The notes under the pieces: model-generated
The model's input: only the letters and a program-made list of their open reading frames with translations
Database searches by the model: none
Told to the model about the DNA's origin: nothing
Shown: positions 1 to 64,000 of the stretch, one piece after another
Numbering within the stretch: the first letter of the stretch is position 1
How the letters are laid out: the number at the start of each line of letters is the position of its first letter
Translations under genes and position numbers: made by a program
NCBI RefSeq assembly: GCF_016741855.1
Contig: NZ_JAERRH010000009.1
Span: forward strand, 248,001 to 312,000
DNA: 64,000 nucleotides
DNA from: Streptomyces musisoli
GTDB taxonomy: Bacteria; Actinomycetota; Actinomycetes; Streptomycetales; Streptomycetaceae
Direction of reading: 5' to 3'

Positions 1-647
1 TCAACAACGCGTTCTACCGGCTGCCGTCGTACGACACCTTCGCCGCCTGGCGCGACCGGGTCCCGCCGGACTTCGTGGTCGCGGTCAAGGCCAGCCGGTA
101 TCTCACCCACATCAAGCGCCTGAAGGACCCCGAGGAGCCTGTGCGGCGTCTGCTGACCCACGCGGCGGGCCTCGGCGACCGCCTGGGGCCGGTCCTGCTC
201 CAGCTGCCGCCCACCCTGCGCGCCGACCCGCCCCTGCTGGACGCCTGCCTGGCCTGTTTCCCGGCCGGTACGAGGGTCGCCGTGGAACCCCGCCACGACT
301 CCTGGTGGGCCCCGGAGCTGCGGCGCGTCCTGGAGTCCCGGGGCGCGGCCCTGTGCTGGGCGGACGTCCTGGCCCGCCCGGTCGCCCCGTTGTGGCGCAC
401 CACCGACTGGGGCTACGTCCGCTTCCACCAGGGCCGCGCCCGGCCCTGGCCGCGCTACGGCAGGCGTTCGCTGGAGACATGGGTGGACCGCATCGCCACG
501 ACGTGGTCCGACGCCGACGACGTCTAGGCGTACTTCAACAACGACCCGGGGGGCGCGGCGGTGCAGGACGCGGTGGCGTTCGGACGGACGGCGCGGAGGG
601 CAGGCCTGACGACGACACGCATCCCGGAACCACTGAAGCCGGGGTGA
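1..647 (+). pseudogene. DUF72 (YecE-like) protein, 5' end cut by the window, in-frame TAG near the C-terminus
   Basis: The reading frame enters from the left edge (first full codon at base 3) and translates as a DUF72/YecE-family TIM-barrel protein, with the typical FYRLPSYDTFAAWRDRVP start and VAVEPRHDSWW. At 525-527 it meets TAG. The same frame then continues without a further stop to TGA at 645-647, encoding AYFNNDPGGAAVQDA..., which is the conserved C-terminal segment of this family (usually V-Y-x-Y-F-N-N-D). The TAG therefore probably replaces a Tyr codon (TAC). The product would lose about 40 residues including the FNND motif. This may be a nonsense mutation or a sequencing error. The biochemical role of the family is not known to me. 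Confidence 0.75.
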
Positions 648-667
648 TCCCTCCGCCCACGGCTCCG

Positions 668-1036
668 TCACTCCCCGTAGGCCGCCCGCAGGGCGTCCCG
701 CACGGCGGCCAGCGCCTCCGGCTCCCCCAGCCCCAGCCGGCGCACCCGCTCCACGTACGCCTGCGCGGCCGACGACGCCTCCCGCTCCGCGGCCGAGCCG
801 GCGGCAGCCACGAACGTGCCGTTGCGCCCGCACGTCTCGATCACCCCGTCGCTCTCCAGCGCCCGGTACGCCTTGGCCACCGTGTTCACCGCCAGCCCCA
901 GGGACTCGGCCAGTCCCCGCACGGTCGGCAGCCGGTACCCCACCGGGAGCACCCCGGACCGTGCCTGCTCGGAGATCTGCGCCCGCACCTGCTCGTACGG
1001 GGGCGCGCTGTCATCGATGCGGATCTTCAGGCTCAC
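668..1036 (-). CDS. GntR-family (YtrA-like) transcriptional regulator
   Basis: A 122-residue protein with a winged-helix GntR domain over residues 1-75 (YEQVRAQISEQARSGVL, then LAVNTVAKAYRALESDGVI) and a short C-terminal helix pair, which is the size of the small YtrA subfamily that lacks a large ligand domain. The GTG at 1036 is chosen because the domain starts there; the open frame upstream lacks homology. YtrA-type regulators usually repress neighbouring transport genes. Here the gene is divergent from a GNAT acetyltransferase across 72 bp, so it may control itself and that gene, which is an inference. Confidence 0.85.
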   Translation of the reverse strand: MSLKIRIDDSAPPYEQVRAQISEQARSGVLPVGYRLPTVRGLAESLGLAVNTVAKAYRALESDGVIETCGRNGTFVAAAGSAAEREASSAAQAYVERVRRLGLGEPEALAAVRDALRAAYGE

Positions 1037-1076
1037 AGGGCCGATTGTCGCCCACCCGCCGGAAAATGAGAGGCAG

Positions 1077-1094
1077 CGGGGCGACACCGCCCCG
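1077..1094. promoter_or_regulatory. Inverted repeat between GntR and GNAT genes
   Basis: CGGGGCG-ACAC-CGCCCCG is a perfect 7-bp inverted repeat that ends 15 bases before the GNAT start codon. A second, wider-spaced pair (TGTCGCCC at 1046-1053 and GGGCGACA at 1079-1086) overlaps it. Either could be a GntR operator or a 5'-UTR hairpin; the sequence alone does not decide. Confidence 0.3.
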
Positions 1095-1108
1095 TACGGT
1101 GCCTGATC

Positions 1109-2038
1109 ATGACGGTCCTCGTACGTGCTCTCCACCCCGACGTCCCCGCGGACGCCGAGGGCTTCGCCCGTGTCCGCCGGCTCGCCCTGCCGTACATCCT
1201 GTTCACCCCGGACTCGGTCCGGCACACCGCCGCCCACATGCACCCGGACGCGCGGTTCCGGCCGCTCGTCGCGGAGGAGGACGGCGAGGTGATCGGCACG
1301 GCGCAGGTCCACCTGGTCCCCGACGGCTCCGAACCCGGCCAGGCCTGCCTGAACATCTACGTCCGCCCGGACCGTACCGGTCGCGGCGCCGGCCGCCTCC
1401 TGGTGGCGGCCGCCGAGGAGTACCTGACGTCCCTCGGCGCGAGCAAGCTGTTCGCCTGGGCCGTGGACGAGCCGGCCAACCGGGCCTTCGCCGAGCGCCG
1501 CGGCTACCGCCTGGGCCGCTCCGCCCACTTCCTGCGGCTCGACCTGGCGCACGGCACCCTCCCGCCGCTCCAGGAGGCCCCGGCCGGCGTCGAACTGCGT
1601 ACGGCCGCCGCCTTCGCGGACGATCCACGGCCGCTGTTCGAACTGGACGCGGAGACGCTGCTCGACGAACCGAGCGACGTGGCCCACGAGTTCACCAACT
1701 ACGACGCCTGGCTCGCGGAGACCTGGAACCACCCCCTGCTGGACCGGGAGCTGACCACGGCCGCCTGTGTCGACGGCCGTCCGGTCGCCTTCACCGCGGC
1801 CTACACCGACGGCGCCGGCCGCTACTCCACCGCGATGACCGGCACCGCCCGTGCCCACCGCGGCCGTGGCCTGGCCAAGCTCGCCAAGCTCCACTCCCTG
1901 CACCGGGCCCGGGCGGCGGGCCTCACCGAGGCGTTCACGGGCAACGACACCGGCAACGACGCCATGATCGCGATCAACACCTGGCTCGGGTACGAGATCT
2001 GCGGGACGGAGGTGCGCTATGTCCGTGAACTCGGCTGA
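1109..2038 (+). CDS. GNAT N-acetyltransferase, two tandem GNAT domains
   Basis: A 309-residue protein with two GNAT folds. The first (about residues 5-150) carries the acetyl-CoA loop region VRPDRTGRGAGRLLVAAAEEYL and the late motif ANRAFAERRGYRLGRS. The second (about 160-309) has AHRGRGLAKLAKLHSL and GNDAMIAINTWLGYEICGTEVRY. Double-GNAT proteins of this type acetylate small amines or peptidyl groups; the substrate cannot be read from the sequence. No clear Shine-Dalgarno precedes the ATG, which lies shortly after a hairpin, so translation may be leaderless or nearly so. The stop codon lies inside the next gene (20-bp overlap), indicating co-translation with the DUF402 gene. Confidence 0.85.
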   Translation: MTVLVRALHPDVPADAEGFARVRRLALPYILFTPDSVRHTAAHMHPDARFRPLVAEEDGEVIGTAQVHLVPDGSEPGQACLNIYVRPDRTGRGAGRLLVAAAEEYLTSLGASKLFAWAVDEPANRAFAERRGYRLGRSAHFLRLDLAHGTLPPLQEAPAGVELRTAAAFADDPRPLFELDAETLLDEPSDVAHEFTNYDAWLAETWNHPLLDRELTTAACVDGRPVAFTAAYTDGAGRYSTAMTGTARAHRGRGLAKLAKLHSLHRARAAGLTEAFTGNDTGNDAMIAINTWLGYEICGTEVRYVRELG

Positions 2039-2558
2039 GCCGGCGGGCCGGCTGGAGGTCGTCCTGGTCAAGGCGGGCCGTACGAAGATCCGTTATCCGG
2101 CGGAGCTGCTCGGGGACGACGGCACCCGGATCGCCGTGCGCGCTCCGTGGGCGGGCTCGGGGGTGCGCGACTTCGGCTTCGTGCGCTTCGAGCCGGGGGA
2201 CGTGTTCACCGAGTACTACTGGCGGGACCGGTGGTACTCGGTGAAGGAGGTGCGCGCCGCGGACGGCTCCGTCAAGGGCTGGTACTGCGACATCACGCGC
2301 CCCGCGGTCCTCACCCGCTCCGGGACGCGCTCGAGCGGGGAGGGTCCCGCCGGTGCGGAGCTGGTCGTGGAGGACCTCGACCTGGACCTGTGGCGCTCCG
2401 CGGACGGGCGGGACGTACGGCGCCTGGACGAGGACGAGTTCGCCGAGAGCGGGCTCGCGGAGACCGACCCCGAGGCCGCGTCCGCCGCGCTCGCCGCCCT
2501 CGACGCGCTGGAGGCGCTGGCGCTCCGGGAGGGCGGCTTCGCGCAGTTGCTTGCCTGA
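2019..2558 (+). CDS. DUF402 domain protein (FomD-like)
   Basis: A 179-residue protein of the DUF402 family, recognisable by GFVRFEPGDVFTEYYWRDRWYSVKEV, GWYCDITRPA and VVEDLDLDLWRSADG. The family includes FomD, and characterised members hydrolyse nucleoside diphosphate-type bonds using acidic residues that bind Mn2+ or Mg2+; the D-x-D-x-D cluster (EDLDLDLW) is present here. A strong GGAGG at 2008-2012 sits 6 bases before the ATG and lies inside the 3' end of the GNAT gene, so the two are one transcription unit. The C-terminal quarter is Ala/Glu-rich and helical. The physiological substrate is unknown. Confidence 0.85.
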   Translation: MSVNSAEPAGRLEVVLVKAGRTKIRYPAELLGDDGTRIAVRAPWAGSGVRDFGFVRFEPGDVFTEYYWRDRWYSVKEVRAADGSVKGWYCDITRPAVLTRSGTRSSGEGPAGAELVVEDLDLDLWRSADGRDVRRLDEDEFAESGLAETDPEAASAALAALDALEALALREGGFAQLLA

Positions 2559-2578
2559 CCGGCCCGGGCGGCGCGGTG

Positions 2579-3196
2579 TCACACGGTCGCCACCACCGCG
2601 TACCGCTCGTCGTCCACTTCCTTCCCCCACAGCAGGGTGTGGCCGGACAGTCGCTCCACGCGCACTTCGCGTGCCAGCGGTGCCAGGAAGGCGGTCAGCT
2701 CCCCGGCGGGTATGCCGACCGGGGACAGGGTCCCCCAGACGCCTTCGACCAGCACGAAGCGGCCACCGGGCCGCAGCAGCTCCCGCCAGCGCCGCAGCAC
2801 CCCGGCAGGGTCCGGCAGGGTCCACAGCACATGCCGGACCAGGACCACGTCGAAGCGGCGCTCCCCCACCGGCGGGTTCACGGCGTCGCCGCACAGGACC
2901 GCGGCGCGCCCGGCGAGTTTGGTCCGGGCCCGCTCGGTCATCACCGGGGACCGGTCGACGGCCGTCACCCGGTGCCCCTGTTCGACGGCGAGGAGTGACA
3001 GGCTGCCGGTGCCGCAACCGAGGTCGAGGACGTCGGCGGGGTGCTCGGGGAGCCAGGCGCCGAGCCGGTCCGACCAGGCGGCGCGGACCTCGGGGTCGCG
3101 CAGGCCGTGGTCCGGTTCGTCGTCGAAGGCGGCGGCCTGCGCATCCCAGTCCGGTTCCGGGGCAGTCGCAACCGTGTTCGTGTCCTCGCTCGTCAT
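2579..3196 (-). CDS. Class I SAM-dependent methyltransferase
   Basis: A 205-residue protein with the SAM-binding motif I VLDLGCGTGSLSLLAVEQG, followed by VTAVDRSPVM (acidic residue after strand 2) and DVVLVRHVLWTLPDP (motif IV), a typical Methyltransf_11-type fold. The acceptor substrate is not evident. An open frame extends upstream to 3280, but MTSEDTNTV at 3196 fits the family N-terminus better, so the shorter start is used. It is convergent with the DUF402 gene across only 20 bp. Confidence 0.85.
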   Translation of the reverse strand: MTSEDTNTVATAPEPDWDAQAAAFDDEPDHGLRDPEVRAAWSDRLGAWLPEHPADVLDLGCGTGSLSLLAVEQGHRVTAVDRSPVMTERARTKLAGRAAVLCGDAVNPPVGERRFDVVLVRHVLWTLPDPAGVLRRWRELLRPGGRFVLVEGVWGTLSPVGIPAGELTAFLAPLAREVRVERLSGHTLLWGKEVDDERYAVVATV

Positions 3197-3334
3197 GCCC
3201 TGAGAGTGACACACACCACTGACAGCGCGGACGTGACAGCCGCCACTGACATCCCGGCACCGATGAGGAACTCTCCCCAAAAGCGTCTATCTCCGTGACA
3301 ACGCGGAACTCGGTAGGCACTGAAGGAGGCAGCC

Positions 3335-3469
3335 ATGCGCCGTATGACCGTGCAGAAGCCCCTGAAGCGGACGGACAGCCGCCGGCCCCGTGAGGACGCG
3401 GAGGAGCGCCCGGCGGGACGTCCGGAGGTGCGCAAGGACATCGCACGCACCTGGTGGCCCGACGGCTGA
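3335..3469 (+). CDS. Small basic protein, 44 residues, unknown function
   Basis: A short gene with a strong ribosome-binding site (AAGGAGG at 3323-3329, ATG at 3335). The 44-residue product is rich in Arg/Lys with a C-terminal KDIARTWWPDG. It has no Cys, no membrane segment and no recognisable domain. The tandem Trp near the C-terminus and the good Shine-Dalgarno argue for a real gene. Neighbours give no hint: a divergent methyltransferase lies upstream and a decayed region downstream. I do not recognise a family. It could be a conserved Streptomyces small protein or a modified-peptide precursor, but no maturation enzyme is nearby. Confidence 0.6.
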   Translation: MRRMTVQKPLKRTDSRRPREDAEERPAGRPEVRKDIARTWWPDG

Positions 3470-3597
3470 CGCCGTGACGCCTCGGTCCAGCCGCTTGGGT
3501 GGTGGATGCGGTCATAGGGGTTGCCGATCCGGCGCTTCCCGATTCGTACCCGTACTTCGGGCAGATCTCCCAGTCCTCCCACGTCATCGCGGGGTTG

Positions 3598-3684
3598 GCG
3601 GGCCGCGTACGTCACCGCGCGCACGGCCGGTACGTCCGCCGCGACGGCGGGCCGGGACCGTCCCGGTTCTGTGCTGTCGGTCAT
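3598..3684 (-). pseudogene. Possible N-terminal remnant of a GNAT acetyltransferase
   Basis: Reading leftward from an ATG at 3684, the first 28 residues (MTDSTEPGRSRPAVAADVPAV..., then RAVTYAA) look like the opening beta-alpha unit of a GNAT protein. The frame then continues into sequence without GNAT motifs (no R/Q-x-x-G-x-G/A loop). The rest of 3470-3847 shows no gene. It contains only this fragment and the upstream region of the LPMO gene, whose Shine-Dalgarno GAGGAG lies just before 3848. The resemblance is short and could be chance. Confidence 0.3.
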
Positions 3685-3847
3685 GGGCGCACCAGTACCT
3701 GAGCGCAGCCTGAGCACCTCCTTAAGCGAACCATAAGGATCTCCTCCACCCGCTCTCAGCAGGCCATTTCACGGTCTCCTCGGGCTAGCTTCGGATCACC
3801 CCCCACGGGATCCAGCCCACCCCACGGACCGTTTCGAGGAGTTCCGC

Positions 3848-4903
3848 ATGCCCACCAGCTGCAAGGCCAAGGCGTCCGCCGTCGGTGTGCTCGGTCTGGT
3901 GCCGCTCGCCCTGACCGCGCTCGCCGCCGCCCCCGCGTCCGCGCACGGCTCGATGGGCGACCCGGTCAGCCGCGTCTCGCAGTGCTACGCGGAGGGGCCG
4001 GAGAGTCCGCGGTCGGCCGCGTGCAAGGCGGCCGTGGCGGCGGGCGGCACGCAGGCGCTGTACGACTGGAACGGCATCCGGATCGGCGACGCGGCGGGGC
4101 GGCACCGGCAGTTGATCCCGGACGGCAAGCTGTGCAGCGCGGGCAACGAGGAGTTCAAGGGGCTCGACCTGGCCCGGGCCGACTGGCCGGCGACCCGTGT
4201 GCGCGGTGGGTCGTACACCTTCAAGTACCGCGTGACCGCCCCGCACAAGGGCACCTTCAACGTCTATCTCACCAAGCCCGGTTACGACCCGGCGCGGCCG
4301 CCGGCCTGGTCCGACCTGGATCTGGAGCACCCGGTGGCGACGGCCACCGACCCGGTCGCGTCGGGCGGCTTCTACACCTTCTCCGGGACCCTGCCCGAGC
4401 GGTCCGGCAGGCATCTGCTGTACGCGGTCTGGCAGCGCTCGGACAGCCCGGAGGCGTTCTACTCCTGCTCGGACGTCGACTTCGGCGGCAACGGCGATAC
4501 GGGGAGCGGCAGCGGCGGCACGGGGAACGGCAACGGCCGGACGGGAAGCGGCAGCGGCCGGACGGAGAGCGGCAACGGCGGGACGACGCCGGCTCCGGCC
4601 GCCTCCGCGCCCTCCGACGAGCAGATCGAGGCCGGCGCCGGCAGGTCGACGATCGAGCACCACGGGCACGGGGACGACGACGCGAGCACCTCGGCCAAGC
4701 CCACCGCCGCCCCGGCACCGTCCACCGCCGCCCCGGCCAACCGGCCGAAGGCGGCCGGGGCTTCGGCGGACCTCGCGGAGACGGGTGCGTCCACCGGCAC
4801 GTCGTACCTCGCGATCGGTGGTGCGGCGGCGCTGGCGCTGGGCTCGGCGGCGCTGTTCCTGTCGGTGCGGCGGCGGGCGGCGGGCGGCACCCACCGCCGG
4901 TGA
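3848..4903 (+). CDS. Secreted, cell-wall-sorted lytic polysaccharide monooxygenase (AA10)
   Basis: A 351-residue precursor. The signal peptide ends ASA|HGS, exposing His33 as the N-terminal residue of the copper histidine brace; the second brace His is His133 (TAPHKGTF). The AA10 domain covers about residues 33-195 with Cys pairs (SQCYAEG/AACKAA, KLC/YSCSD), so it should oxidatively cleave chitin or cellulose. A Gly/Ser/Asn/Thr-rich linker with GSGSGGTGNGNG-type repeats follows, then a Pro/Ala/Thr linker, LAETG at about 309, a hydrophobic segment and an Arg-rich tail. That tail is a class E sortase sorting signal, so the enzyme is probably displayed on the cell wall rather than freely released. 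GAGGAG precedes the ATG. Confidence 0.92.
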   Translation: MPTSCKAKASAVGVLGLVPLALTALAAAPASAHGSMGDPVSRVSQCYAEGPESPRSAACKAAVAAGGTQALYDWNGIRIGDAAGRHRQLIPDGKLCSAGNEEFKGLDLARADWPATRVRGGSYTFKYRVTAPHKGTFNVYLTKPGYDPARPPAWSDLDLEHPVATATDPVASGGFYTFSGTLPERSGRHLLYAVWQRSDSPEAFYSCSDVDFGGNGDTGSGSGGTGNGNGRTGSGSGRTESGNGGTTPAPAASAPSDEQIEAGAGRSTIEHHGHGDDDASTSAKPTAAPAPSTAAPANRPKAAGASADLAETGASTGTSYLAIGGAAALALGSAALFLSVRRRAAGGTHRR

Positions 4904-4910
4904 GGTTTCC

Positions 4911-4945
4911 GGGACCTGCCCGGCGGCTCAGGCCGGACAGGTCCC
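4911..4945 (+). terminator. Hairpin after the LPMO gene
   Basis: GGGACCTG at 4911-4918 pairs with CAGGTCCC at 4938-4945, with an inner CCGGC/GCCGG stem and loop GGCTCAG. It lies 8 bases after the LPMO stop. There is no U-run, as is usual in Streptomyces. Confidence 0.7.
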
Positions 4946-4976
4946 GGCAGCGGGTCGGCCGCACACCGACACGCCC

Positions 4977-4997
4977 GTCCGGCGGCTCAGGCCGGAC
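4977..4997. terminator. Second hairpin with the same loop
   Basis: GTCCGGC-GGCTCAG-GCCGGAC forms a perfect 7-bp stem with the same 7-base loop as the hairpin at 4911-4945, so the two are probably a duplication. It sits between the convergent LPMO and lipase genes and is followed by a short CAGCGG simple repeat. Confidence 0.6.
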
Positions 4998-5031
4998 AGG
5001 CAGCGTCAGCGGCAGCGGCAGCGGCAGCGGG

Positions 5032-5892
5032 TCAGCTGAACACCGACGCGCAGGTGGTGGCGGTGGCGCGGGCCGGGTCGAGCGCGTTGGCCACCTCGTG
5101 GAAGGCGATCCGGTCGAGCAGGCCGATCGCGACGTGTTCGGAGAGGTCGAGCGGGCACAGGTCCTGGAGCAGGACGTTGCGGACGTCGGAGCCGCTCAGG
5201 TACTGGCTGCGCCAGGGGGTGGCCACCTCGTCGTACTTGGTGGCGATGACCGTGTAGTGCACTCCGGGGACGGTGTCGCCGCCCGCGTTGAGTTTGGTGA
5301 GGAAGGCGGAGCCGGGGATCTGGTCGGCGAGGCCGGGGGTGGTGGCCTTGACCAGGTCCTCGGCGCCCGGGAAGTACGGCAGCAGGTTGGTGAGACCGCT
5401 CAGGGTGGCGCCGTGGTTGTCGGGGGCGAGGCCGACGAGGGCGTTCACCTTGCCGGCTCCGCCGAGGAACCTCAGGTAGTAGCGGGGCATCATGCCGCCC
5501 TGGGAGTGACCGACCAGGTCGGCCTCGGCGGCTCCGGTCGAGGCGAGCACCTTGTCGACGAAGGCGGACAGCTGTTCGGCCGACTTGTCGATGGGGCCGA
5601 GGCCGTGGAAGAAGGGGACGCCGGTGAGCTGGCCGTAGTCGAGGGAGTAGACGCAGTATCCGCGGCTCGTCAGGTAGGGGGCGAGGCCGAGCCAGTTGTC
5701 CACGGAGTTGCCCAGCGTGCCGTGGACGAGGACGACGGGGCGGGGATGGGCGGCGGAGGGCTTGCAGGAGTAGTCGTTCCAGCCGCTGCTGGGCGCGCTG
5801 TCGGCGCTGGCGGTGGCGGCGGGCACGACGGCGACCGCGGCGGTGAGGAACAGCGCGGCGAGGGGTCTGAGCACTCGTTTCCAGGGCAGCAT
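5032..5892 (-). CDS. Secreted lipase/esterase, alpha/beta hydrolase (lipase class 2)
   Basis: A 286-residue precursor with a signal peptide (KR, then a hydrophobic core, cleavage near ATASA|DS at residue 30). The mature enzyme has the oxyanion-hole region VVLVHGT, the nucleophile elbow GHSQGG (Ser130), and a late His in the DLSEHVAIGLLDR segment. This matches the class 2 (EstA/LipA-like) secreted triacylglycerol lipases of actinomycetes. Cys residues at about 43, 80 and near the end suggest disulfides. GGAG sits 8 bases before the ATG. A Crp-like palindrome lies about 45 bases upstream. Confidence 0.9.
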   Translation of the reverse strand: MLPWKRVLRPLAALFLTAAVAVVPAATASADSAPSSGWNDYSCKPSAAHPRPVVLVHGTLGNSVDNWLGLAPYLTSRGYCVYSLDYGQLTGVPFFHGLGPIDKSAEQLSAFVDKVLASTGAAEADLVGHSQGGMMPRYYLRFLGGAGKVNALVGLAPDNHGATLSGLTNLLPYFPGAEDLVKATTPGLADQIPGSAFLTKLNAGGDTVPGVHYTVIATKYDEVATPWRSQYLSGSDVRNVLLQDLCPLDLSEHVAIGLLDRIAFHEVANALDPARATATTCASVFS

Positions 5893-5936
5893 CGTGTGAT
5901 CTCCTTGCGGCTCACGGGAGGTGCACGGCCTGACCC

Positions 5937-5952
5937 TGTGATCCGGATCACG
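5937..5952. promoter_or_regulatory. Candidate Crp-type operator upstream of the lipase
   Basis: TGTGATCCGGATCACG contains the perfect 14-bp palindrome GTGATCCGGATCAC and matches the classic TGTGA-N6-TCAC(A) pattern. It lies 45 bases upstream of the lipase ATG. Streptomyces Crp recognises GTG/CAC half-sites, so control by Crp is plausible but inferred. Confidence 0.5.
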
Positions 5953-6060
5953 GGATGCTGGTTCACTCGTCAAGTTACGGACGAGTAGTGCAAGTGTGAA
6001 GTTACGCGTCAGTAAAAACTTCCAGTGATAACCAGTGGTTCACGGGACGCTGACGGACCA

Positions 6061-6507
6061 TCACCAGGCGGGCCTGATCGGACCGTAAGGCGCGATCCTC
6101 GCCAAACGCTCCCGCAACGCGTGCACTTCCCCCTCGCCCAGCAGTTCGGCCCATCCCCCCACCACCTCGGCGGCCGCCTCCTCCGCCGCCCGGGTACAGG
6201 CCCAGCCGCGCCCGGTCAGCACGATCAGCCGGGCCCGGGCGTCCTCGGGATGGGGCCTGCGCTCGGCGTACCCCTTGCGTACGATCTCGTCGACCAGTTG
6301 GCTCGCCGCCTGCTTGGTGACCCCCAGGTGCACGGCCAGGTCGGTGACGGTGGCCCCGTCCGGGGCGAGCCGCGCGAAGGCGAAACCGTGGGCGGGCCGC
6401 AGATCCGTGAAGCCACGGGCGGTCACCCCGTCATGGATGCGCTGGGTGAGGTCACCCGCCGCGGCGAGCAGGGCGGCGAACAGGGCCATGGCGTCGGAGT
6501 TCTGCAC
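6061..6507 (-). CDS. MarR-family transcriptional regulator
   Basis: A 148-residue protein with the MarR winged helix: VTDLAVHLGVTKQAASQLVDEIVRKGYAERRPHPEDARARLIVLT spans the recognition helix and wing, flanked by dimerisation helices. It is divergent from a cupin gene across 107 bp containing three palindromes, so it probably represses both genes and responds to a small ligand. The start is uncertain: GTG at 6507 (used here) or ATG at 6489; neither has a clear Shine-Dalgarno. Confidence 0.88.
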   Translation of the reverse strand: MQNSDAMALFAALLAAAGDLTQRIHDGVTARGFTDLRPAHGFAFARLAPDGATVTDLAVHLGVTKQAASQLVDEIVRKGYAERRPHPEDARARLIVLTGRGWACTRAAEEAAAEVVGGWAELLGEGEVHALRERLARIAPYGPIRPAW

Positions 6508-6524
6508 GGAGGCATTGAAACACC

Positions 6525-6588
6525 CTTGACGATTTGGTCAAGCAGCTTGACCATGTAGTCAAGCAACTTGACCAAGTGACTTGGTCAT
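6525..6588. promoter_or_regulatory. Three-site MarR operator array
   Basis: Three palindromes begin with CTTGAC at 6525, 6546 and 6567, exactly 21 bp (two helical turns) apart. Site 1 is CTTGAC-GATTTG-GTCAAG (6525-6542). Site 2 is CTTGAC-CATGTA-GTCAAG (6546-6563). Site 3 overlaps the perfect repeat TGACCAAG-TGA-CTTGGTCA (6569-6587). They fill the space between the divergent MarR and cupin starts, fitting cooperative autoregulation. Confidence 0.8.
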
Positions 6589-6614
6589 CAGTCCTCCGAA
6601 CGGAGATCACCGCC

Positions 6615-6989
6615 ATGCCCGTAGTCCGCTCCTCGGAAGCCGTCACCCATGAGATCCACGGCGCCCGCTTCGTCTCCTACGCCACCCCGCTCACCGGCAG
6701 CAAGGAGCTGTGCGCCTGGCGCGGCGAGATCCCGGCCGGCACCGAGGCGCCCGCCCACACCGTCAGCCGGGAGGAGATCTTCCTGCTGCTCGTCGGCGAG
6801 CTGCTGATGACGCTCGACGGCCGGACCGAGCGGATCTCCGCCGGCGACACGGTGATCGTCAACCCCGGCTCGACCCTGGCCGTCGAGAACCCCACCGACC
6901 ACACCGCGATCTCCTGGGTCACCACGTCCATCGGCCTGGAGGCACAGCTGGCCGACGGCACGCGCATCACGCCGCCCTGGGCCAACTGA
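6615..6989 (+). CDS. Cupin-domain protein
   Basis: A 124-residue single-domain cupin. Motif 1 is degenerate (GEIPAGTEAPAHTVSREEIFLLLVGEL), keeping one His and the Glu pair, and motif 2 is AGDTVIVNPGSTLAVENPTDH. Small cupins of this kind bind a metal or small aromatic ligand or act as simple dioxygenases or isomerases; the substrate is unknown. Divergent placement from the MarR gene with shared operators suggests that it is the main target of that regulator, perhaps detoxifying or sensing the same ligand. The stop is followed after 18 bases by the convergent imuB-like gene. Confidence 0.85.
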   Translation: MPVVRSSEAVTHEIHGARFVSYATPLTGSKELCAWRGEIPAGTEAPAHTVSREEIFLLLVGELLMTLDGRTERISAGDTVIVNPGSTLAVENPTDHTAISWVTTSIGLEAQLADGTRITPPWAN

Positions 6990-7007
6990 CCTCCGGCGGC
7001 CCCGCGT

Positions 7008-7982
7008 TCACGCCGCCAGGGAGCCCGGCATCACCGCCCGCGGCCCGAACTTGGCCCGCGCACGGTCCGCGACCTCCTCGATGCGGCGGACCTTCTCGTC
7101 CACGGGGTCGAAGGTGAGCTGATGAGCGGCCCGGTCGGCGGGGATCAGGCCCTCGGCACGCAGGGCGAGCGCGCGGACCCGGGCCCGTTGCAGGCCGAGC
7201 GCCTCGTACATGCCGTAGGCGGCACTGGTCAGGGCCGCCGAGTGGGCGGTCGGCTCCTTCAGGGTGCGGCTGCGGGTGGTCGAGGAGCGGTCGGCGTAGC
7301 GCACGGTGAGGGTCAGGGTGCGGCAGACCTGCTCCACCGCGCGCAGCCGGGCGCCGATCTCCTCGGCGGCCGACAGCAGCGCCCTGCGGTGCCGGCCGGG
7401 GTCCAGTTCGTCGAGGCCGAAGGCCTGTTCCGTCACCAGCGACCGCGAGGCGGCGTTCGGCACGACCCGTCCGCGGTCGACGCCGCACGCCTTCTCGCGC
7501 AGCTCCCGGCCCGCCTTCGCGCCGATCAGCCGCTGGAGCGTGGAGAGCGGCGCGGCGGCGACCCGGCCCAGGGTGTCCAGGCCGTACTCGCCCAGGGTGC
7601 GGGCGGTCGCCGCGCCGACGCCGGGCAACGCGGACACCGGCCGCCCGGCGAGGAACTCCGCGATGGCGTCCGGGTCCCCGGGCACCGCGCAGGTCACCCC
7701 CGGCCGGGCCTCGCGCAGCGCCACGCGGGCCAGCATCGGGCCCGGTCCGGCGCCGATCACGCAGTCGACGCCGTACCGCGCGAGGGCCCGCACCCGGATC
7801 ACCGAGGCCAGCTCCACCGCGCTGCGCCCGAAGTACCGTTCGGCGCCGCGCAGATCGGCCAGCGCCCCGTCCGGCGGCAGCGCCTCCACGACCGGGGTGA
7901 ACTCCTCGAGGAGGCCGAGCAGCCCGGGAAACGCGGCCTCGTCCATCGGCGGCAGCTGGAAACGTACGCAGAGGATGGTCAT
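7008..7982 (-). CDS. ImuB-like Y-family polymerase homologue, catalytically inactive type
   Basis: A 324-residue protein related to DinB/Y-family polymerases: VIGAGPGPMLARVAL (palm), SALPGVGAATARTLGEYGLDTLGRVA (helix-hairpin-helix), and a little-finger domain. The catalytic acidic residues of active Y-family enzymes are not seen: the N-terminus is MTILCVRFQLP rather than a DFDxFF-type motif, and the S-x-DE motif is replaced (PDGALADLRG). This is the hallmark of ImuB, a non-catalytic adaptor that recruits DnaE2 and the sliding clamp to damaged DNA. The ATG overlaps the dnaE2 stop (ATGA), giving coupled translation. It is shorter than mycobacterial ImuB, and no imuA gene is adjacent. Confidence 0.8.
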   Translation of the reverse strand: MTILCVRFQLPPMDEAAFPGLLGLLEEFTPVVEALPPDGALADLRGAERYFGRSAVELASVIRVRALARYGVDCVIGAGPGPMLARVALREARPGVTCAVPGDPDAIAEFLAGRPVSALPGVGAATARTLGEYGLDTLGRVAAAPLSTLQRLIGAKAGRELREKACGVDRGRVVPNAASRSLVTEQAFGLDELDPGRHRRALLSAAEEIGARLRAVEQVCRTLTLTVRYADRSSTTRSRTLKEPTAHSAALTSAAYGMYEALGLQRARVRALALRAEGLIPADRAAHQLTFDPVDEKVRRIEEVADRARAKFGPRAVMPGSLAA

Positions 7983-10900
7983 CCCGCACTCCCCGGGCTC
8001 TGGTGCCACAACTTCTGTATCGCCGCCGGTCCTCGCGCGGCGTCCTCGCCCGCGGGCCGCAGGTCGGCCCAGGGGTGCATCTCGTACCCCGTGGGCATGC
8101 GGATCGTCCGGCCCTCCATCGGGTCACGGGCCGCGGAGCCGGCCGGCGCGGGCAGCCCGTCGGAGCCGGCGAGCCGGGCCCGGGACGGACCGCCGCCGTC
8201 ATCCGCCGGGGATCCGTCCCCGGCCGGGCCGGGGGCTCCGGCCAGCCGGGCCGCGACCCCGTCGAGGCCCTCCTCGTGCCGCACGTCGACCAGTTCGGCG
8301 AGGTTCCAGGCGGCGGAGCCCACCACGCTGAGGCTGCGCGGGCCGCGCCGCTGCACCACTCCGCGCACCAGCAGCAGCCAGGAGTGGAAGACGGTGTGGG
8401 CGCAGGCCTCGTGCGAGTCGTCGAAGAACGCGAGGTCGACCAGTCCCGTGCCGTCGTCCAGGGTGGAGAAGATGACCCGCTTGCCGGAACGGATCGGCGG
8501 GGTCTGGGTGGCCGCCTTGGCGCCCGCGACCAGCACGGTCTCCCCGTGCCGGGCCTCCCGCAGCCGGCGCGCGGAGACCACGCCCAGCTCCTGGAGGAAC
8601 TCCCGGTGGTCGTCCATCAGATTGCGCGAGGCGTCCATGGACAGCACGCCCAGCTCGGCGCTGAGCCGCTCCGCCGACGTCAGGTCCGGCAGGCCGGCCG
8701 GTGCCGTCTTCCGGCCTCCCGACAGGGGAAGCTGGCCTCCGCCACCGCCCCGGCCACCCCGGTGCAGCTCGGTCAGGTGCAGTTGCAGATCACGCCGGTT
8801 GGCGCCGAAGGCGTCCAGCGCGCCCACCTGGGCGAGCCGTCCCGCCAGCGGTCTGCTGGGCCGGGCCCGCTCCCAGAAGTCCAGCAGGGAGGCGTACGGC
8901 TGTCCGTCCGCGATCCGCTTCGCCTCGGCCTCGCTGATGCCGTGCACGTCGGAGAGGGCGAGCCGCAGCCCCCACACCGCCGGAGATTCAGACACCAGTT
9001 CGATCCTGTGGGCGACCCCGGACACGTTGACGTCCAGCGGCAGGACCGGCACCCCGCGCCGCCGGGCGTCGGCCAGCAGCAGCCGCTTGGGATACATCCC
9101 GGGGTCGTGCGTGAGCAGCCCGGCGTAGAAGGCCGCCGGGTGATGCGCCTTCAGCCACGCCGACTGGTAGGTGGGCACGGCGAAGGCGACGGCGTGCGCC
9201 TTGCAGAAGCCGTACGACCCGAAGGCCTCGACGATCTCCCAGGTCCGCCGGATCGTCTCCGCGTCGTATCCCCTGGCAGCCGCCTGCTGGGCGAACCACA
9301 CCCGGATCCGCCCCTGCGACTCCGCGTCGGACAGCCCCCGCCGCACCCGGTCGGCCTCGCCCCGGCCGCAGCCGGTCATGACGGCGACGATGTCGATGAC
9401 CTGTTCGTGGAAGACGACGACCCCGTACGTCCCCCGCAGCGCCTCCTCCAGGTCCTGGTGCGGGTAGCGCACCGGCGCCCGCCCGTGCCGCGCCTCGATG
9501 AAGGGCCGCACCATGTCGGCGGCGACCGGCCCGGGCCGGAAGAGGGAGATGTCGACGACCAGATCGTGGAAAGTGGCCGGCTGAAGGCGTCCGACCAGGT
9601 CCCGCTGGCCCGGCGACTCGATCTGGAAGCAGCCCAGCGTCTCGGTGGACCGGATCAGCCGGTACGTCTGCGGATCCCCCGGCGGCACCGCGTCCAGGTC
9701 GATCCGCTCCCCGGTCGCCCGCTCCACCTCGGCGACCGCGTGCGCCATCGCCGACTGCATCCGCACGCCCAGCACGTCCAGTTTGAGCAGCCCGAGGTCC
9801 TCCACGTCCTCCTTGTCGAACTGCGCCATGGGCAGCCCCTCACCACTGGTCGGCACCACCGGTGTACGGGCGAGCAGGGAGGCGTCGGACAGGAGCACCC
9901 CGCACGGGTGCATGGCGACCCCGCGCGGCAGGGCGTCGAGGGCCTCCACCAGCTCCCACAGCCTGCCGTACCGTTCCCTCTCCCCCGCGAGCCGCTTCAG
10001 CTCGGGCAGTTCCTCCAGCGCCGCACGGGCATCACGTGCCCGGATGTGCGGAAAGGACTTGGCCACCCGGTCGATCTCGGCGGGATCCATGGACAGGGCG
10101 GCACCCACATCACGGATCGCGTGCCGCACCCGATAGGTCTCCGGCATGGAGACGGTCGCCACCCGCTCCTCGCCGAACCGGCCGATGATCGCCCGGTACA
10201 CCTCCAGCCGGCGCGCGGACTCCACGTCGATGTCGATGTCGGGCAGCACGACGCGCTCCTTGGACAGGAAGCGCTCCATCAGCAGCCCGTGCTCGACCGG
10301 ATCGGCATGCGCGATCCCGAGCAGATGGTTGACGAGCGACCCGGCGCCGGAGCCGCGCGCGGCCACCCGGATCCCCATGTCCCGTACGTCGTCCACCACC
10401 TGGGCGACCGTCAGGAAATAGGAGGCGAAGCCGTGATGACCGATGACGTCCAGCTCGTGGTGCATCCGCTCCCAGTACGCACGCCGGTCGCCGTACCCGA
10501 GCCGCAGCATCCCGGCGGCCGCCCGCGAGGCGAGCGCCCGCTGCGCGGTGCGCCGGCCGGCGCCGACGAGGTGCGGCTCGGGAAAGTGGACGGTGCCGAT
10601 ACCGAGGTCGCCCTCGGGGTCGACCCGGCACTCGGCGGCGGTGGCCCGGGTCTGCTCCAGCAGCCGGTGGGCGGTGTCCCGCCGGTACCCGGCGGCCTCC
10701 ACCACCCGCTCGGCGACCTGGAGCATGGCCGGCGCGTCCTTCAGCCAGGCCTCGCCGGAGTCCAGCTCCCCGCGGGGGTCGATGGGCACCAGGCGGCGCG
10801 CGGCGTCCAGCACGTCGGCGACCGGCCCCTGACCGGGATCGGCGTACCGGACGGCGTTGCTGAGCACCGGGCGCACCCCCTGCTCGGCGGCGAATCCGAC

Positions 10901-11494
10901 GGTACGGGCGGCCGGCCGCAGCGAGCCGGGCCCCGTGCCCGTACGGCCGTGCCAGACGGCCTCCAGCCGCAGCGCGTCGCCGTAGACCTCGCGCCACGGG
11001 GCGAGCAGCCGTGCCGCCCGGTCGGGCCGTCCGGCGGCGAGCGCACGCCCCACGTCCGACTCCGGGCCGAGCAGGACCACCAGGCCGTCGCCGTGGTTGG
11101 CGGCCCAGGGAAGCAGCGGGGCCGCCCCGGCCGCATGCGCCGCCGTGACGAGCCGGCACAGGTCGGCCCACCCACGGGCGCCGTCCCGGGCGAGGAAGGT
11201 CACCCGGGGGGCCGACTCGTCCACGAAGGCGCCGCCGCGCACCGGGGTACGGCGCCTCTCACGCCGTACGGTCTCCTCCGCCGCCACCGCCAGGTTCACC
11301 CCGAACAGCGGACGGACCCCCGCACCGGCACAGGCCTTGGCGAAGCGCACCGTGCCGGCGAGGGTGTCGCGGTCGGTCAGGGCGAGGGCGTCCATGCCCC
11401 GCTCCGAGGCGCGCCCGGCCAGCCGCTCCGGGTGGGACGCCCCGTACCTCAGGGAGAACCCGGAGACGGTGTGCAGATGCGCGAAGCCCGGCAC
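7979..11494 (-). CDS. dnaE2: Error-prone DNA polymerase III alpha subunit DnaE2
   Basis: About 1171 residues. The N-terminal PHP domain (FAHLHTVSGFSLRYG, LALTDRDTLAG) is followed by the polymerase palm with the catalytic PDIDIDVE, then GSYGFCKAHAVAFA, helix-hairpin-helix and OB-fold segments (AKAATQTPPIRSGKRVIFSTLDDGTG). DnaE2 carries out damage-induced translesion synthesis and mutagenesis with ImuB. The frame is open to GTG 11509, but GGGAGG ends 5 bases before GTG 11494, which begins MPGFAHLHT, so that start is preferred. Two LexA-box-like sites lie 37 and 80 bases upstream. The stop overlaps the imuB-like start. Confidence 0.92.
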   Translation of the reverse strand: MPGFAHLHTVSGFSLRYGASHPERLAGRASERGMDALALTDRDTLAGTVRFAKACAGAGVRPLFGVNLAVAAEETVRRERRRTPVRGGAFVDESAPRVTFLARDGARGWADLCRLVTAAHAAGAAPLLPWAANHGDGLVVLLGPESDVGRALAAGRPDRAARLLAPWREVYGDALRLEAVWHGRTGTGPGSLRPAARTVGFAAEQGVRPVLSNAVRYADPGQGPVADVLDAARRLVPIDPRGELDSGEAWLKDAPAMLQVAERVVEAAGYRRDTAHRLLEQTRATAAECRVDPEGDLGIGTVHFPEPHLVGAGRRTAQRALASRAAAGMLRLGYGDRRAYWERMHHELDVIGHHGFASYFLTVAQVVDDVRDMGIRVAARGSGAGSLVNHLLGIAHADPVEHGLLMERFLSKERVVLPDIDIDVESARRLEVYRAIIGRFGEERVATVSMPETYRVRHAIRDVGAALSMDPAEIDRVAKSFPHIRARDARAALEELPELKRLAGERERYGRLWELVEALDALPRGVAMHPCGVLLSDASLLARTPVVPTSGEGLPMAQFDKEDVEDLGLLKLDVLGVRMQSAMAHAVAEVERATGERIDLDAVPPGDPQTYRLIRSTETLGCFQIESPGQRDLVGRLQPATFHDLVVDISLFRPGPVAADMVRPFIEARHGRAPVRYPHQDLEEALRGTYGVVVFHEQVIDIVAVMTGCGRGEADRVRRGLSDAESQGRIRVWFAQQAAARGYDAETIRRTWEIVEAFGSYGFCKAHAVAFAVPTYQSAWLKAHHPAAFYAGLLTHDPGMYPKRLLLADARRRGVPVLPLDVNVSGVAHRIELVSESPAVWGLRLALSDVHGISEAEAKRIADGQPYASLLDFWERARPSRPLAGRLAQVGALDAFGANRRDLQLHLTELHRGGRGGGGGQLPLSGGRKTAPAGLPDLTSAERLSAELGVLSMDASRNLMDDHREFLQELGVVSARRLREARHGETVLVAGAKAATQTPPIRSGKRVIFSTLDDGTGLVDLAFFDDSHEACAHTVFHSWLLLVRGVVQRRGPRSLSVVGSAAWNLAELVDVRHEEGLDGVAARLAGAPGPAGDGSPADDGGGPSRARLAGSDGLPAPAGSAARDPMEGRTIRMPTGYEMHPWADLRPAGEDAARGPAAIQKLWHQSPGSAG

Positions 11495-11530
11495 ACACAC
11501 CTCCCGCACTCGTGAGTCCCGAACGACTCT

Positions 11531-11544
11531 CGAACATCAGTTCC
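11531..11544. promoter_or_regulatory. LexA (SOS) box candidate, proximal
   Basis: CGAAC-ATCA-GTTCC differs by one base from the actinobacterial SOS-box pattern CGAAC-N4-GTTCG. It lies 37 bases upstream of the preferred dnaE2 start. Confidence 0.65.
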
Positions 11545-11573
11545 CAATCCCGCTCCCACCATACCTCCATTCT

Positions 11574-11587
11574 CGAACGTGTGTACG
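11574..11587. promoter_or_regulatory. LexA (SOS) box candidate, distal
   Basis: CGAAC-GTGT-GTACG is also one base away from CGAAC-N4-GTTCG and is preceded by T, as in the TCGAAC consensus. Its position 80 bases upstream of dnaE2 suits repression of the dnaE2/imuB-like operon. Confidence 0.65.
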
Positions 11588-11639
11588 ACATCCACTCGGG
11601 CGCCTCCGACCTGCGCAAACGCCATCACGGCCGCACGGT

Positions 11640-11675
11640 GAAGCCCCGCCCCGGGACGACCCGGGACGGGGCTTC
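11640..11675 (-). terminator. Terminator after the streptogrisin gene
   Basis: GAAGCCCCG at 11640-11648 pairs with CGGGGCTTC at 11667-11675, with a further CCCGGG/CCCGG inner pairing. It lies 22 bases beyond the streptogrisin stop codon. Confidence 0.75.
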
Positions 11676-11696
11676 GAAAGGATTGCCGTGAACCCG

Positions 11697-12596
11697 TCAG
11701 GGCAGGGTGACGCCGTAGTAGCTCAGCGCCTCGGTCACCGGCTGGAAGAAGGTCGTGCCGCCGGACGAGCAGTTGCCGCTGCCGCCGGAGGTCAGACCGT
11801 AGGCGGTGGATCCGGCGTAGAGCGGACCGCCGCTGTCGCCGCCCTCGGCGCAGACCGTGGTCTGGATCAGGCCGTAGACGATGTCACCGCCGCCGTAGTT
11901 GACGGTGGCGTTCAGCCCGGTGACCCGGCCGCTGTGGGTACCGGTGGTGGAGCCGCGCCGGTAGACGGTCGTCCCCACGGACGGGGTGGCCGCGCGGCTG
12001 ATGGTCTGGCTGCCGACCGCGCTCGGATGCGCGATCGAGGAGTTGGTGTAGCGGACCAGCGCGAAGTCGTTGCCCGGGAAGCTGTAGCCGACGTTGGTGC
12101 CGAGCACCGTGGTCTTGCCGGAGTTGCTGTACCAGGTCGAGGCGACCTCGCCGCAGTGGCCGGCGGTCAGGAAGTAGTACGTGCTGCCGCTGTGCACGTT
12201 GAAGCCGAGCGAGCAGCGGTACTGACCGCCGTAGATGGCGTCGCCGCCGGTGATCAGCTTGTTGAACTTGCCGGGGGTGTGCTTGATGGTCAGCGCGCTC
12301 GCGCCGGCGCCGGCCCGCTGCTTGATCCTGGCGATCTCGGCCTTGGACACCGTGCTGTCGACGGTGACCACGACGCGGTTGCTCTTGCTGTCCACGACCC
12401 AGGCCGTACCGGGGATGTCGGCCTTGAGGACGGAGTCGCTCGCCTCGGCGAGCTGGGTGGCGCTGAACGTGTGGACTTCGCCGGCGTTCGCGGTGGGGGC
12501 GGCGAACGCGGCTGCGGCCAGGAAGCCGGTGGCCACTGCGAGGAGCCGGGTCCGTCTCGCAGTGCCGGGGCGGGGAGTGGTGCGCCTGATCCTCAC
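11697..12596 (-). CDS. Secreted streptogrisin-type serine protease (S1, chymotrypsin-like)
   Basis: A 299-residue prepro-enzyme. The signal peptide runs to about residue 38 (PTANA|GE), the propeptide to about 114, and the mature enzyme starts [10 protein letters not shown], as in streptogrisins A/B. The catalytic triad is His147 (LTAGHC), Asp177 (NDFALVRY) and Ser255 (GDSGGPLY). C-terminal [21 protein letters not shown] is the conserved substrate-pocket region, indicating a broad chymotrypsin-like specificity. The propeptide acts as a folding chaperone in this family. GTG 12596 is preceded by GGAGGG. The gene lies just downstream of a repeat array and a truncated DUF1684 gene, so it may have been inserted there. 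Confidence 0.93.
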
Positions 12597-12830
12597 TTGT
12601 CGTTCCCTCCAAGGGAAGTCGGGGGCCCGCGTGGGGTCGGGGCCCGTGAGGCGCAGCCAGGGGACCGACCGGATTCGAAATGCGCATGCCCCTGACAAGC
12701 GCTGGGGGGAGTATTCGGCCGAACGGCCGGTCGGCACAAGGGTGCCTTTCGGCCGTCGCCCGCAGACACCGGAGCGCACCGGAGCCCGCCACGCCGCCGG
12801 ACCGGAACGGGGTCGGCGCGGGCCGGAAGG

Positions 12831-12990
12831 ATCGCCGGGCCCGGCGCGGTCGGCACGGGTCGCCGGGCTCGGCGCGGCCGGCGCGGGTCACACGGGTCGC
12901 CGGGCTCGGCGGGCTCGGCGCGGGTCGCACGGGTCGCCGGGCTCGGCGTGGTCGGCACGGGTCGCCGGGCTCGGTGTGAGCCGGACGGGT
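12831..12990. repeat. Tandem repeat array, units of 28 and 37 bp
   Basis: Five copies of a GC-rich unit with the core GTCGCCGGGCTCGGCG start at 12831, 12859, 12896, 12933 and 12961, giving spacings 28, 37, 37 and 28 bp. The 37-bp forms carry a 9-bp insertion. The array begins where homology of the DUF1684 gene ends. The rest of 12597-12990 shows no gene; it holds the streptogrisin Shine-Dalgarno (GGAGGG at about 12605-12610) and its presumed promoter. Confidence 0.8.
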
Positions 12991-13314
12991 CGGCGTTCCC
13001 CGGACACCTTCGCGTACCAGCACGACCAGCCGCTTCCCGCCCGGTGCGACCCGCGCCCCGGCCTGCGGACCGGTGTCCGCGGCCAGTGCGGCCGCACCCG
13101 GGAAGGGCCGGCCGTCGACGCTCAGGCCGTCCGCCTCGGTGGCGGTGAGCACCACCCGGTCCTCTTCGGCCATCCAGACCCCGGAAATGTCCGGAAGTCG
13201 ACCCTCCGGGTAGTCCTCGATCCAGTGCGTCGCGGTCAGCGCGAGCGGCCCGCAGGGCGCCGAGACCGTCTCCACGCGCTGCTCGTGCCACTGCTCCCAG
13301 CTGTCGGGCGTCAT
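12991..13314 (-). pseudogene. DUF1684 protein, truncated at a repeat array
   Basis: From ATG 13314 the first ~100 residues are a normal DUF1684 N-terminus (SWEQWHEQRVE, GPLALTATHWIED, ISGVWMAEEDRVVLTATEADGL, ARVAPGGKRLVVLVREG). Family members are usually more than 200 residues with conserved VRVRDPE and F-x-G-I segments after this point. Here the frame runs instead into the 28/37-bp repeat array, giving low-complexity [14 protein letters not shown] repeats, and then out of frame into the streptogrisin gene. The gene is therefore probably truncated. Its ATG overlaps the stop of the LLM gene (ATGA), so it was the third gene of the FAD/LLM operon. Confidence 0.65.
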
Positions 13315-14417
13315 GGCGTTCCCCCGGTCGGGGCGTACCGGTTGGCGGGCCGGGCGAGGCCCAGGTGCTCGCGCAGGGTGCTGCCGGGATAGAAGGTGCG
13401 GAACAGACCGCGGTGCTGGAGCAGCACCACCGTGCCGTTGACCAGCCGTTCCAGATCGCGGCGGGGTTCGACGGGGACGAGGTGGAACCCGTCGGTGACA
13501 CCGTCGGCGTGCCAGGCGGCCACCAGCTCCGCGAGGTCGACCGGGCCGCCCCGGTACAGGGGGCCCCGGGCGGTGGGCCGCGGGCCACCGCCCCCGTGTC
13601 CCGGCTCGGCCGCGTGCTCACCGGCGCCGAGATCCACCCGCAGGCTCACCAGGACCCGCAGCGAGTCGGGGTGCCTCCCGTACGAGCGGGCCTGCTCGCG
13701 CAGTTCGTCCCGGACGCCGGCGGCCTGCGCGGGAGCGGCGGCGCGCACCAGGGCCACGTCCGCGTACCGGGCGGCGACCGTCCGGGCGCGGCCGTCGGTG
13801 GCGTCGACCACGCGCACGGGGTGGCCCTGCGGCGGCCGGGGCACGGTCGACGGGCCACGGACCGAGGAGGCGGTGCCGGTGAAGTCGACGCGGTGCAGCC
13901 GGTCCCGGTCGAGGAACCGGCCGGTGGCCGCGTCCCGGTCGAGGAACCGGCCGGTGGCCGCGTCCCGGATCTCGGCGCCGTCCGCCCGGCTGTCCCACGA
14001 CCTCGCGGCCACGTCGTCGCATTCGCCCGCCTCCTGCCACGGCGTCTCGGCGGGGGCCACGGGCCGGCGGCCGAAGAGACGGGCCTCCTCGGTGGTGGAC
14101 ACGTCGATCCGCCAGCCGGCCCGCCCCCGGCTGATCCAGTCCAGGGTGGCCACGGCGGCCTGTACCCGGAAGGGCTCGGTGTGGGCGGTGGTGACCGTCG
14201 GCACCAGCCCGATCCGCCGGGTCGCGGGCGCCACCCGGCACAGCACGCCGAGCGCGTCGGGCCCGGGCCGGGCGAAGGCGTCGTCCAGCGTCACGAAGTC
14301 CAGCCCGCCCCGTTCGGCGAGCCGGGCCAGTTCGGCGTACGCCGCGCCGTCGAGGACCCCCGGCTGGTCGAGAGCGGCGGCAAGGTGCACCAGCCCACGG
14401 CCGTACCGCCCGCTCAC
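13311..14417 (-). CDS. LLM-class flavin-dependent monooxygenase
   Basis: A 368-residue luciferase-like TIM-barrel protein of the NtaA/SnaA/DszA type: LARLAERGGLDFVTLDDAFARPGPD, ATRRIGLVPTVTTAHTEPF, AAVATLDWISRGRAGWRIDVST and DGFHLVPVEPRRDLE. Such enzymes use reduced flavin and O2, often to desulfonate or hydroxylate small molecules; the substrate is not defined here. GTG 14417 is used. At about residues 152-172 the sequence DAATGRFLDR is exactly duplicated by a 30-bp direct repeat, which may alter the loop. It lies 28 bases after the FAD-binding protein gene in the same operon. Confidence 0.82.
   Translation of the reverse strand: MSGRYGRGLVHLAAALDQPGVLDGAAYAELARLAERGGLDFVTLDDAFARPGPDALGVLCRVAPATRRIGLVPTVTTAHTEPFRVQAAVATLDWISRGRAGWRIDVSTTEEARLFGRRPVAPAETPWQEAGECDDVAARSWDSRADGAEIRDAATGRFLDRDAATGRFLDRDRLHRVDFTGTASSVRGPSTVPRPPQGHPVRVVDATDGRARTVAARYADVALVRAAAPAQAAGVRDELREQARSYGRHPDSLRVLVSLRVDLGAGEHAAEPGHGGGGPRPTARGPLYRGGPVDLAELVAAWHADGVTDGFHLVPVEPRRDLERLVNGTVVLLQHRGLFRTFYPGSTLREHLGLARPANRYAPTGGTP
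13902..13961. repeat. Perfect 30-bp tandem duplication inside the LLM gene
   Basis: A 30-base unit at 13902-13931 is repeated exactly at 13932-13961. The length is a multiple of three, so it adds one extra DAATGRFLDR decapeptide without a frameshift. Perfect identity suggests a recent event. Confidence 0.9.
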
Positions 14418-14445
14418 CCCGCACCTCGCACGGCTCGCATGACGC

Positions 14446-16206
14446 TCATCGCGCGAGTTCCTTTCCCTGTGCGGCGCCCAGCAGAGACAGCACCGTCCGG
14501 GCGGTCGTGTCGTTCTGCCGGAACGCGGGGCCGCCGGTGCGCGGGCGGGTGAACGCGCCTGGGGTCCGGGCGTCGGTGTAGGGGCCGAGGGCGAAGCGCC
14601 GGGGGTGCGGGCGCCCGCCGCGGTCGAGGATCCGGCCGTCACCGGGGTCGACCCGGAGCAGCCCGTCGGCGGTCTCGGCGGCGCCGTCGGCGTGCAGTTC
14701 GCGCAGCAGGCTGTCGCGGGCGCGCCCGAGGGTGGGATCCGGCAGCCGGGCCTCCACCAGCGCGCGGGACTCGACGCTGAAGCCCGGCACGGTGGGACTG
14801 CCGGCCCGGAACACCCCGTCCGCGGCGGTGACGGACATGCCGGCCCCGACGAACCGGAGCACACCGGCCCGGGACAGCGCGAGCATCTGCCGCAGCCGGG
14901 GGCCGGGCGGTCCGGACGCCAGGTAGCTGAAGAACCCGTGCCAGCGGGGCCCGATGTCGCCGAGCCGCACCAGCTGCCCGTAGACGGAGAGCAGGCCGAG
15001 GAAGACGGCCAGGTCGGGGCTGTGGGACGGATCGTGACGGCGGTTCAGGTCCGCCTCGATGTAGTCCCTGAGCGCTTCCTGGAGGTCGTCGTGCGCGGCG
15101 TACCGCACTCCGTCCAGGGGGCGGTCGAGGGCGGCGAGGTCGAGCCGGTCGGCCGGATCCGGCACGGCGCCGGCGACCAGCGCCCGGGTCTCGGCCGGGT
15201 CGCCGGCCGCGGCGTACTTCTCCTCGAAGTCGGCCCAGGCCATCGTCGTACGCCCGGGGTGGGCGGTGAACAGCCGGTGGTAGTGGGCGAAGCCCAGCTC
15301 CTTCTCGACCAGGGGCCACACATCGCGCCGGAAGTCGAAGCCGCCGGGCCGGGCCAGCAGCGCGTCCACCTCGGCGGGGCCGAGGAAGCGGGGCAGCGGC
15401 GGGCGGTCGCCGGTCCAGTCGTAGCCGATCTTCGAGTGGTACGGCACTCCGCGCCGGGAACCGACGTACAGCACCGGTTCCCGCCCCGAGGGGAGGTACG
15501 CCTCCCCCGCGTACCGCCCGCCGCGTCCCTCCGTGAGCAGCACCATCAGGTCGACGAAGGCCAGTCCGAAGCCCCGGACGAGGACGGGTTCGCCGGCCCT
15601 CAGCGCGGAGAGGTCGCTGTCGGCGGTGAAGTCCGGCGGCAGGTGGACCAGGCCGTGCTCCCGGGCATAGGCGGCCAGCCGGGCCTGGTCCGCGTCGAGT
15701 TCGGCGTCCAGGTGGCCTACGGCGAGGATCACCAGGTCGGCGAGGAGCGGACGCGGGCGGCCCTCCAGCCACACCTGCTGACGGCCCTCCCGCGGGCCGC
15801 CGATCCGGAGGGCGCGCCGCGGGTGGTGGTGGACGGTGACGGTGGGGGGCAGCTCGGCCAGGGCCCGTTCGTACACCCAGCGCAGATAGCGGCCCTGGAG
15901 CTGCCGGCCGGCGAAGGTGCGGCCGTGCAGCTCGGCCCACTCGTGCAGGGTGGGGCCCTCGCGCACCGGGCCCGCCATCGCCACCGTCTCGTCGGTGAAC
16001 ATGGTGACGTCCTCGGCGTGCGAGTTCATCCACAGCAGCGACGACTGCTCCTGACGCCAGATGCGGCCGCCGCCCGGCGGATGGGGGTCGACGAGATGGA
16101 TGTCGAGGCCCGGACCGGCGTACAGCTCGGGCGCGTTGGCGGCGAGGCGTTCGAGCAGGCCGGTGCCGCGCGGTCCGGCTCCCACGATCACCAGTTGCTG
16201 CCTCAT
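14446..16206 (-). CDS. FAD/NAD(P)-binding oxidoreductase-like protein
   Basis: A 586-residue protein with an N-terminal dinucleotide fold (QLVIVGAGPRGTGLLERLA) and the NAD_binding_9-type architecture: RIWRQEQSSLLWMNSHAEDVTMFTD, VILAVGHLDAELD, VLVRGFGLAFVDLMVLLTEGRGG, VGSRRGVPYHSKI and FVGAGMSV. The family is widespread in Streptomyces but its reaction is poorly defined. Here it could supply reduced flavin to, or act in sequence with, the LLM monooxygenase encoded 28 bases downstream. The ATG at 16206 overlaps the TGA of the preceding 61-codon ORF, indicating translational coupling. Confidence 0.8.
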   Translation of the reverse strand: MRQQLVIVGAGPRGTGLLERLAANAPELYAGPGLDIHLVDPHPPGGGRIWRQEQSSLLWMNSHAEDVTMFTDETVAMAGPVREGPTLHEWAELHGRTFAGRQLQGRYLRWVYERALAELPPTVTVHHHPRRALRIGGPREGRQQVWLEGRPRPLLADLVILAVGHLDAELDADQARLAAYAREHGLVHLPPDFTADSDLSALRAGEPVLVRGFGLAFVDLMVLLTEGRGGRYAGEAYLPSGREPVLYVGSRRGVPYHSKIGYDWTGDRPPLPRFLGPAEVDALLARPGGFDFRRDVWPLVEKELGFAHYHRLFTAHPGRTTMAWADFEEKYAAAGDPAETRALVAGAVPDPADRLDLAALDRPLDGVRYAAHDDLQEALRDYIEADLNRRHDPSHSPDLAVFLGLLSVYGQLVRLGDIGPRWHGFFSYLASGPPGPRLRQMLALSRAGVLRFVGAGMSVTAADGVFRAGSPTVPGFSVESRALVEARLPDPTLGRARDSLLRELHADGAAETADGLLRVDPGDGRILDRGGRPHPRRFALGPYTDARTPGAFTRPRTGGPAFRQNDTTARTVLSLLGAAQGKELAR

Positions 16207-16388
16207 CGGGGGCTCCCCGTACCGCGTGCGCGGCGTCTGTCTGCGGCACGGGCGGCCCGGCGCGGGATGCGGACGACGACGGCCGCCGTCCACCGGCCGC
16301 GGCGGCGCGGCGAGACGGTCCGGCGGATGTCCGCGGGCCCGGGAATCCCCGGTGCGGTGGCGACTTGGGCGAGGGTGTCGGATGACAT
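16203..16388 (-). CDS. Small ORF coupled to the FAD/LLM operon (61 residues)
   Basis: A 61-residue ORF starting MSSDTLAQVATAPGIPGPAD and then strongly Arg-rich. GGAG lies 7 bases before the ATG at 16388, and its TGA overlaps the ATG of the next gene (ATGA), so it is probably translated as the first cistron of the operon. No domain is recognisable, and the basic tail could be incidental to high GC. It could be a leader-type ORF setting translation of the FAD protein. Confidence 0.45.
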   Translation of the reverse strand: MSSDTLAQVATAPGIPGPADIRRTVSPRRRGRWTAAVVVRIPRRAARAADRRRARGTGSPR

Positions 16389-16628
16389 GCGAAGGCTCCG
16401 TGACGCTGGGGGTCCCCCCGGTCGAGCGAAGTCGACGGTGGAGGAGGCCAGAACGGGGTGATGCCTTCACACGGGCGCGCCGCACGGCGCGGATGCGGCC
16501 GAGCCCCTCAGCAGGGCCGCGCAACGAGAGTACGGGTGCGTTTCCGTTCGCTGTCAAGGCTGTCCGGACTGTGAGCCGTACATCTCAAGTCGGTTGACGT
16601 GGCATCGGACGCCTGTTCCACTTGGCCC

Positions 16629-16700
16629 ATGCATCCGCAGCAGTGGCTGGTCACCCGCTCCCACATCGACTTCGGTCGCGTGTGGTCCTCGTCCTGTTGA
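16629..16700 (+). CDS. Cysteine-type regulatory leader peptide, apparently orphan
   Basis: A 23-residue ORF (ATG 16629, TGA 16698-16700) ending RSHIDFGRVWSSSC. It matches the pattern of the short leader peptides found upstream of sulfur-assimilation and cysteine genes in Streptomyces, which have a conserved R-x-HIDL-x-RV core and end in Cys followed by the stop. These are thought to sense cysteine supply through ribosome stalling or attenuation. Normally a sulfur gene follows within a few hundred bases on the same strand. Here only a 25-codon ORF follows (16830-16907) before a gene on the opposite strand. Confidence 0.65.
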   Translation: MHPQQWLVTRSHIDFGRVWSSSC

Positions 16701-16829
16701 GCTGACCCCCTGCGCGCGCCCGCCCTCGCGGCGGGCCTCCTCGCGTTCCCTCGCCGTTCTCCGCCTTCACACGCGCTCCCCTCCCCTCGCGTTCTCGCAC
16801 ACCCTTCCGCTTCAGGAGACCGCCGCCCG

Positions 16830-16907
16830 ATGCCCACGACCTTTTGTCGTCATTTCCCGGCCTTTGCCACCGTTACGTCGTCCGCCGCGCGCCCCGCCGC
16901 CACCTGA
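16830..16907 (+). pseudogene. 25-codon ORF after the leader peptide, possible gene remnant
   Basis: ATG at 16830 is preceded by AGGAGA (16814-16819) at good spacing and encodes MPTTFCRHFPAFATVTSSAA followed by RPAAT and a stop. This is where the sulfur gene controlled by the leader at 16629 would be expected to start. It is followed by the 3' end of the convergent DUF5685 gene, so it may be the 5' stub of a deleted gene. The remaining parts of 16389-17000 show no other gene. Confidence 0.35.
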
Positions 16908-17000
16908 GGGCCGGTCAGGCGGGCTTCGAGGGCGGCCCTGCCCGCCCTGGCCGGCGGCGGGCAGGACCCCGGCGCGGCGTCCAGGTCCGAACGTGAGGCC

Positions 17001-18302
17001 CTAGCAACCGTCGCACGGGCAGCAGCAGTCGCAGCCGTCGCATCCACCACAGCCACCGGGGCAGGAGCAGTCGCACCACTGGCAGCAGCCGTTGCGCTTC
17101 TTCCGGGACCAGGGGCCCTCGTACTCCTCGGCGCAGCACATCTTGCAGGAGCAGAACAGCGCGAAGAACATCCCGCAGCCCGCCCAGAACCCACGCCTGC
17201 CCTTGGCGGGTTCGGGACCGAACCCGCCCCCGAAGCCACCACCGCCCCCGCCGAAGCCGTCCCCTCCACCGGGATGACCGCCCCCCGCATAGGGATTGCC
17301 GCCCGCGTAGGGATTGCCGCCGGCCTGGGGGCCGCCGCCCGCATGCGGAGCACCGGCGCCGTACGGATCGCCGCCGTACGGTCCTTGCGGCACCCCGGCA
17401 CCGTACGGCCCCTGCGGCACGCCCGGCTGATGCGCCGCGCACACCGGTGCCGTGCCGAACGCCCGGTCCACCGAACGCCGCAGTTCGTGGACGAGGAGCA
17501 GATGGACGAGCCCGCCGTCGCGGAACTCGGCCTCGCGGAGGGCGAGCCGGATGCCGTGCAGGGCGTCGTCGGCGAGCCGGCGCGCCTCGGCGAGGGAGGT
17601 GCCGGTGACGGTGAGCGGGTTCCAGGCACCCGACAGGGCGTCGGTCTGCCGGTCCTCCACGGCGTCCAGGAGGTGCGCGAGCCGCCCGAAGAGCCGCCCG
17701 GCCTCCGCGAGGGGCTCGGCGTTGTCCGGCCGGCCGGCCAGTACCGCGGTGTGCGCGAAGGCCGCGGCGGTCGCGGTCTCGGTCGGCTCGGTGACCGTCA
17801 GGATCGGGGTGCCCGGCCCGGCCAGGGTCTCGATGCCGAGCTGCCGGTCGACGGCGTCGACCAGGACGCCGGTGTCGAACCCGACCGCCGCCCCGCCGCG
17901 CTCCCCCGCCCGGCCCCAGCTCGCGGCCACCCGGCGCGCCGCGGCGGCGGCCGGCCGGCGGGCCAGCAGTCCGTCCCGGTCGGCGACGTGGTCGCGGACC
18001 TTCGCCGAGGCGAGCACCAGCGAGACGGCCGCGGCGAGCCGCGCCCCCTCACCCTGTGCGACCGACGCGGTCCGCATGCCGCGCAGCGCGCATGGCCCCG
18101 CCGTACGGCGCGCGCCGCCCACCGGGCCGGTCTGAGCCTCTGTCAGAACCGAGACCAGAAGCCCGTCGTAGTTCGTCACGACCCGTGCGAACTGACCGTG
18201 GTCCCGGCGAAGCGCCAGGCAGAGCCCGCACAAGTGCGCCATCCAGTCGGCCTTGAGTCTCTCGCCGAGGCGATGGGAGCAGGGCCTGACGATTCCGAAC
18301 AC
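17001..18302 (-). CDS. DUF5685 family protein with Cys-rich C-terminus
   Basis: A 433-residue protein. The N-terminal ~310 residues are the DUF5685 region (FGIVRPCSHRLGERLKADWMAHLCGLCLALRRDHG, VVTNYDGLLVSVL), all-helical with early Cys pairs (PC, LCGLC) that could bind metal. A Gly/Pro/Tyr linker with NPYAGG-type repeats follows (about residues 315-380), then a C-terminal segment of about 60 residues with about 18 Cys (FCSCKMCC, CCQWCDCSC, CDGCDCCCPCDGC). A hydrophobic stretch (FWAGCGMFFALF) precedes the Cys-rich tail, suggesting membrane association. The start is GTG 18302, 4 bases after GGGGGA. Function unknown; metal binding is an inference. Confidence 0.8.
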   Translation of the reverse strand: MFGIVRPCSHRLGERLKADWMAHLCGLCLALRRDHGQFARVVTNYDGLLVSVLTEAQTGPVGGARRTAGPCALRGMRTASVAQGEGARLAAAVSLVLASAKVRDHVADRDGLLARRPAAAAARRVAASWGRAGERGGAAVGFDTGVLVDAVDRQLGIETLAGPGTPILTVTEPTETATAAAFAHTAVLAGRPDNAEPLAEAGRLFGRLAHLLDAVEDRQTDALSGAWNPLTVTGTSLAEARRLADDALHGIRLALREAEFRDGGLVHLLLVHELRRSVDRAFGTAPVCAAHQPGVPQGPYGAGVPQGPYGGDPYGAGAPHAGGGPQAGGNPYAGGNPYAGGGHPGGGDGFGGGGGGFGGGFGPEPAKGRRGFWAGCGMFFALFCSCKMCCAEEYEGPWSRKKRNGCCQWCDCSCPGGCGGCDGCDCCCPCDGC

Positions 18303-18568
18303 AACATCCCCCGTACTGTCATACGACGTTGGCATTCACCCGTACGCCCCGGGCGTCACCCGTCCGCCGCGTACAATCATATTTCACTCTCAGTCAGCAG
18401 CCGTATGAGTCTCGGCCCTTGGGGCACAAGGACTCTCGACGGATCGACTGTGCACCAGTACCGTCACAAACCCCCCGCGCGGCGTCTATCCACTTGGCGC
18501 GCCGTCCGCATCATGGATGACCATAGGGATGCGGAAAGCAAGAAAGACCGCTGTGAGAGGAGGCGTCC

Positions 18569-19006
18569 ATGGGATCGGTACGCAAGGCGAGTGCATGGCT
18601 CGGCCTCGTCGACGACAACGATGACGAGCGCTACTACGACGACGACTACTCCGAGGGCACCGAGTCCGGGGACGCCTGGGTCACCGACCCGAGGGTGAAG
18701 GTGGCCACGGACACGGCCGAGGAGAAGGGCCGCCGGATCGGCACGGTCACCCCGGACAGCTTCCGGGACGCCCGCGCCATCGGCGAGCTCTTCCGGGACG
18801 GAGTCCCGGTCATCATGAACCTCACCAACATGGAGCCCGGCGACGCCAAGCGGGTCGTCGACTTCGCGGCGGGGCTCATCTTCGGCCTGCGCGGTTCGAT
18901 CGACCGCGTGTCCAACCGCGTGTTCCTGCTGACCCCCGCCGACACCGAGATCATCAGCGGCGAGGCGTCCGCGCACCGCTCGGACGGTTTCTTCAACCAG
19001 AGCTGA
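18569..19006 (+). CDS. sepF: SepF-like cell-division protein
   Basis: A 145-residue SepF/DUF552 protein. An N-terminal amphipathic segment ([14 protein letters not shown]) is a probable membrane-targeting helix, followed by an acidic linker (about 15-35), then the SepF core: [52 protein letters not shown] and RVFLLTP. SepF anchors FtsZ to the membrane. Streptomyces carries several SepF homologues; since the main one lies next to ftsZ in the division cluster, this is likely a SepF-like paralogue (SflA type) that modulates Z-ring placement. GAGG precedes the ATG. Confidence 0.87.
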
Positions 19007-19031
19007 GGCAGGGCCGCTCACCGGCCCTGCC
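19007..19031. terminator. Bidirectional terminator between sepF-like and acyl-CoA dehydrogenase genes
   Basis: GGCAGGGCCG-CTCAC-CGGCCCTGCC is a perfect 10-bp stem that starts right after the sepF-like stop and ends 11 bases before the end of the convergent gene. Confidence 0.8.
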
Positions 19032-19042
19032 CCCGACGGGGC

Positions 19043-20233
19043 TCACCGGAAGGCGTCGAGCCCGGTGAGCGCCTTGCCCAGCACGAGCTGGTGCATCTCG
19101 ACGGTGCCCTCGTAGGTGAGCACCGATTCCAGGTTGGTCGCGTGCCGCATCACCGGGTATTCGAGGGAGATCCCGTTGGCACCGAGGATCGTCCGCGCCG
19201 TACGGCAGATCTCGATGGCCTCGCGGACGTTGTTGAGCTTGCCGAAGCTGATCTGTTCGGGACGCAGGCGGCCGGCATCCATGCGCCGTCCCAGGTGGTG
19301 GGCGAGCAGGATGCCCTTGTGCAGTTCCACCGCCATGTCGGCGAGCTTGGCCTGGGTGAGCTGGAAGCCGCCGATGGGCCGCCCGAACTGCTCGCGCGAC
19401 TTCGCGTAGTCGAGGGCCGCCTCGAAACTGCTGCGCGCGGCGCCCATCGCGCCCCAGACGATGCCGTAGCGGGCGTGCGAGAGGCAGCCGAGCGGACCGC
19501 GCAGCCCGGTGACCTCCGGCAGGACGGCCGTGCCGGGCAGCCGCACGTCGTCCAGGACGAGTTCGCTGGTGACCGAGGCGCGCAGGGACCACTTGTGCTT
19601 GATCTCCGGAGCCGAGAAGCCGGGGCTGCCGGCGGGTACGACGAACCCGCGGATGCCCTCCTCGGTCTGCGCCCAGACGACGGCCACCCCGGCGACCGAG
19701 CCGTTGGTGATCCACATCTTGCGGCCGTTCAGCACCCAGTCGTCGCCGTCGCGCTTGGCGTGGGTGCGCATGGATGCGGGGTCGGAGCCGTGGTCGGGCT
19801 CGGTCAGCCCGAAGCAGCCGATCACCTCGCCGGCGGCCATGCGCGGCAGCCACTCCTGCTTCTGCTCCTCGCTGCCGAACCGGTGGATGGCATACATCGC
19901 GAGGGACCCCTGCACGGAGACCAGCGACCGGATGCCCGAGTCGGCGGCCTCCAGCTCGAGACAGGCCAGGCCGTACTGCACGGCCGTCGCGCCCGCGCAG
20001 CCGTACCCGGTGAGGGACATCCCGAGGGCGCCGAGGGAGCCGAGTTCCCGCGCGAGGTCGCGGATCCCGGGCAGCTCGCCCTTCTCGTACCAGTCGGCGA
20101 CGAACGGCAGCACACGGTCGGCCGCCCAGCCCCGGACGGTGTCCCGGATGGCCAGGTCCTCCGGCTCCAGCAGGTCGTCGATGCCGAGCGGGTCGGCGGC
20201 ATCGAACGGGGGCAGCTTCGCGGACGCGGACAT
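19043..20233 (-). CDS. Acyl-CoA dehydrogenase (glutaryl-CoA dehydrogenase-like)
   Basis: A 396-residue flavoenzyme. It has FGLTEPDHGSDPASM (FAD/substrate contact), the VLNGRKMWITNGSVA segment, and ARSSFEAALDYAKSREQFGRPIGGFQLTQAKLADM. YEGTVEMHQLVLGKALTG near the C-terminus holds the catalytic Glu, in the arrangement seen in glutaryl-CoA dehydrogenase-like enzymes. It would oxidise an acyl-CoA to the enoyl-CoA and pass electrons to ETF. No other beta-oxidation gene is adjacent. A perfect palindrome 32 bases upstream of the ATG suggests control by a TetR-type regulator encoded elsewhere. Confidence 0.9.
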   Translation of the reverse strand: MSASAKLPPFDAADPLGIDDLLEPEDLAIRDTVRGWAADRVLPFVADWYEKGELPGIRDLARELGSLGALGMSLTGYGCAGATAVQYGLACLELEAADSGIRSLVSVQGSLAMYAIHRFGSEEQKQEWLPRMAAGEVIGCFGLTEPDHGSDPASMRTHAKRDGDDWVLNGRKMWITNGSVAGVAVVWAQTEEGIRGFVVPAGSPGFSAPEIKHKWSLRASVTSELVLDDVRLPGTAVLPEVTGLRGPLGCLSHARYGIVWGAMGAARSSFEAALDYAKSREQFGRPIGGFQLTQAKLADMAVELHKGILLAHHLGRRMDAGRLRPEQISFGKLNNVREAIEICRTARTILGANGISLEYPVMRHATNLESVLTYEGTVEMHQLVLGKALTGLDAFR

Positions 20234-20264
20234 GGGGCACCCTCCGGAACACGGGACTCGGCAA

Positions 20265-20281
20265 AACTAGCAGCGCTAGTT
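20265..20281. promoter_or_regulatory. TetR-type operator candidate upstream of the acyl-CoA dehydrogenase
   Basis: AACTAGC-AGC-GCTAGTT is a perfect 7+3+7 palindrome located 32 bases upstream of the acyl-CoA dehydrogenase start. Its AT-rich arms stand out from the surrounding GC-rich DNA, as is typical for TetR-family operators of fatty-acid genes. Confidence 0.6.
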
Positions 20282-20332
20282 ACGACTCTCCGGCCGACGT
20301 TACGGTGCAGTGTCCCGCACGTCCAGGGGTGA

Positions 20333-22108
20333 TCAGGCGGTGACCCGCGACTTCCCGGCCGCCGCTCCCGCCTCCGCCTCGTGTGGACGCGATGTCCCGG
20401 CCACCGTCTTGGCCGCCGCCTCCGCCTCGCGCGGCCGCGGCGTCCCGGCCACCGTCTTGGCCGCCGTCTCCGCCTCCGCCTCGTGCGTCCGCGGCGTCCC
20501 GGCCGCCGTCTTCGCCTCCGCCTCGCGCGGCGCCGGCAGCTTCCCCTCGCCCGCGGCCGGCTCCTCGCCGCACTGCATGATCCACGGCAGCCGCAGTGCC
20601 ATCACCGCGCCCAGCAGCAACAGTCCGGCGCTCACCAGCAGCGCCAGGTGCAGCCCGTGCACGAAGGAGTCCCGGGCCGCCTGGCGCAGCGCGGCCCCCG
20701 CGGTTCCGCCGAGCCGGCCGGCGATCTCGTAGGCCTCGCCGAGCGAGTGGCCCGCCGCCTGTGACGCGTGCCGCGGAACGCCCGGCACCGACCGCAGGCC
20801 CGGTGTGTAGGCCGCGTTCATCACGCTGCCCAGCAGGGCGATGCCGATGCCGGCGCCGAGCTGGTAGGAGGTCTCGCCGATCGCCGCCGCGCCGCCGGCC
20901 TGGTCGGCTGGGGCCTCGCTGAGCATCGACTCGTACGCGCCGAAGAGCGTGGTCTCCAGGCCGAAGCCCAGCAGCACGAAGCCGGCCAGGAGCAGCGTCG
21001 GGTTGTCGGCGCCGCCCATCGCCGTCAGGGTCAGCACCGCGGCCGCCGTCAGGCAGAAGCCGAAGCACACCATCCGGCGCGGTCCGAAGCGGCGCAGCAT
21101 GCGCGCGCCCGCCAGGCCGGCCGCCATGGCCGCGACGGTCAGGGGCAGCAGCCTGAGGCCGGTCTCCAGCGGGGACAGGCCGAGCACCAGTTGCAGGTAC
21201 TGGGCGGCGATCAGCTCCAGGCCGACCAGCGCCAGCATGGCCAGCACGATGCAGCCCACCGAGGTGCTGAACGCGGGCCGGCCGAACATCCGCAGGTCCA
21301 CCAGCGCATACGGGTGCCGCCGCTGGCGCCGTACGAAGAGGACGAGGAGGGCCGCGCCGATCAGCAGCGGCAGCACGGTGAAGGGGCTCGCCACCGCCTC
21401 CCCGCCGCCGAGCCGCTTCACCCCGAGGACGACACCGAAGAGCCCGCCCGCCGCCATCAGCGCGCCGGTCACGTCCCAGGGGCCGTGGCGGTCGCCCTTC
21501 GACTCGGGCAGCAGCATCCGGCCCACCGGGAGGCTGACCAGCATCAGCGGGATGTTCACCAGGAAGACCGCGCCCCACCAGAAGTGCTCCAGCAGGAAGC
21601 CGCCGAGCAGCGGCCCGACCGCCGCGCCGACCGCCGCCACCGCACTCCAGATGCCTATGGCGAGGGCGCGCTCACGCCGGTCGGGGAAGACCTGGCGGAG
21701 GATCGACAGGGTCGCCGGCATGATCATCGCGCCGCCGACGCCGAGCAGCGCGCGGGCGAGGATGAGCGTCTGGGCGCTCGGCGCGAACGCCGCCACGGCG
21801 GAGGCGACCCCGAAGAGGCCGTAGCCGAGCAGCAGGACGCGTCTGCGGCCGATCCGGTCCCCGAGCGTGCCGAAGAGGATCAGCAGCGAGGCGCAGACCA
21901 GCGGATAGACGTCGACGATCCAGAGCAGTTCGATGGCTCCGGGCCGGAGGTCCTCGGTGACGGCGGGGACCGCCACGTGCAGCACGGTGGCGTCGAGGGC
22001 GACGAGCAGCAGGCTGACGCAGAGGACGACGAGGACGACCCAGCGGTTGGCACCGGCCTGGGCCGCCCGACGGCGCGGCCGTACGGCAGCCGTGGTCGTC
22101 CCGGACAT
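20333..22108 (-). CDS. MFS drug-exporter (DHA2, EmrB/QacA type), 14 TM segments
   Basis: A 591-residue permease. TM1 contains LLVALDATVLHVAVPAV (motif D1 of 14-TM drug:H+ antiporters), the loop 2-3 motif is GTLGDRIGRRRVLLLGYGLFG, and motif C-like GIWSAVAAVGAAVGPLLGGFLLEH lies in TM5. This family exports hydrophobic antibiotics and dyes. The C-terminal ~65 residues form a cytoplasmic tail of repeated EAEAAAKTVAGTPRP-type units. ATG 22108 is preceded by GGGAGG at 7 bases. No regulator is adjacent, so the substrate cannot be guessed from context. Confidence 0.9.
   Translation of the reverse strand: MSGTTTAAVRPRRRAAQAGANRWVVLVVLCVSLLLVALDATVLHVAVPAVTEDLRPGAIELLWIVDVYPLVCASLLILFGTLGDRIGRRRVLLLGYGLFGVASAVAAFAPSAQTLILARALLGVGGAMIMPATLSILRQVFPDRRERALAIGIWSAVAAVGAAVGPLLGGFLLEHFWWGAVFLVNIPLMLVSLPVGRMLLPESKGDRHGPWDVTGALMAAGGLFGVVLGVKRLGGGEAVASPFTVLPLLIGAALLVLFVRRQRRHPYALVDLRMFGRPAFSTSVGCIVLAMLALVGLELIAAQYLQLVLGLSPLETGLRLLPLTVAAMAAGLAGARMLRRFGPRRMVCFGFCLTAAAVLTLTAMGGADNPTLLLAGFVLLGFGLETTLFGAYESMLSEAPADQAGGAAAIGETSYQLGAGIGIALLGSVMNAAYTPGLRSVPGVPRHASQAAGHSLGEAYEIAGRLGGTAGAALRQAARDSFVHGLHLALLVSAGLLLLGAVMALRLPWIMQCGEEPAAGEGKLPAPREAEAKTAAGTPRTHEAEAETAAKTVAGTPRPREAEAAAKTVAGTSRPHEAEAGAAAGKSRVTA
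20394..20530. repeat. In-frame minisatellite in the MFS C-terminal tail
   Basis: Imperfect repeats around GTCCCGGCC(A/G)CCGTCTT recur at 20394, 20442 and 20496 (48 and 54 bp apart, both multiples of three). They encode the Ala/Glu/Thr-rich 16-18-residue repeats of the exporter tail. Confidence 0.75.
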
Positions 22109-22367
22109 GTACGTACCTCCCAGATGATCCCTCGCGTGGGGCGGACCGACGGGGTGGGGACTCCCTGTCGTACGGCCGGAGAGAGCGGTGTCTCCGGCCC
22201 GCGCAAACCCTCGCGGGTGACTCGTCAGCGTACGCGAGTTCACCGCGCGGTCACGTGGCGGACCTCTCACACGCACGACGGAACCCATGTGGCGTACACC
22301 ACGTCACTCCCTCTTGACCATGACCCCGTGACCGGTCCGGTCCACCGCCCGGTCGATAATCGAGCCC

Positions 22368-23552
22368 GTGACCGATCTTGAAACGCGCGTGGCCCCACCC
22401 CACGCCCCTCTCCTGCGCCGGGCGGTTGCGGCCCTCCTGGGCTACGCGGCGGTCCGCGCCCTGGGGCTGGCCGTGCTCGCCGTGTGGAGCGCCGCGCGCG
22501 GCAAGAGCGCGTACACCTTGCTGACCGCGCGCTGGGACTCGCTCTGGTACACGCGGGTCGCCGAGCTGGGCTACGGCTACGAGGTGCGGCTGCCGAACGG
22601 GGACGTCCACTCCAACCTGGCGTTCTTCCCGCTGCTGCCGTGGCTGGAGCGGCTGCTGCACGCGGTCACCCCGCTGTCGTACGCGGACGCCGGGTTCGTG
22701 GTGAGCCTGCTGGGCTCGCTCGCCGCGGCGGCCGGGATCTACGCGGTCGCGGAGCGGGTGTACGGGGCCCGGGCCGGGATCTGCGCCGTACTGCTGTGGG
22801 CCGTGCTGCCGGTCGGGGTCGTGCAGTCGATGGCGTACAGCGAGTCGCTGTTCACGGCGCTGGCGGCCTGGTCGCTGTACGCGCTGCTGACCGGGCGGTG
22901 GGTGAGCGCGGGCGTGCTGGCGGCCCTGGCGGGGCTGACCCGGCCGGTGGGGGTGGCGGTGGTCGCCGCGGTGTGGACGGCGGGGGTGGTCTCGTTCGTG
23001 CGAGAGCACGGTGCGGAGCGCACGCCGGGCGCACTCCCTTCTCTGTACGCCCCACGCCGGCGCCGCGCGCTCGGCATGCTGCTGGCTCCGCTCGGTGCCG
23101 CCGCGTACGTGCTCTGGGTCGGCCACCGCACCGGCAAGGGTCCGCTCGGGTACCTGGACGTCCAGGCCGGGTGGCGCAACGGCTTCGACGGCGGCTACGC
23201 CTTCGCCCGCTTCGTGGCCGACAAGTTCACGTCATTCCCGTCCGCCCTGGCCGGCCTCGGCCTGATCGTCGGCGTCGCCCTGCTGATCTGGCTGTACGTC
23301 ACCGGAGTGCGCGAGCGTCAGCCGATCGAACTACTGGTGTACACGGGTGTCGTGCTCGCCCTCGCCCTGTGCGCGTCGAGCTACTTCGGCTCCAAGCCGC
23401 GGCTGCTGATGCCGGCCTTCCCGGTGCTGCTGCCGCTCGCCCGCACCCTGGCCGGGCCGCGCGCGTTCCGATCAGCCCTGGTCACGGCCGGATTGGCGGT
23501 CGTGGCGGCGGTCTATGGGGCTTTCTGGCTGAACGGCTCCGGGCCCCCGTGA
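22368..23552 (+). CDS. PIG-V-like membrane mannosyltransferase
   Basis: A 394-residue polytopic membrane protein (about 9-10 TM segments). Conserved motifs of the PIG-V/bacterial mannosyltransferase family are present: LTARWDSLWYTRVAELGYGY in the first external loop (WD catalytic acid pair region), SNLAFFPLLPWLERLL, and GLTRPVGVAVV. Such GT-C enzymes use polyprenyl-phosphate-mannose to glycosylate lipids or proteins outside the membrane. Start GTG 22368. The 259 bases upstream (22109-22367) show no gene. The gene is monocistronic as far as visible. Confidence 0.8.
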   Translation: MTDLETRVAPPHAPLLRRAVAALLGYAAVRALGLAVLAVWSAARGKSAYTLLTARWDSLWYTRVAELGYGYEVRLPNGDVHSNLAFFPLLPWLERLLHAVTPLSYADAGFVVSLLGSLAAAAGIYAVAERVYGARAGICAVLLWAVLPVGVVQSMAYSESLFTALAAWSLYALLTGRWVSAGVLAALAGLTRPVGVAVVAAVWTAGVVSFVREHGAERTPGALPSLYAPRRRRALGMLLAPLGAAAYVLWVGHRTGKGPLGYLDVQAGWRNGFDGGYAFARFVADKFTSFPSALAGLGLIVGVALLIWLYVTGVRERQPIELLVYTGVVLALALCASSYFGSKPRLLMPAFPVLLPLARTLAGPRAFRSALVTAGLAVVAAVYGAFWLNGSGPP

Positions 23553-23789
23553 TCGACTCGGCCCGCCGATGACACCCGGGAGAATTCCGCACGAGGGCCG
23601 GGTTAACGCATTCATAAGTGCCATATAAACAACGCCCCGCACGGTCAGAGGAATTGACCCGTCTGCTCTCGCCGGATTGCGGAATCCAATGAATTCGGGC
23701 CGCCCTTGAGACCTTTCCCACATCACATCGTCATCACAAAGCCGCTGTTTCGACCGGGAACACAGCTCACTCGCTGTAACGTCGATTGG

Positions 23790-24812
23790 GTGCGTACCGA
23801 ACGAAACCTCACCCGGCGTCTGGACCGGGTGTTCGCCAGACTGGACCGTGAGCCGGAACGACCGGCCCACATCGATGTGCCGAGGATGAGCCGGCACCGG
23901 GTCGTCCTGTTCTCGGCGACCCTGGCTTTCTACCTGGCGATCGTGTGGGCCGTGGTGACCACCTCCTGGCTCGTCCGGCTGGACTGGCAGGTCATGTTCT
24001 TCCGGCCGTACCAGCAGTGGCCGCAGATCCACGCGTTCCTCGACTACTACGTGGTGCTCGGCCAGCGCGGCCCCACCGCCGTGATGGTCGCGTCCTGGCT
24101 GGGCTGGCGCTCCTGGCGGCAGCACACCCTCCGCCCCCTGCTGACCCTTGCCACCTCCCTGCTGGTCCTGAACATCACGGTCGGCGCCGCCAAGCTCGGG
24201 ATGGGACGCCTCGGTCCGCACTACGCGACCGTGATCGGCTCGAGCGAGATGGGTCTCGGCGGCGATATATTTCCCAGCGGCCACACCGCCAACGCGGTGG
24301 TGACCTGGGGGATCCTGGCGTACCTGGCCTCCAGCCCGAGGGCCCGCCGCTGGCTGTCGGCCCTGTCCGCGGTCACCTCGCTCGGCGTCGGCCTCACCAC
24401 CGTCTACCTCGGTACGCACTGGCTGAGCGACGTCCTGCTGGGCTGGGCCGCCGGCCTGCTCATCATGCTCGCCCTGCCCTGGTTCGAGCCGCTGGTCACC
24501 AAGGCCGAGACCACGCTCTTCGACCTGCGCGACCGGTTGCGCGACCGGCTCGGCCGGCCCGCGCCCGAGCCCGCCGTCCCGGTCACGCCGGTCGTGCTCA
24601 TGCCGCGCACCACGTCCGCCGAGCAGCCGGCGCCGGCCCGTGAACCGGTCTCCTCGACCCGGTCCTCCCGGGGTCTGGCACACCTGGCGCCCGGAGCGCA
24701 CGCGGCGCGGTCGGAGCGCCCGGTCACCCCGGCGGGCAGCCGCCGCCCGCCGCACGCCGACCGTGTCCCGCGCGGCACGACCCAGCCCGCCCGCCCCTTG
24801 ACAGGCGGCTGA
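23790..24812 (+). CDS. PAP2-family membrane phosphatase
   Basis: A 340-residue integral membrane protein with the three phosphatase motifs: KLGMGRLGP (motif 1), IFPSGHTANAVV (motif 2, PSGH), and TTVYLGTHWLSDVLLGWAAG (motif 3, catalytic His and Asp). It probably dephosphorylates lipid or polyprenyl phosphates. The C-terminal ~110 residues form a Pro/Arg/Ser-rich cytoplasmic tail. GTG 23790 is chosen because the protein-like sequence (VRTERNLTRRLDRVF) begins there; an open frame exists back to 23706. The gap 23553-23789 shows nothing but a comparatively AT-rich promoter region. Confidence 0.85.
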   Translation: MRTERNLTRRLDRVFARLDREPERPAHIDVPRMSRHRVVLFSATLAFYLAIVWAVVTTSWLVRLDWQVMFFRPYQQWPQIHAFLDYYVVLGQRGPTAVMVASWLGWRSWRQHTLRPLLTLATSLLVLNITVGAAKLGMGRLGPHYATVIGSSEMGLGGDIFPSGHTANAVVTWGILAYLASSPRARRWLSALSAVTSLGVGLTTVYLGTHWLSDVLLGWAAGLLIMLALPWFEPLVTKAETTLFDLRDRLRDRLGRPAPEPAVPVTPVVLMPRTTSAEQPAPAREPVSSTRSSRGLAHLAPGAHAARSERPVTPAGSRRPPHADRVPRGTTQPARPLTGG

Positions 24813-24857
24813 CGGCACGACGGCGGCGGGGTCCGGTACGCACCACCGCCCCGCGCC

Positions 24858-24903
24858 ACGGCGAAGGCCCCGCTCCCGGAGAGGGAGACGGGGCCTTCGC
24901 CGT
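24858..24903. terminator. Strong bidirectional terminator
   Basis: ACGGCGAAGGCCCCG at 24858-24872 pairs perfectly with CGGGGCCTTCGCCGT at 24889-24903, with an extra CTCCC/GGGAG inner stem. It separates the convergent PAP2 and I78-inhibitor genes. Confidence 0.9.
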
Positions 24904-24926
24904 ACCCGCGTCGGGACGAGGGGGCC

Positions 24927-25142
24927 TCACCCCTTCCAGGCGCGGTCCACCCGGCCGTCCCGTACCTCGAAGTTCAGCCGTCCGGCCCGGTATTCCATGG
25001 TGATGATCGCGCCCGGCGGCAGCGACCGTACCGTCGACCAGCCGCGCTGCCGGGCGAGCCGCTCGGCTTCCGCGGCGTCGAGACCGACGTACCCGTCCGG
25101 GCTGTCCTGGGGCTCCGCTGGCGGAGTGGGAATCGGTGCCAT
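24927..25142 (-). CDS. Peptidase inhibitor I78 family protein
   Basis: A 71-residue protein with the I78 core: AERLARQRGWSTVRSLPPGA, then ITMEYRAGRLNFEVRDGRVDRAWKG, a short beta hairpin in which the R-x-N-V/F-x-x-D motif contacts proteases. No signal peptide is visible, so it would act in the cytoplasm unless exported by another route. Proteases in the window (for example the streptogrisin) are secreted, so a direct link is not supported. Confidence 0.8.
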   Translation of the reverse strand: MAPIPTPPAEPQDSPDGYVGLDAAEAERLARQRGWSTVRSLPPGAIITMEYRAGRLNFEVRDGRVDRAWKG

Positions 25143-25646
25143 GCGGCCACGCTAGGCCGCGACCGGCGGTGACGGAAGCCGGGCACGGCTGGGTAAGGCC
25201 CGTATCCGGACCCCGTCACACTTCTGTCACAGCTCCCCCGATGCCGTTTCGGCCACCGCGACTTCGGTCCCGGCTGCGGGGGGCGTCACACGTACGAGGG
25301 TTTCCGTTCCGCTTGCCGGGGTAATCGAACGGAATTCATGCGTGCCGGAGGAGCCTCTTCGAATTCCCCGGGGAAAGCGCCGGGGCGGGGATCGGGGGCG
25401 GCTCCGGAGCGTGATTCCCCACGCAATCCGGTGGACTGCCGCAACAGCTGACACCACATAGGAATTTCACGGATCCATCACATGTGCCGCCGAGCGCCCC
25501 CGGTCCGAGCCGCGGGCCGCGGGCGGCCCCTCGAGGGCGGGCCCGGGCGCGGCGAGGCGAAGGGGCGAGCCATGGGGACCGGGACGGCGAGGGCGGCGGC
25601 ACGGCCGGTGCGGCGGCTCGGGGGCCGGATCCGCCGTCCCGGCGCG
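25143..25646. other. Intergenic region without a recognisable gene
   Basis: About 500 bases between the I78 gene and the Rpf terminator. Open frames exist on both strands but none carries a domain, a good ribosome-binding site or a plausible protein composition. The part nearest the I78 start (about 25200-25480) is less GC-rich and may hold its promoter. Confidence 0.5.
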
Positions 25647-25680
25647 GACAGCCGCCGTCCCGGTGGGGACGGCGGCTGTC
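25647..25680 (-). terminator. Terminator of the Rpf-like gene
   Basis: GACAGCCGCCGTCCC-GGTG-GGGACGGCGGCTGTC is a perfect 15-bp stem with a 4-base loop, 20 bases beyond the stop codon of the Rpf-like gene. Confidence 0.9.
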
Positions 25681-25700
25681 GGGTGTCGTCGCGGCGGCGC

Positions 25701-26955
<1,255 letters not shown>

Positions 26956-27747
26956 GTGCCGCGCATGCTCGACGTCAGCGACGCCGTACGCGCCGAGATC
27001 GGCGACGAAGAAGCCGACCGGCTGCTCGCCGGAGAGAACGCCCCGGGCAGTTACGACTGCACGTCCTGTCGCACCCCGGGCGACTCCGAGCAGGAGCGCA
27101 CCAGCACCGTCCTGTTCGTCGGTGACGAGACCGCCGTCCTCGCCTTCGCCCACGCCAGCTGCCTGCCCTCGCAGGTCGTCCAGGTCACCGAGGAGCAGCT
27201 CCAGGGCGCCGTCCGGTCCATCGGCACCGCCGGTGGCGACATGGCCGGCATCGAGCCGCACACGGCCGTGCCCGAGCAGGCGGTGCTCGGCGTGACCAGC
27301 GGGCTCGTCCTGGTCGACGGCGAGCTGCACCCCGCGCTCGTCGTCGAGCCGACCTCCCCGATCGTCCGCCCGGGCACGATCGGTGCCGGCGACGACTTCC
27401 TTCCGCTCCTCATCGAGCAGGGCTTCATGCCGGTCACCGAGCTGGCCTCCGTCCCCGCGGTGCTGCACGGCTGGTCCGTCCTGCTGGCCATGGGCCGGCT
27501 GCACGCGGTGCTCCAGCCGTCGAGCAACGGCGGGCAGCCGGTCGCCTGGTGGCAGGCGCACCAGCCGCTCCAGGTCACGGACAGCTGGCGGGCGGCGGCG
27601 AACAAGCACCAGCAGGTGCTGCTGTTCGCGGCGCCGGTCGGGTCCATCGGCCGGCAGCCTCGGGAGGACCTGCTGCGGGACGCCCTGGACAAGGCCGCGG
27701 CAGGCGGCAGGCTGGTCGCCGCGGCGCTGCCGCTCGCCGGCACCTGA
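26956..27747 (+). CDS. Conserved hypothetical protein, 263 residues
   Basis: Starts at GTG 26956 (GAGGGAG 7 bases upstream), MPRMLDVSDAVRAEIGDEEADRLL. Residues 27-40 contain a Cys pair (SYDCTSCRTPG) that may bind zinc, followed by a beta-rich region (STVLFVGDETAVLAFAHASCLP). The middle has DGELHPALVVEPTSPIVRPG, and the rest is mixed alpha/beta without transmembrane segments. I recognise it only as an actinobacterial protein of unknown function. It is followed after 55 bases by another hypothetical gene on the same strand. Confidence 0.75.
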   Translation: MPRMLDVSDAVRAEIGDEEADRLLAGENAPGSYDCTSCRTPGDSEQERTSTVLFVGDETAVLAFAHASCLPSQVVQVTEEQLQGAVRSIGTAGGDMAGIEPHTAVPEQAVLGVTSGLVLVDGELHPALVVEPTSPIVRPGTIGAGDDFLPLLIEQGFMPVTELASVPAVLHGWSVLLAMGRLHAVLQPSSNGGQPVAWWQAHQPLQVTDSWRAAANKHQQVLLFAAPVGSIGRQPREDLLRDALDKAAAGGRLVAAALPLAGT

Positions 27748-27802
27748 GCCCCGCGCGCCCGTCCGACCGCATCCCTTTGCGATCCCGGTCGTTTGGACAT
27801 AC

Positions 27803-28201
27803 GTGCACGCATACGACACTCCTCCCCGCCGGTCGTCCTTCTCCGCCGTCCCCTCCGCGAGGGCTGCGCAGGAGCCATCCGGCGGACCGTCGGCCACACC
27901 GATCTACGACTCGCTCTACGCGGAGTGGGTCAAGGCCTTCCGTACGCTGCCGGGAGACCGCAGCGGCGAGGAGGAGCTGAGGTTCAGCGCCTTCGGGGAC
28001 TTCCCGGACGGCACGGGCGCGTACGGCGGCCACCGGGCGGGGTCGTTCAGCAGCTCGTACAGCGCCTACAGCGCGGGGGCCTACAGCGCCCGGCAGCAGT
28101 CGCAGTGGCAGCGGGTCGGCACGCTCGGACGGCAGCACGACACCGGGATGCAGTACGTCCCGGCCGCCGCGCTGCCGCCGGCACCGCGCCGTGGCGCGTG
28201 A
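27803..28201 (+). CDS. Conserved hypothetical protein, 132 residues
   Basis: Begins at GTG 27803 (MHAYDTPPRRSSFSAV). The N-terminal third is disordered, then ATPIYDSLYAEWVKAFRTLPGDRSGEEELRFSAF, which looks like a conserved short helical motif, then a Ser/Tyr/Ala/Gly-rich tail (SSSYSAYSAGAYSARQQSQWQ). No catalytic motif or membrane segment is visible. There is no convincing Shine-Dalgarno, so the start is uncertain. It is probably transcribed with the gene upstream and ends at a strong terminator. Confidence 0.6.
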   Translation: MHAYDTPPRRSSFSAVPSARAAQEPSGGPSATPIYDSLYAEWVKAFRTLPGDRSGEEELRFSAFGDFPDGTGAYGGHRAGSFSSSYSAYSAGAYSARQQSQWQRVGTLGRQHDTGMQYVPAAALPPAPRRGA

Positions 28202-28214
28202 CGGGCGCACGCAC

Positions 28215-28254
28215 GTGAAGGGCGGCCCCTGGTTTCCCAGGGACCGCCCTTCAC
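28215..28254. terminator. Bidirectional terminator before der
   Basis: GTGAAGGGCGG at 28215-28225 pairs with CCGCCCTTCAC at 28244-28254, with an inner CCCTGG/CCCAGGG pairing. It lies between the convergent hypothetical gene and der. Confidence 0.85.
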
Positions 28255-28278
28255 GACGTGCCGCCGTCGCTGCAGCGG

Positions 28279-29772
28279 CTACTTCTTCTTCCCGCCGCGC
28301 TTCTCGCGCACCCGGACCGAGATGTGGATCGGGGTGCCCTCGAAGGCGAACTCCTCGCGCAGCCGGCGCTCGATGAAACGCCGGTAGCCCGCCTCGATGA
28401 AGCCGGAGGCGAAGAGCACGAACCGCGGGGGCTTGGTGCCGGCCTGGGTGCCGAACAGGATGCGCGGCTGCTTGCCGCCCCGGACGGGGTGCGGGTGGGC
28501 CGAGACCAGCTCGCCCAGGAAGGCGTTCAGCCGGCCGGTGGGGACACGGGTCTCCCAGCCGGCGAGGGCGGTCTCGATCGCCGGGACCAGCTTCTCCATG
28601 TGACGGCCGGTGCGCGCCGAGACGTTCACCCGCGGGGCCCACGCGATCTGGCCCAGCTCGGTCTCGATCTCCCGCTCCAGGTAGTAGCGGCGCTCCTCGT
28701 CGAGGGTGTCCCACTTGTTGTAGGCGATGACCAACGCGCGGCCCGCCTCGACCGCCATGGTGACGATCCGCTGGTCCTGCACGGAGATGTTCTCGGAGGC
28801 GTCGATCAGGATGACCGCGACCTCCGCCTTCTCCACGGCGGCGGCCGTGCGCAGCGAGGCGTAGTAGTCGGCGCCCTGCTGGAGGTGGACGCGCTTGCGG
28901 ATGCCGGCGGTGTCCACGAACTTCCAGGTCTTGCCGCCGAGTTCGATGATCTCGTCGACCGGGTCGCGGGTGGTGCCCGCCAGCTCGTTGACGACGACGC
29001 GCTCCTCGCCGGCCACCTTGTTCAGCAGCGAGGACTTGCCGACGTTCGGGCGGCCGATCAGGGCGATGCGGCGGGGCCCGCCGACGGCCGTGCCGAACGA
29101 CTGCTCGGGCGCGCTCGGCAGGACCTCCAGGACGGCGTCGAGCATGTCGCCCGTCCCACGGCCGTGCAGGGCCGAGACGGGGTGGGGCTCGCCGAGGCCC
29201 AGGTTCCACAGGTAGGACGCGTCGGCCTCACCGCTCGGGCCGTCGACCTTGTTGGCGCAGAGCACGACCGGCTTGCCGGCCTTGCGCAGCAGCCGTACGA
29301 CCGCCTCGTCGGTGTCGGTCGCGCCGACCTTGGCGTCGACGACGAAGACGACCGCGTCGGCGGCCTCGATCGCGTACTCGGCCTGCGCGGCCACGGAGGC
29401 GTCGATACCGAGGACGTCCTGCTCCCAGCCGCCGGTGTCGACGACCTTGAAGCGGCGGCCGGCCCACTCGGCCTCGTAGGTGACACGGTCGCGGGTGACG
29501 CCCGGCCGGTCCTCGACGACCGCCTCACGGCGGCCGATCATCCGGTTCACCAGGGTCGACTTGCCGACATTGGGGCGGCCGACGACGGCGAGCACGGGCA
29601 GCGGGCCGTGACCCGCCGCCTCGATGGCGCCCTCGACGTCCTCGATGTCGAAGCCCTCTTCCGCGGCGAGCTCCATGAACTCCGCGTACTCGGCCTCGCC
29701 GAGAGCCCCGTGGTCGTACTCGTGCGCGTCCTCGTGCGCGTCCGAGCCGTCGGGCTGGATGTCGTCGTTCAT
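28279..29772 (-). CDS. der: Ribosome-assembly GTPase Der (EngA)
   Basis: A 497-residue double GTPase: first P-loop GRPNVGKST (residues 65-73) with DTGG and NKVD, second P-loop GRPNVGKSS (240-248) with DTAG and NKWD, and a C-terminal KH-like domain (about 400-497, ending in a basic tail). Der is needed for 50S subunit assembly. The acidic N-terminal extension of about 58 residues is typical for actinobacterial Der. It is the last gene of the cluster aroH-tyrA-cmk-plsC-like-der; cmk-der linkage is conserved across Actinobacteria. Confidence 0.96.
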
Positions 29773-29849
29773 GAAGTCCGTACCTCGTCGTTCATTCGTG
29801 GTGATCGGTGGAGCACCCCAGCTGGGCTGATCCACTACTCAAGTGTCGC

Positions 29850-30494
29850 CTAGCGCCCGGTCAGGCGCCTGGCGTTTTCCAGGTGGCTGCTGAGCTGCTT
29901 CTGGATGCGCTCGGTCGCCTCGTCCAGCGCCGCGCGCGTGCGCCGTCCGCTGCCGTCCCCGGCCTCGAACGGGTCGCCGAAGACGACGTCGACACGGGAG
30001 CGCAGCGGAGGCAGCCCCTCTATCAACCGCCCCGGCTTCTCGGAGCTTCCCAGTACCGCCACGGGCACGATCGGTGCCCCGCTGCGGACCGCGAAGTAGG
30101 CGAGCCCGGCGCGCAGGGAGGCGAAGTCGCCCTCGCCCCGGGTGCCCTCCGGAAAGATGCCGAGCACTCCCCCGTTGCCCAGGACGCCGAGCGCGTCGGT
30201 GATCGCCGTGCGGTCGGCGGACGTGCGGTCCACCTTCAGCTGGCCGATGCCCGTCAGGAACGTGCCCAGCGGACCGACGAACGCCTCCTTCTTGATCAGG
30301 AAGTGCGTCGGCCGGGGCGACACACCCATGACCATGGGGCCGTCGATGTTGTGGGAGTGGTTCACCGCGAGGATCGCCGGGCCGCTCGCGGGCACCCGCC
30401 AGGCGCCGAGCACCCGCGGTCTCCACAGCCCGTACATCAGGCCGACGCCGATGCGCCGGCCCACCTCGGCGCCCCGCTCGGACGGAACGCTCAC
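29850..30494 (-). CDS. 1-acyl-sn-glycerol-3-phosphate acyltransferase (PlsC-like)
   Basis: A 214-residue membrane-associated acyltransferase: block I NHSHNIDGP (NHx4D catalytic pair), block II/III region KVDRTSADRTA, GIFPEGTRGEG (glycerol-phosphate-binding EGTR), and APIVPVAVLGS (block IV). It would acylate lysophosphatidic acid in phospholipid synthesis. Its GTG start overlaps the cmk stop (GTGA), so the two genes are translationally coupled. The 77-bp gap to der contains the der ribosome-binding region. Confidence 0.88.
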   Translation of the reverse strand: MSVPSERGAEVGRRIGVGLMYGLWRPRVLGAWRVPASGPAILAVNHSHNIDGPMVMGVSPRPTHFLIKKEAFVGPLGTFLTGIGQLKVDRTSADRTAITDALGVLGNGGVLGIFPEGTRGEGDFASLRAGLAYFAVRSGAPIVPVAVLGSSEKPGRLIEGLPPLRSRVDVVFGDPFEAGDGSGRRTRAALDEATERIQKQLSSHLENARRLTGR

Positions 30495-31183
30495 TTCCCG
30501 GCCCGCTTCTCCTCGACCAGGGTGACGACGCACTCGATGACCTGGGCGAGGGTGAGTTCGGTGGTGTCCACCTCGACGGCGTCGCCGGCCTTGGCGAGCG
30601 GCGAGGTCTTGCGGCTGGAGTCGGCCGCGTCCCGCTTGATCAGGGCCTCGCGGGTGGCGTTGACGTCGGCGCCCTTCAGCTCGCCGCTGCGGCGGGCCGC
30701 GCGGGCCTCCGGGGACGCGGTGAGGAAGATCTTCAGGTCGGCGTCCGGGAGGACGGTGGTACCGATGTCCCGGCCCTCGACCACGATGCCCCGCTCCGCG
30801 GCGACGGCCAGCGAACGCTGAAGCTCGGTGATCCGGGTGCGCACCTCGGGCACCGCGCTGACCGCGCTGACGCTGGAGGTGACCTCCTGGGTGCGGATCG
30901 GGCCGGCCACGTCCACACCGTCGACCGTGATCGTCGGGCCGGCCGGGTCGGTGCCGGAGATGATCTCCGGCTTGCCGGCGACGGCGGCGATGGCGGTCGG
31001 GTCCTCCAGGTCGATGCCGTTGGTCACCATCCACCAGGTGATCGCCCGGTACTGGGCGCCGGTGTCCAGATAGCTCAGGCCGAGCTGGGCGGCCACGGCC
31101 CTCGACGTGCTCGACTTGCCCGTGCCGGAGGGACCGTCGATCGCGACGATCACGGGCTTGGCGGTCGGGGCGCCGTTTTCCAC
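30491..31183 (-). CDS. cmk: Cytidylate kinase
   Basis: About 230 residues. P-loop GPSGTGKSSTSRAVA, then LSYLDTGAQYRAITWWMV, the NMP-binding insert, and GRDIGTTVLPDADLKIFLTASPEARAARR (LID and base-binding region). It phosphorylates CMP and dCMP. The frame is open to GTG 31192, but AGGAAGG is better spaced from GTG 31183 (MENGAPTAK), used here. It lies 97 bases after tyrA on the same strand and overlaps the acyltransferase gene at its 3' end. Confidence 0.94.
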   Translation of the reverse strand: MENGAPTAKPVIVAIDGPSGTGKSSTSRAVAAQLGLSYLDTGAQYRAITWWMVTNGIDLEDPTAIAAVAGKPEIISGTDPAGPTITVDGVDVAGPIRTQEVTSSVSAVSAVPEVRTRITELQRSLAVAAERGIVVEGRDIGTTVLPDADLKIFLTASPEARAARRSGELKGADVNATREALIKRDAADSSRKTSPLAKAGDAVEVDTTELTLAQVIECVVTLVEEKRAGK

Positions 31184-31280
31184 GGGGGACACCTTCCTGG
31201 TGAAGGGTGGTGAGCGGGGTCCGGGCGCGAGGGCGCCCCGGACAAGGTTACTGGCTCGCGGGAGGCGTCCTCACCGGGCG

Positions 31281-32366
31281 TTACCCGCGCAGCGCCCAGC
31301 CCCGCTGGCGCAGTGCCTCCTTCAGGGCCGCCGCCGCCCTCGGCTCGACCATGAGCTGCACCAGACCGGCCTGCTGCCCCGTTGCGTGCTCGATCCGGAC
31401 GTCCTCGATGTTGACGCCGGCCCGGTCGGCGTCCGCGAAGATGCGGGCCAGCTGGCCGGGCTGGTCGTCGATGAGGACGACGACGGTCTCGTACACGCGC
31501 GGGGCGCTGCCGTGCTTGCCGGGTACCCGCACCTGGCCGGCGTTCCCACGGCGCAGCACGGCCTCGACACCGGCGGTGCCCTCGCCGCGCTTGGCGTCGT
31601 CGGAGGACTGCAGGGCGCGCAGCGCCTGGACCGTCTCGTCCAGGTCGGCGGCGACGTCGGAGAGCAGGTCGGCGACCGGGCCCGGGTTCGCGGACAGGAT
31701 GTCGATCCACATGCGCGGATCGGAGGCGGCGATCCGGGTCACGTCCCGGATCCCCTGGCCGCACAGCCGTACGGCGGCCTCCTCGGCGTGCTCCAGGCGG
31801 GCGGCGACCAGGCTGGAGACCAGGTGGGGCATGTGGGAGACGAGGGCGACGGCGCGGTCGTGCGCGTCGGCGTCCATGACGACCGGGACGGCCCGGCAGT
31901 GCGAGACCAGCTCCAGGGCGAGGTTCAGCACCTCGGTGTCGGTGTCCCGGGTGGGGGTGAGCACCCAGGGGCGGCCCTCGAAGAGGTCGCCGGTGGCGGC
32001 CAGCGGGCCGGACTTCTCCCGGCCGGACATGGGGTGCGTGCCGAGGTAGGCCGACAGGTCCAGGCCGAGCGACTCCAGCTCACGGCGGGGGCCGCCCTTG
32101 ACGCTGGCCACGTCCAGGTAGCCGCGGGCCACGCCCCGGCGCATCGCGTCGGCGAGCACCCGGGCCACGTGGGCGGGCGGGGCGGCCACGATCGCGACGT
32201 CCACCGGGCCCTCGGGTGCCTCGTCGGTGCCGGCGCCCAGCGCGGCGGCCGTACGGGCCTGCTCGGGGTCGTGGTCGTCGAGGTGGACGGTGACGCCGCG
32301 CTGGGCGAGCGCGAGGGCGGCGGAGGTGCCGATCAGGCCGGTTCCGATGACGAGTGCGGTTCTCAC
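31281..32366 (-). CDS. tyrA: Prephenate dehydrogenase with ACT domain
   Basis: A 361-residue enzyme: N-terminal NAD-binding Rossmann motif (VIGTGLIGTSAALAL), SVKGGPRRELE, GTHPMSGREKSG (catalytic His), and a helical dimerisation domain (DPRMWIDILSANPGPV). The C-terminal ACT domain (YETVVVLIDDQPGQLARIFADADRAGVNIEDV) probably senses tyrosine. It makes 4-hydroxyphenylpyruvate. GTG 32366 overlaps the TGA of aroH (GTGA), so chorismate mutase and this enzyme are co-translated and form consecutive steps of tyrosine synthesis. Confidence 0.93.
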   Translation of the reverse strand: MRTALVIGTGLIGTSAALALAQRGVTVHLDDHDPEQARTAAALGAGTDEAPEGPVDVAIVAAPPAHVARVLADAMRRGVARGYLDVASVKGGPRRELESLGLDLSAYLGTHPMSGREKSGPLAATGDLFEGRPWVLTPTRDTDTEVLNLALELVSHCRAVPVVMDADAHDRAVALVSHMPHLVSSLVAARLEHAEEAAVRLCGQGIRDVTRIAASDPRMWIDILSANPGPVADLLSDVAADLDETVQALRALQSSDDAKRGEGTAGVEAVLRRGNAGQVRVPGKHGSAPRVYETVVVLIDDQPGQLARIFADADRAGVNIEDVRIEHATGQQAGLVQLMVEPRAAAALKEALRQRGWALRG

Positions 32367-32722
32367 TGGGCGATGTCCTTGCGCAGCGCCGCGGCGGCGC
32401 CGGGGTAGACGTGGCTGATGTCGGCGCGGGGGCGGTCCCACTCGCTGTGCGCGAGGATCCGCACGAGGCGGGGCATGGCGCCCGCGACGTCCGGCTCCTG
32501 GGCGCAGCCGAGGGGTACGCCGATGCCCGGCTCGCGGGCGGCGGCGGCCGGGAAGTCGCCGTGCGGGTCGGGGGTGGCCGTGAACCAGATGCTGATCAGG
32601 TCGTCGGCGGTCAGCCCGTTCCGCTCGAGGACGGCGGTGAGCAGCGCTCCGACCTGCTCCTCCATGTGACCGGCCTCGTCCGGCTCCGGTTGGACGGCCC
32701 CCCGGACCGCTCGTACCGCCAC
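32363..32722 (-). CDS. aroH: AroH-type chorismate mutase
   Basis: A 119-residue monofunctional chorismate mutase of the trimeric AroH class. Arg7 (VRAVRGA), the CAQEPDVAG motif (Cys and Glu of the active site), and PRLVRIL with the second active-site Arg are present. It converts chorismate to prephenate, which is used directly by TyrA encoded by the overlapping next gene. GTG start at 32722. It is the first gene of the operon. Confidence 0.92.
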   Translation of the reverse strand: MAVRAVRGAVQPEPDEAGHMEEQVGALLTAVLERNGLTADDLISIWFTATPDPHGDFPAAAAREPGIGVPLGCAQEPDVAGAMPRLVRILAHSEWDRPRADISHVYPGAAAALRKDIAQ

Positions 32723-32868
32723 GGCGCTGCTCCTCGCTGACGTACGTGTCTGTTCTTGGTCCGTCCAGCGTAGTCAGCCCGCGCGGTACGGGCGCACGCC
32801 GCCCGCTCGCTGAGACGATGCGAAAGATCCGTTATTGACCGTTCTGGAAGGCTGTACGGAGGTCTGAC

Positions 32869-33345
32869 ATGACCCAGCCCGCGACACGGCGCACCGTTCT
32901 CGCCACGGGCGCCGGCGCGCTCGCCCTGGGATGCGTGGGATGCGGCGCCGACAGGAACGAAGGCGGTGCCGCACCGGCGTCGCCGACGGCGTCCGGATCG
33001 TCGGCGCCCCCCTCCGGCATGGCGGCGTCCCCCGCCGCCCAGGAGGCGTCTTCCACCGGGAGGCGGCTGGCGATGACCAGCGACATCCCGGAGGGCGGCG
33101 GCAAGGTCTTCAAGGAGGAGAAGATCGTGGTCACCCAGCCGAAGAAGGGTGACTTCAAGGCGTTCTCGGCGATCTGCACGCACCAGGGCTGCACGGTGAA
33201 CCGGGTGGCGGACGGCACCATCGACTGCCCCTGCCACGGCAGCAAGTACCGCATCGCCGACGGCTCGGTGGCTCACGGCCCCGCGACCAGGCCGCTCGGG
33301 AAGGAGTCGATCACGGTGTCGGGAAATTCGATCCACCTGGCCTGA
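32869..33345 (+). CDS. Tat-exported Rieske [2Fe-2S] protein
   Basis: A 158-residue protein with a Tat-type N-terminus (RRTVLATGAGALALG) followed by two Cys (GCVGCGAD) that may form a lipobox, although the match is weak. A disordered Ala/Ser/Pro linker precedes the Rieske domain with cluster ligands CTHQGC and CPCHGS (two Cys, two His), and HGPATRPL after it. It probably folds with its cluster in the cytoplasm and is exported by Tat as a membrane-tethered electron carrier. A good Shine-Dalgarno (GTACGGAGG) precedes the ATG. No partner oxidase is adjacent. Confidence 0.88.
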   Translation: MTQPATRRTVLATGAGALALGCVGCGADRNEGGAAPASPTASGSSAPPSGMAASPAAQEASSTGRRLAMTSDIPEGGGKVFKEEKIVVTQPKKGDFKAFSAICTHQGCTVNRVADGTIDCPCHGSKYRIADGSVAHGPATRPLGKESITVSGNSIHLA

Positions 33346-33367
33346 GCGGGCCGCGTACGCTCCGGGG

Positions 33368-34111
33368 ATGCAGCCGCAGGACCTCGTACGCGACCACACC
33401 GTCTACTCCTGTGTGATGGGCTCCCGCGCCTTCGGTCTGGCCACGGACGCCAGCGACACCGACCGGCGCGGGGTGTTCCTCGCCCCCACCCCGCTGTACT
33501 GGCGGTTCGAGAAGCCGCCCACGCATGTGGAGGGACCCGGCGAGGAGCAGTTCTCCTGGGAGCTGGAGCGGTTCTGCGAGCTGGCGCTGCGCGGCAACCC
33601 GAACATCCTGGAGTGCCTGCACTCGCCGCTGGTGGAGCACGTGGACGACACCGGCCGCGAGCTGCTGGACCTGCGCGGCGCCTTCCTGTCCCGGCAGACG
33701 TACGACACGTTCACCCGTTACGCCCTCGGCCAGCGCAAGAAGCTCGACGCCGACGTCCGTACGACCGGCGCCCCGCGCTGGAAGCACGCCATGCACCTGC
33801 TGCGGCTGCTGATGTCCGCGCGGGACCTGCTGCGCTCCGGTCAGCTGCGGATCGACGTCGGCGAGCAGCGCGAGCCCCTGCTGGCGGTGAAGCGCGGCGA
33901 GGTGCCGTGGGCGCGGGCGGAGGAGTGGATGGTCCGGCTGGCCGCCGAGACCGAGGAGGCCCTGCGGGGCAGCCCGCTGCCCGCGGAGCCGGACCACGCG
34001 CGCGTGGCCGGCTTCCTGTACCGGGTGCGCCGGGCCTCAGCACTCCAGTCGGAGGCGGACCACCAGATCGTTCAGGGCGTCGTGGGCATCGGTCGCGTCG
34101 GGCAGGGCTGA
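33368..34111 (+). CDS. RlaP-like nucleotidyltransferase (first of a convergent pair)
   Basis: A 247-residue protein of the DNA polymerase beta superfamily, RlaP-like (PF10127 type). The active-site signature is GS (18-19) followed by D-x-D (Asp30, Asp32: GSRAFGLATDASDTDRRGV). The rest is helical: LRGNPNILECLHSPLVEH and AMHLLRLLMSARDLLRSGQL. RlaP proteins are associated with RNA-repair gene sets. Its 3' end overlaps the convergent paralogue by 75 bp, so the last ~25 residues may be an extension past the natural end near VRRAS. It follows the Rieske gene by 22 bases. Confidence 0.82.
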   Translation: MQPQDLVRDHTVYSCVMGSRAFGLATDASDTDRRGVFLAPTPLYWRFEKPPTHVEGPGEEQFSWELERFCELALRGNPNILECLHSPLVEHVDDTGRELLDLRGAFLSRQTYDTFTRYALGQRKKLDADVRTTGAPRWKHAMHLLRLLMSARDLLRSGQLRIDVGEQREPLLAVKRGEVPWARAEEWMVRLAAETEEALRGSPLPAEPDHARVAGFLYRVRRASALQSEADHQIVQGVVGIGRVGQG

Positions 34112-34798
34112 GCCGGCCTGCGCCTCGTCGAGCAGGGTGTGCAGCCGCTTCACGTCGACCTCCACGCGCGCGTGGTCGACGACGGCCCTGCCGTGCTCCT
34201 GTTCCGCCTTGGCGGCTATCAGTTCGGGCAGGTAGTCGGGCGCGCCGTCCTGGTCCAGGAGCGTGGGCAGATGGGCCTGGACCTCGCCGGTGCGCATGAG
34301 GTGGATGCCGGTGAGCAGCACCCGGAAGGTGTACAGCAGCGGCTTCAGCTCATCGGTCTTCGCGAACAGCCGCCACTGGGTCGCCGCGAACCCGCGGTAG
34401 TGGTGGGCGTGGTGGCGGGTGAGGACGCGGGGGGCCAGCGCGGCCAGCTCCCGGTGGGCGTCGGAGGTGTGCACCACCAGGGGCGAGAGCAGCTGTTCCA
34501 GCACATAGCCGTTGCGGCGGAGCATCAGCCGTACGAACTTGCGCAGGTCGTGGGTGACGAGGTCCAGTTCGACGCCGTCGCGGACCCAGGTCCGCGAGCG
34601 GGTCTCCTCCGGCTCGCGCAGACCGAGGAGTTCGGCCGCGGGCAGCAGATGGACCCCCCGCAGGTCCACGTCGGAGTCCTGCGAGGGGAAGCCGTACAGA
34701 TGGGCTCCGGAGACGGTCGCTAACAGCAGCGGGTCGGGCTGTTCCGCCACCACGGGGGCCAGGTCCATGCCGAGATCGTCGATCATGGACCTAAGCAT
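34037..34798 (-). CDS. RlaP-like nucleotidyltransferase (second of a convergent pair)
   Basis: A 253-residue paralogue of the gene at 33368, with the same superfamily signature (SGAHLYGFPSQDSDVDLRGV; SG at 30-31, Asp43 and Asp45) and the RRNGYVLEQLLSPLVVHTS segment matching the LHSPLVEH region of the other copy. ATG 34798 overlaps the stop of the ADP-ribosylglycohydrolase gene by 8 bp; ATG 34786 is the alternative. The pairing suggests one operon driven by the palindrome at 35811, linking ADP-ribose removal with nucleotidyl transfer. Confidence 0.82.
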   Translation of the reverse strand: MLRSMIDDLGMDLAPVVAEQPDPLLLATVSGAHLYGFPSQDSDVDLRGVHLLPAAELLGLREPEETRSRTWVRDGVELDLVTHDLRKFVRLMLRRNGYVLEQLLSPLVVHTSDAHRELAALAPRVLTRHHAHHYRGFAATQWRLFAKTDELKPLLYTFRVLLTGIHLMRTGEVQAHLPTLLDQDGAPDYLPELIAAKAEQEHGRAVVDHARVEVDVKRLHTLLDEAQAGSALPDATDAHDALNDLVVRLRLEC

Positions 34799-35810
34799 CC
34801 CAGAGTGAACCCAGGGCCAAAAGATCCTCTCGGTACTCGATGCGCCCGGCCCAGTCGGCGGGCCAGGCGTCGGCGCCCAGCCAGGCGCCCGCGAAGGCGC
34901 CGGTGAGGCAGGCGATGGAGTCGGAGTCGCCGGCGGTGCAGGCGGCCCGGCGCAGGGCGGTGACGGGCTCGTCCGGGAAGAGCAGGAAGCACAGCAGGCC
35001 GGTGGCGAACGCCTCCTCGGCTATCCAGCCCTCGCCGGTGGCCAGACAGGGGTCGGTCTCCGGGGAGACGGTCCGCACGGCCTCCTGGAGCCGGCCGAGG
35101 ATCGCCAGGCACTCGTCCCAGCCGCGCGCGATGAAGTGCTCCGGACTCGGGTCCTGGGAGCGGGTCCACAGGTCGCCGAGCCAGGTGTGGTCGTAGCGGG
35201 TGCGGTGGTGCAGGGCGTAGGAGCGCAGCCGTCCGACGAGTCCGGCCGGGTCGATGCCCTGGGCGAGCAGGTGGACGGCGTGGGCGGTGAGGTCGGAGGC
35301 GGCCAGCGCGGTGGGGTGGCCGTGGGTGAGCGCGGACTGCAACTGGGCGGCGCCGGCGCGCTGTTCCTCGTCGAGGCCGGGCGCGAGGCCGATCGGGGCG
35401 ACCCGCATGTTGGCGCCGCAGCCCTTGGAACCGATCTGGCTGGCGTCCTGCCAGCGCCGGCCCTCGTCGTCCAGCAGGGCGCACGCGGTCAGGCAGGTGC
35501 GGCCGGGGGCGCGGTTGTTCTCCGGCGAGTGGTACCAGTCCGCGAACTCCTCGCGCAGCGGCCGCTCCAGCCGCTTCGGCGCGAGGTACCCGCGCTCCAT
35601 GGCCGTGCGCAGTCCGCGCCCGAGGGCGAGGGTCATCTGGGTGTCGTCGGACACGAAGGCCCGCTGCGGCAGCTCCATCTCCCGCCAGGGCCCGCACTTG
35701 GCGAGGATCGACGGCACGTCGTCGAACTCGGTCGGGTAGCCGAGGGCGTCCCCGAGGGCGAGGCCGACGAGAGTTCCGGTTGCGGCTCGTTTGGACACGC
35801 GGTTCACCAT
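34791..35810 (-). CDS. ADP-ribosylglycohydrolase (DraG/ARH family)
   Basis: About 339 residues. The family hallmarks are GLALGDALGYPTEF at the N-terminus, SDDTQM (metal-binding Asp-Asp-Thr), GSKGCGANMRVAPIGL, and the C-terminal TAGDSDSIACLTGAFAGAWLG (second Mg site D-x-D-S). It removes ADP-ribose from proteins or nucleic acids. The start is uncertain: GTG 35825, ATG 35810 (used) and GTG 35798 are in frame, and the first two lie in or at the edge of a 31-bp palindrome, so the transcript may be nearly leaderless. It is followed directly by an RlaP-like gene. Confidence 0.88.
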   Translation of the reverse strand: MVNRVSKRAATGTLVGLALGDALGYPTEFDDVPSILAKCGPWREMELPQRAFVSDDTQMTLALGRGLRTAMERGYLAPKRLERPLREEFADWYHSPENNRAPGRTCLTACALLDDEGRRWQDASQIGSKGCGANMRVAPIGLAPGLDEEQRAGAAQLQSALTHGHPTALAASDLTAHAVHLLAQGIDPAGLVGRLRSYALHHRTRYDHTWLGDLWTRSQDPSPEHFIARGWDECLAILGRLQEAVRTVSPETDPCLATGEGWIAEEAFATGLLCFLLFPDEPVTALRRAACTAGDSDSIACLTGAFAGAWLGADAWPADWAGRIEYREDLLALGSLWDA

Positions 35811-35841
35811 CCCCTTTATCGTCACACTGACAATAAAGGGG
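35811..35841. promoter_or_regulatory. 31-bp near-perfect palindromic operator upstream of the ADP-ribosylglycohydrolase
   Basis: CCCCTTTATCGTCA (35811-35824), CAC, TGACAATAAAGGGG (35828-35841): the two 14-bp arms are complementary except at one position. Flanking ACCAT (35806-35810) and ATGGT (35843-35847) extend the symmetry. It lies in the 55-bp gap between rluB and the ADP-ribosylglycohydrolase gene, overlaps the possible start codons, and is much more AT-rich than its surroundings. An NrtR-like (NUDIX-related) or other ADP-ribose-sensing repressor is a reasonable guess, not shown. Confidence 0.75.
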
Positions 35842-35864
35842 AATGGTGATCACGGCAAGGCGCT

Positions 35865-36986
35865 CTAGAGGTCGACTTCCTTCATCAGCATGCCGACCTC
35901 GGTGTTCGACAGGCGGCGCAGCCAGCCCGACTTCTGGTCGCCGAGGGTGATCGGCCCGAAGGAGGTGCGCACCAGCTTCTCGACCGGGAAGCCGGCCTCG
36001 GCGAGCATGCGCCGCACGATGTGCTTGCGGCCCTCGTGCAGGGTCACCTCGACCAGGTAGTTCTTGCCGGTCTGCTCCACCACCCGGAAGTGGTCCGCGC
36101 GCGCGTAGCCGTCCTCCAGCTGGATGCCGTCCTTCAGGCGCTTGCCGAGGTCACGCGGGATCGGGCCCACGATGGCCGCGAGGTAGGTCTTCTTCACGCC
36201 GTACTTCGGGTGCGTGAGGCGGTGCGCCAGCTCGCCGTGGTTGGTGAGCAGGATGACACCCTCGGTCTCGGTGTCCAGCCGGCCGACGTGGAAGAGCCTC
36301 GTCTCACGGTTGGTGACGTAGTCACCGAGGCACTGCCGGCCCTCCGGGTCCTCCATGGTGGACACGACACCGGCGGGCTTGTTCAGCGAGAAGAACTGGT
36401 ACGACTGCGTCGCGACCGTCAGGCCGTCGACCTTGACCTCGTCCTTCTCCGGGTCGACCCGGCGGCCCTGCTCCAGCACGATCTCGCCGTTGATCTCGAC
36501 CCGGGCCTGCTCGATCAGCTCCTCGCAGGCGCGCCGGGAGCCGTAGCCCGCGCGCGCGAGGACCTTCTGGAGCCGCTCGCCCTCCTGCTCGGCGCCGGGG
36601 AAGGTCTTCGGGAGCTTGACGTCCTTCTTGCCCGCGTAGCGCTCGCGGTTGCGCTCCTCGGCCCGCGCGTCGTACTCGCGGGAGCTCGCCGGAGCCGTAC
36701 GGCCGCGTCCGGTGGCCTGGCTCTGCCTGGGGCCGCCCTTGGCGCCGCCGCGCGCCGAGGCGCCCCGGCCCGACTTCGGACCGTCCTTGGTGGCGCCGGG
36801 ACCCACGTCGTAGCGCCGCTCCTCCGGGCGCGGCTTCTTCGGCCGGCCGCCCTGCTTGTCGTCACGGGCATTGCCGGCGCCGCGGTAATCACCGCGGCCC
36901 CCGCCGCTCCCGCCGCGGCCGCCGCTGTTGCCACCACGGCTCCCGCCGTTGTTTCCGCTGCTGTTCCTGCCGCTGCTGCTTCGCAT
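35865..36986 (-). CDS. rluB: Ribosomal large-subunit pseudouridine synthase (RluB type)
   Basis: A 373-residue protein. A disordered basic N-terminus of ~125 residues (GGSRGGNSGGRGG-like, Arg/Gly/Lys-rich) precedes an S4 domain (RLQKVLARAGYGSRRACEELIEQARVEING) and the RsuA/RluB catalytic domain (GRLDTETEGVILLTNHGELAHRLTHPKY, catalytic Asp in GRLDTET). It isomerises a uridine of 23S rRNA. The Gly/Arg tail probably binds RNA. Its ATG shares a base with the scpB stop (TGATG), so it is coupled to scpA-scpB, as in other Actinobacteria. Confidence 0.93.
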   Translation of the reverse strand: MRSSSGRNSSGNNGGSRGGNSGGRGGSGGGRGDYRGAGNARDDKQGGRPKKPRPEERRYDVGPGATKDGPKSGRGASARGGAKGGPRQSQATGRGRTAPASSREYDARAEERNRERYAGKKDVKLPKTFPGAEQEGERLQKVLARAGYGSRRACEELIEQARVEINGEIVLEQGRRVDPEKDEVKVDGLTVATQSYQFFSLNKPAGVVSTMEDPEGRQCLGDYVTNRETRLFHVGRLDTETEGVILLTNHGELAHRLTHPKYGVKKTYLAAIVGPIPRDLGKRLKDGIQLEDGYARADHFRVVEQTGKNYLVEVTLHEGRKHIVRRMLAEAGFPVEKLVRTSFGPITLGDQKSGWLRRLSNTEVGMLMKEVDL

Positions 36987-37639
36987 CAAAGTTCCGTCTT
37001 GTCGTCTGCGTCCTCGGAATCCGGGGCGTCCGGATCGAACGACGGCACGCCCTCCTGGGTCTCGGCCTCGATCGCCTCCGCCTCCGGGAGGAAGGGCGCC
37101 AGCTCCGGGAGCTCGTCCAGGCCGCGCAGGCCCATCCGCTCCAGGAAGTAGTTCGTCGTCCTGTACAGGATCGCACCTGTTTCGGGTTCCGCGCCCGCCT
37201 CCTCGACCAGACCGCGCTGAAGGAGGGTCCGCATGACACCGTCGCAGTTGACCCCGCGCACCGCGGAGACGCGGCTGCGGCTGACCGGCTGGCGGTAGGC
37301 GACCACCGCGAGGGTCTCCAGCGCGGCCTGCGTGAGCCGGGCCGTCTGGCCGTCCAGCACCAGCCGCTCGACGGCGGGCGCGTACGCGGCGCGGGTGTAG
37401 AAGCGCCAGCCGCCGGCGACGAAGCGCAGCTCGAAGCCGCGGCCCTGCACGGTGTACTCGTCGGCCAGCTCGCGCAGCGCGTCCGCGATCTGCCGTCTCG
37501 GCCGCTCCAGCAGTCTGGCCAGGTGCTCCTCGGTCGCGGGCTCGTCCACGACCATGAGCATCGCCTCCAGGGCGGGCTTGAGGTCGAGGGCGGCGACGGC
37601 ATGCGGCCCGGCCGGGGTCTCGGCGGTCTCCTCGCTCAT
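36986..37639 (-). CDS. scpB: Segregation and condensation protein ScpB
   Basis: A 217-residue kleisin-associated protein with two winged helices: LKPALEAMLMVVDEPATEEHLARLLERP, AALETLAVVAYRQPVSRSRVSAVRGVNCDGVMRTLLQRGLV and ILYRTTNYFLERMGLRGLDELP. It forms the SMC-ScpA-ScpB condensin complex. ATG 37639 overlaps the scpA stop (ATGA). The acidic C-terminal tail is typical. Confidence 0.95.
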   Translation of the reverse strand: MSEETAETPAGPHAVAALDLKPALEAMLMVVDEPATEEHLARLLERPRRQIADALRELADEYTVQGRGFELRFVAGGWRFYTRAAYAPAVERLVLDGQTARLTQAALETLAVVAYRQPVSRSRVSAVRGVNCDGVMRTLLQRGLVEEAGAEPETGAILYRTTNYFLERMGLRGLDELPELAPFLPEAEAIEAETQEGVPSFDPDAPDSEDADDKTEL

Positions 37640-38793
37640 GCCTTCTTCTCCTCCCTGGCCGGCCCGGCCTCCTCGGGCGGCCGGTCGAACTCGTCCGTGA
37701 CCACGGGGGCCGTGCCCGCGTCCCCGCCGGTCCAGCGCACGGTCAGCTCCCCGAGCGCGGCCTCCTGCTCCAGCGCGACGGCCTTCTCCCGGTACAGCTC
37801 CAGCAGGGCGAGGAAGCGGGCCACGACGGTGAGCGTGTCGTCGGTGTCCTCGACGAGCGCCCGGAAGCTCGCCTCGCCCAGCTCCCTGAGCCGCGCCACC
37901 ACGATCCCCGCCTGTTCCCGCACGCTGACCAGCGGGGCGTGGATGTGGTCGACGTAGACCCGCGGCTTGGGCTTGGGCTGCATCGCCTTGACCGCGAGCC
38001 GGGCGAAGCCCTCGGGGCCGATGCTGATGACGACCTCGGGCAGCAGCTCGGCGTGGTGCGGTTCGAGGCCGACGGTACGGGGCCGGCAGCGGGCCTCGTC
38101 GTCGAGCCGCTGGTTGAAGATGTCGGCGATCTGCTTGTACGCGCGGTACTGGAGCAGCCGCGCGAACAGCAGGTCCCGGGCCTCCAGCAGCGCGAGGTCG
38201 GCCTCGTCCTCCACCTCGGCGGCGGGCAGCAGGCGGGCGGCCTTGAGGTCGAGCAGGGTGGCCGCGACGACGAGGAACTCCGTGGTCTGGTCCAGGTCCC
38301 AGTCCGGTCCCATGGCCCGGATGTGCGCCATGAACTCGTCGGTGACCTTCGACAGGGCGACCTCGGTGACGTCCAGCTTGTGCTTGGAGATCAGCTGGAG
38401 GAGGAGGTCGAAGGGCCCCTCGAAGTTGGCGAGCCGGACCTTGAAGACACCGTCGGGAACGACCCCGGCCTCAGCGGGCTCCGGCTCGGCAGCCGTGGAC
38501 ACGGCGGGCTCGGGGTCGGCAGGCCGGGGTTCGGCGGGCTCCGGCTCGGCAGCCACGGATACGGCAGGCTCCGGCTCGGCAGGCTCCGGTTCCGTAGGCC
38601 GGGGTTCGGCGGGCTCGGGCTCGGCCGCCGTGGATACCGCGGGCTCCGGCTCGGCCGCCGCGGGCTGGGACGGGAACTCGGTCGCCGCCACGGACCCGTT
38701 CCCCGGCTCGGCCGGCGAAGCCCCCGGCCCCCGCCCCAGCGCACGCCGACGGCCGGCTCCTGGGCCGGGGGCGGGAACGTCGTTCGAGGTCAT
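37636..38793 (-). CDS. scpA: Segregation and condensation protein ScpA
   Basis: A 385-residue kleisin. The core starts at about residue 115 (FKVRLANFEGPFDLLLQLISKHKLDVTEVALSKVTDEF) and runs through FLVVAATLLDLKAARLLPA to the C-terminal winged helix that binds the SMC head. The first ~110 residues are an unusual Glu/Pro/Ala-rich extension built of near repeats (AAEPEPAEPRP, PEPAVSTA). That extension is low-complexity DNA with about 60-bp periodicity. ScpA links SMC heads in chromosome condensation. Operon: parA, small gene, scpA, scpB, rluB. Confidence 0.95.
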   Translation of the reverse strand: MTSNDVPAPGPGAGRRRALGRGPGASPAEPGNGSVAATEFPSQPAAAEPEPAVSTAAEPEPAEPRPTEPEPAEPEPAVSVAAEPEPAEPRPADPEPAVSTAAEPEPAEAGVVPDGVFKVRLANFEGPFDLLLQLISKHKLDVTEVALSKVTDEFMAHIRAMGPDWDLDQTTEFLVVAATLLDLKAARLLPAAEVEDEADLALLEARDLLFARLLQYRAYKQIADIFNQRLDDEARCRPRTVGLEPHHAELLPEVVISIGPEGFARLAVKAMQPKPKPRVYVDHIHAPLVSVREQAGIVVARLRELGEASFRALVEDTDDTLTVVARFLALLELYREKAVALEQEAALGELTVRWTGGDAGTAPVVTDEFDRPPEEAGPAREEKKA

Positions 38794-38811
38794 GGCCCCC
38801 GCAGGCTACCC

Positions 38812-39348
38812 CTACCGCCCGCGCAGCCGCCGTACCAGGATGCTCGCGTCCCCGCGGGACTCCAGGTCGGCCAGGACCACGGCCACCGCCTCGCGGACGA
38901 TCCGTCCGCGGTCCACCGCGAGCCCGTGCTCGCCGCGGAGCACCAGACGCGCGTGCTCCAGGTCCATCAGCTCCTCGGCCGAGACGTACACGGTGATCTT
39001 CTCGTCGTGCCGCTCGCGCCCGCTGGGCCGCCGGGCCGCCGCCCGCCCGCGCTTGCGCGGCTGCGCGGCGGCAGAACCTTCCTGCGCCGACTGCCGGCGC
39101 GCCGGGCGGGTGCGGGCCTCGGCCGAATCGGCCGGCTCGGCCTCCGCCGCCACGTGCTCCGCGCCCTCGCCGTCGCCGCCCCGCACGGGCACCGACTGCG
39201 GCGCGTCCTCGGCCGCGGCCGCCTCGTCGCTCTCCCCTGCGGGAGCCGGCACCCGGGCCTCACCGTTGGCCGCGCGCCGGGGAGTCGACGGCTGGAGCGC
39301 CATCCCCCCTGTCGTACGGAAGAGTTCGTCGGCCCCCGGCAGACTCAC
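38812..39348 (-). CDS. Small ParA-operon protein, C-terminal RHH-like region
   Basis: About 178 residues. GTG 39348 overlaps the parA stop (GTGA). The N-terminal two thirds are disordered and acidic/Ala-rich. The C-terminal ~65 residues (HDEKITVYVSAEELMDLEHARLVLRGEHGLAVDRGRIVREAVAVVLADLE) look like a ribbon-helix-helix-type or small DNA-binding fold. Its position between parA and scpA suggests that it is a partner of this ParA-like ATPase, much as CopG/ParG-type proteins partner plasmid ParA. The function is inferred. Confidence 0.7.
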   Translation of the reverse strand: MSLPGADELFRTTGGMALQPSTPRRAANGEARVPAPAGESDEAAAAEDAPQSVPVRGGDGEGAEHVAAEAEPADSAEARTRPARRQSAQEGSAAAQPRKRGRAAARRPSGRERHDEKITVYVSAEELMDLEHARLVLRGEHGLAVDRGRIVREAVAVVLADLESRGDASILVRRLRGR

Positions 39349-40520
39349 TCGGCGTGACACCGGGCGAGCACCTCCCTGGCGAGCTGGCGGTAGGCGGCGG
39401 CACCGACGGAGTTGGAGGCGTACGTGGTGATCGGCTCACCGGCGACCGTGGTCTCCGGGAAGCGGACCGTGCGCCCGATGACCGTGTGGTAGACGTGGTC
39501 GTCGAACGCCTCGACGACACGCGCGAGCACCTCACGGCTGTGCACGGTGCGCGAGTCGTACATCGTGGCGAGGATGCCGTCCAGTTCCAGCTCGGGGTTG
39601 AGCCGCTCCTGGACCTTCTCGATGGTCTCGGTCAGCAGGGCCACACCGCGCAGCGCGAAGAACTCGCACTCCAGCGGCACTATCACCTTGTGAGCGGCCG
39701 TCAGCGCGTTGACCGTGAGCAGGCCGAGCGAGGGCTGACAGTCGATCACGATGTAGTCGTAGTCGGGCAGCAGCGGCTTCAGGGCGCGCTGAAGCGTCGA
39801 CTCGCGCGCGACCTCGGAGACCAACTGGACCTCGGCGGCCGACAGGTCGATGTTGCTGGGCAGCAGGTCCATGTTGGGGACCGCCGTCTTCAGCAGGACC
39901 TCGTCCGCGGACATGCCCCGCTCCATGAGCAGGTTGTAGACGGTGAGGTCCAGTTCCATGGGATTGACGCCGAGACCCACCGACAGCGCGCCCTGCGGGT
40001 CGAAGTCCACGAGCAGCACGCGCCGGCCGTACTCCGCGAGCGCGGCACCCAGGTTGATGGTCGACGTCGTCTTGCCGACGCCGCCCTTCTGGTTGCACAT
40101 CGCGATGATCTTCGCGGGGCCGTGGTCGGTCAGCGGGCCCGGGATCGGGAAGTACGGCAGCGGGCGTCCGGTCGGACCGACGCGCTCACGGCGCTGGCGG
40201 GCCGCGTCGGGCGCGAGCGTGGCCGCGTACTCCGGATCGGGCTCGTACTCGGCGTCGGGGTCGTAGAAGTGCCCCTCGGGCAGTTCGTCGTAGTCGGCGA
40301 ATTGGTTGTGGGGCGCGCCACTTCCGTCGCCGGCCATGGCGTTCACGTGATGGCCATCCATGCTCTGGTGTGCTGTCCCGGCCGCCTGCGGACCGGAACT
40401 CTGGTGGGCTGCGAAGGTGCGCACAGCTACGGAGCCGACAGCCTCGAATCCCGCGGGACCCTGGCCCCGGACCGGCATTCCTGGTTGACCACCCCCGGGA
40501 GAAAATGTCGACTCATTCAC
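39345..40520 (-). CDS. ParA-family chromosome-partitioning-like ATPase
   Basis: A 391-residue protein. A disordered extension (about 135 residues) precedes the deviant Walker A CNQKGGVGKTTSTINLGAALAEYG, Walker A' LLVDFDPQGALSVGLGV, and IVIDCQPSLGLLTVNAL (Walker B). This is the second ParA-like ATPase of actinobacteria that is linked to scpAB, distinct from the oriC-linked parAB. It starts at GTG 40520 with AGGAGG 12 bases upstream. It heads the operon parA-like, small partner, scpA, scpB, rluB. Confidence 0.9.
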   Translation of the reverse strand: MNESTFSPGGGQPGMPVRGQGPAGFEAVGSVAVRTFAAHQSSGPQAAGTAHQSMDGHHVNAMAGDGSGAPHNQFADYDELPEGHFYDPDAEYEPDPEYAATLAPDAARQRRERVGPTGRPLPYFPIPGPLTDHGPAKIIAMCNQKGGVGKTTSTINLGAALAEYGRRVLLVDFDPQGALSVGLGVNPMELDLTVYNLLMERGMSADEVLLKTAVPNMDLLPSNIDLSAAEVQLVSEVARESTLQRALKPLLPDYDYIVIDCQPSLGLLTVNALTAAHKVIVPLECEFFALRGVALLTETIEKVQERLNPELELDGILATMYDSRTVHSREVLARVVEAFDDHVYHTVIGRTVRFPETTVAGEPITTYASNSVGAAAYRQLAREVLARCHAE

Positions 40521-40775
40521 AAGTCGTCTTACCTCCTTGGTGACCAGGAAACTTCTAGACAAGGTCAGCGTGGCACCATGCCGACGGTTGGCGACTCTAT
40601 GGCGTGTCGGCGGTCCGCAGCAACACAATCCGCCGGACCCGGCAGGATGTGTCGGCAATGAAACATCTCACTGTCAAGGGCGTGCGGCCGTCGCACAGCA
40701 GGTTTCACCGGTGTGCGAATCGGTCGAAGGGTTACGTTCGAGGCGAGTTGACCGAGAGCCGCAAAGTGACCATAC

Positions 40776-40820
40776 ACACATCCGGCCGGACCTTGTCGGG
40801 CAAGGTCCGGCCGGGTGTGT
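40776..40820 (-). terminator. Terminator downstream of ald
   Basis: CCGGCCGGACCTTG at 40782-40795 pairs perfectly with CAAGGTCCGGCCGG at 40801-40814, flanked by ACACA/TGTGT. It lies 86 bases past the ald stop. The gap 40521-40905 otherwise holds only the parA promoter region and no gene. Confidence 0.85.
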
Positions 40821-40905
40821 GCTGTTGACGAGGTGTGTTGACGAATCGCCTTTTACCCGCAGGCGACTTAGCGACTCACCAGGTCACAGGGGTCGGTCGG
40901 GCGCG

Positions 40906-42030
40906 TCAGCCGAGCAGGGCCTCCAGCTCGACGTGGTCCAGGCCGTGCGCCTCGGCGACCTCCTTGTAAACGACCTTGCCGTCATGGGTGTTGAGACCCT
41001 TGGCGAGCGCGGCGTCGCGGCGCAGCGCCTCCACCCAGCCGTTGTTGGCCAGCGAGACGATGTACGGCAGCGTGGCGTTGGTGAGGGCGTTGGTGGAGGT
41101 GTTCGGCACACCGCCGGGCATGTTGGCGACGCAGTAGAAGACCGAGTTGTGGACCTCGAAGGTCGGCTCGGCGTGCGTGGTGGGACGGGAGTCCTCGAAG
41201 CAGCCGCCCTGGTCGATCGCGATGTCGACAAGGACACTTCCGGGCTTCATGCGGGACACCAGCTCGTTGGTGACCAGCTTCGGGGCCTTGGCGCCCGGGA
41301 TGAGCACCGCGCCGATGACGAGGTCGGCGTCCAGGACCGCCTTCTCCAGCTCGAAGGCGTTGGACATGATCGCCTTGACCTTGGTGCCGAAGATCTTGTC
41401 GGCCTCGCGCAGCTTGTTGATGTCGCGGTCGAGCAGGGTCACCTCGAAGCCCATGCCGACGGCGACCTGGGTGGCGTTCCAGCCGGAGACGCCGCCGCCG
41501 ATGACCACGGCCTTGGCGGGGGTCACGCCCGGGACGCCGCCCGGCAGCACGCCACGGCCGCCGGCCGCGCGCATCAGGTGGTAGGCGCCGACCTGCGGGG
41601 CCAGCCGGCCCGCGACCTCGGACATCGGGGCGAGCAGCGGCAGGGCGCGGTTCGGCAGCTCGACGGTCTCGTAGGCGATGGCCGTGGTGCCGGACTCGAC
41701 GAGGGCGTCCGTGCACTCCTTGGAGGCGGCCAGATGCAGGTAGGTGAAGAGGATCTGGTCCTTGCGGAGGCGGTGGTACTCCTCCGCGATGGGCTCCTTG
41801 ACCTTCAGCAGCAGGTCGGCGGCGGCCCACACCTCGTCGGCGGTGGCCAGGATCTCGGCACCGGCGGCCACGTACTCGACGTCCGTGATCGAGGAGCCGA
41901 TGCCGGCGCCGCGCTCGACGACGACCTGGTGGCCGTTGCGCACCAGCTCGTGCACACCGGCGGGGGTGATGGCCACCCGGAACTCGTTGTTCTTGACCTC
42001 GCGGGGGATGCCGACCTTCACGTCGATCAC
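40906..42030 (-). CDS. ald: Alanine dehydrogenase
   Basis: A 374-residue NAD-dependent enzyme: MKVGIPREVKNNEFRVAITPAGV-type start, substrate-binding LLLKVKEP (Lys) and FTYLHLAA (His), NAD fold VVIGGGVSGWNATQVAVGMG, and VLVDIAIDQGGCFEDSRPTTH. It interconverts L-alanine and pyruvate plus ammonia, allowing alanine use as nitrogen source. GTG 42030 is preceded by AAGGA. It is monocistronic, ending at the strong hairpin at 40776. Confidence 0.95.
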   Translation of the reverse strand: MIDVKVGIPREVKNNEFRVAITPAGVHELVRNGHQVVVERGAGIGSSITDVEYVAAGAEILATADEVWAAADLLLKVKEPIAEEYHRLRKDQILFTYLHLAASKECTDALVESGTTAIAYETVELPNRALPLLAPMSEVAGRLAPQVGAYHLMRAAGGRGVLPGGVPGVTPAKAVVIGGGVSGWNATQVAVGMGFEVTLLDRDINKLREADKIFGTKVKAIMSNAFELEKAVLDADLVIGAVLIPGAKAPKLVTNELVSRMKPGSVLVDIAIDQGGCFEDSRPTTHAEPTFEVHNSVFYCVANMPGGVPNTSTNALTNATLPYIVSLANNGWVEALRRDAALAKGLNTHDGKVVYKEVAEAHGLDHVELEALLG

Positions 42031-42130
42031 GGTCCTTGGCTCAGAGGGTATGGGGGTGCATTACAGACGTACCCAGACATGCGGGGGCATACCGGGAGAC
42101 ACCGCTGGGAACGTGCGGCAGAGCCAGTCT

Positions 42131-42163
42131 AATGAAGGCGTTCCGGCTGTCTAGCCTTTCATT
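42131..42163. promoter_or_regulatory. Imperfect inverted repeat between the TPR gene and ald
   Basis: AATGAAGGC (42131-42139) and GCCTTTCATT (42154-42163) form an imperfect stem, directly after the TPR gene stop and about 100 bases before the ald start. It is either the TPR terminator or an ald operator (Lrp/AsnC-type regulators control ald in relatives). Confidence 0.35.
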
Positions 42164-42166
42164 GCA

Positions 42167-44233
42167 TCAATCTTCGCTGGATGCAGTACGGATTTCGCAG
42201 GCGTTAGCGTCGTCATCTGGACTTTCGACGTCCTCCGGCGCCTCCTCACCCAGCATGCGCTCGGCCGCGGCCCGGTGCAGGCGGGCGGCCGCCGGGTCGC
42301 CGAGGCGGTCCAGGGTGTCGGCGAGCCGCAGCTGAAGCGCGGCCTGGAGCCGGGCGTCCTCGGCGCGCCGGGCCCACTCCACGGCCTCCTGGCAGGTGCG
42401 CAGCGACTCCTCGGGCCGCCCCGCGTACTCCTGCACCCGGGCGATCTCGCTCAACGCCCGTGCGCTGGCGGCGATGTCGCCGCCCCTGCGGTAGCCGGCG
42501 AGGGCGGCCCGCCAGTTCCTGAGCGCCTCGCCGTAGCGGCCCGCGTAGGTGTGGGCCGTGGCGATCCGGCCGTACAGCCGGGCGGCGTCCGGGATCTCTC
42601 CCCGGGCCAGCCGCTCGGCCAGGGCCCGGCCGAACCAGTCGGCGGCCCGGTCGTGGTCCCCCAGCTCCTGGTGGGCACCGCCTACGGATTCCATCGCGCG
42701 GCCGGTCGCATAGGGGTCGTTCGCCTCGCGTCCGGCGTCCAGCGCGGCCCGGTACCGGGCCAGCGCCTCCCGGGTGCGGCCGGTCTGCGCGTCCAGATCG
42801 CCCAGGTTCAGCAGGGCCGCGGCCTTCTCCCGGGGCAGCCCGCGCCGCTCGGCGACGTCCAGGACGAGGCCGTGCACGCTGTACAGGTCGGGTGCGGCGG
42901 CCTGGGTGCCGACATGCGCGGCCAGGGCCCTGACCAGCTGGGACATCAGCCGGCGGGCCAGGGTGTCCAGCTCTCCGTCGGCCACCGCGAGGCGCACCGA
43001 CGCCAGCAGGGCCGGACGCCGGATGCGCAGCCAGTCCGCGGCGGCCCGCGGGTTGGGGAAGCGCAGCGCCCGGGGCATGCCGATCAGCTTCTCCCGCGCC
43101 TGCGGGCTGTCCGTCTCGGTGATCGCCCGGCAGGACTGGAGCAGCCGTACCGTCCGCTCCAGCATCCGGGCCCGGGCCAGCTGGAGCTCGGCCGGCCGCT
43201 CGTGACTCTCCGCCACGGCGCGCAGCAGCGGGTGCAGACAGCCGGGGACCTGGTACTGGGGCAGCGGGGAGTCCACCGCGCGCAGCAGGCCGACGGCGAC
43301 GAGGTCGTCCAGCGTGGTGTGGGCGGCGTCGACCGAGCAGCCGGCCAGGGCCGAGGCGGTGTGCGGGTCGGCCAGGCCGGCCGGGGCGAGGCAGAGCAGC
43401 CGCAGTATGCGGGCGGCCGGGCCGGGCAGCTGGTCGTACACGAGCCGGAAGACGCGGGCCAGCGGGGTGCCGTCGGCGCCCTCCTCGACGTCCGCGTGCA
43501 GCCGCTTGGCGAGGTCGGAGACGGCGGCCTTGGGACGGGCGGCGAGCCAGCCGCCGGCCAGCACCAGCGCGGCCGGGTGGCCCTGGCAGGCCTCCACCAG
43601 GCTCTCCGCGGAGCGCGGGTCGACGGTGACCCGGACCGCGCCGGTGTGGCCGGTGAGCAGCTCCACGGCGGACTTGGTGTCGAGACCGCCGAGCGTGCAC
43701 GGGCGGACGTCCGCGATGCCGGTGAGCGGGCCGCCGGAGACGGCCACCACCAGGCACTCCGGGGCCTCCGGAAGCAGCGCGTCGACCTGGTCGGCGCCGG
43801 CCGCGTCGTCCAGCAGGAGCAGCGTCCGCCGGTCGGCGAGGGCGGTCCGCAGGGCCGCGGTGAGGTCGTCCTCGGCGGCTCCGGCGGGGGCGGGCAGCTT
43901 CAGCGCGGCGAGCAGGTCGCGGGCCACCTGCTCCACGGGCACTGGCGTGCCGCCGGGCTCGCTGAGCCGGGCCCGCAGCACTCCGTCGGGGTAACGGCCG
44001 GCGACCCGCCGGACGAGTTCCTCGGCGAGTCTGGTGCGGCCGGAGCCGGGGCGGCCCGCGATCAGGAGCACGCGCGCGCGGGGCGCCTTGCGGCCGGACA
44101 GGGTGTCCAGGCCCGCGCGCTCGATGTCGGCGCGCAGTTCCTTCAACTCCCGTGTGCGGCCCAGGAAACGGCCCTTCGCGACCGGGTGCGCGGACACCTC
44201 CGCGCCGTCCGGGTCCACCGCCTGATCCGTCAC
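42167..44233 (-). CDS. NB-ARC/AAA-like ATPase with tetratricopeptide repeats
   Basis: A 688-residue STAND-type protein without an N-terminal DNA-binding domain. The nucleotide fold (about 25-330) has a variant Walker A (LLIAGRPGSGRTRLAEEL, Arg in place of the usual Lys) and LLLLDDAAG as Walker B. The C-terminal half (about 450-670) is helical TPR: AALLNLGDLDAQTGRTREALARYRAAL, MESVGGAHQELGDHDRAADWFGRAL, IATAHTYAGRYGEALRNWRAAL. AfsR-type regulators share this architecture, but here there is no SARP or LuxR domain. Start GTG 44233. The role is unknown; a signalling scaffold is likely. Confidence 0.8.
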   Translation of the reverse strand: MTDQAVDPDGAEVSAHPVAKGRFLGRTRELKELRADIERAGLDTLSGRKAPRARVLLIAGRPGSGRTRLAEELVRRVAGRYPDGVLRARLSEPGGTPVPVEQVARDLLAALKLPAPAGAAEDDLTAALRTALADRRTLLLLDDAAGADQVDALLPEAPECLVVAVSGGPLTGIADVRPCTLGGLDTKSAVELLTGHTGAVRVTVDPRSAESLVEACQGHPAALVLAGGWLAARPKAAVSDLAKRLHADVEEGADGTPLARVFRLVYDQLPGPAARILRLLCLAPAGLADPHTASALAGCSVDAAHTTLDDLVAVGLLRAVDSPLPQYQVPGCLHPLLRAVAESHERPAELQLARARMLERTVRLLQSCRAITETDSPQAREKLIGMPRALRFPNPRAAADWLRIRRPALLASVRLAVADGELDTLARRLMSQLVRALAAHVGTQAAAPDLYSVHGLVLDVAERRGLPREKAAALLNLGDLDAQTGRTREALARYRAALDAGREANDPYATGRAMESVGGAHQELGDHDRAADWFGRALAERLARGEIPDAARLYGRIATAHTYAGRYGEALRNWRAALAGYRRGGDIAASARALSEIARVQEYAGRPEESLRTCQEAVEWARRAEDARLQAALQLRLADTLDRLGDPAAARLHRAAAERMLGEEAPEDVESPDDDANACEIRTASSED

Positions 44234-44396
44234 GGGCCACACTCCCGTCCCACCGCACGCGCAAGCCCGCCGGTGTCTTCCGGTACGGGCGTTCAAGAGC
44301 CTAGTTCACGCTCTGCGACGTACTCGGAGGAGCGCGGCGGACAGATCGCCCGATCGGATCAGGCGATCGTCACACCGGTGGGCCGGACGGGTCCGC

Positions 44397-45023
44397 TCAG
44401 GACGCGAAGGGACGCGCGGGCCAGGGGGCGGCGGCGGGGCGCAGTGCGTCCAGGCCGTCCCCGCCCCGCGCGGCCACCAGGGAGAGCACCCCGACGACCA
44501 GGCAGTTGTTGTGCAGGTCTCCGGCCAGGATCCGGCGCACGAGTTCCCCGACCGGCACGCGCGCGTGCTCCATGTCGGTCTCCTCGTGCTCCGCCTCGAA
44601 ACGCTCGCCCTCGGCCTCGGACAGGTCCCGGGCGAGGAAGATCCGGATGGCCTCGTCACAGCCGCCGGGGGTGGTGTAGATGTCGGTCAGCACCCGCCAG
44701 TCCTCGGCCTTGACGTGCGCCTCCTCGTACAGCTCCCGCTGGGCGGCGTGCAGCGGGTTCTCGCCGGGCACGTCCAGCAGCCCGGCCGGGATCTCCCACA
44801 GCTTCTGCCGCACGGGGTGGCGGTACTGGTTGATCAGCAGGACCCGGTCCTCCTCGTCCAGGGCGAGGACGGCCACGGAGCCGGGGTGGACCTGGTAGTC
44901 ACGGTGGACGACCGAGCCGTCGGGCATGACCACGTCGTCCGTGCGGACGGAGGTCTTGTTGCCCACGAAGGGGGTCTCCGTCGCCCGGATCTCCCACTCC
45001 TGCGGCGTGTCCTTGATCGTCAT
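44397..45023 (-). CDS. NUDIX hydrolase (ADP-ribose pyrophosphatase-like)
   Basis: A 208-residue NudF-like enzyme: VAVLALDEEDRVLLINQYRHPVRQKLWEIPAGLLD followed by a Nudix box ENPLHAAQRELYEEAHV, in which the usual EETG is EEAH and the spacing after the first Gly is one residue longer than canonical. RQYRHPV-WEIPAG is typical of ADP-ribose pyrophosphatases. GGAGG precedes ATG 45023. The pyrG-NUDIX linkage is conserved in Actinobacteria. A pyrG terminator lies between them, so it probably has its own promoter. Confidence 0.88.
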   Translation of the reverse strand: MTIKDTPQEWEIRATETPFVGNKTSVRTDDVVMPDGSVVHRDYQVHPGSVAVLALDEEDRVLLINQYRHPVRQKLWEIPAGLLDVPGENPLHAAQRELYEEAHVKAEDWRVLTDIYTTPGGCDEAIRIFLARDLSEAEGERFEAEHEETDMEHARVPVGELVRRILAGDLHNNCLVVGVLSLVAARGGDGLDALRPAAAPWPARPFAS

Positions 45024-45069
45024 GCCCTGTCCTCCCACGTGCTTTCACAAGAGACCGGCGAAAAGAAAA

Positions 45070-45104
45070 CCGGGGTGCCCACCTTTTGAAGGTATGCACC
45101 CCGG
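45070..45104 (-). terminator. Rho-independent terminator of pyrG
   Basis: On the minus strand, CCGGGGTGC...GCACCCCGG (45104-45096 with 45078-45070) with an inner AAGGT/ACCTT stem is followed by TTTTCTTTTC, a rare clear U-run for this genome. It lies 20 bases past the pyrG stop. Confidence 0.92.
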
Positions 45105-45123
45105 CCACCGTACAACTGGTGTG

Positions 45124-46791
<1,668 letters not shown>

Positions 46792-47332
46792 GGCCAAGAG
46801 GGGGCTCCCGTGGTCGCTGTCTGTGATGCGGGCCGGCTGACGATCCGGAGGCTTCCGGAGGTGCCGTCGCTGCGGTTCGGGGGTTTGTCTCCCACCGGTC
46901 CACGGGCTACCAGCGTATCAGCGCCTGGACGGGATGGCTTCCGGCCACGCTCCGCGCCCGACCGGCCACGGGACGGACTCACAGGGGTCACTCATGTCAC
47001 TTCGGCGACCATCCGGACACACGGTCCTCACCCGGCGCTCACCCGTTCGGCCCACACCGGTTGCCCGGAGCGGCACGCAGATCATCTACGTGCGTCGTAT
47101 CCTGCTCGGACACTCACTGCCGGGCCCGACCGGAACGACGGCACACCCCCGCCTGCACCACCCGGAACAACGAGAGCGCGGCAGTTCGTTGAGCTAAGAC
47201 TGTCGTGTTGCCTCAGGGCTCGGCGGGCTGCTTTGCTTCACCGCTCAACGACGCACAACAACGACCCCTTGACCGCATCAGCGACAGCCCCCTGCGCGGG
47301 GGTGTGACGTGGCCGTTCGACTGGAGTTGCAC
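46792..47332. other. Divergent intergenic region between pyrG and the GH15 gene
   Basis: The 541 bp contain both promoters. A small open frame at 46934-47197 (+) lacks a ribosome-binding site and protein-like features and is not called. A CCCCCTGCGCGGGGG hairpin lies at about 47288-47302, just upstream of the GH15 start. No other structure is evident. Confidence 0.5.
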
Positions 47333-49135
47333 GTGGCCGGGCGCATCGAAGACTACGCACTCATCGGAGACATGCAGACCGCGGCACTGGTCTGCCGGGA
47401 CGGCACGGTGGACTGGCTGTGCCTGCCCCGCTTCGACTCGCATGCCATCTTCGCCGGCCTGCTGGGCACCGAGGAGCACGGCTTCTGGCGGCTCGGCCCG
47501 GCGCACGCCGCCGACGCCAAGCCGCCCACGGCCGCCCGGCGCAGCTACCGCGGCGACTCGCTGATCCTGGAGTCGGAGTGGGACACCCCGCGCGGCACGG
47601 TGCGCGTGACCGATTTCATGCCCCCGCGCGACGGCGCCCCGCAGCTGATCCGGATCGTGGAGGGCGTCACCGGACGGGTGCCGATGCGCTCCGCGCTGCG
47701 GATGCGGTTCTCCTACGGCAGGGTGGTGCCGTGGGTGCACCGGCACGAGGGCCGCACGGTGGCCGTCGCCGGCCCGGACTCGGTGTGGTTCGACACGGAG
47801 GCCGAGACCTACGGAAAGTCGCTGACGACGTACGCGGACTTCACCGTCGCCCCGGGTGACCGGATCGCGTTCACCATCTCGTGGCAGCCCTCGCACAAGG
47901 AGCCGCCGCCGCTGCCGGAGCCGGAGGCCTCGCTGGATGCGACGGAGGACTTCTGGCGCGAGTGGGTCGAGCACTGCACGTACCACGGGCCGTACCGCGA
48001 GGCGGTGATCCGTTCGCTGATCACGCTGAAGGCGCTGACGTACGCCCCGACCGGCGGCATCGTCGCGGCCCCCACCACCTCCCTGCCGGAGGACATCGGG
48101 GGCGTGCGCAACTGGGACTACCGCTACACCTGGCTGCGGGACGCGGCGATCACCCTGTCCTCGCTGCTGCGCACGGGCTACCGCGAGGAGGCCCGTGCCT
48201 GGCGCGAGTGGCTGCTGCGGGCGGTCGCGGGCGACCCGGAGAACCTCCAGATCATGTACGGCCTCGCGGGCGAGCGCGAGCTGGGCGAGGCGGAGCTGGA
48301 CTGGCTGCCGGGCTACGAGCACTCCGCGCCGGTCCGGGTCGGCAACGGCGCCGCGCACCAGCTCCAGCTGGACGTGTACGGCGAGGTCACCGAGGCCCTG
48401 CACCTGGCCCACATGACCGGCCTGGCCCGCCACGACTACGCCTCCCTGCTCCAGCTGAAGCTGATCCGGTACCTGGAGGACCACTGGCAGGAGCCGGACG
48501 AGGGCATCTGGGAGGTGCGCGGCCCGCGCCGCCACTTCGTGCACTCCAAGGTGATGGCCTGGGTCGCGGTGGACCGCACGATCAAGCTGATCGAGTCCGG
48601 GGACGCGGACGGCCCGCTGGAGCGCTGGAAGGAACTGCGCGACGACATCCACCGGGACGTGTGCGAGAAGGGCTACGACAAGGAGCGCAACACCTTCACC
48701 CAGTCGTACGGCTCCCAGGAGCTGGACGCCTCCCTGCTGCTCATCCCGCAGATGGGTTTCCTCCCCCCGGACGACAAGCGGGTGATCGGCACGATCGAGG
48801 CGATCCAGCGCGAGCTGTCCACCTCGGACGGGTTCATCCTGCGCTACCCGACGGAGGGCGACCACGCGGGCGTCGACGGCCTGCCGGGCGACGAGGGCGC
48901 CTTCCTGGCCTGCTCGTTCTGGATGGCGGACGACCTGGCGATGATCGGCCGGGTGGACGAGGCCCGCAAGCTGTTCGAGAAGCTGCTCGCGCTGCGCAAC
49001 GACCTCGGCCTGCTCGCCGAGGAGTGGGACCCGCGCCTCCAGCGGCAGGTGGGCAACTTCCCGCAGGCGTTCAGCCACGTGCCCCTGATCGACACCGCGC
49101 TGCGGCTGACCGCCTCGGGTGCCTACGGCGGCTGA
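47333..49135 (+). CDS. GH15 glycoside hydrolase (trehalase/glucoamylase-like)
   Basis: A 600-residue cytoplasmic enzyme. The N-terminal beta-sandwich has RIEDYALIGDMQTAALVCRDGTVDWLCLPRFDS. The (alpha/alpha)6 barrel has GGVRNWDYRYTWLRDAAITL (substrate and catalytic acid region), HFVHSKVMAWVAVDRTI, and GLLAEEWDP with the catalytic base Glu near the C-terminus. Actinobacterial homologues of this architecture include trehalases as well as glucoamylase-like enzymes, so it probably degrades trehalose or an alpha-glucan. GTG 47333 follows GGAG at 6 bases; an upstream in-frame GTG at 47309 is the alternative. Confidence 0.88.
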   Translation: MAGRIEDYALIGDMQTAALVCRDGTVDWLCLPRFDSHAIFAGLLGTEEHGFWRLGPAHAADAKPPTAARRSYRGDSLILESEWDTPRGTVRVTDFMPPRDGAPQLIRIVEGVTGRVPMRSALRMRFSYGRVVPWVHRHEGRTVAVAGPDSVWFDTEAETYGKSLTTYADFTVAPGDRIAFTISWQPSHKEPPPLPEPEASLDATEDFWREWVEHCTYHGPYREAVIRSLITLKALTYAPTGGIVAAPTTSLPEDIGGVRNWDYRYTWLRDAAITLSSLLRTGYREEARAWREWLLRAVAGDPENLQIMYGLAGERELGEAELDWLPGYEHSAPVRVGNGAAHQLQLDVYGEVTEALHLAHMTGLARHDYASLLQLKLIRYLEDHWQEPDEGIWEVRGPRRHFVHSKVMAWVAVDRTIKLIESGDADGPLERWKELRDDIHRDVCEKGYDKERNTFTQSYGSQELDASLLLIPQMGFLPPDDKRVIGTIEAIQRELSTSDGFILRYPTEGDHAGVDGLPGDEGAFLACSFWMADDLAMIGRVDEARKLFEKLLALRNDLGLLAEEWDPRLQRQVGNFPQAFSHVPLIDTALRLTASGAYGG

Positions 49136-49177
49136 GCACGACCGCCCGGCCGCGCCCGCCTAGGCTGGACGACAACG

Positions 49178-49198
49178 GCCCCTTTTCCGGAAGGGGGC
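49178..49198 (+). promoter_or_regulatory. Hairpin overlapping the ribosome-binding site of the FAD oxidoreductase gene
   Basis: GCCCCTT-TTCCGG-AAGGGGGC can fold so that the purine-rich AAGGGGG just before ATG 49203 is paired. It may be a terminator for the GH15 gene, or may restrict translation of the next gene. Confidence 0.4.
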
Positions 49199-49202
49199 GG
49201 CC

Positions 49203-50585
49203 ATGGCTTCCCTCTCGAAGGCGGGCGCGGCCCTCACCGCGCTGCGCGAGGACCTGGTGGGCGATGTGTTCGCCCCGGGGGACCCCGGCTACGACGAGGC
49301 TCGTACGGTCTTCAACGCGATGATCGACCGGCGGCCGGCGGTGATCGCCCAGTGCGCGAACGTGGCCGACGTGGTGCGGGCCGTGCGCTTCGGCCGGGAC
49401 CTGGACCTCCACATCGCGGTGCGCGGCGGCGGCCACAGCGTGGCGGGTGCGGCGCTGGGGGACGGCGCGCTCGTCGTGGACCTGCGCCGGATGCACGACG
49501 TGACGGTCGCCCCGGCCGCCGAGGCGGTCCGGGTCGAGGGCGGCGCCACGATGAGCCATCTCGACCGGGCCGCCCAGCCGTACGGCCTCGCGACCACCGG
49601 CGGGCGGGCCTCCACCACCGGGGTCGGCGGCTTCGTCCTCGGCGGCGGCACCGGCTGGCTGGCCCGCGCCTTCGGCCTGGCCGTCGACAACCTCCTCGGC
49701 ATCGAACTGGTGACCGCCGACGCGGAGCGGGTGCACGCGAACGCCGACGAGAACCCCGAGCTGTTCTGGGCGCTGCACGGCGGGGGCGGCAACTTCGGCA
49801 TCGCCACCGCGCTCACCCTGCGGCTGCACGAGCTGCCGGAGTTCTCCATCGCCCTGCTGCTGTACCTGCCGCACCTGGGCCCGGACGTGGTCCGTGTCTT
49901 CCGCGAGGTGGTCGGGGGCGGCCCGGACGAGGTGGGCGGCGCCGTGCTGTACCTGACCGGGCCGCCCGAGGAGTTCGTACCGCCGGAACTGGTGGGCAAG
50001 CTGGTGTGCGCCGGGCTGCTGACCTACGCGGGCGGCGAGGACGGACTGCGCGGGCTCGCCGAGCCGCTGCTGGCGCTGCCGCACGAGGCGGAGATCGTCG
50101 GCCCGATGCCGTACGCCGACGTCCAGTGCATGCTGGACGATCCTCCCGGCCGGCGGAACCACTGGTCCGCGGAGTACGTGACCGGTCTGCCCGACGAGCT
50201 GGTGGAGGTCTACTGCACCCGCGCGGAGAACATGCCCGTGCCGACCAGCACCCAGCACCTGCTGTTCCCGCAGGGCGGTGCGATCGCCGCCGGACCGCAC
50301 GAGTACCCGGTGCCCTACCGGGACGCACCCTGGGCGTTGCACCCCTTCGCCGTCTGGCAGGACCCGGCCGACGACGAGCGGGCCATCGCCTGGGTGCGGG
50401 AGGTGCGCGCCGACGCCCGGCCGTGGAGCACGGGCGCCGTGAACCTGAACTTCATCGGCGAGGAGGGCTCCGAGCGGGTGCGGGCGGGCCTGGGCGAGGG
50501 GAACCTGCTGCGGCTGGAGAAGGTGAAGCGGGCCTACGACCCCGACAACGTGTTCCGCTTCAACCACAACATCCGCCCGGTGTAG
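49203..50585 (+). CDS. FAD-linked oxidoreductase, berberine-bridge (BBE) type
   Basis: A 460-residue enzyme. The PCMH-type FAD domain has VAVRGGGHSVAGAALGDGALVVDLRRM (the His of RGGGHS is the usual covalent FAD link) and TTGVGGFVLGGGTGWLARAFGLAVDNLLGIELVTAD. The second Cys used for bicovalent attachment in many BBE enzymes is not seen. The C-terminal BBE motif (YDPDNVFRFNHNIRP) is intact. The substrate is unknown (alcohols, sugars or secondary metabolites in relatives). It is followed at once by the 66-bp repeat array. Confidence 0.88.
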   Translation: MASLSKAGAALTALREDLVGDVFAPGDPGYDEARTVFNAMIDRRPAVIAQCANVADVVRAVRFGRDLDLHIAVRGGGHSVAGAALGDGALVVDLRRMHDVTVAPAAEAVRVEGGATMSHLDRAAQPYGLATTGGRASTTGVGGFVLGGGTGWLARAFGLAVDNLLGIELVTADAERVHANADENPELFWALHGGGGNFGIATALTLRLHELPEFSIALLLYLPHLGPDVVRVFREVVGGGPDEVGGAVLYLTGPPEEFVPPELVGKLVCAGLLTYAGGEDGLRGLAEPLLALPHEAEIVGPMPYADVQCMLDDPPGRRNHWSAEYVTGLPDELVEVYCTRAENMPVPTSTQHLLFPQGGAIAAGPHEYPVPYRDAPWALHPFAVWQDPADDERAIAWVREVRADARPWSTGAVNLNFIGEEGSERVRAGLGEGNLLRLEKVKRAYDPDNVFRFNHNIRPV

Positions 50586-50946
50586 CGCGCAGCCACGGCA
50601 TCGGACCGGTGAGGTGTAAGTCCTCGACCCACGCCATCGGGTCCGGTGCGGCGTGGAGCCATGGCATCGGGCCGGTGAGATATGGGTCCTCAACCCACAC
50701 CATCCGGTCCGGTGTGGCACGCAGCCACGGCATCGGGCCGGTGAGATACGGGTCCTCAACCCACACCATCCGGTCCGGTGTGGCACGCAGCCACGGCATC
50801 GGGCCGGTGAGATACGGGTCCTCAACCCACACCATCCGGTCCGGTGCGGCGCGACGCCACGGCATCGGTCGGTGCGGCACGGAGCCCACACCGTCAGGCC
50901 GGTGTGGCACCGGGTTCTCCCGTCCGCGGTACCGGCCGGTGTGGCG
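50586..50946. repeat. Tandem array of 66-bp repeats
   Basis: Four successive copies start at 50591, 50657, 50723 and 50789, spaced exactly 66 bp, followed by a decayed fifth copy from about 50855. Copies 3 and 4 are nearly identical. Most units contain the inverted repeat CCACACC-ATCCGGTCC-GGTGTGG (for example 50695-50717). Since 66 is a multiple of three, all frames read as 22-residue repeats, but no start or domain supports translation. The array fills the 403 bp between the oxidoreductase stop and the PucR start; no gene is seen in it. Confidence 0.9.
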
Positions 50947-50988
50947 CGGAGCTGTCCTGCGGGCGTTTGCGCAGGTAGCGTCCGCTGC

Positions 50989-52635
50989 ATGGACAGCCGT
51001 ACGGACCACCGACTCGACACCCAGGGCGCCGGCATCACCGTGCAGCGGGCGCTGGAGCTGCCCGGCCTGCGCAGCGGGCTGCCGGAGATCCTGGCGGGCG
51101 CCGACCGGCTCGGCCGCACCGTCCGCTGGGTGCATGCGGGCGAGGTGCCGAACATCGCCTCGCTGCTCAAGGGCGGCGAGCTGCTGCTCACCACCGGCTA
51201 CGGCCTCGGTACCCGTCCGGCCGAGCAGCGGGCGTTCGTCCGGACCCTGGCCGAGCGGGGGATCGCGGCCCTGGTGGTGGAGCTGGGCCCGCGCTTCGCC
51301 CGGCTGCCCGCGGCCCTGGTGGACACGGCCCGGGCGGCCGGTCTGCCCCTGGTCCAGCTGCACCGCGAGGTGCCGTTCGTGACGGTCACCGAGGAGGTCC
51401 ACACCGAGATCGTCAACGGCCACTACGCCCTGCTCCAGCGCGCGGAGGAGGTGCACCGGCGCTGCACCGAGGCCTTGCTGGGCGGCGGCGGCGTGCCGCA
51501 GGTGCTGGGCATCCTCGCCGGCTTCAGCGGCAACCCGGTGTTCCTGGAGACGGCGGACGGCCGGCTGCTCTACGCCGCCGGGGAAGGCCCCGAGGGCGCC
51601 GACCCGCTCCAGGTGTGGGAGGGGCTGCGCGGCCCGCACAAGGAGGCTCCGCCGCCCGCCGGTTCGGTACTGGTGGACGTGCCCGGTGGCGGCCCCGGCA
51701 CGGCGGGCTCGGTGCGCGCCCGTCTGGTCCTGCTGCCGGTCCGCGCCCCGCTGGCCCCGGTGCACCGGATCGCCGCGGAGCGGGCCGCGGGCATCCTGGC
51801 CGTGGTGCTGATGCAGGCCCGGCAGGAGGAGGAACTGGCGGCACGCGGGCGCGGCGACTTCCTCACCGATCTCGCCGAGGGCCGCATCACGGCGGAGGAC
51901 GCCCCGGCGCAGGCCCGGGTCCTCGGCTTCAAGCCCGGCGACAGCCCGCTGCTGCCGGTGGTGATGCGGATCGGGGACACCCTCTCCCCCGGCGGGGGCT
52001 GGGCGGTGCTGGCCCGGGCGGTGTCGGAGGAGCTGGCCGCGGTGGGCGTGCCGGTGCTGCTGGGAGTGCGGCCGGTGGAGGGCCGGGTCCTGGTGCTGCT
52101 GGGACTGCGCTCGGAGTCGGAACGGGCGGCGGTCGCGGACCGGGTGGCCGCTGCGCTGCGGGCGGGGGTGGACCGGGCCGGGATGCGGCGGCCGGGCTCA
52201 CCGCCACCGGTGGTGGTCGTCGGGGTGGCCGGCGGCTGGGCGGCGGCCTCGGCGGGGCTGCGGCACGCGGCGGAGACGGCGACGGCGGCCCAGGGCCTGA
52301 CCGACCGGCCCTGGTACGACGCCCGGCGCCTCGACATCGACCTGCTGCTGTGGCGGCTGCGTGACCACCCGGACCTGGCGGCCTTCGTGGACCGCGCGAT
52401 CGGCCCGCTGCGCGACCACGACCACCGCTCCAGGCCGCCGCTGCTGCCGACCCTGGAGACCTATCTCGCGCACGCCGGCCGCAAGGCGGAGACGGCCCGC
52501 GAACTGCACCTCAACCGGCAGACGCTGTACAACCGGCTCGCCCGCATCGGCGAGTTGCTCGGCACGGACCTCGACGACCCGCAGACGGTCCTGGCCCTGA
52601 GCCTGGCCCTCCGCGCCCGCCGCCACGTCCCTTAG
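50989..52635 (+). CDS. PucR-family transcriptional regulator
   Basis: A 548-residue protein. The N-terminal PucR domain has TVQRALELPGLRSGLPEILAGADRLGRTVRWVHAGEV and LLKGGELLLTTGYGL, a central region has GGDEF-like topology, and the C-terminal helix-turn-helix is YLAHAGRKAETARELHLNRQTLYNRLARIGELLG. Such activators respond to purines or other nitrogen compounds. The target is unknown; its own promoter must lie within or just after the 66-bp repeat array, and the ATG follows TAGCGT closely with no Shine-Dalgarno, so the mRNA may be leaderless. Confidence 0.9.
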   Translation: MDSRTDHRLDTQGAGITVQRALELPGLRSGLPEILAGADRLGRTVRWVHAGEVPNIASLLKGGELLLTTGYGLGTRPAEQRAFVRTLAERGIAALVVELGPRFARLPAALVDTARAAGLPLVQLHREVPFVTVTEEVHTEIVNGHYALLQRAEEVHRRCTEALLGGGGVPQVLGILAGFSGNPVFLETADGRLLYAAGEGPEGADPLQVWEGLRGPHKEAPPPAGSVLVDVPGGGPGTAGSVRARLVLLPVRAPLAPVHRIAAERAAGILAVVLMQARQEEELAARGRGDFLTDLAEGRITAEDAPAQARVLGFKPGDSPLLPVVMRIGDTLSPGGGWAVLARAVSEELAAVGVPVLLGVRPVEGRVLVLLGLRSESERAAVADRVAAALRAGVDRAGMRRPGSPPPVVVVGVAGGWAAASAGLRHAAETATAAQGLTDRPWYDARRLDIDLLLWRLRDHPDLAAFVDRAIGPLRDHDHRSRPPLLPTLETYLAHAGRKAETARELHLNRQTLYNRLARIGELLGTDLDDPQTVLALSLALRARRHVP

Positions 52636-52706
52636 AGCCTCTCTTCCGGATCATGCCGGGCTCGCGGGCGCCGGCACGGTGCCCCGGCCCGACCAGGGCG
52701 GAAGAC

Positions 52707-53843
52707 CTAGGCCAGCGGCCGGGGCTGGGTCAACTCGTCGTACACGCTGAGCACCTGGGCGACGGTCTCGTCCTCCGTCGGCCAGGTCGCCGCCTGCCGC
52801 AGCCCGCGCTCCCGCAGCAGTGCGCACCGCTCGGGGTCCGCGAGGAGCCGCAGGACCGTGGCGGCGAGGGCCGCCGGGTCGCCGTACGGTACGAGTTCGG
52901 CCGCGTCGCCGACGAGGTCCGGGACACCGCCGACCCGGGTCGCGACGAGCGGCACGCGCGCGTGCAGCGCCTCCTGCGCGAGGACGGACCGCGACTCCCA
53001 ACTGCTCGTGAGGAGCGCCAGGTCGGCGGCGGCGAGCAGTTCGGGCACGTCGTCCCGGCGCCCGATGAGCCGCACCGGCAGTCCCTCGGCCTCGATCCGC
53101 TGCTGGAGCACGGGTCGCAGCGGCCCCTCCCCCGCGATCACCACCAGCGGCGCCGGGTCCAGGTCCCGCCAGGCGCGTGCCGCGTCGAGCAGGACGTCGT
53201 AGCCGCGGTGGCGGTCCAGGGAGCCGACCGCGATGAGCACCGGGCGTCCGGTGGCGCCGAGTTCGGCCCGGACCTTGGGGCGCAGCCGGTCGGGGTCGTC
53301 GAGGACGACGGGCCGTCGCTGCCCCGGCAGGCCGACGGCCGCGAGCCGGGCGTCGCGTGCCCCCGTCCGCCGGGCGCGGTCCACCAGGTCGGAGCTGGTG
53401 CCGAGGACGACGGCCGCCGTCCGCACCACCCGCCGCTCCAGCAGCCGCAGCAACTGCCCCCGCGGTCCCTCCGCCTGCGCCCGGTTGTGCCAGGTGACGA
53501 CCAGCGGAGTGCTGCGCCCGCTGAGCGCGAGCACGGCCCGGAAGGAGGCGTGCAGCCCGTGCGCGTGCACCAGGTCGGCGTTGGCGCAGGCCGTCCGGAG
53601 CGCGGCCACGGAGACGGGGTCACTGCTGCGGGGCACGTGCACATGGTCGGCCCCGACTCCGGAGAAGTCGTAGGCGCGGTCGGCCTCGACGGGGGCGCAC
53701 ACCGTGACCCGCACGCCCCTGGCCACGAGCCCGTCCGCCAGCGAACGCACATGCGCGCTGCTGCAGGCGTTGCCTCCGCCCAGCACCTGCACGGTGCGCA
53801 GCGGCGACTGGCCGTGCGGTGCGTTGCTGCTCAGGGGGCTCAC
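52707..53843 (-). CDS. GT4-family glycosyltransferase
   Basis: A 378-residue GT-B enzyme: TVQVLGGGNACSSAHVRSLADGLVARG at the N-terminal fold, DLVHAHGLHASFRAVL, then VLIAVGSLDRHRGYDVLLDAARAW and the donor-binding E-x7-E region SVLAQEALHARVPLVATRVGGVPDLVGD. It probably transfers a sugar to a cell-envelope lipid or polysaccharide. GTG 53843. It lies about 200 bases downstream of the MraY-like gene on the same strand and may act with it and the PIG-V-like enzyme in envelope glycolipid synthesis (inference). Confidence 0.85.
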   Translation of the reverse strand: MSPLSSNAPHGQSPLRTVQVLGGGNACSSAHVRSLADGLVARGVRVTVCAPVEADRAYDFSGVGADHVHVPRSSDPVSVAALRTACANADLVHAHGLHASFRAVLALSGRSTPLVVTWHNRAQAEGPRGQLLRLLERRVVRTAAVVLGTSSDLVDRARRTGARDARLAAVGLPGQRRPVVLDDPDRLRPKVRAELGATGRPVLIAVGSLDRHRGYDVLLDAARAWRDLDPAPLVVIAGEGPLRPVLQQRIEAEGLPVRLIGRRDDVPELLAAADLALLTSSWESRSVLAQEALHARVPLVATRVGGVPDLVGDAAELVPYGDPAALAATVLRLLADPERCALLRERGLRQAATWPTEDETVAQVLSVYDELTQPRPLA

Positions 53844-54040
53844 GGGGCCGGCGCTCCTGGTTCTGCGTGGGCGGTCACGAGGAAACGTACAGAAGGTAGC
53901 GGGCTCAATGGGGCGGAAGGACGTACCCCGCGCGCCTCCCGCGCGGACCGTGTTCCCTCAAGCATGCCAGGGGGAGCGGCGGTTGCGGGAAATCCGGAGG
54001 GCGCACAGTGCGGCGGGCCGGGGCAATGCGCCGGAGCACG

Positions 54041-54856
54041 TCACCCACAAGGGTGAGGAACGCCTGCCGCACCGGACCCCGTGCGTTCGCGTCCGACGAG
54101 GTCAGACCATCGCGGTGAGCGCGCCCACGCGGTGACGCGGTCCCCGTGCACGGCGGCGGCCACGACGGCGACGGCGTGCGCGAGCAGCCCCGCGCGCCGG
54201 TTGCCCGCCGCCACGGCCGCCCCCAGAGCGGCACCGAGGGCGTGCGCCCCCATGTCCCCGATCATGGCGCGCCCACCGACATCCTCGCGCAGCACGGCCG
54301 CCGCGCCGCCCACCGCGACGGCGGCGAGTTCGCCGCCCGGTCCCTTCCGCAGCAGCCCCGGTGCCCCGAGCGCGAGTACCGCGCCGAGCGCCCTGCCCGG
54401 CCGTACGTCGACCAGGTTGACGAAGTGGGCGGTTCCCGCGATCACGACGCCGGCGAGCAGCTTGTCCAGGGGCCGTTCCTTCAGCAGCGCGCCCGCGAGG
54501 AGTCCGGCCGCGGACACCCCGAACAGCTTGACGGCGCCGCTGGTGATCTCACCGTTGCGCAGCGCCCCGAGATGCGCCCGGAAGCCACGCCGGTGATCCC
54601 CGGCGACGTCGTCGTACGCCCCGCAGGCTCCGGCGGCCAGCACGGCGAGCCCCGCACCGGGGTGCACCCGGCCGGCGGCGACCGCCGTGCCCAGCGCCGA
54701 GGCGGGCGCCGCGTACAGCTCGACGCTCCGCCCGGCGTGGTTCCTCCGCTCCCAGCGTGCGGGGCCCCCGGGCGGGTTGGCCCGCAGGAGGACGAAGCCG
54801 GCCCGGGTGAGCGCGGCGGACAGCAGAAGGGACCGGGACCTCCGGGCGACGATCAT
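54041..54856 (-). CDS. MraY/WecA-like membrane protein
   Basis: A 271-residue, mainly hydrophobic protein with about 7 TM segments. CGAYDDVAGDHRRGFRAHLGALRNGEITSGAVKL resembles the DD-containing cytoplasmic loop of the polyprenyl-phosphate sugar-phosphate transferases (MraY/WecA), and IGDMGAHALGAALG resembles the later catalytic Asp loop. The protein is shorter than MraY (~350), so it may be a degenerate or specialised member. Its place beside recN and a GT4 gene is shared with other Streptomyces, as far as I recall. Function is inferred from motifs only. Confidence 0.7.
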   Translation of the reverse strand: MIVARRSRSLLLSAALTRAGFVLLRANPPGGPARWERRNHAGRSVELYAAPASALGTAVAAGRVHPGAGLAVLAAGACGAYDDVAGDHRRGFRAHLGALRNGEITSGAVKLFGVSAAGLLAGALLKERPLDKLLAGVVIAGTAHFVNLVDVRPGRALGAVLALGAPGLLRKGPGGELAAVAVGGAAAVLREDVGGRAMIGDMGAHALGAALGAAVAAGNRRAGLLAHAVAVVAAAVHGDRVTAWARSPRWSDLVGRERTGSGAAGVPHPCG

Positions 54857-54891
54857 CCGACCACCCTAAGTCCCACCGAACTCCGGCCGCC

Positions 54892-55145
54892 CGTTCCGCG
54901 AGGGATCCGCCCGCACGCTCCCCGAGGGATCCGCCCGCAGGTTCCGCCGCAGACCCGGCCGCACGTTTTCGGTGCAGCTCCGGCCGCACGTTCCCGCGGA
55001 GATCGGCCCGCCCGGTTCTCGCGGAGATCCGGCCCCACGTTCCGGTGGAGGACGGCCCGCCTGGTTCCGCCAGAGACCCGCCTGGTTTCGCCAGAGATCC
55101 CCGGTTCTGCCAAAGATCCGCTCGGTTTCGCTAGAGATCCGCCCG
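54892..55145. repeat. Degenerate tandem repeats, 19-26 bp, at the 3' end of recN
   Basis: About eleven units of the form GTT(C/T)CGC-(G/C)(A/G)GAGATCCGCCCG can be aligned head to tail from 54892 to 55145. Examples: CGAGGGATCCGCCCGC twice at the left, and TTTCGCCAGAGATCC and TTTCGCTAGAGATCC at the right. The last unit contains the recN stop codon (CTA on this strand at 55131-55133) and its final codons, so the array seems to have grown from the end of recN. No gene lies in 54857-55130. Confidence 0.75.
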
Positions 55146-56861
55146 GGCCGTCGCCAGCAGCTCCTCCGCGTGCGCGCGGGCCGTCTCGGAGTCCTCCTGG
55201 CCGGCCAGCATGCGGGACAGCTCGCGGATCCGCTCCTCGCCCTCCAGCACCTTCACACCGGACCGGGTGACCGACCCGTCGTTGGTCTTCTCCACCAGCA
55301 GCTGCCGGTCGGCGAACGCGGCGACCTGCGGCAGGTGGGTGACCACGACGACCTGCGCGGTCCTGGCGAGCTTCGCCAGGCGCCGGCCGATCTCGACCGC
55401 CGCCTTGCCGCCGACACCGGCGTCGACCTCGTCGAAGAGATACGTCGGCACGGGGTCCGTCCCCGCGAACACGACCTCGACGGCGAGCATCACCCGGGAC
55501 AGCTCACCACCGGAGGCGCCCTTGGCGATGGGCCGCGGCGGGGCGCCCGGGTGCGGGGCGAGCAGCAGTTCGACCTCGTCCACGCCCGACGGGCCGTAGG
55601 CGACCGTCCGCCCGCCGACCTCGACGCCCTCCGGGTCCTCGGTCTGCCGGAGGTCGAACGACACGCGCGCGTGGGGCATCGCCAGCGAGGCCAGCTCGGC
55701 GGTCACCGCCGCGGCGAACCGCTCGGCGGCCTCGGTCCGCGCGTCCGTCAACGCCTGCGCGAGACCGCCCAGTTCGGTGCGGAGCGCGTCCCGCTCGGCG
55801 GTCAGCTCCCCGATCCGCTCGTCGTCGCCGTCCAGCTCGCCGAGCCGGGCGGCGCTCTGCTCGGACCACGCGAGGACGGCGTTCACGTCCTCGCCGTACT
55901 TGCGCGTCAACGCGGTCAGCGCGGCCCGGCGCTCCTCCACGGCGGCCAGCCGCAGCGGGTCGGCGTCGAGATCGTCGGCGTATCCCGCCAGCTCACCCGC
56001 CACATCGCCGAGCAGGATGCCGATCTCCCCGATCCGGTCGGCGAGCGCGGCCAGCGCCGGATCGTGCGACCGCACGGCCTCCAGGGCGCGGTGGGCGCCC
56101 GCGACCAGGGTCGAGGCGTCGATCCCCTCGGGGTCCTCCGGATTGCCCGCGAGAGCGGCGTGCCCGGCCGTCGCGGCGGAGGACAGCGCCTCGGCGTGCC
56201 CCAGCCGCTCGGCCTCCTCGGCCAGCTCCGCGTCCTCGCCGGGCCGGGGCTCCACGGCGGCGATCTCGTCGAGCCCGTACCGCAGCATGTCGGCTTCCTG
56301 CGCCCGCTCACGCGCGCGCGTGGTGATCTCCTCCAGCTCGGTGGAGACGGCCCGCAGCCGCTTGTACGCCTCCGTGTACTTGGCGAGCGGCACGGCGACG
56401 GTGTCGCCCGCGTACCGGTCGAGCGCCTGCCGCTGCCGGGACTGCTTCAGCAGCCCCTGCTGGTCGGTCTGCCCGTGCACGGCCGCCAGGTCGTCGGCCA
56501 GCTCGGCGAGCAGCCCGACGGGCACGCTGCGCCCGCCCAGATGCGCCCGGGAGCGGCCCTCGGCGGAGATGGTGCGGCTGATCAGCAGGGCTCCGTCGTC
56601 CAGCTCCGCCCCGGCCTCCTCGGCGCGTACGACGGCGGCGGCGCCGGAGGGTACGGCGACCCGTCCCTCCACGACCGCCTTCTCGGCCCCGACCCGCACG
56701 AGCGCCGGGTCCGCCCGGCCGCCGAGCAGCAGCCCGAGGCTCGTGACCACCATGGTCTTGCCCGCACCCGTCTCACCGGTGACGGCGGTGAACCCCGGCG
56801 ACAGCTCGACGACGGCATCGTCGATGACCCCGAGCGACCGTATCCGCATCTCCTCCAACAC
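55131..56861 (-). CDS. recN: DNA repair ATPase RecN
   Basis: A 576-residue SMC-like protein: N-terminal Walker A GETGAGKT, a long coiled-coil region (about 160-370, for example YTEAYKRLRAVSTELEEITTRARERAQEAD), then the ABC signature ASGGELSRVMLAV and Walker B PTYLFDEVDAGVGGKAAVEIG. It acts in double-strand-break repair. The start is uncertain: GTG 56861 (MLEEMRIRSLG) is used; ATG 56849 and 56873 are in frame. nadK and recN are separated by 153 bp. The gene ends inside a degenerate repeat array. Confidence 0.95.
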   Translation of the reverse strand: MLEEMRIRSLGVIDDAVVELSPGFTAVTGETGAGKTMVVTSLGLLLGGRADPALVRVGAEKAVVEGRVAVPSGAAAVVRAEEAGAELDDGALLISRTISAEGRSRAHLGGRSVPVGLLAELADDLAAVHGQTDQQGLLKQSRQRQALDRYAGDTVAVPLAKYTEAYKRLRAVSTELEEITTRARERAQEADMLRYGLDEIAAVEPRPGEDAELAEEAERLGHAEALSSAATAGHAALAGNPEDPEGIDASTLVAGAHRALEAVRSHDPALAALADRIGEIGILLGDVAGELAGYADDLDADPLRLAAVEERRAALTALTRKYGEDVNAVLAWSEQSAARLGELDGDDERIGELTAERDALRTELGGLAQALTDARTEAAERFAAAVTAELASLAMPHARVSFDLRQTEDPEGVEVGGRTVAYGPSGVDEVELLLAPHPGAPPRPIAKGASGGELSRVMLAVEVVFAGTDPVPTYLFDEVDAGVGGKAAVEIGRRLAKLARTAQVVVVTHLPQVAAFADRQLLVEKTNDGSVTRSGVKVLEGEERIRELSRMLAGQEDSETARAHAEELLATARADL

Positions 56862-57014
56862 GGAACAGACCATACGAGGTCCGGGGCACGGAACGCACAT
56901 GGCCCGCCCATGTCACTCCGCCGAGTGGTCCCCCGCCGAGGGGCGCGGGGCACCGTGCGACCGGCCCCACGCACCCACGGCCGCCGACGAAGCGTGACCA
57001 CCCCCCACAAACCG

Positions 57015-57920
57015 CTAGTGGGGTGCCCCTCGCCACCCGGTGGTCGGCAGCGCGAACTTCGCGACGAGCCGATCCGTGAACGAAGAGTGATGCAGCCGCG
57101 CGAGCCGGACCGGCACCGCCCCCCGCCGCACCTCCACCCGGGCCCCGGGCGGCAACTCGACGGTCCGCCGCCCGTCGCACCACAGCACACCCGGCGGGAT
57201 GTGCGGCAGGACCTCCACCGCGAGCACCGAGTCCGGCGAGGTGACCAACGGCTTGGCGAACAGCGCGTGCGCACTGATCGGCACCATCAGCAGCGCCTCC
57301 ACCTCGGGCCACACCACCGGCCCGCCGGCGGAGAACGCGTACGCCGTGGACCCGGTCGGCGTGGACAGCACGACACCGTCGCAGCCGAACCCCGTCACCG
57401 GCCGCCCGTCGATCTCCAGCACGACTTCCAGCAGCTTCTCGGCGCCCGCCTTCTGCACGGCCGCCTCGTTCAGCGCCCAGTCCGTGTGCACGATGTCGCC
57501 GTTGCGGTGCACGACGACGTCGACGGTCATCCGTTCCTCGACCTCGTACGACCGCGCCACCACCCGGTCCACCACCCGGTCGAGGTCGTCACGCTCGGCC
57601 TCCGCGAGGAATCCGACGCGGCCGAGGTTGACGCCGAGCATCGGCACCCCGGAGGCCCGCGCGAACTCGGCCCCCCGCAGCAGCGTGCCGTCGCCGCCCA
57701 GCACGATCAGCAGCTCGCACCCGTCCAGGCACTGCGGCGTCGCCTCCTTGACGAGGCCCACCTCGTCCGGAAGCGGCAGGTCGCGCGCCTCCTCCTCCAG
57801 CACCCGCACCCCGATGCCATGCCGCAGCAGGCCCTTGACGACGAGTTCCGCACTGCGGATCGCCGCGGGCCGCCCGGTGTGGGCGAGCAGGAAAACAGTA
57901 CGCGCCAGGTTCTGTGTCAA
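57015..57920 (-). CDS. nadK: NAD kinase
   Basis: A 301-residue enzyme with LIVLGGDGTLLRGAEFAR (GGDG ATP/NAD site), LGVNLGRVGFLAE, WALNEAAVQKA (NE motif) and GCDGVVLSTPTGSTAYAFSAGGPVVWPEV. It phosphorylates NAD to NADP. The start is TTG 57920, overlapping the tlyA stop (TTGA) with GGGG upstream. The tlyA-nadK-recN order is conserved across Actinobacteria. Confidence 0.95.
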   Translation of the reverse strand: MTQNLARTVFLLAHTGRPAAIRSAELVVKGLLRHGIGVRVLEEEARDLPLPDEVGLVKEATPQCLDGCELLIVLGGDGTLLRGAEFARASGVPMLGVNLGRVGFLAEAERDDLDRVVDRVVARSYEVEERMTVDVVVHRNGDIVHTDWALNEAAVQKAGAEKLLEVVLEIDGRPVTGFGCDGVVLSTPTGSTAYAFSAGGPVVWPEVEALLMVPISAHALFAKPLVTSPDSVLAVEVLPHIPPGVLWCDGRRTVELPPGARVEVRRGAVPVRLARLHHSSFTDRLVAKFALPTTGWRGAPH

Positions 57921-58732
57921 CGCGGCCCCTCCGCCACTGCACGTTCGACGTCGGCCGGGTCCACCTGGGGTGCCCCCGCCCGCAGCCAGAGAAAGTACTC
58001 GACGTTCCCCGAGGGCCCGGGCAGCGGACTGGCGGTGACCCCTCGCACCCCGAGCCCAAGCTCCCACGCCTTCTCGGCCACTCCCCGCACGGCCTCCGCC
58101 CGCAGCTGCGGACTCCGTACGACACCCCCGCTGCCGAGCCGCTCCTTCCCCACCTCGAACTGCGGCTTGACCATCATCACCAAGTCGGCGTCCGCTGTCA
58201 CGCACCGCTTCAGGGCAGGCAGCACCAGCCCGAGCGGAATGAAGGACAGATCGCCCACGACAAGATCCACAGGTTCCCCATCGATCGCCTCAAGCGTCAA
58301 CTCGCGTACGTTCGTACGGTCCTTGACGGTGACGCGTTCATCGTTCTGGAGAGACCAGGCGAGCTGTCCGTAGCCGACGTCCACCGCGACGACATGGCCG
58401 GCGCCCGCGCGCAGCAGCACGTCGGTGAAGCCGCCGGTGGACGCGCCGGCGTCCAGCGCGCGCCGGCCCTCGACCACGAGCCCCTGCGGCACGAAGGCCG
58501 CAAGCGCGCCGGCCAGCTTGTGCCCGCCCCGGGAGACGTAGTCGGGGTCGCTGTCGTCGCTCCGGACGACGATCGCCGCCGCGGTCTCCACCTGGGTGGC
58601 CGGCTTGGTCGCGACGGTCTTGCCGACGGTGACCCGCCCGGCGGCGATCAGCTGGCTGGCGTGCTCGCGCGAGCGGGCGAGCTTCCGGCGGACCAGCTCC
58701 GCGTCGAGACGGCGGCGTGCGACTCCTGCCAC
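57917..58732 (-). CDS. tlyA: TlyA-family rRNA 2'-O-methyltransferase
   Basis: A 271-residue protein. An N-terminal S4 RNA-binding domain (RLDAELVRRKLARSREHASQLIAAGRVTV) precedes the FtsJ-like methyltransferase domain (YVSRGGHKLAGAL, ALDAGASTGGFTDVLLRAGAGHVVAVDVGYGQL, VVGDLSFIPL, MMVKPQFEVG). In mycobacteria TlyA methylates 16S and 23S rRNA and gives capreomycin susceptibility. GTG 58732. It is coupled to nadK downstream. Confidence 0.93.
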   Translation of the reverse strand: MAGVARRRLDAELVRRKLARSREHASQLIAAGRVTVGKTVATKPATQVETAAAIVVRSDDSDPDYVSRGGHKLAGALAAFVPQGLVVEGRRALDAGASTGGFTDVLLRAGAGHVVAVDVGYGQLAWSLQNDERVTVKDRTNVRELTLEAIDGEPVDLVVGDLSFIPLGLVLPALKRCVTADADLVMMVKPQFEVGKERLGSGGVVRSPQLRAEAVRGVAEKAWELGLGVRGVTASPLPGPSGNVEYFLWLRAGAPQVDPADVERAVAEGPR

Positions 58733-58808
58733 GTTCGGTTCAGCTCCTGCTCTGGTACGGCGTCGGTGACGCCGGATGCGACGATCGAAAGGCGGGACCC
58801 GAAGGATC

Positions 58809-59093
58809 TCACCGAGGGGCGGCGGTCGGGTGACCGCCGGGAACCGGAGGTCCCGGGCGGGCGTCGAGCGCGGTGAGCGCGTCACGCAGCCCCCTGTGTA
58901 CATCCTCGTACACCTCGACATGGCCGTCGGTGGCGAGGTGGTCGGTGTCGGCCAGCCGTTCCAGCTGCGCGTCGACCTCGGCGTTGCCGGTAGGGGTGCG
59001 CGGGACGTCCAGGGGGGCCGGGGCGGCGGGGTCGTACTCGGGCTCGGACTCGGCCACGGCTTCCGCGGGGGCCTCGGACACGGACTCGCTCAT
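58809..59093 (-). CDS. Small conserved acidic protein, 94 residues
   Basis: The N-terminal 35 residues are acidic and disordered (SEAPAEAVAESEPEYDPAAP). The C-terminal part NAEVDAQLERLADTDHLATDGHVEVYEDVHRGLRDALTALDA is a compact helical region that looks conserved. No catalytic motif. It lies just upstream of tlyA on the same strand (76-bp gap), so it may be the first gene of the tlyA-nadK-recN operon. Function unknown. Confidence 0.75.
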   Translation of the reverse strand: MSESVSEAPAEAVAESEPEYDPAAPAPLDVPRTPTGNAEVDAQLERLADTDHLATDGHVEVYEDVHRGLRDALTALDARPGPPVPGGHPTAAPR

Positions 59094-59135
59094 GCCCAGA
59101 CGCTACCCCGAACCCCTGGGGTACCGTCGTGGACG

Positions 59136-59483
59136 ATGGCCACGATCGAGGAGTGCCGCGCCGCACTGGGGAAGCTTTCGGACAACATGCAGGGCGCCGA
59201 GGGCGAGGTCGGCGCTGCTGCCGCCCTGGACCGCTCGGTGAGCTGTCACATCACGGATCTGGACGTCACCTTCGTCGGCCGGATGACCGGCGGCCGGCTG
59301 GAGGTCGACGAGACCATCCCCGGCCCGCCCCGCGAGAAGGCACGGATCCGGCTCGCCATGGCGGGGGACGATCTGGTGGCCCTGGTGGGCGGTGAGCTGA
59401 ACTTCGCGACCGCCTGGGGTTCGGGCCGGGTGAAGCTGGACGCGAGCCTGCTGGATCTGTTCCGGCTGAGAAAGCTGCTGTAA
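59136..59483 (+). CDS. SCP2 sterol-binding-domain protein
   Basis: A 115-residue single-domain SCP2-like protein: SVSCHITDLDVTFVGRMTGGRLEVDE, KARIRLAMAGDDLVALVGGELNFATAWGSGRVKLDASLLDLFRLRKLL. The hydrophobic tunnel fold binds lipids or fatty acyl groups. Divergent from the 94-residue gene across 42 bp. The stop is followed directly by a tandem repeat array. Confidence 0.85.
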   Translation: MATIEECRAALGKLSDNMQGAEGEVGAAAALDRSVSCHITDLDVTFVGRMTGGRLEVDETIPGPPREKARIRLAMAGDDLVALVGGELNFATAWGSGRVKLDASLLDLFRLRKLL

Positions 59484-59690
59484 GCCCGCAGGGGGAAGCC
59501 GTTGGGGGCTCGTTCGCGGGAAGCCGTTGGGGCTCCTTCACGGGGAGCCGCTGGGGCTCGTTCGCGGGAAGCCGCCGTGGACCCGCCCACGGCAAGCCGC
59601 TGCGGGCACGGCCACGGGAAGCCGCGGTGAGCCCGTTCGCCGGGCGCCGCCGTGAGCCCGTTCGCCGGACGTCGTTGCGGGGGGCCGCGG
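59484..59690. repeat. Degenerate tandem repeats, about 24-26 bp, after the SCP2 gene
   Basis: About eight head-to-tail units resemble GCTCGTTCGCGGGAAGCCGTTGG, starting right after the SCP2 stop. Units near 59510 and 59548 share TCGTTCGCGGGAAGCCG exactly, and later units drift to AGCCCGTTCGCCGG. The array fills the gap to the convergent ABC transporter operon, and no gene or clear terminator is seen. Confidence 0.75.
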
Positions 59691-59722
59691 CCGGGCGCCC
59701 GGTGTCTTGGCCGGCCTGGCCG

Positions 59723-60571
59723 TCAGGCGGCCGTGGCCCGCTCCGCACGGACCTTGCGCGCGGCCGGCACCACCAGCGGAGTCCCGGTCTCCGGGTCGTC
59801 GATGACCTGGCAGCGCAGTCCGAAGACCTCCTCGACCAGCTCGGCCGTGACGATGTCGTTCGGGGCGCCCTCGGCGATCACCGTGCCGCCGCGCAGGGCG
59901 ATGAGGTGGGTGGCGTAGCGGGCCGCGTGGTTGAGGTCGTGCAGGACGGCGACCAGGGTGCGGCCCTGGGTCTCGTGCAGCTCGGCGCACAGGTCGAGGA
60001 CGTCGATCTGGTGCTGGATGTCCAGGTAGGTGGTCGGCTCGTCCAGGAGCAGCAGCGGGGTCTGCTGGGCGAGCGCCATGGCGATCCACACGCGCTGCCG
60101 CTGCCCGCCGGACAGCTCGTCCACGTACCGTTCGGCCAGCTCCGCGACCCCGGTCTGCCGCATCGACTCCTGGACGACGCGCTCGTCCTCCGCGGACCAC
60201 TGGCGCAGCAGGCCCTGGTGCGGGTAGCGGCCCCGGCCGACGAGGTCGGCGACCGTGATGCCGTCGGGCGCGATGGACGACTGCGGCAGCAGGCCGAGGG
60301 TCCGCGCGACCTTCTTGGCGGGCATCGACTGGATGGCCTGCCCGTCGAGCAGTACCCGGCCCTGGTGGGGCTTGAGCATCCGCGACAGCGCCCGCAGCAG
60401 CGTCGACTTGCCACAGGCGTTCGGCCCGACGATCACCGTGAAGGAGTTGTCGGGGATCTCCACCGACAACTCCTCGGCGATGACGCGCTGGTCGTAGGCG
60501 AGGGTGACGTTCTCGGCGGAGAGGCGGTTCACAGCGGTGCTCCTAGGGTTGTTCGGGTTCGTGCCGCTCAT
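59723..60571 (-). CDS. Siderophore/iron ABC transporter ATP-binding protein (FecE-like)
   Basis: A 282-residue ATPase: Walker A VGPNACGKSTLLRAL, Q-loop LLPQSS, RGRYPHQGLL, signature DELSGGQRQRVWIAMALAQ, Walker B LLLLDEPTTYLDI and switch His VLHDLNH. This is the FepC/FecE branch used for ferric siderophores, haem or cobalamin. ATG 60571 overlaps the permease stop (ATGA). It is the last of three overlapping genes in an iron-box-controlled operon. Confidence 0.92.
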   Translation of the reverse strand: MSGTNPNNPRSTAVNRLSAENVTLAYDQRVIAEELSVEIPDNSFTVIVGPNACGKSTLLRALSRMLKPHQGRVLLDGQAIQSMPAKKVARTLGLLPQSSIAPDGITVADLVGRGRYPHQGLLRQWSAEDERVVQESMRQTGVAELAERYVDELSGGQRQRVWIAMALAQQTPLLLLDEPTTYLDIQHQIDVLDLCAELHETQGRTLVAVLHDLNHAARYATHLIALRGGTVIAEGAPNDIVTAELVEEVFGLRCQVIDDPETGTPLVVPAARKVRAERATAA

Positions 60572-61614
60572 ATCCGGCCCGCCCGGCGCTCGGCGACCAG
60601 CAGCCACAGCAGGTAGGCGCCGCCGAGGACGCCGGTGACCACGCCGACGGGCAGCTGGTCGGCGCCGAAGGCACGCTGCGAGGCCCAGTCGGCGGCGACC
60701 AGCAGGGCCGCGCCCATGCACAGGGAGGGCACGAGGTTGGGTCCCGGCGAGCGGGTCAGGCGGCGGGCGAGCTGCGGCGCGGTGAGCGCGACGAAGCTGA
60801 CGGGGCCCGCGGCGGCCGTGGCGGCGGCGGTGAGCAGCACGGCGGAGACCATCAGCAGCAGCCGCACCCGCTGCACACGGACACCGAGCGCGTTCGAGAT
60901 GTCGTCGCCCATCTCCATCATCCGCAGGCCGCGGGCGTTGGCGAGGACCAGCGGGAGCAGCACGGCGCACAGCCCGAGCAGCGGCCAGACCTGCTCCCAG
61001 TCCCGGCCGCCCAGCGAGCCGGTCATCCACACCACCGCACGGGTCGCGTCGACCAGGTCGGCCTTGGTGAGCAGATAGCCGTTGACCGCCGTCATGATCG
61101 CGTTGACGCCGATGCCGACCAGCACCAGCCGGTAGCCGTGCACCCCCTGCTTCCAGGCGAGCACGTAGATGGCGAGACCGGTCGCCAGTCCGCCGACCAG
61201 CGCGCCCACGGTCACCTGGGCGGCGCTGCCGGACATGAGCACGATCACCACCAGGGCGCCGGCCGTGGACCCCTGGGAGAGGCCGAGCACGTCCGGGCTG
61301 CCGAGCGGGTTGCGGGAGATCGACTGGAACAGCGCGCCCCCGAGGCCGAGCGAGGCGCCGACCAAAAGGCCGACGAGGACCCGGGGCAGCCGCAGTTCGT
61401 TGACGATGAAGTCCTGGTAGGCAGTGCCGTTCCCGGCGAGCGTCCGCAGCACGTCGGCCGCCGGTATCTTCGCGTCGCCGGTGCCGATCAGGGCGATCCC
61501 GGCGGCGCCCGCCGCGGCCAGCAGCAGCACGACGACGGTCAGGGCGCGCAGGTCGACGTGCAGGGAGAGCCCGCCGGGGGTGCGTACGGCACGGCTCCTG
61601 GAGTGGGTCTTCAC
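60568..61614 (-). CDS. Siderophore/iron ABC transporter permease (FecCD family), second
   Basis: A 348-residue permease with about 9-10 TM segments and FecCD motifs: LRLPRVLVGLLVGASLGLGGALFQSISRNPLGSPDVLGLSQGSTAGAL, DDISNALGVRVQRVRLLLM, FVALTAPQLARRLTRSPGP. GTG 61614 overlaps the stop of the first permease (GTGA). The two permeases probably form a heterodimer with the FecE-like ATPase. Confidence 0.92.
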   Translation of the reverse strand: MKTHSRSRAVRTPGGLSLHVDLRALTVVVLLLAAAGAAGIALIGTGDAKIPAADVLRTLAGNGTAYQDFIVNELRLPRVLVGLLVGASLGLGGALFQSISRNPLGSPDVLGLSQGSTAGALVVIVLMSGSAAQVTVGALVGGLATGLAIYVLAWKQGVHGYRLVLVGIGVNAIMTAVNGYLLTKADLVDATRAVVWMTGSLGGRDWEQVWPLLGLCAVLLPLVLANARGLRMMEMGDDISNALGVRVQRVRLLLMVSAVLLTAAATAAAGPVSFVALTAPQLARRLTRSPGPNLVPSLCMGAALLVAADWASQRAFGADQLPVGVVTGVLGGAYLLWLLVAERRAGRI

Positions 61615-62654
61615 AGCTGGGCCGTCCTCCGCCGTCGTACGAGAAAGATGAAGACCGGTCCGCCGATGATCGCGGTGACGATGCCGACCTGGAGCTCTGC
61701 GGGGCGGGCCACGACCCGGCCGACGACGTCGGCGCCGAGCAGCAGCACGGGCGCCAGGACCGTGGCGTACGGCAGGATCCAGCGCAGGTCGGGGCCGGTG
61801 AAGGAGCGCACGACGTGCGGCACCATCAGGCCGACGAAGACGATCGGGCCGCAGGCGGCGGTCGCGGCACCGCTCAGCACCACGGCGGCCAGCATGGCCA
61901 GCGCCCGGGTGCGGTCGAGGTTGGCGCCGAGGGCGCGGGCGGTGTCGTCGCCCATCTCCACGGCGTTGAGCGGCCGGGCCAGCGCGAGCGCGAGGACCGT
62001 GCCGACCGCGAGGAACGGCAGCACCTGCGTGATGGTCGAGTAGCCGGCCGAGACCAGCGAACCCACGGTCCAGAAGCGCATCTTGCCCAGGGCCGCGCCG
62101 TTCGTGATCATCACGGCCTGGAGGTAGCCGTACAGGGCCGCGCTGATGGCCGTACCGGCGAGCGCGAGCCGCACCGGGGTGGCGCCCCGGCTGCCGCCGA
62201 GGAACCACACCAGTGCGCCGACCGCCGAGGCGCCCAGGAACGCGAACCACACATAACCGGTGAGGCTGGTGACGCCGAAGTAGGTGATGGCCGTGACGAC
62301 GGCGGCGGAGGCGCCCGCGTTGATGCCGAGCAGACCGGGGTCGGCCAGCGGGTTTCGGGTCAGTGCCTGAAGCACCGCGCCCGAGAGCCCGAGCGCGGCT
62401 CCGACCAGCAGGCCGAGGAGCGTACGCGAGAGCCGCTCGTCCACGACCACGTCTCCGTACGTGCCCGTGTCGTGGAACAGGCCGTGCCAGACCTGGTCCA
62501 GCGACAGCCCTTTCGCACCGATCGCGATGCTCGCCAGAGCGACGAGCAGCAGGAGCACGACCGAGAGCAGGAGCCCAAGGGCCCTGACCACCCGGCGGGT
62601 TGGGGGCGCGGGGGCGGTCTCCGCGCGCTGTTCCGGAGGACTGTCGACCAACAC
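61611..62654 (-). CDS. Siderophore/iron ABC transporter permease (FecCD family), first
   Basis: A 347-residue FecCD permease: DERLSRTLLGLLVGAALGLSGAVLQALTRNPLADPGLLGINAGASAAVV, MGDDTARALGANLDRTRAL, FVGLMVPHVVRSFTGPDLRW. GTG 62654 is only 4 bases from an iron box, so the transcript is probably short-leadered. It is the first gene of the operon; no substrate-binding lipoprotein gene lies before or after it in this window. Confidence 0.92.
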   Translation of the reverse strand: MLVDSPPEQRAETAPAPPTRRVVRALGLLLSVVLLLLVALASIAIGAKGLSLDQVWHGLFHDTGTYGDVVVDERLSRTLLGLLVGAALGLSGAVLQALTRNPLADPGLLGINAGASAAVVTAITYFGVTSLTGYVWFAFLGASAVGALVWFLGGSRGATPVRLALAGTAISAALYGYLQAVMITNGAALGKMRFWTVGSLVSAGYSTITQVLPFLAVGTVLALALARPLNAVEMGDDTARALGANLDRTRALAMLAAVVLSGAATAACGPIVFVGLMVPHVVRSFTGPDLRWILPYATVLAPVLLLGADVVGRVVARPAELQVGIVTAIIGGPVFIFLVRRRRTAQL

Positions 62655-62658
62655 GAGG

Positions 62659-62677
62659 TTAGGTTAGCCTACCCTCG
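62659..62677. promoter_or_regulatory. Iron box (DmdR/IdeR-type operator)
   Basis: TTAGGTTAGCCTACCCTCG matches the actinobacterial iron-box consensus TTAGGTTAGGCTAACCTAA at 15 of 19 positions. It lies directly upstream of the GTG of the first permease, so Fe2+-DmdR1 should repress the operon when iron is plentiful. Confidence 0.85.
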
Positions 62678-62768
62678 CACTGATCTCGATCCCCGGTGTC
62701 GTGCGCGCGACCGCGGGACCGCGCTCCGGTGAACACCGCGGCGGGCCGCGTGTCGTGTCCACGGTCGC

Positions 62769-62935
62769 CACTGCGGATCGCGTTCCCTGCGGATGACACT
62801 GCGGGCGTGTTCCCTACGGGTGCCGCTGTGGGTCGCCGCACTGCGCGTACCGCTGCGGGCGTGTTCGCCGCGGGTGGTGTCGGCCGCGGGTGCCACCTCG
62901 GGGCGTCGTTCCCTGCGGGTGCCGCCTCCGGAGCG
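62769..62935. repeat. Degenerate tandem repeats at the 3' end of the HAD phosphatase gene
   Basis: Imperfect units of about 27-28 bp based on CACTGCGGGCGTGTTCCCTGCGGGTGC and shorter derivatives run from 62769 to the HAD stop at 62936. Examples: CTGCGGGCGTGTTC at about 62799 and 62852, and TTCCCTGCGG at about 62783 and 62909. The 281-bp gap 62655-62935 contains only this array, the iron box and the operon promoter. Confidence 0.7.
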
Positions 62936-63970
62936 TCACAACCCCAGCCGGGCCAGCGCCTTTTCGCCGTCCAGCGCGCAGGAGCCCTCGCCCGCCGCCG
63001 TCCAGGCCGCCGCGGACAGCGCTCGCAGCCCGTCCAGCGCCTCGCCGTCGCCCGTCAGCTCCAGCCGGTCCGTCCCGGCCGTCGCCGTCCATCCGCCGCA
63101 GCTGAACCCCTCACCCTCCCGGGTGATTTCCGGCTGCCCGGTGAGCATCCCCCGCAGATCGGCGTCCACATAGGTCGGCCGGTGCTGCGGCGGCGCGGCG
63201 AGCAGCTGCGCCCCGTCGGTGACACCGGTCAGCACCAGCAGCGAGTCCACCCCGCCGTTGAACGCGCCCTCGATGTCCGTGTCCAGCCGGTCCCCGACCA
63301 CCAGCGGACGCTCGGCACCCGTCCGGATGATCGTCTCGCGGTGCATCGGGGGCAGCGGCTTGCCCGCGACCTGCGGCTCGGCGCCGGTGGCGATCCGTAC
63401 GACCTCCACGGCCGCCCCGTTGCCCGGCGCGATGCCCCGCCCGCTCGGGATCGTCAGATCGGTGTTGGACGCGAACCACGGCACCCCCCGCCGGACGGCG
63501 TACGAAGCCTCCGCGAACCGTGCCCAGCGCAGCTCGGGCCCGCCGTAGCCCTGGACGACCGCCGCCGGGTCGTCGTCGGCCGACTCCACCGGCGTGAGAC
63601 CGCGCTCGCGCAGCGCCACCCGCAGCCCCTCCCCGCCGATGACCAGCACCCGCGCCCCGGCCGGCACCTGCTCGCTGATCAGCCGGGCGACGGCCTGCGC
63701 CGAGGTGATGACGTCGTCCGCGCCCGTGGGTATGCCCAGCTCCGTCAGGTGTTCGGCCACCGTGTCCGGGGTCCGCAGGGCGTTGTTGGTGACGTACGCG
63801 AGGTGCATGCCGCCCGCTCGGGCCACCGCCAGCGAGTCGACCGCGTGCGCGATGGCGCTGCCGCCCGCGTACACCACCCCGTCCAGATCGAGCAGCGCCG
63901 TGTCGTACGCCTCGTTCAGGGGCTGCCCACTGGCCTCGGGCCTCGTCCTGACGCTCTGGCTCATGTCCAC
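62936..63970 (-). CDS. HAD-family phosphatase, NagD-like
   Basis: A 344-residue class II (NagD-type) HAD hydrolase: LLDLDGVVYAGGSAIAHAVDSL (catalytic Asp pair), YVTNNALRTP (motif II Thr), a cap domain, AGKPLPPMH (Lys of motif III), and VVGDRLDTDIEGAFNGGVDSLLV (motif IV). Such enzymes hydrolyse sugar or glycerol phosphates. The start is GTG 63970 (GAGGAG 4 bases upstream) or ATG 63964 (10 bases). In related genomes it sits near tlyA, as here. The remaining 30 bases of the window hold no start. Confidence 0.9.
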   Translation of the reverse strand: MDMSQSVRTRPEASGQPLNEAYDTALLDLDGVVYAGGSAIAHAVDSLAVARAGGMHLAYVTNNALRTPDTVAEHLTELGIPTGADDVITSAQAVARLISEQVPAGARVLVIGGEGLRVALRERGLTPVESADDDPAAVVQGYGGPELRWARFAEASYAVRRGVPWFASNTDLTIPSGRGIAPGNGAAVEVVRIATGAEPQVAGKPLPPMHRETIIRTGAERPLVVGDRLDTDIEGAFNGGVDSLLVLTGVTDGAQLLAAPPQHRPTYVDADLRGMLTGQPEITREGEGFSCGGWTATAGTDRLELTGDGEALDGLRALSAAAWTAAGEGSCALDGEKALARLGL

Positions 63971-64000
63971 ATCGCTCCTCGTTCACTCGCCTTTCCCCCG

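Follow-up and report, generated by a model that had tools for sequence, protein, structure and literature searches.

A tandem array upstream of a Streptomyces PucR gene is probably a young minisatellite seeded by the end of the neighbouring gene

A 66-bp tandem array carrying hairpins lies upstream of a regulator gene in Streptomyces musisoli, and its position raises a simple question; is the array a device that controls the regulator, or is it DNA that has multiplied where its length hardly matters? In the window, by which we mean the whole 64,000-nucleotide stretch analysed here (contig C137 of the source genome, G000), a plus-strand gene at 49203–50585 encodes a FAD-binding/berberine-bridge (BBE) oxidoreductase (Pfam PF01565, FAD_binding_4, and PF08031), and a second plus-strand gene at 50989–52635 encodes a 548-aa PucR-family regulator (PF07905 and PF13556), whose start at ATG 50989 is common to most relatives. 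The C-terminal part of the oxidoreductase is 58–85% identical in relatives in which the first 250 residues of PucR are 90–98% identical, a divergence beside a conserved regulator that suggests fast evolution or gene replacement. An earlier note, written from the letters of this DNA, had described the array between the two genes and proposed a multimerised binding site, a transcript-stabilising element or a slipped-strand minisatellite. The array and its neighbours are real, as the TRF score of 450 and the Pfam domains attest. We put at roughly three in four the chance that the array is a young, lineage-specific, single-locus minisatellite, a dimer derived from the end of the oxidoreductase gene and enlarged by slippage in a 3' flank that tolerates extra length, without a dedicated role for PucR.

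TRF places the array at 50560–50868 with a period of 66 bp, 87% matches and 4.7 copies, a number that may be collapsed in this 147-contig draft assembly. Four 66-bp copies occupy 50587–50850 on the plus strand, with starts at 50587, 50653, 50719 and 50785, and a decayed fifth copy (from 50851) with its tail occupies 50851–50944. The earlier note spoke of four precise copies plus a decayed one; the decayed copy is present, but the four are inexact, with identities of 65/66 between copies 3 and 4, 61/66 between copies 2 and 3, 60/66 between copies 2 and 4, and 54–56/66 (82–85%) between copy 1 and the others. Both TRF and the pairwise identities show head-to-tail units within the range of about 10–100 bp and outside genes, as expected of a minisatellite. 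The left edge of the array, according to TRF and alignment, enters the oxidoreductase gene from 50560, because the last ~30 nt of that gene resemble the unit. Each 66-bp unit seems to be made of two motifs, both similar to the gene end, and half-unit alignment divides this apparent dimer into half A (36 nt, beginning CCACGGCATCGGGCCGGTG) and half B (30 nt, beginning CCACACCATCCGGTCCGGTGTGG).

Related genomes show what the locus looks like when no array is present. We compared 110 loci (L008–L117, the window's own included), in 59 of which an oxidoreductase gene ends no more than 700 bp upstream of PucR; the other 51 were excluded from the gap count. These 59 loci yield 49 distinct gaps, again including the window's own, with a median of 50 bp; 44 of the 49 are at most 101 bp, and four long gaps besides that of the window measure 202, 342, 556 and 620 bp. 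The array is absent from the other 48 distinct orthologous gaps. The most informative empty site is that of S. echinatus (L055), in which the whole gap is 44 bp and identical to window positions 50945–50988, and in which the gene end differs from that of the window at one position in the last 33 nt; L009, from genome G016, is the same sequence. The window therefore has 359 extra bases, 50586–50944, bounded by CCGGTGTAGCGCG and CCGGTGTGGCGCG. The closing motif at 50936–50948 mirrors the one at 50577–50589 with an offset of 359 bp. Loss of the array in the relatives instead is possible but would probably require many separate losses.

The array also appears to be confined to one place in one genome. 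When a 361-base array query was compared with 392 genomes of the genus (one per species, G000 counted), with the two best candidate places per genome scored, a full match was found in G000 only. Matches in 22 further genomes were limited to pieces of 26 to 80 bp, the best with an E value of 2.9e-6, and we take them for chance likeness. The same query against 61 genomes, with 11 places scored, found G000 and fragments in six others. Neither search, at 11 and 2 scored candidate places, found a second array locus in G000, and a dispersed repeat family was rejected on this ground.

Where, then, did the unit come from? The last ~30 nt of the oxidoreductase gene, which code for NHNIRPV and the stop, are the likely seed; this gene end, TCAACCACAACATCCGCCCGGTGTAGCGCG at 50560–50589 on the plus strand, with the stop TAG at 50583–50585, aligns locally to the array with a score of 30, whereas dinucleotide shuffles average 16, peak at 27 and reach 30 in none of 2000 trials. 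The unit motifs resemble the gene end with its stop codon included, TAG having become TGG in one of them. Against half B the alignment extends over about 31 nt, against half A over only 19 nt. Compared directly, the two halves match with a score of 18, which 38 of 2000 shuffles reach; this match is only weakly significant, and thus the dimer reading rests mainly on the match of each half to the gene end. Since most orthologues that have no array share the same oxidoreductase gene ending, it is most likely that the gene gave rise to the array, rather than the other way round.

Shorter duplications at the same locus in other strains are consistent with this direction. In both L052 (Streptomyces sp. 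NK08204) and L071 (Streptomyces sp. TRM70350) the strain's own gene end is copied together with its stop, at p of about 0.001 against the ends of other genes. L103 likewise has a gene-end copy (p 0.001), in a match without the stop codon, and the copy in L023 is weaker (p 0.024); L024 and L040 look similar by eye, and their gene-end copies are not significant (0.085 and 0.136). From the scattered occurrence and different sequences of these duplications, we infer that they arose independently of the one in the window.

A plausible history runs as follows. An early tandem duplication across the stop codon would have produced two copies of about 30–36 nt, and it would have been harmless, since translation still ends at the first copy. 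The two copies would then have diverged, the stop TAG changing to TGG in one, and the diverged pair would have been amplified as a 66-bp dimer through replication slippage or unequal recombination. The array may have persisted because it is flanked by a stop codon on one side and a self-contained promoter on the other, a place in which added length should make little difference, and its hairpins would follow incidentally from a weak palindrome already present in the gene end. Among the proposals of the earlier note, it is the slipped-strand minisatellite that agrees with the data, given the empty sites in relatives, the near-identity of copies 3 and 4 (65/66) and the 359-bp offset between the two copies of the gene-end motif.

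The self-contained promoter deserves closer description. The 44 bp at 50945–50988 (plus strand), which form the entire S. echinatus gap, hold what the orthologue comparison shows to be a conserved PucR promoter block, with AGCTGTCC at −39 to −32, TAGCGT at −13 to −8 and then 7 nt to the ATG. Conservation begins at about −43, continues to the ATG and is highest around −39 to −33 and at −13 to −8, and 78 of 80 named relatives have GGTANNNTC-N4-6-ATG at the PucR start, the exceptions (L115 and L116) having near variants. In S. lividans the −10 element is TANNNT and about 20% of ORFs are leaderless (PMC6742748); the spacing here fits that −10 element, and the PucR promoter may thus be of the leaderless type. 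The array sits upstream of this block, which is complete without it. Contrary to the suggestion that the repeats fill the whole region upstream of PucR, the last ~40 bp before the ATG are free of repeats. In L045 (S. olivaceoviridis), at about 3415–3500, the PucR promoter region itself seems to be partly tandem-duplicated (GCGGCTGTGCTGAGGG...GCGGCTGTCCTGAGGG).

Could the array be a multimerised operator, bound by PucR or another regulator, with a copy number that tunes PucR? Its place directly upstream of the promoter and its palindromic half-unit would suit such a role, and a length effect has a precedent in M. tuberculosis, in which longer repeats upstream of Mtb-fpg1 go with modestly higher mRNA (PMC2734929). 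However, the block that orthologues conserve extends no further than about 43 bp from the ATG and lies downstream of the array, and the array query, with 11 and 2 candidate places scored, matches once in a strain that has four other PucR-domain genes, although a query of 361 bases would miss a short lone site. What we take to be the core of the B. subtilis-type PucR box, TTGGTTAA, has no match in the array even at one mismatch, and arrays of this kind are overrepresented in convergent gaps, which have no gene start downstream. We thus regard an operator as very improbable. The multimerised PucR binding site of the earlier note finds no footing in a promoter block that is complete without the array, in gaps of at most 101 bp in 44 of 49 cases and in a single array match in the strain; a PucR operator array was rejected as being neither conserved upstream of orthologues nor present at more than a single locus. 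A modest effect of array length on neighbouring expression may nonetheless exist.

The divisibility of 66 by three had led to the statement that all frames stay open across the array, which does not hold. Stops interrupt the plus frame from 50586 in all four units, and a minus frame in most units; in the PucR frame the only stop lies in copy 1, and reading is uninterrupted from GTG 50653; one plus and two minus frames are open across the entire array. Could the array then be translated, lengthening PucR at its N-terminus, with 112 extra codons from GTG 50653 in the same frame and 22-aa repeats? An open reading frame of 660 aa (50653–52635) does exist, and the unit is a multiple of three; against this, GC3 is 0.72 in the extension and 0.95 in PucR, the promoter-like block directly before the ATG is common to orthologues and the array is found in no other species searched. 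Such an extension is hardly credible, and we rejected it on GC3 and orthologue starts. With no stop in the PucR frame after GTG 50653, an annotation pipeline might nevertheless predict a PucR of 660 aa whose N-terminus, over 50653–50988, is an artefact made of repeats.

As for the hairpins, the earlier note assigned CCACACC...GGTGTGG to most copies; a perfect 7-bp stem is indeed present in three of the five B half-units (copies 2, 3 and 5, −11.0 to −14.5 kcal/mol), but copies 1 and 4 end in GGTGCGG. A functional 3'-UTR element, whose hairpins slow 3'-to-5' decay or stop read-through and so insulate the PucR promoter, would be served by these stems, by two substitutions relative to the gene end that complete them, an A replaced by C and the A of the stop replaced by G, and by a fold more stable than that of shuffles on the plus strand (z −3.4, 0/100; minus strand z −2.2, 2/100). 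This extra stability is expected by construction from tandem inverted repeats, and it could also reflect a function. An intrinsic (Rho-independent) terminator with a GC-rich stem and T-run was rejected, with no terminator-like site in 50500–51050, although the missing T-run is not decisive given how few S. lividans transcripts end in a U-rich motif (194 of 1640 3' ends; PMC6742748). Weighing further against the 3'-UTR element, the stems are broken in two of the five half-units, the relatives do without the array, and array-bearing 3' flanks elsewhere show no more structure than those without arrays (mean z −0.79 versus −1.40, n = 51 and 230, Mann-Whitney p = 0.12), a comparison on which hairpins were rejected as a common function of such arrays. 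Rfam gives no match at or above gathering score in the window. We consider the 3'-UTR element unlikely, if less so than an operator. Nothing that we found supports a regulatory role, and the array has the look of repetition that the genome puts up with, not of a regulatory device.

Is the minisatellite an isolated case, or does it belong to a wider pattern after stop codons? A codon-model gene caller predicted 270 genes in the 316-kb contig of G000, and the gene ends were compared with the gap beyond; the match is significant at p ≤ 0.01 for 12 of 187 stop flanks, where 1.9 would be expected, and for 3 of 209 start flanks, where 2.1 would be. Across seven Streptomyces genomes, a copy spanning the whole stop at a score of at least 30 occurs in 11 of 491 stop flanks (0.0 with swapped gaps) and in none of 543 start flanks, and at a score of 24 the same samples give 22 stop flanks versus 5 start flanks (1.8 with swapped gaps). 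By a broader measure of tandem copies in gaps of at least 120 bp, applied to 11 Streptomyces samples from seven genomes, 71 of 498 stop flanks versus 29 of 742 start flanks are positive (Fisher p = 1e-10), in counts that use predicted genes in samples of 80–316 kb and enter convergent and divergent gaps from both sides, so that this test and those that follow overstate the number of independent cases. Convergent flanks are enriched relative to co-directional ones (28/96 versus 23/185, p = 0.001). Dinucleotide-shuffled flanks hold far fewer tandem copies in G000 and come close to the observed numbers in several small samples.

The stop codon itself does not appear to be the cause. Copies of the segment from −20 to 20 are found at 24 of 273 stop flanks, and copies of 0..40, 20..60 and 40..80 at 32, 35 and 35, while the same four queries give 6, 11, 10 and 10 of 363 start flanks. 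Copies that span the stop do not outnumber those within the gap, and the stop codon as a special seeding hotspot was rejected; the simplest reading is therefore that slippage is tolerated anywhere after the coding region, stop included. The stop marks where tolerance begins and is not a proven hotspot.

Two other arrays in the window fit this description to different degrees. The one at 54882–55143 (TRF periods 24/49 and 21/40) extends over the stop of the minus-strand gene at 55131–56900, presumably recN, and its units are similar to the end of that gene (gene-end test, p = 0.010). The one at 59493–59669, with 24–25 bp units, lies right after the stop of the gene at 58776–59483, whose end its units resemble by eye, and it is not among the best gene-end test results listed. 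Both arrays thus begin at or next to a gene stop. In orthologue-matched comparisons, which are biased in that they were chosen from gaps long in G000, the gap at 55131 is below 120 bp in G016, G267 and G104 and is 263 and 276 bp without an array in G009 and G013, and the gap at 59483 is below 120 bp in five of five relatives. In S. echinatus (position 7770 of the G016 stretch), a short repeat follows a gene whose end matches that of the gene at 58776–59483. Further stop flanks with tandem copies in the window lie at 4903/5032 and 62936. The idea that all three intergenic arrays of the window are stop-derived proved overstated, given these further flanks and a likeness at 59493 judged by eye.

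The pattern is uneven among strains. In G000, 29 of 102 stop flanks hold tandem copies, and in S. echinatus (G016) 7 of 26; about a quarter of the post-stop gaps of at least 120 bp in the stretches sampled from these two thus hold diverged tandem copies, some of which include the stop codon itself. Four samples around the orthologous PucR locus give 20 of 217 (G009 7/54, G013 8/57, G267 3/49, G104 2/57; p = 2e-5 for G000 versus these four), and no flank among 39 in the G009_core sample holds tandem copies. Other actinobacterial samples, with convergent and co-directional stop flanks combined, give 4/35 (G038), 2/31 (G045), 0/35 (G037) and 3/23 (G052). Tandem copies follow 2 of 29 co-directional stops in Cupriavidus, one apparently stop-including, and the pattern is therefore not confined to Actinobacteria. 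In E. coli no stop flank among 61 reaches a score of 26 or more, and the broader measure gives 4 of 10 convergent flanks, which are two gaps each counted from both sides and whose repeats we take, by eye, to be of the REP type. It is possible, though we would not bet on it, that certain Streptomyces lineages, including the G000 strain and S. echinatus, are going through a burst in which new satellites arise in the 3' flanks of genes. If so, gene ends would be a steady source of new intergenic DNA and longer 3' UTRs, and the loss or gain of a stop in a repeat would change C-termini.

What makes the locus valuable is that it is a readable record of a birth, with an empty site, a likely seed, short duplications elsewhere and a later 66-bp expansion. 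It also carries two warnings; intergenic hairpin arrays should not be taken for regulators by default, and the GTG that lies in frame within the array should not be annotated as the PucR start. More widely, tandem copies are several times commoner after stops than before starts, unevenly so among strains.

How does the array compare with known repeat systems? REP elements are a dispersed repeat family. The tandem copies described here resemble the REP/BIME repeats of E. coli in placing palindromic repeats in 3' flanks between convergent genes; unlike them, the Streptomyces unit occupies one locus in G000, with no dispersed palindromic intergenic family found there, and resembles the end of the adjacent gene. 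A closer parallel is VNTR3239/ETR-F of M. tuberculosis, a set of composite tandem repeats between rnc and fpg1, where the gap is 1–54 bp in other mycobacteria and 279–358 bp in array bearers (PMC2734929); in both cases a tandem array fills an otherwise short gap between neighbouring genes of a high-GC actinobacterium. For VNTR3239/ETR-F, variation among isolates and a link to expression are reported (PMC2734929). MIRUs, in contrast, are scattered over 41 places (PMC2734929), and no related units at many loci were found for the 66-bp unit, the 361-bp query matching once in G000 with 11 and 2 candidate places scored. In a survey of prokaryote satellites, many are unique and mutually unrelated, and S. 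coelicolor has 38 of them, or 4.20 per Mb (PMC6749651); the Streptomyces unit, found at a single locus, is like these unique, non-transposed satellites. The available portion of that survey makes no mention of a bias towards 3' flanks or of an origin from gene ends, and at the level of titles and abstracts we found no description of stop-including intergenic arrays in Streptomyces. The array thus belongs to a known kind, the minisatellite, most likely seeded by the 3' end of a gene and with an unusually readable record of its birth.
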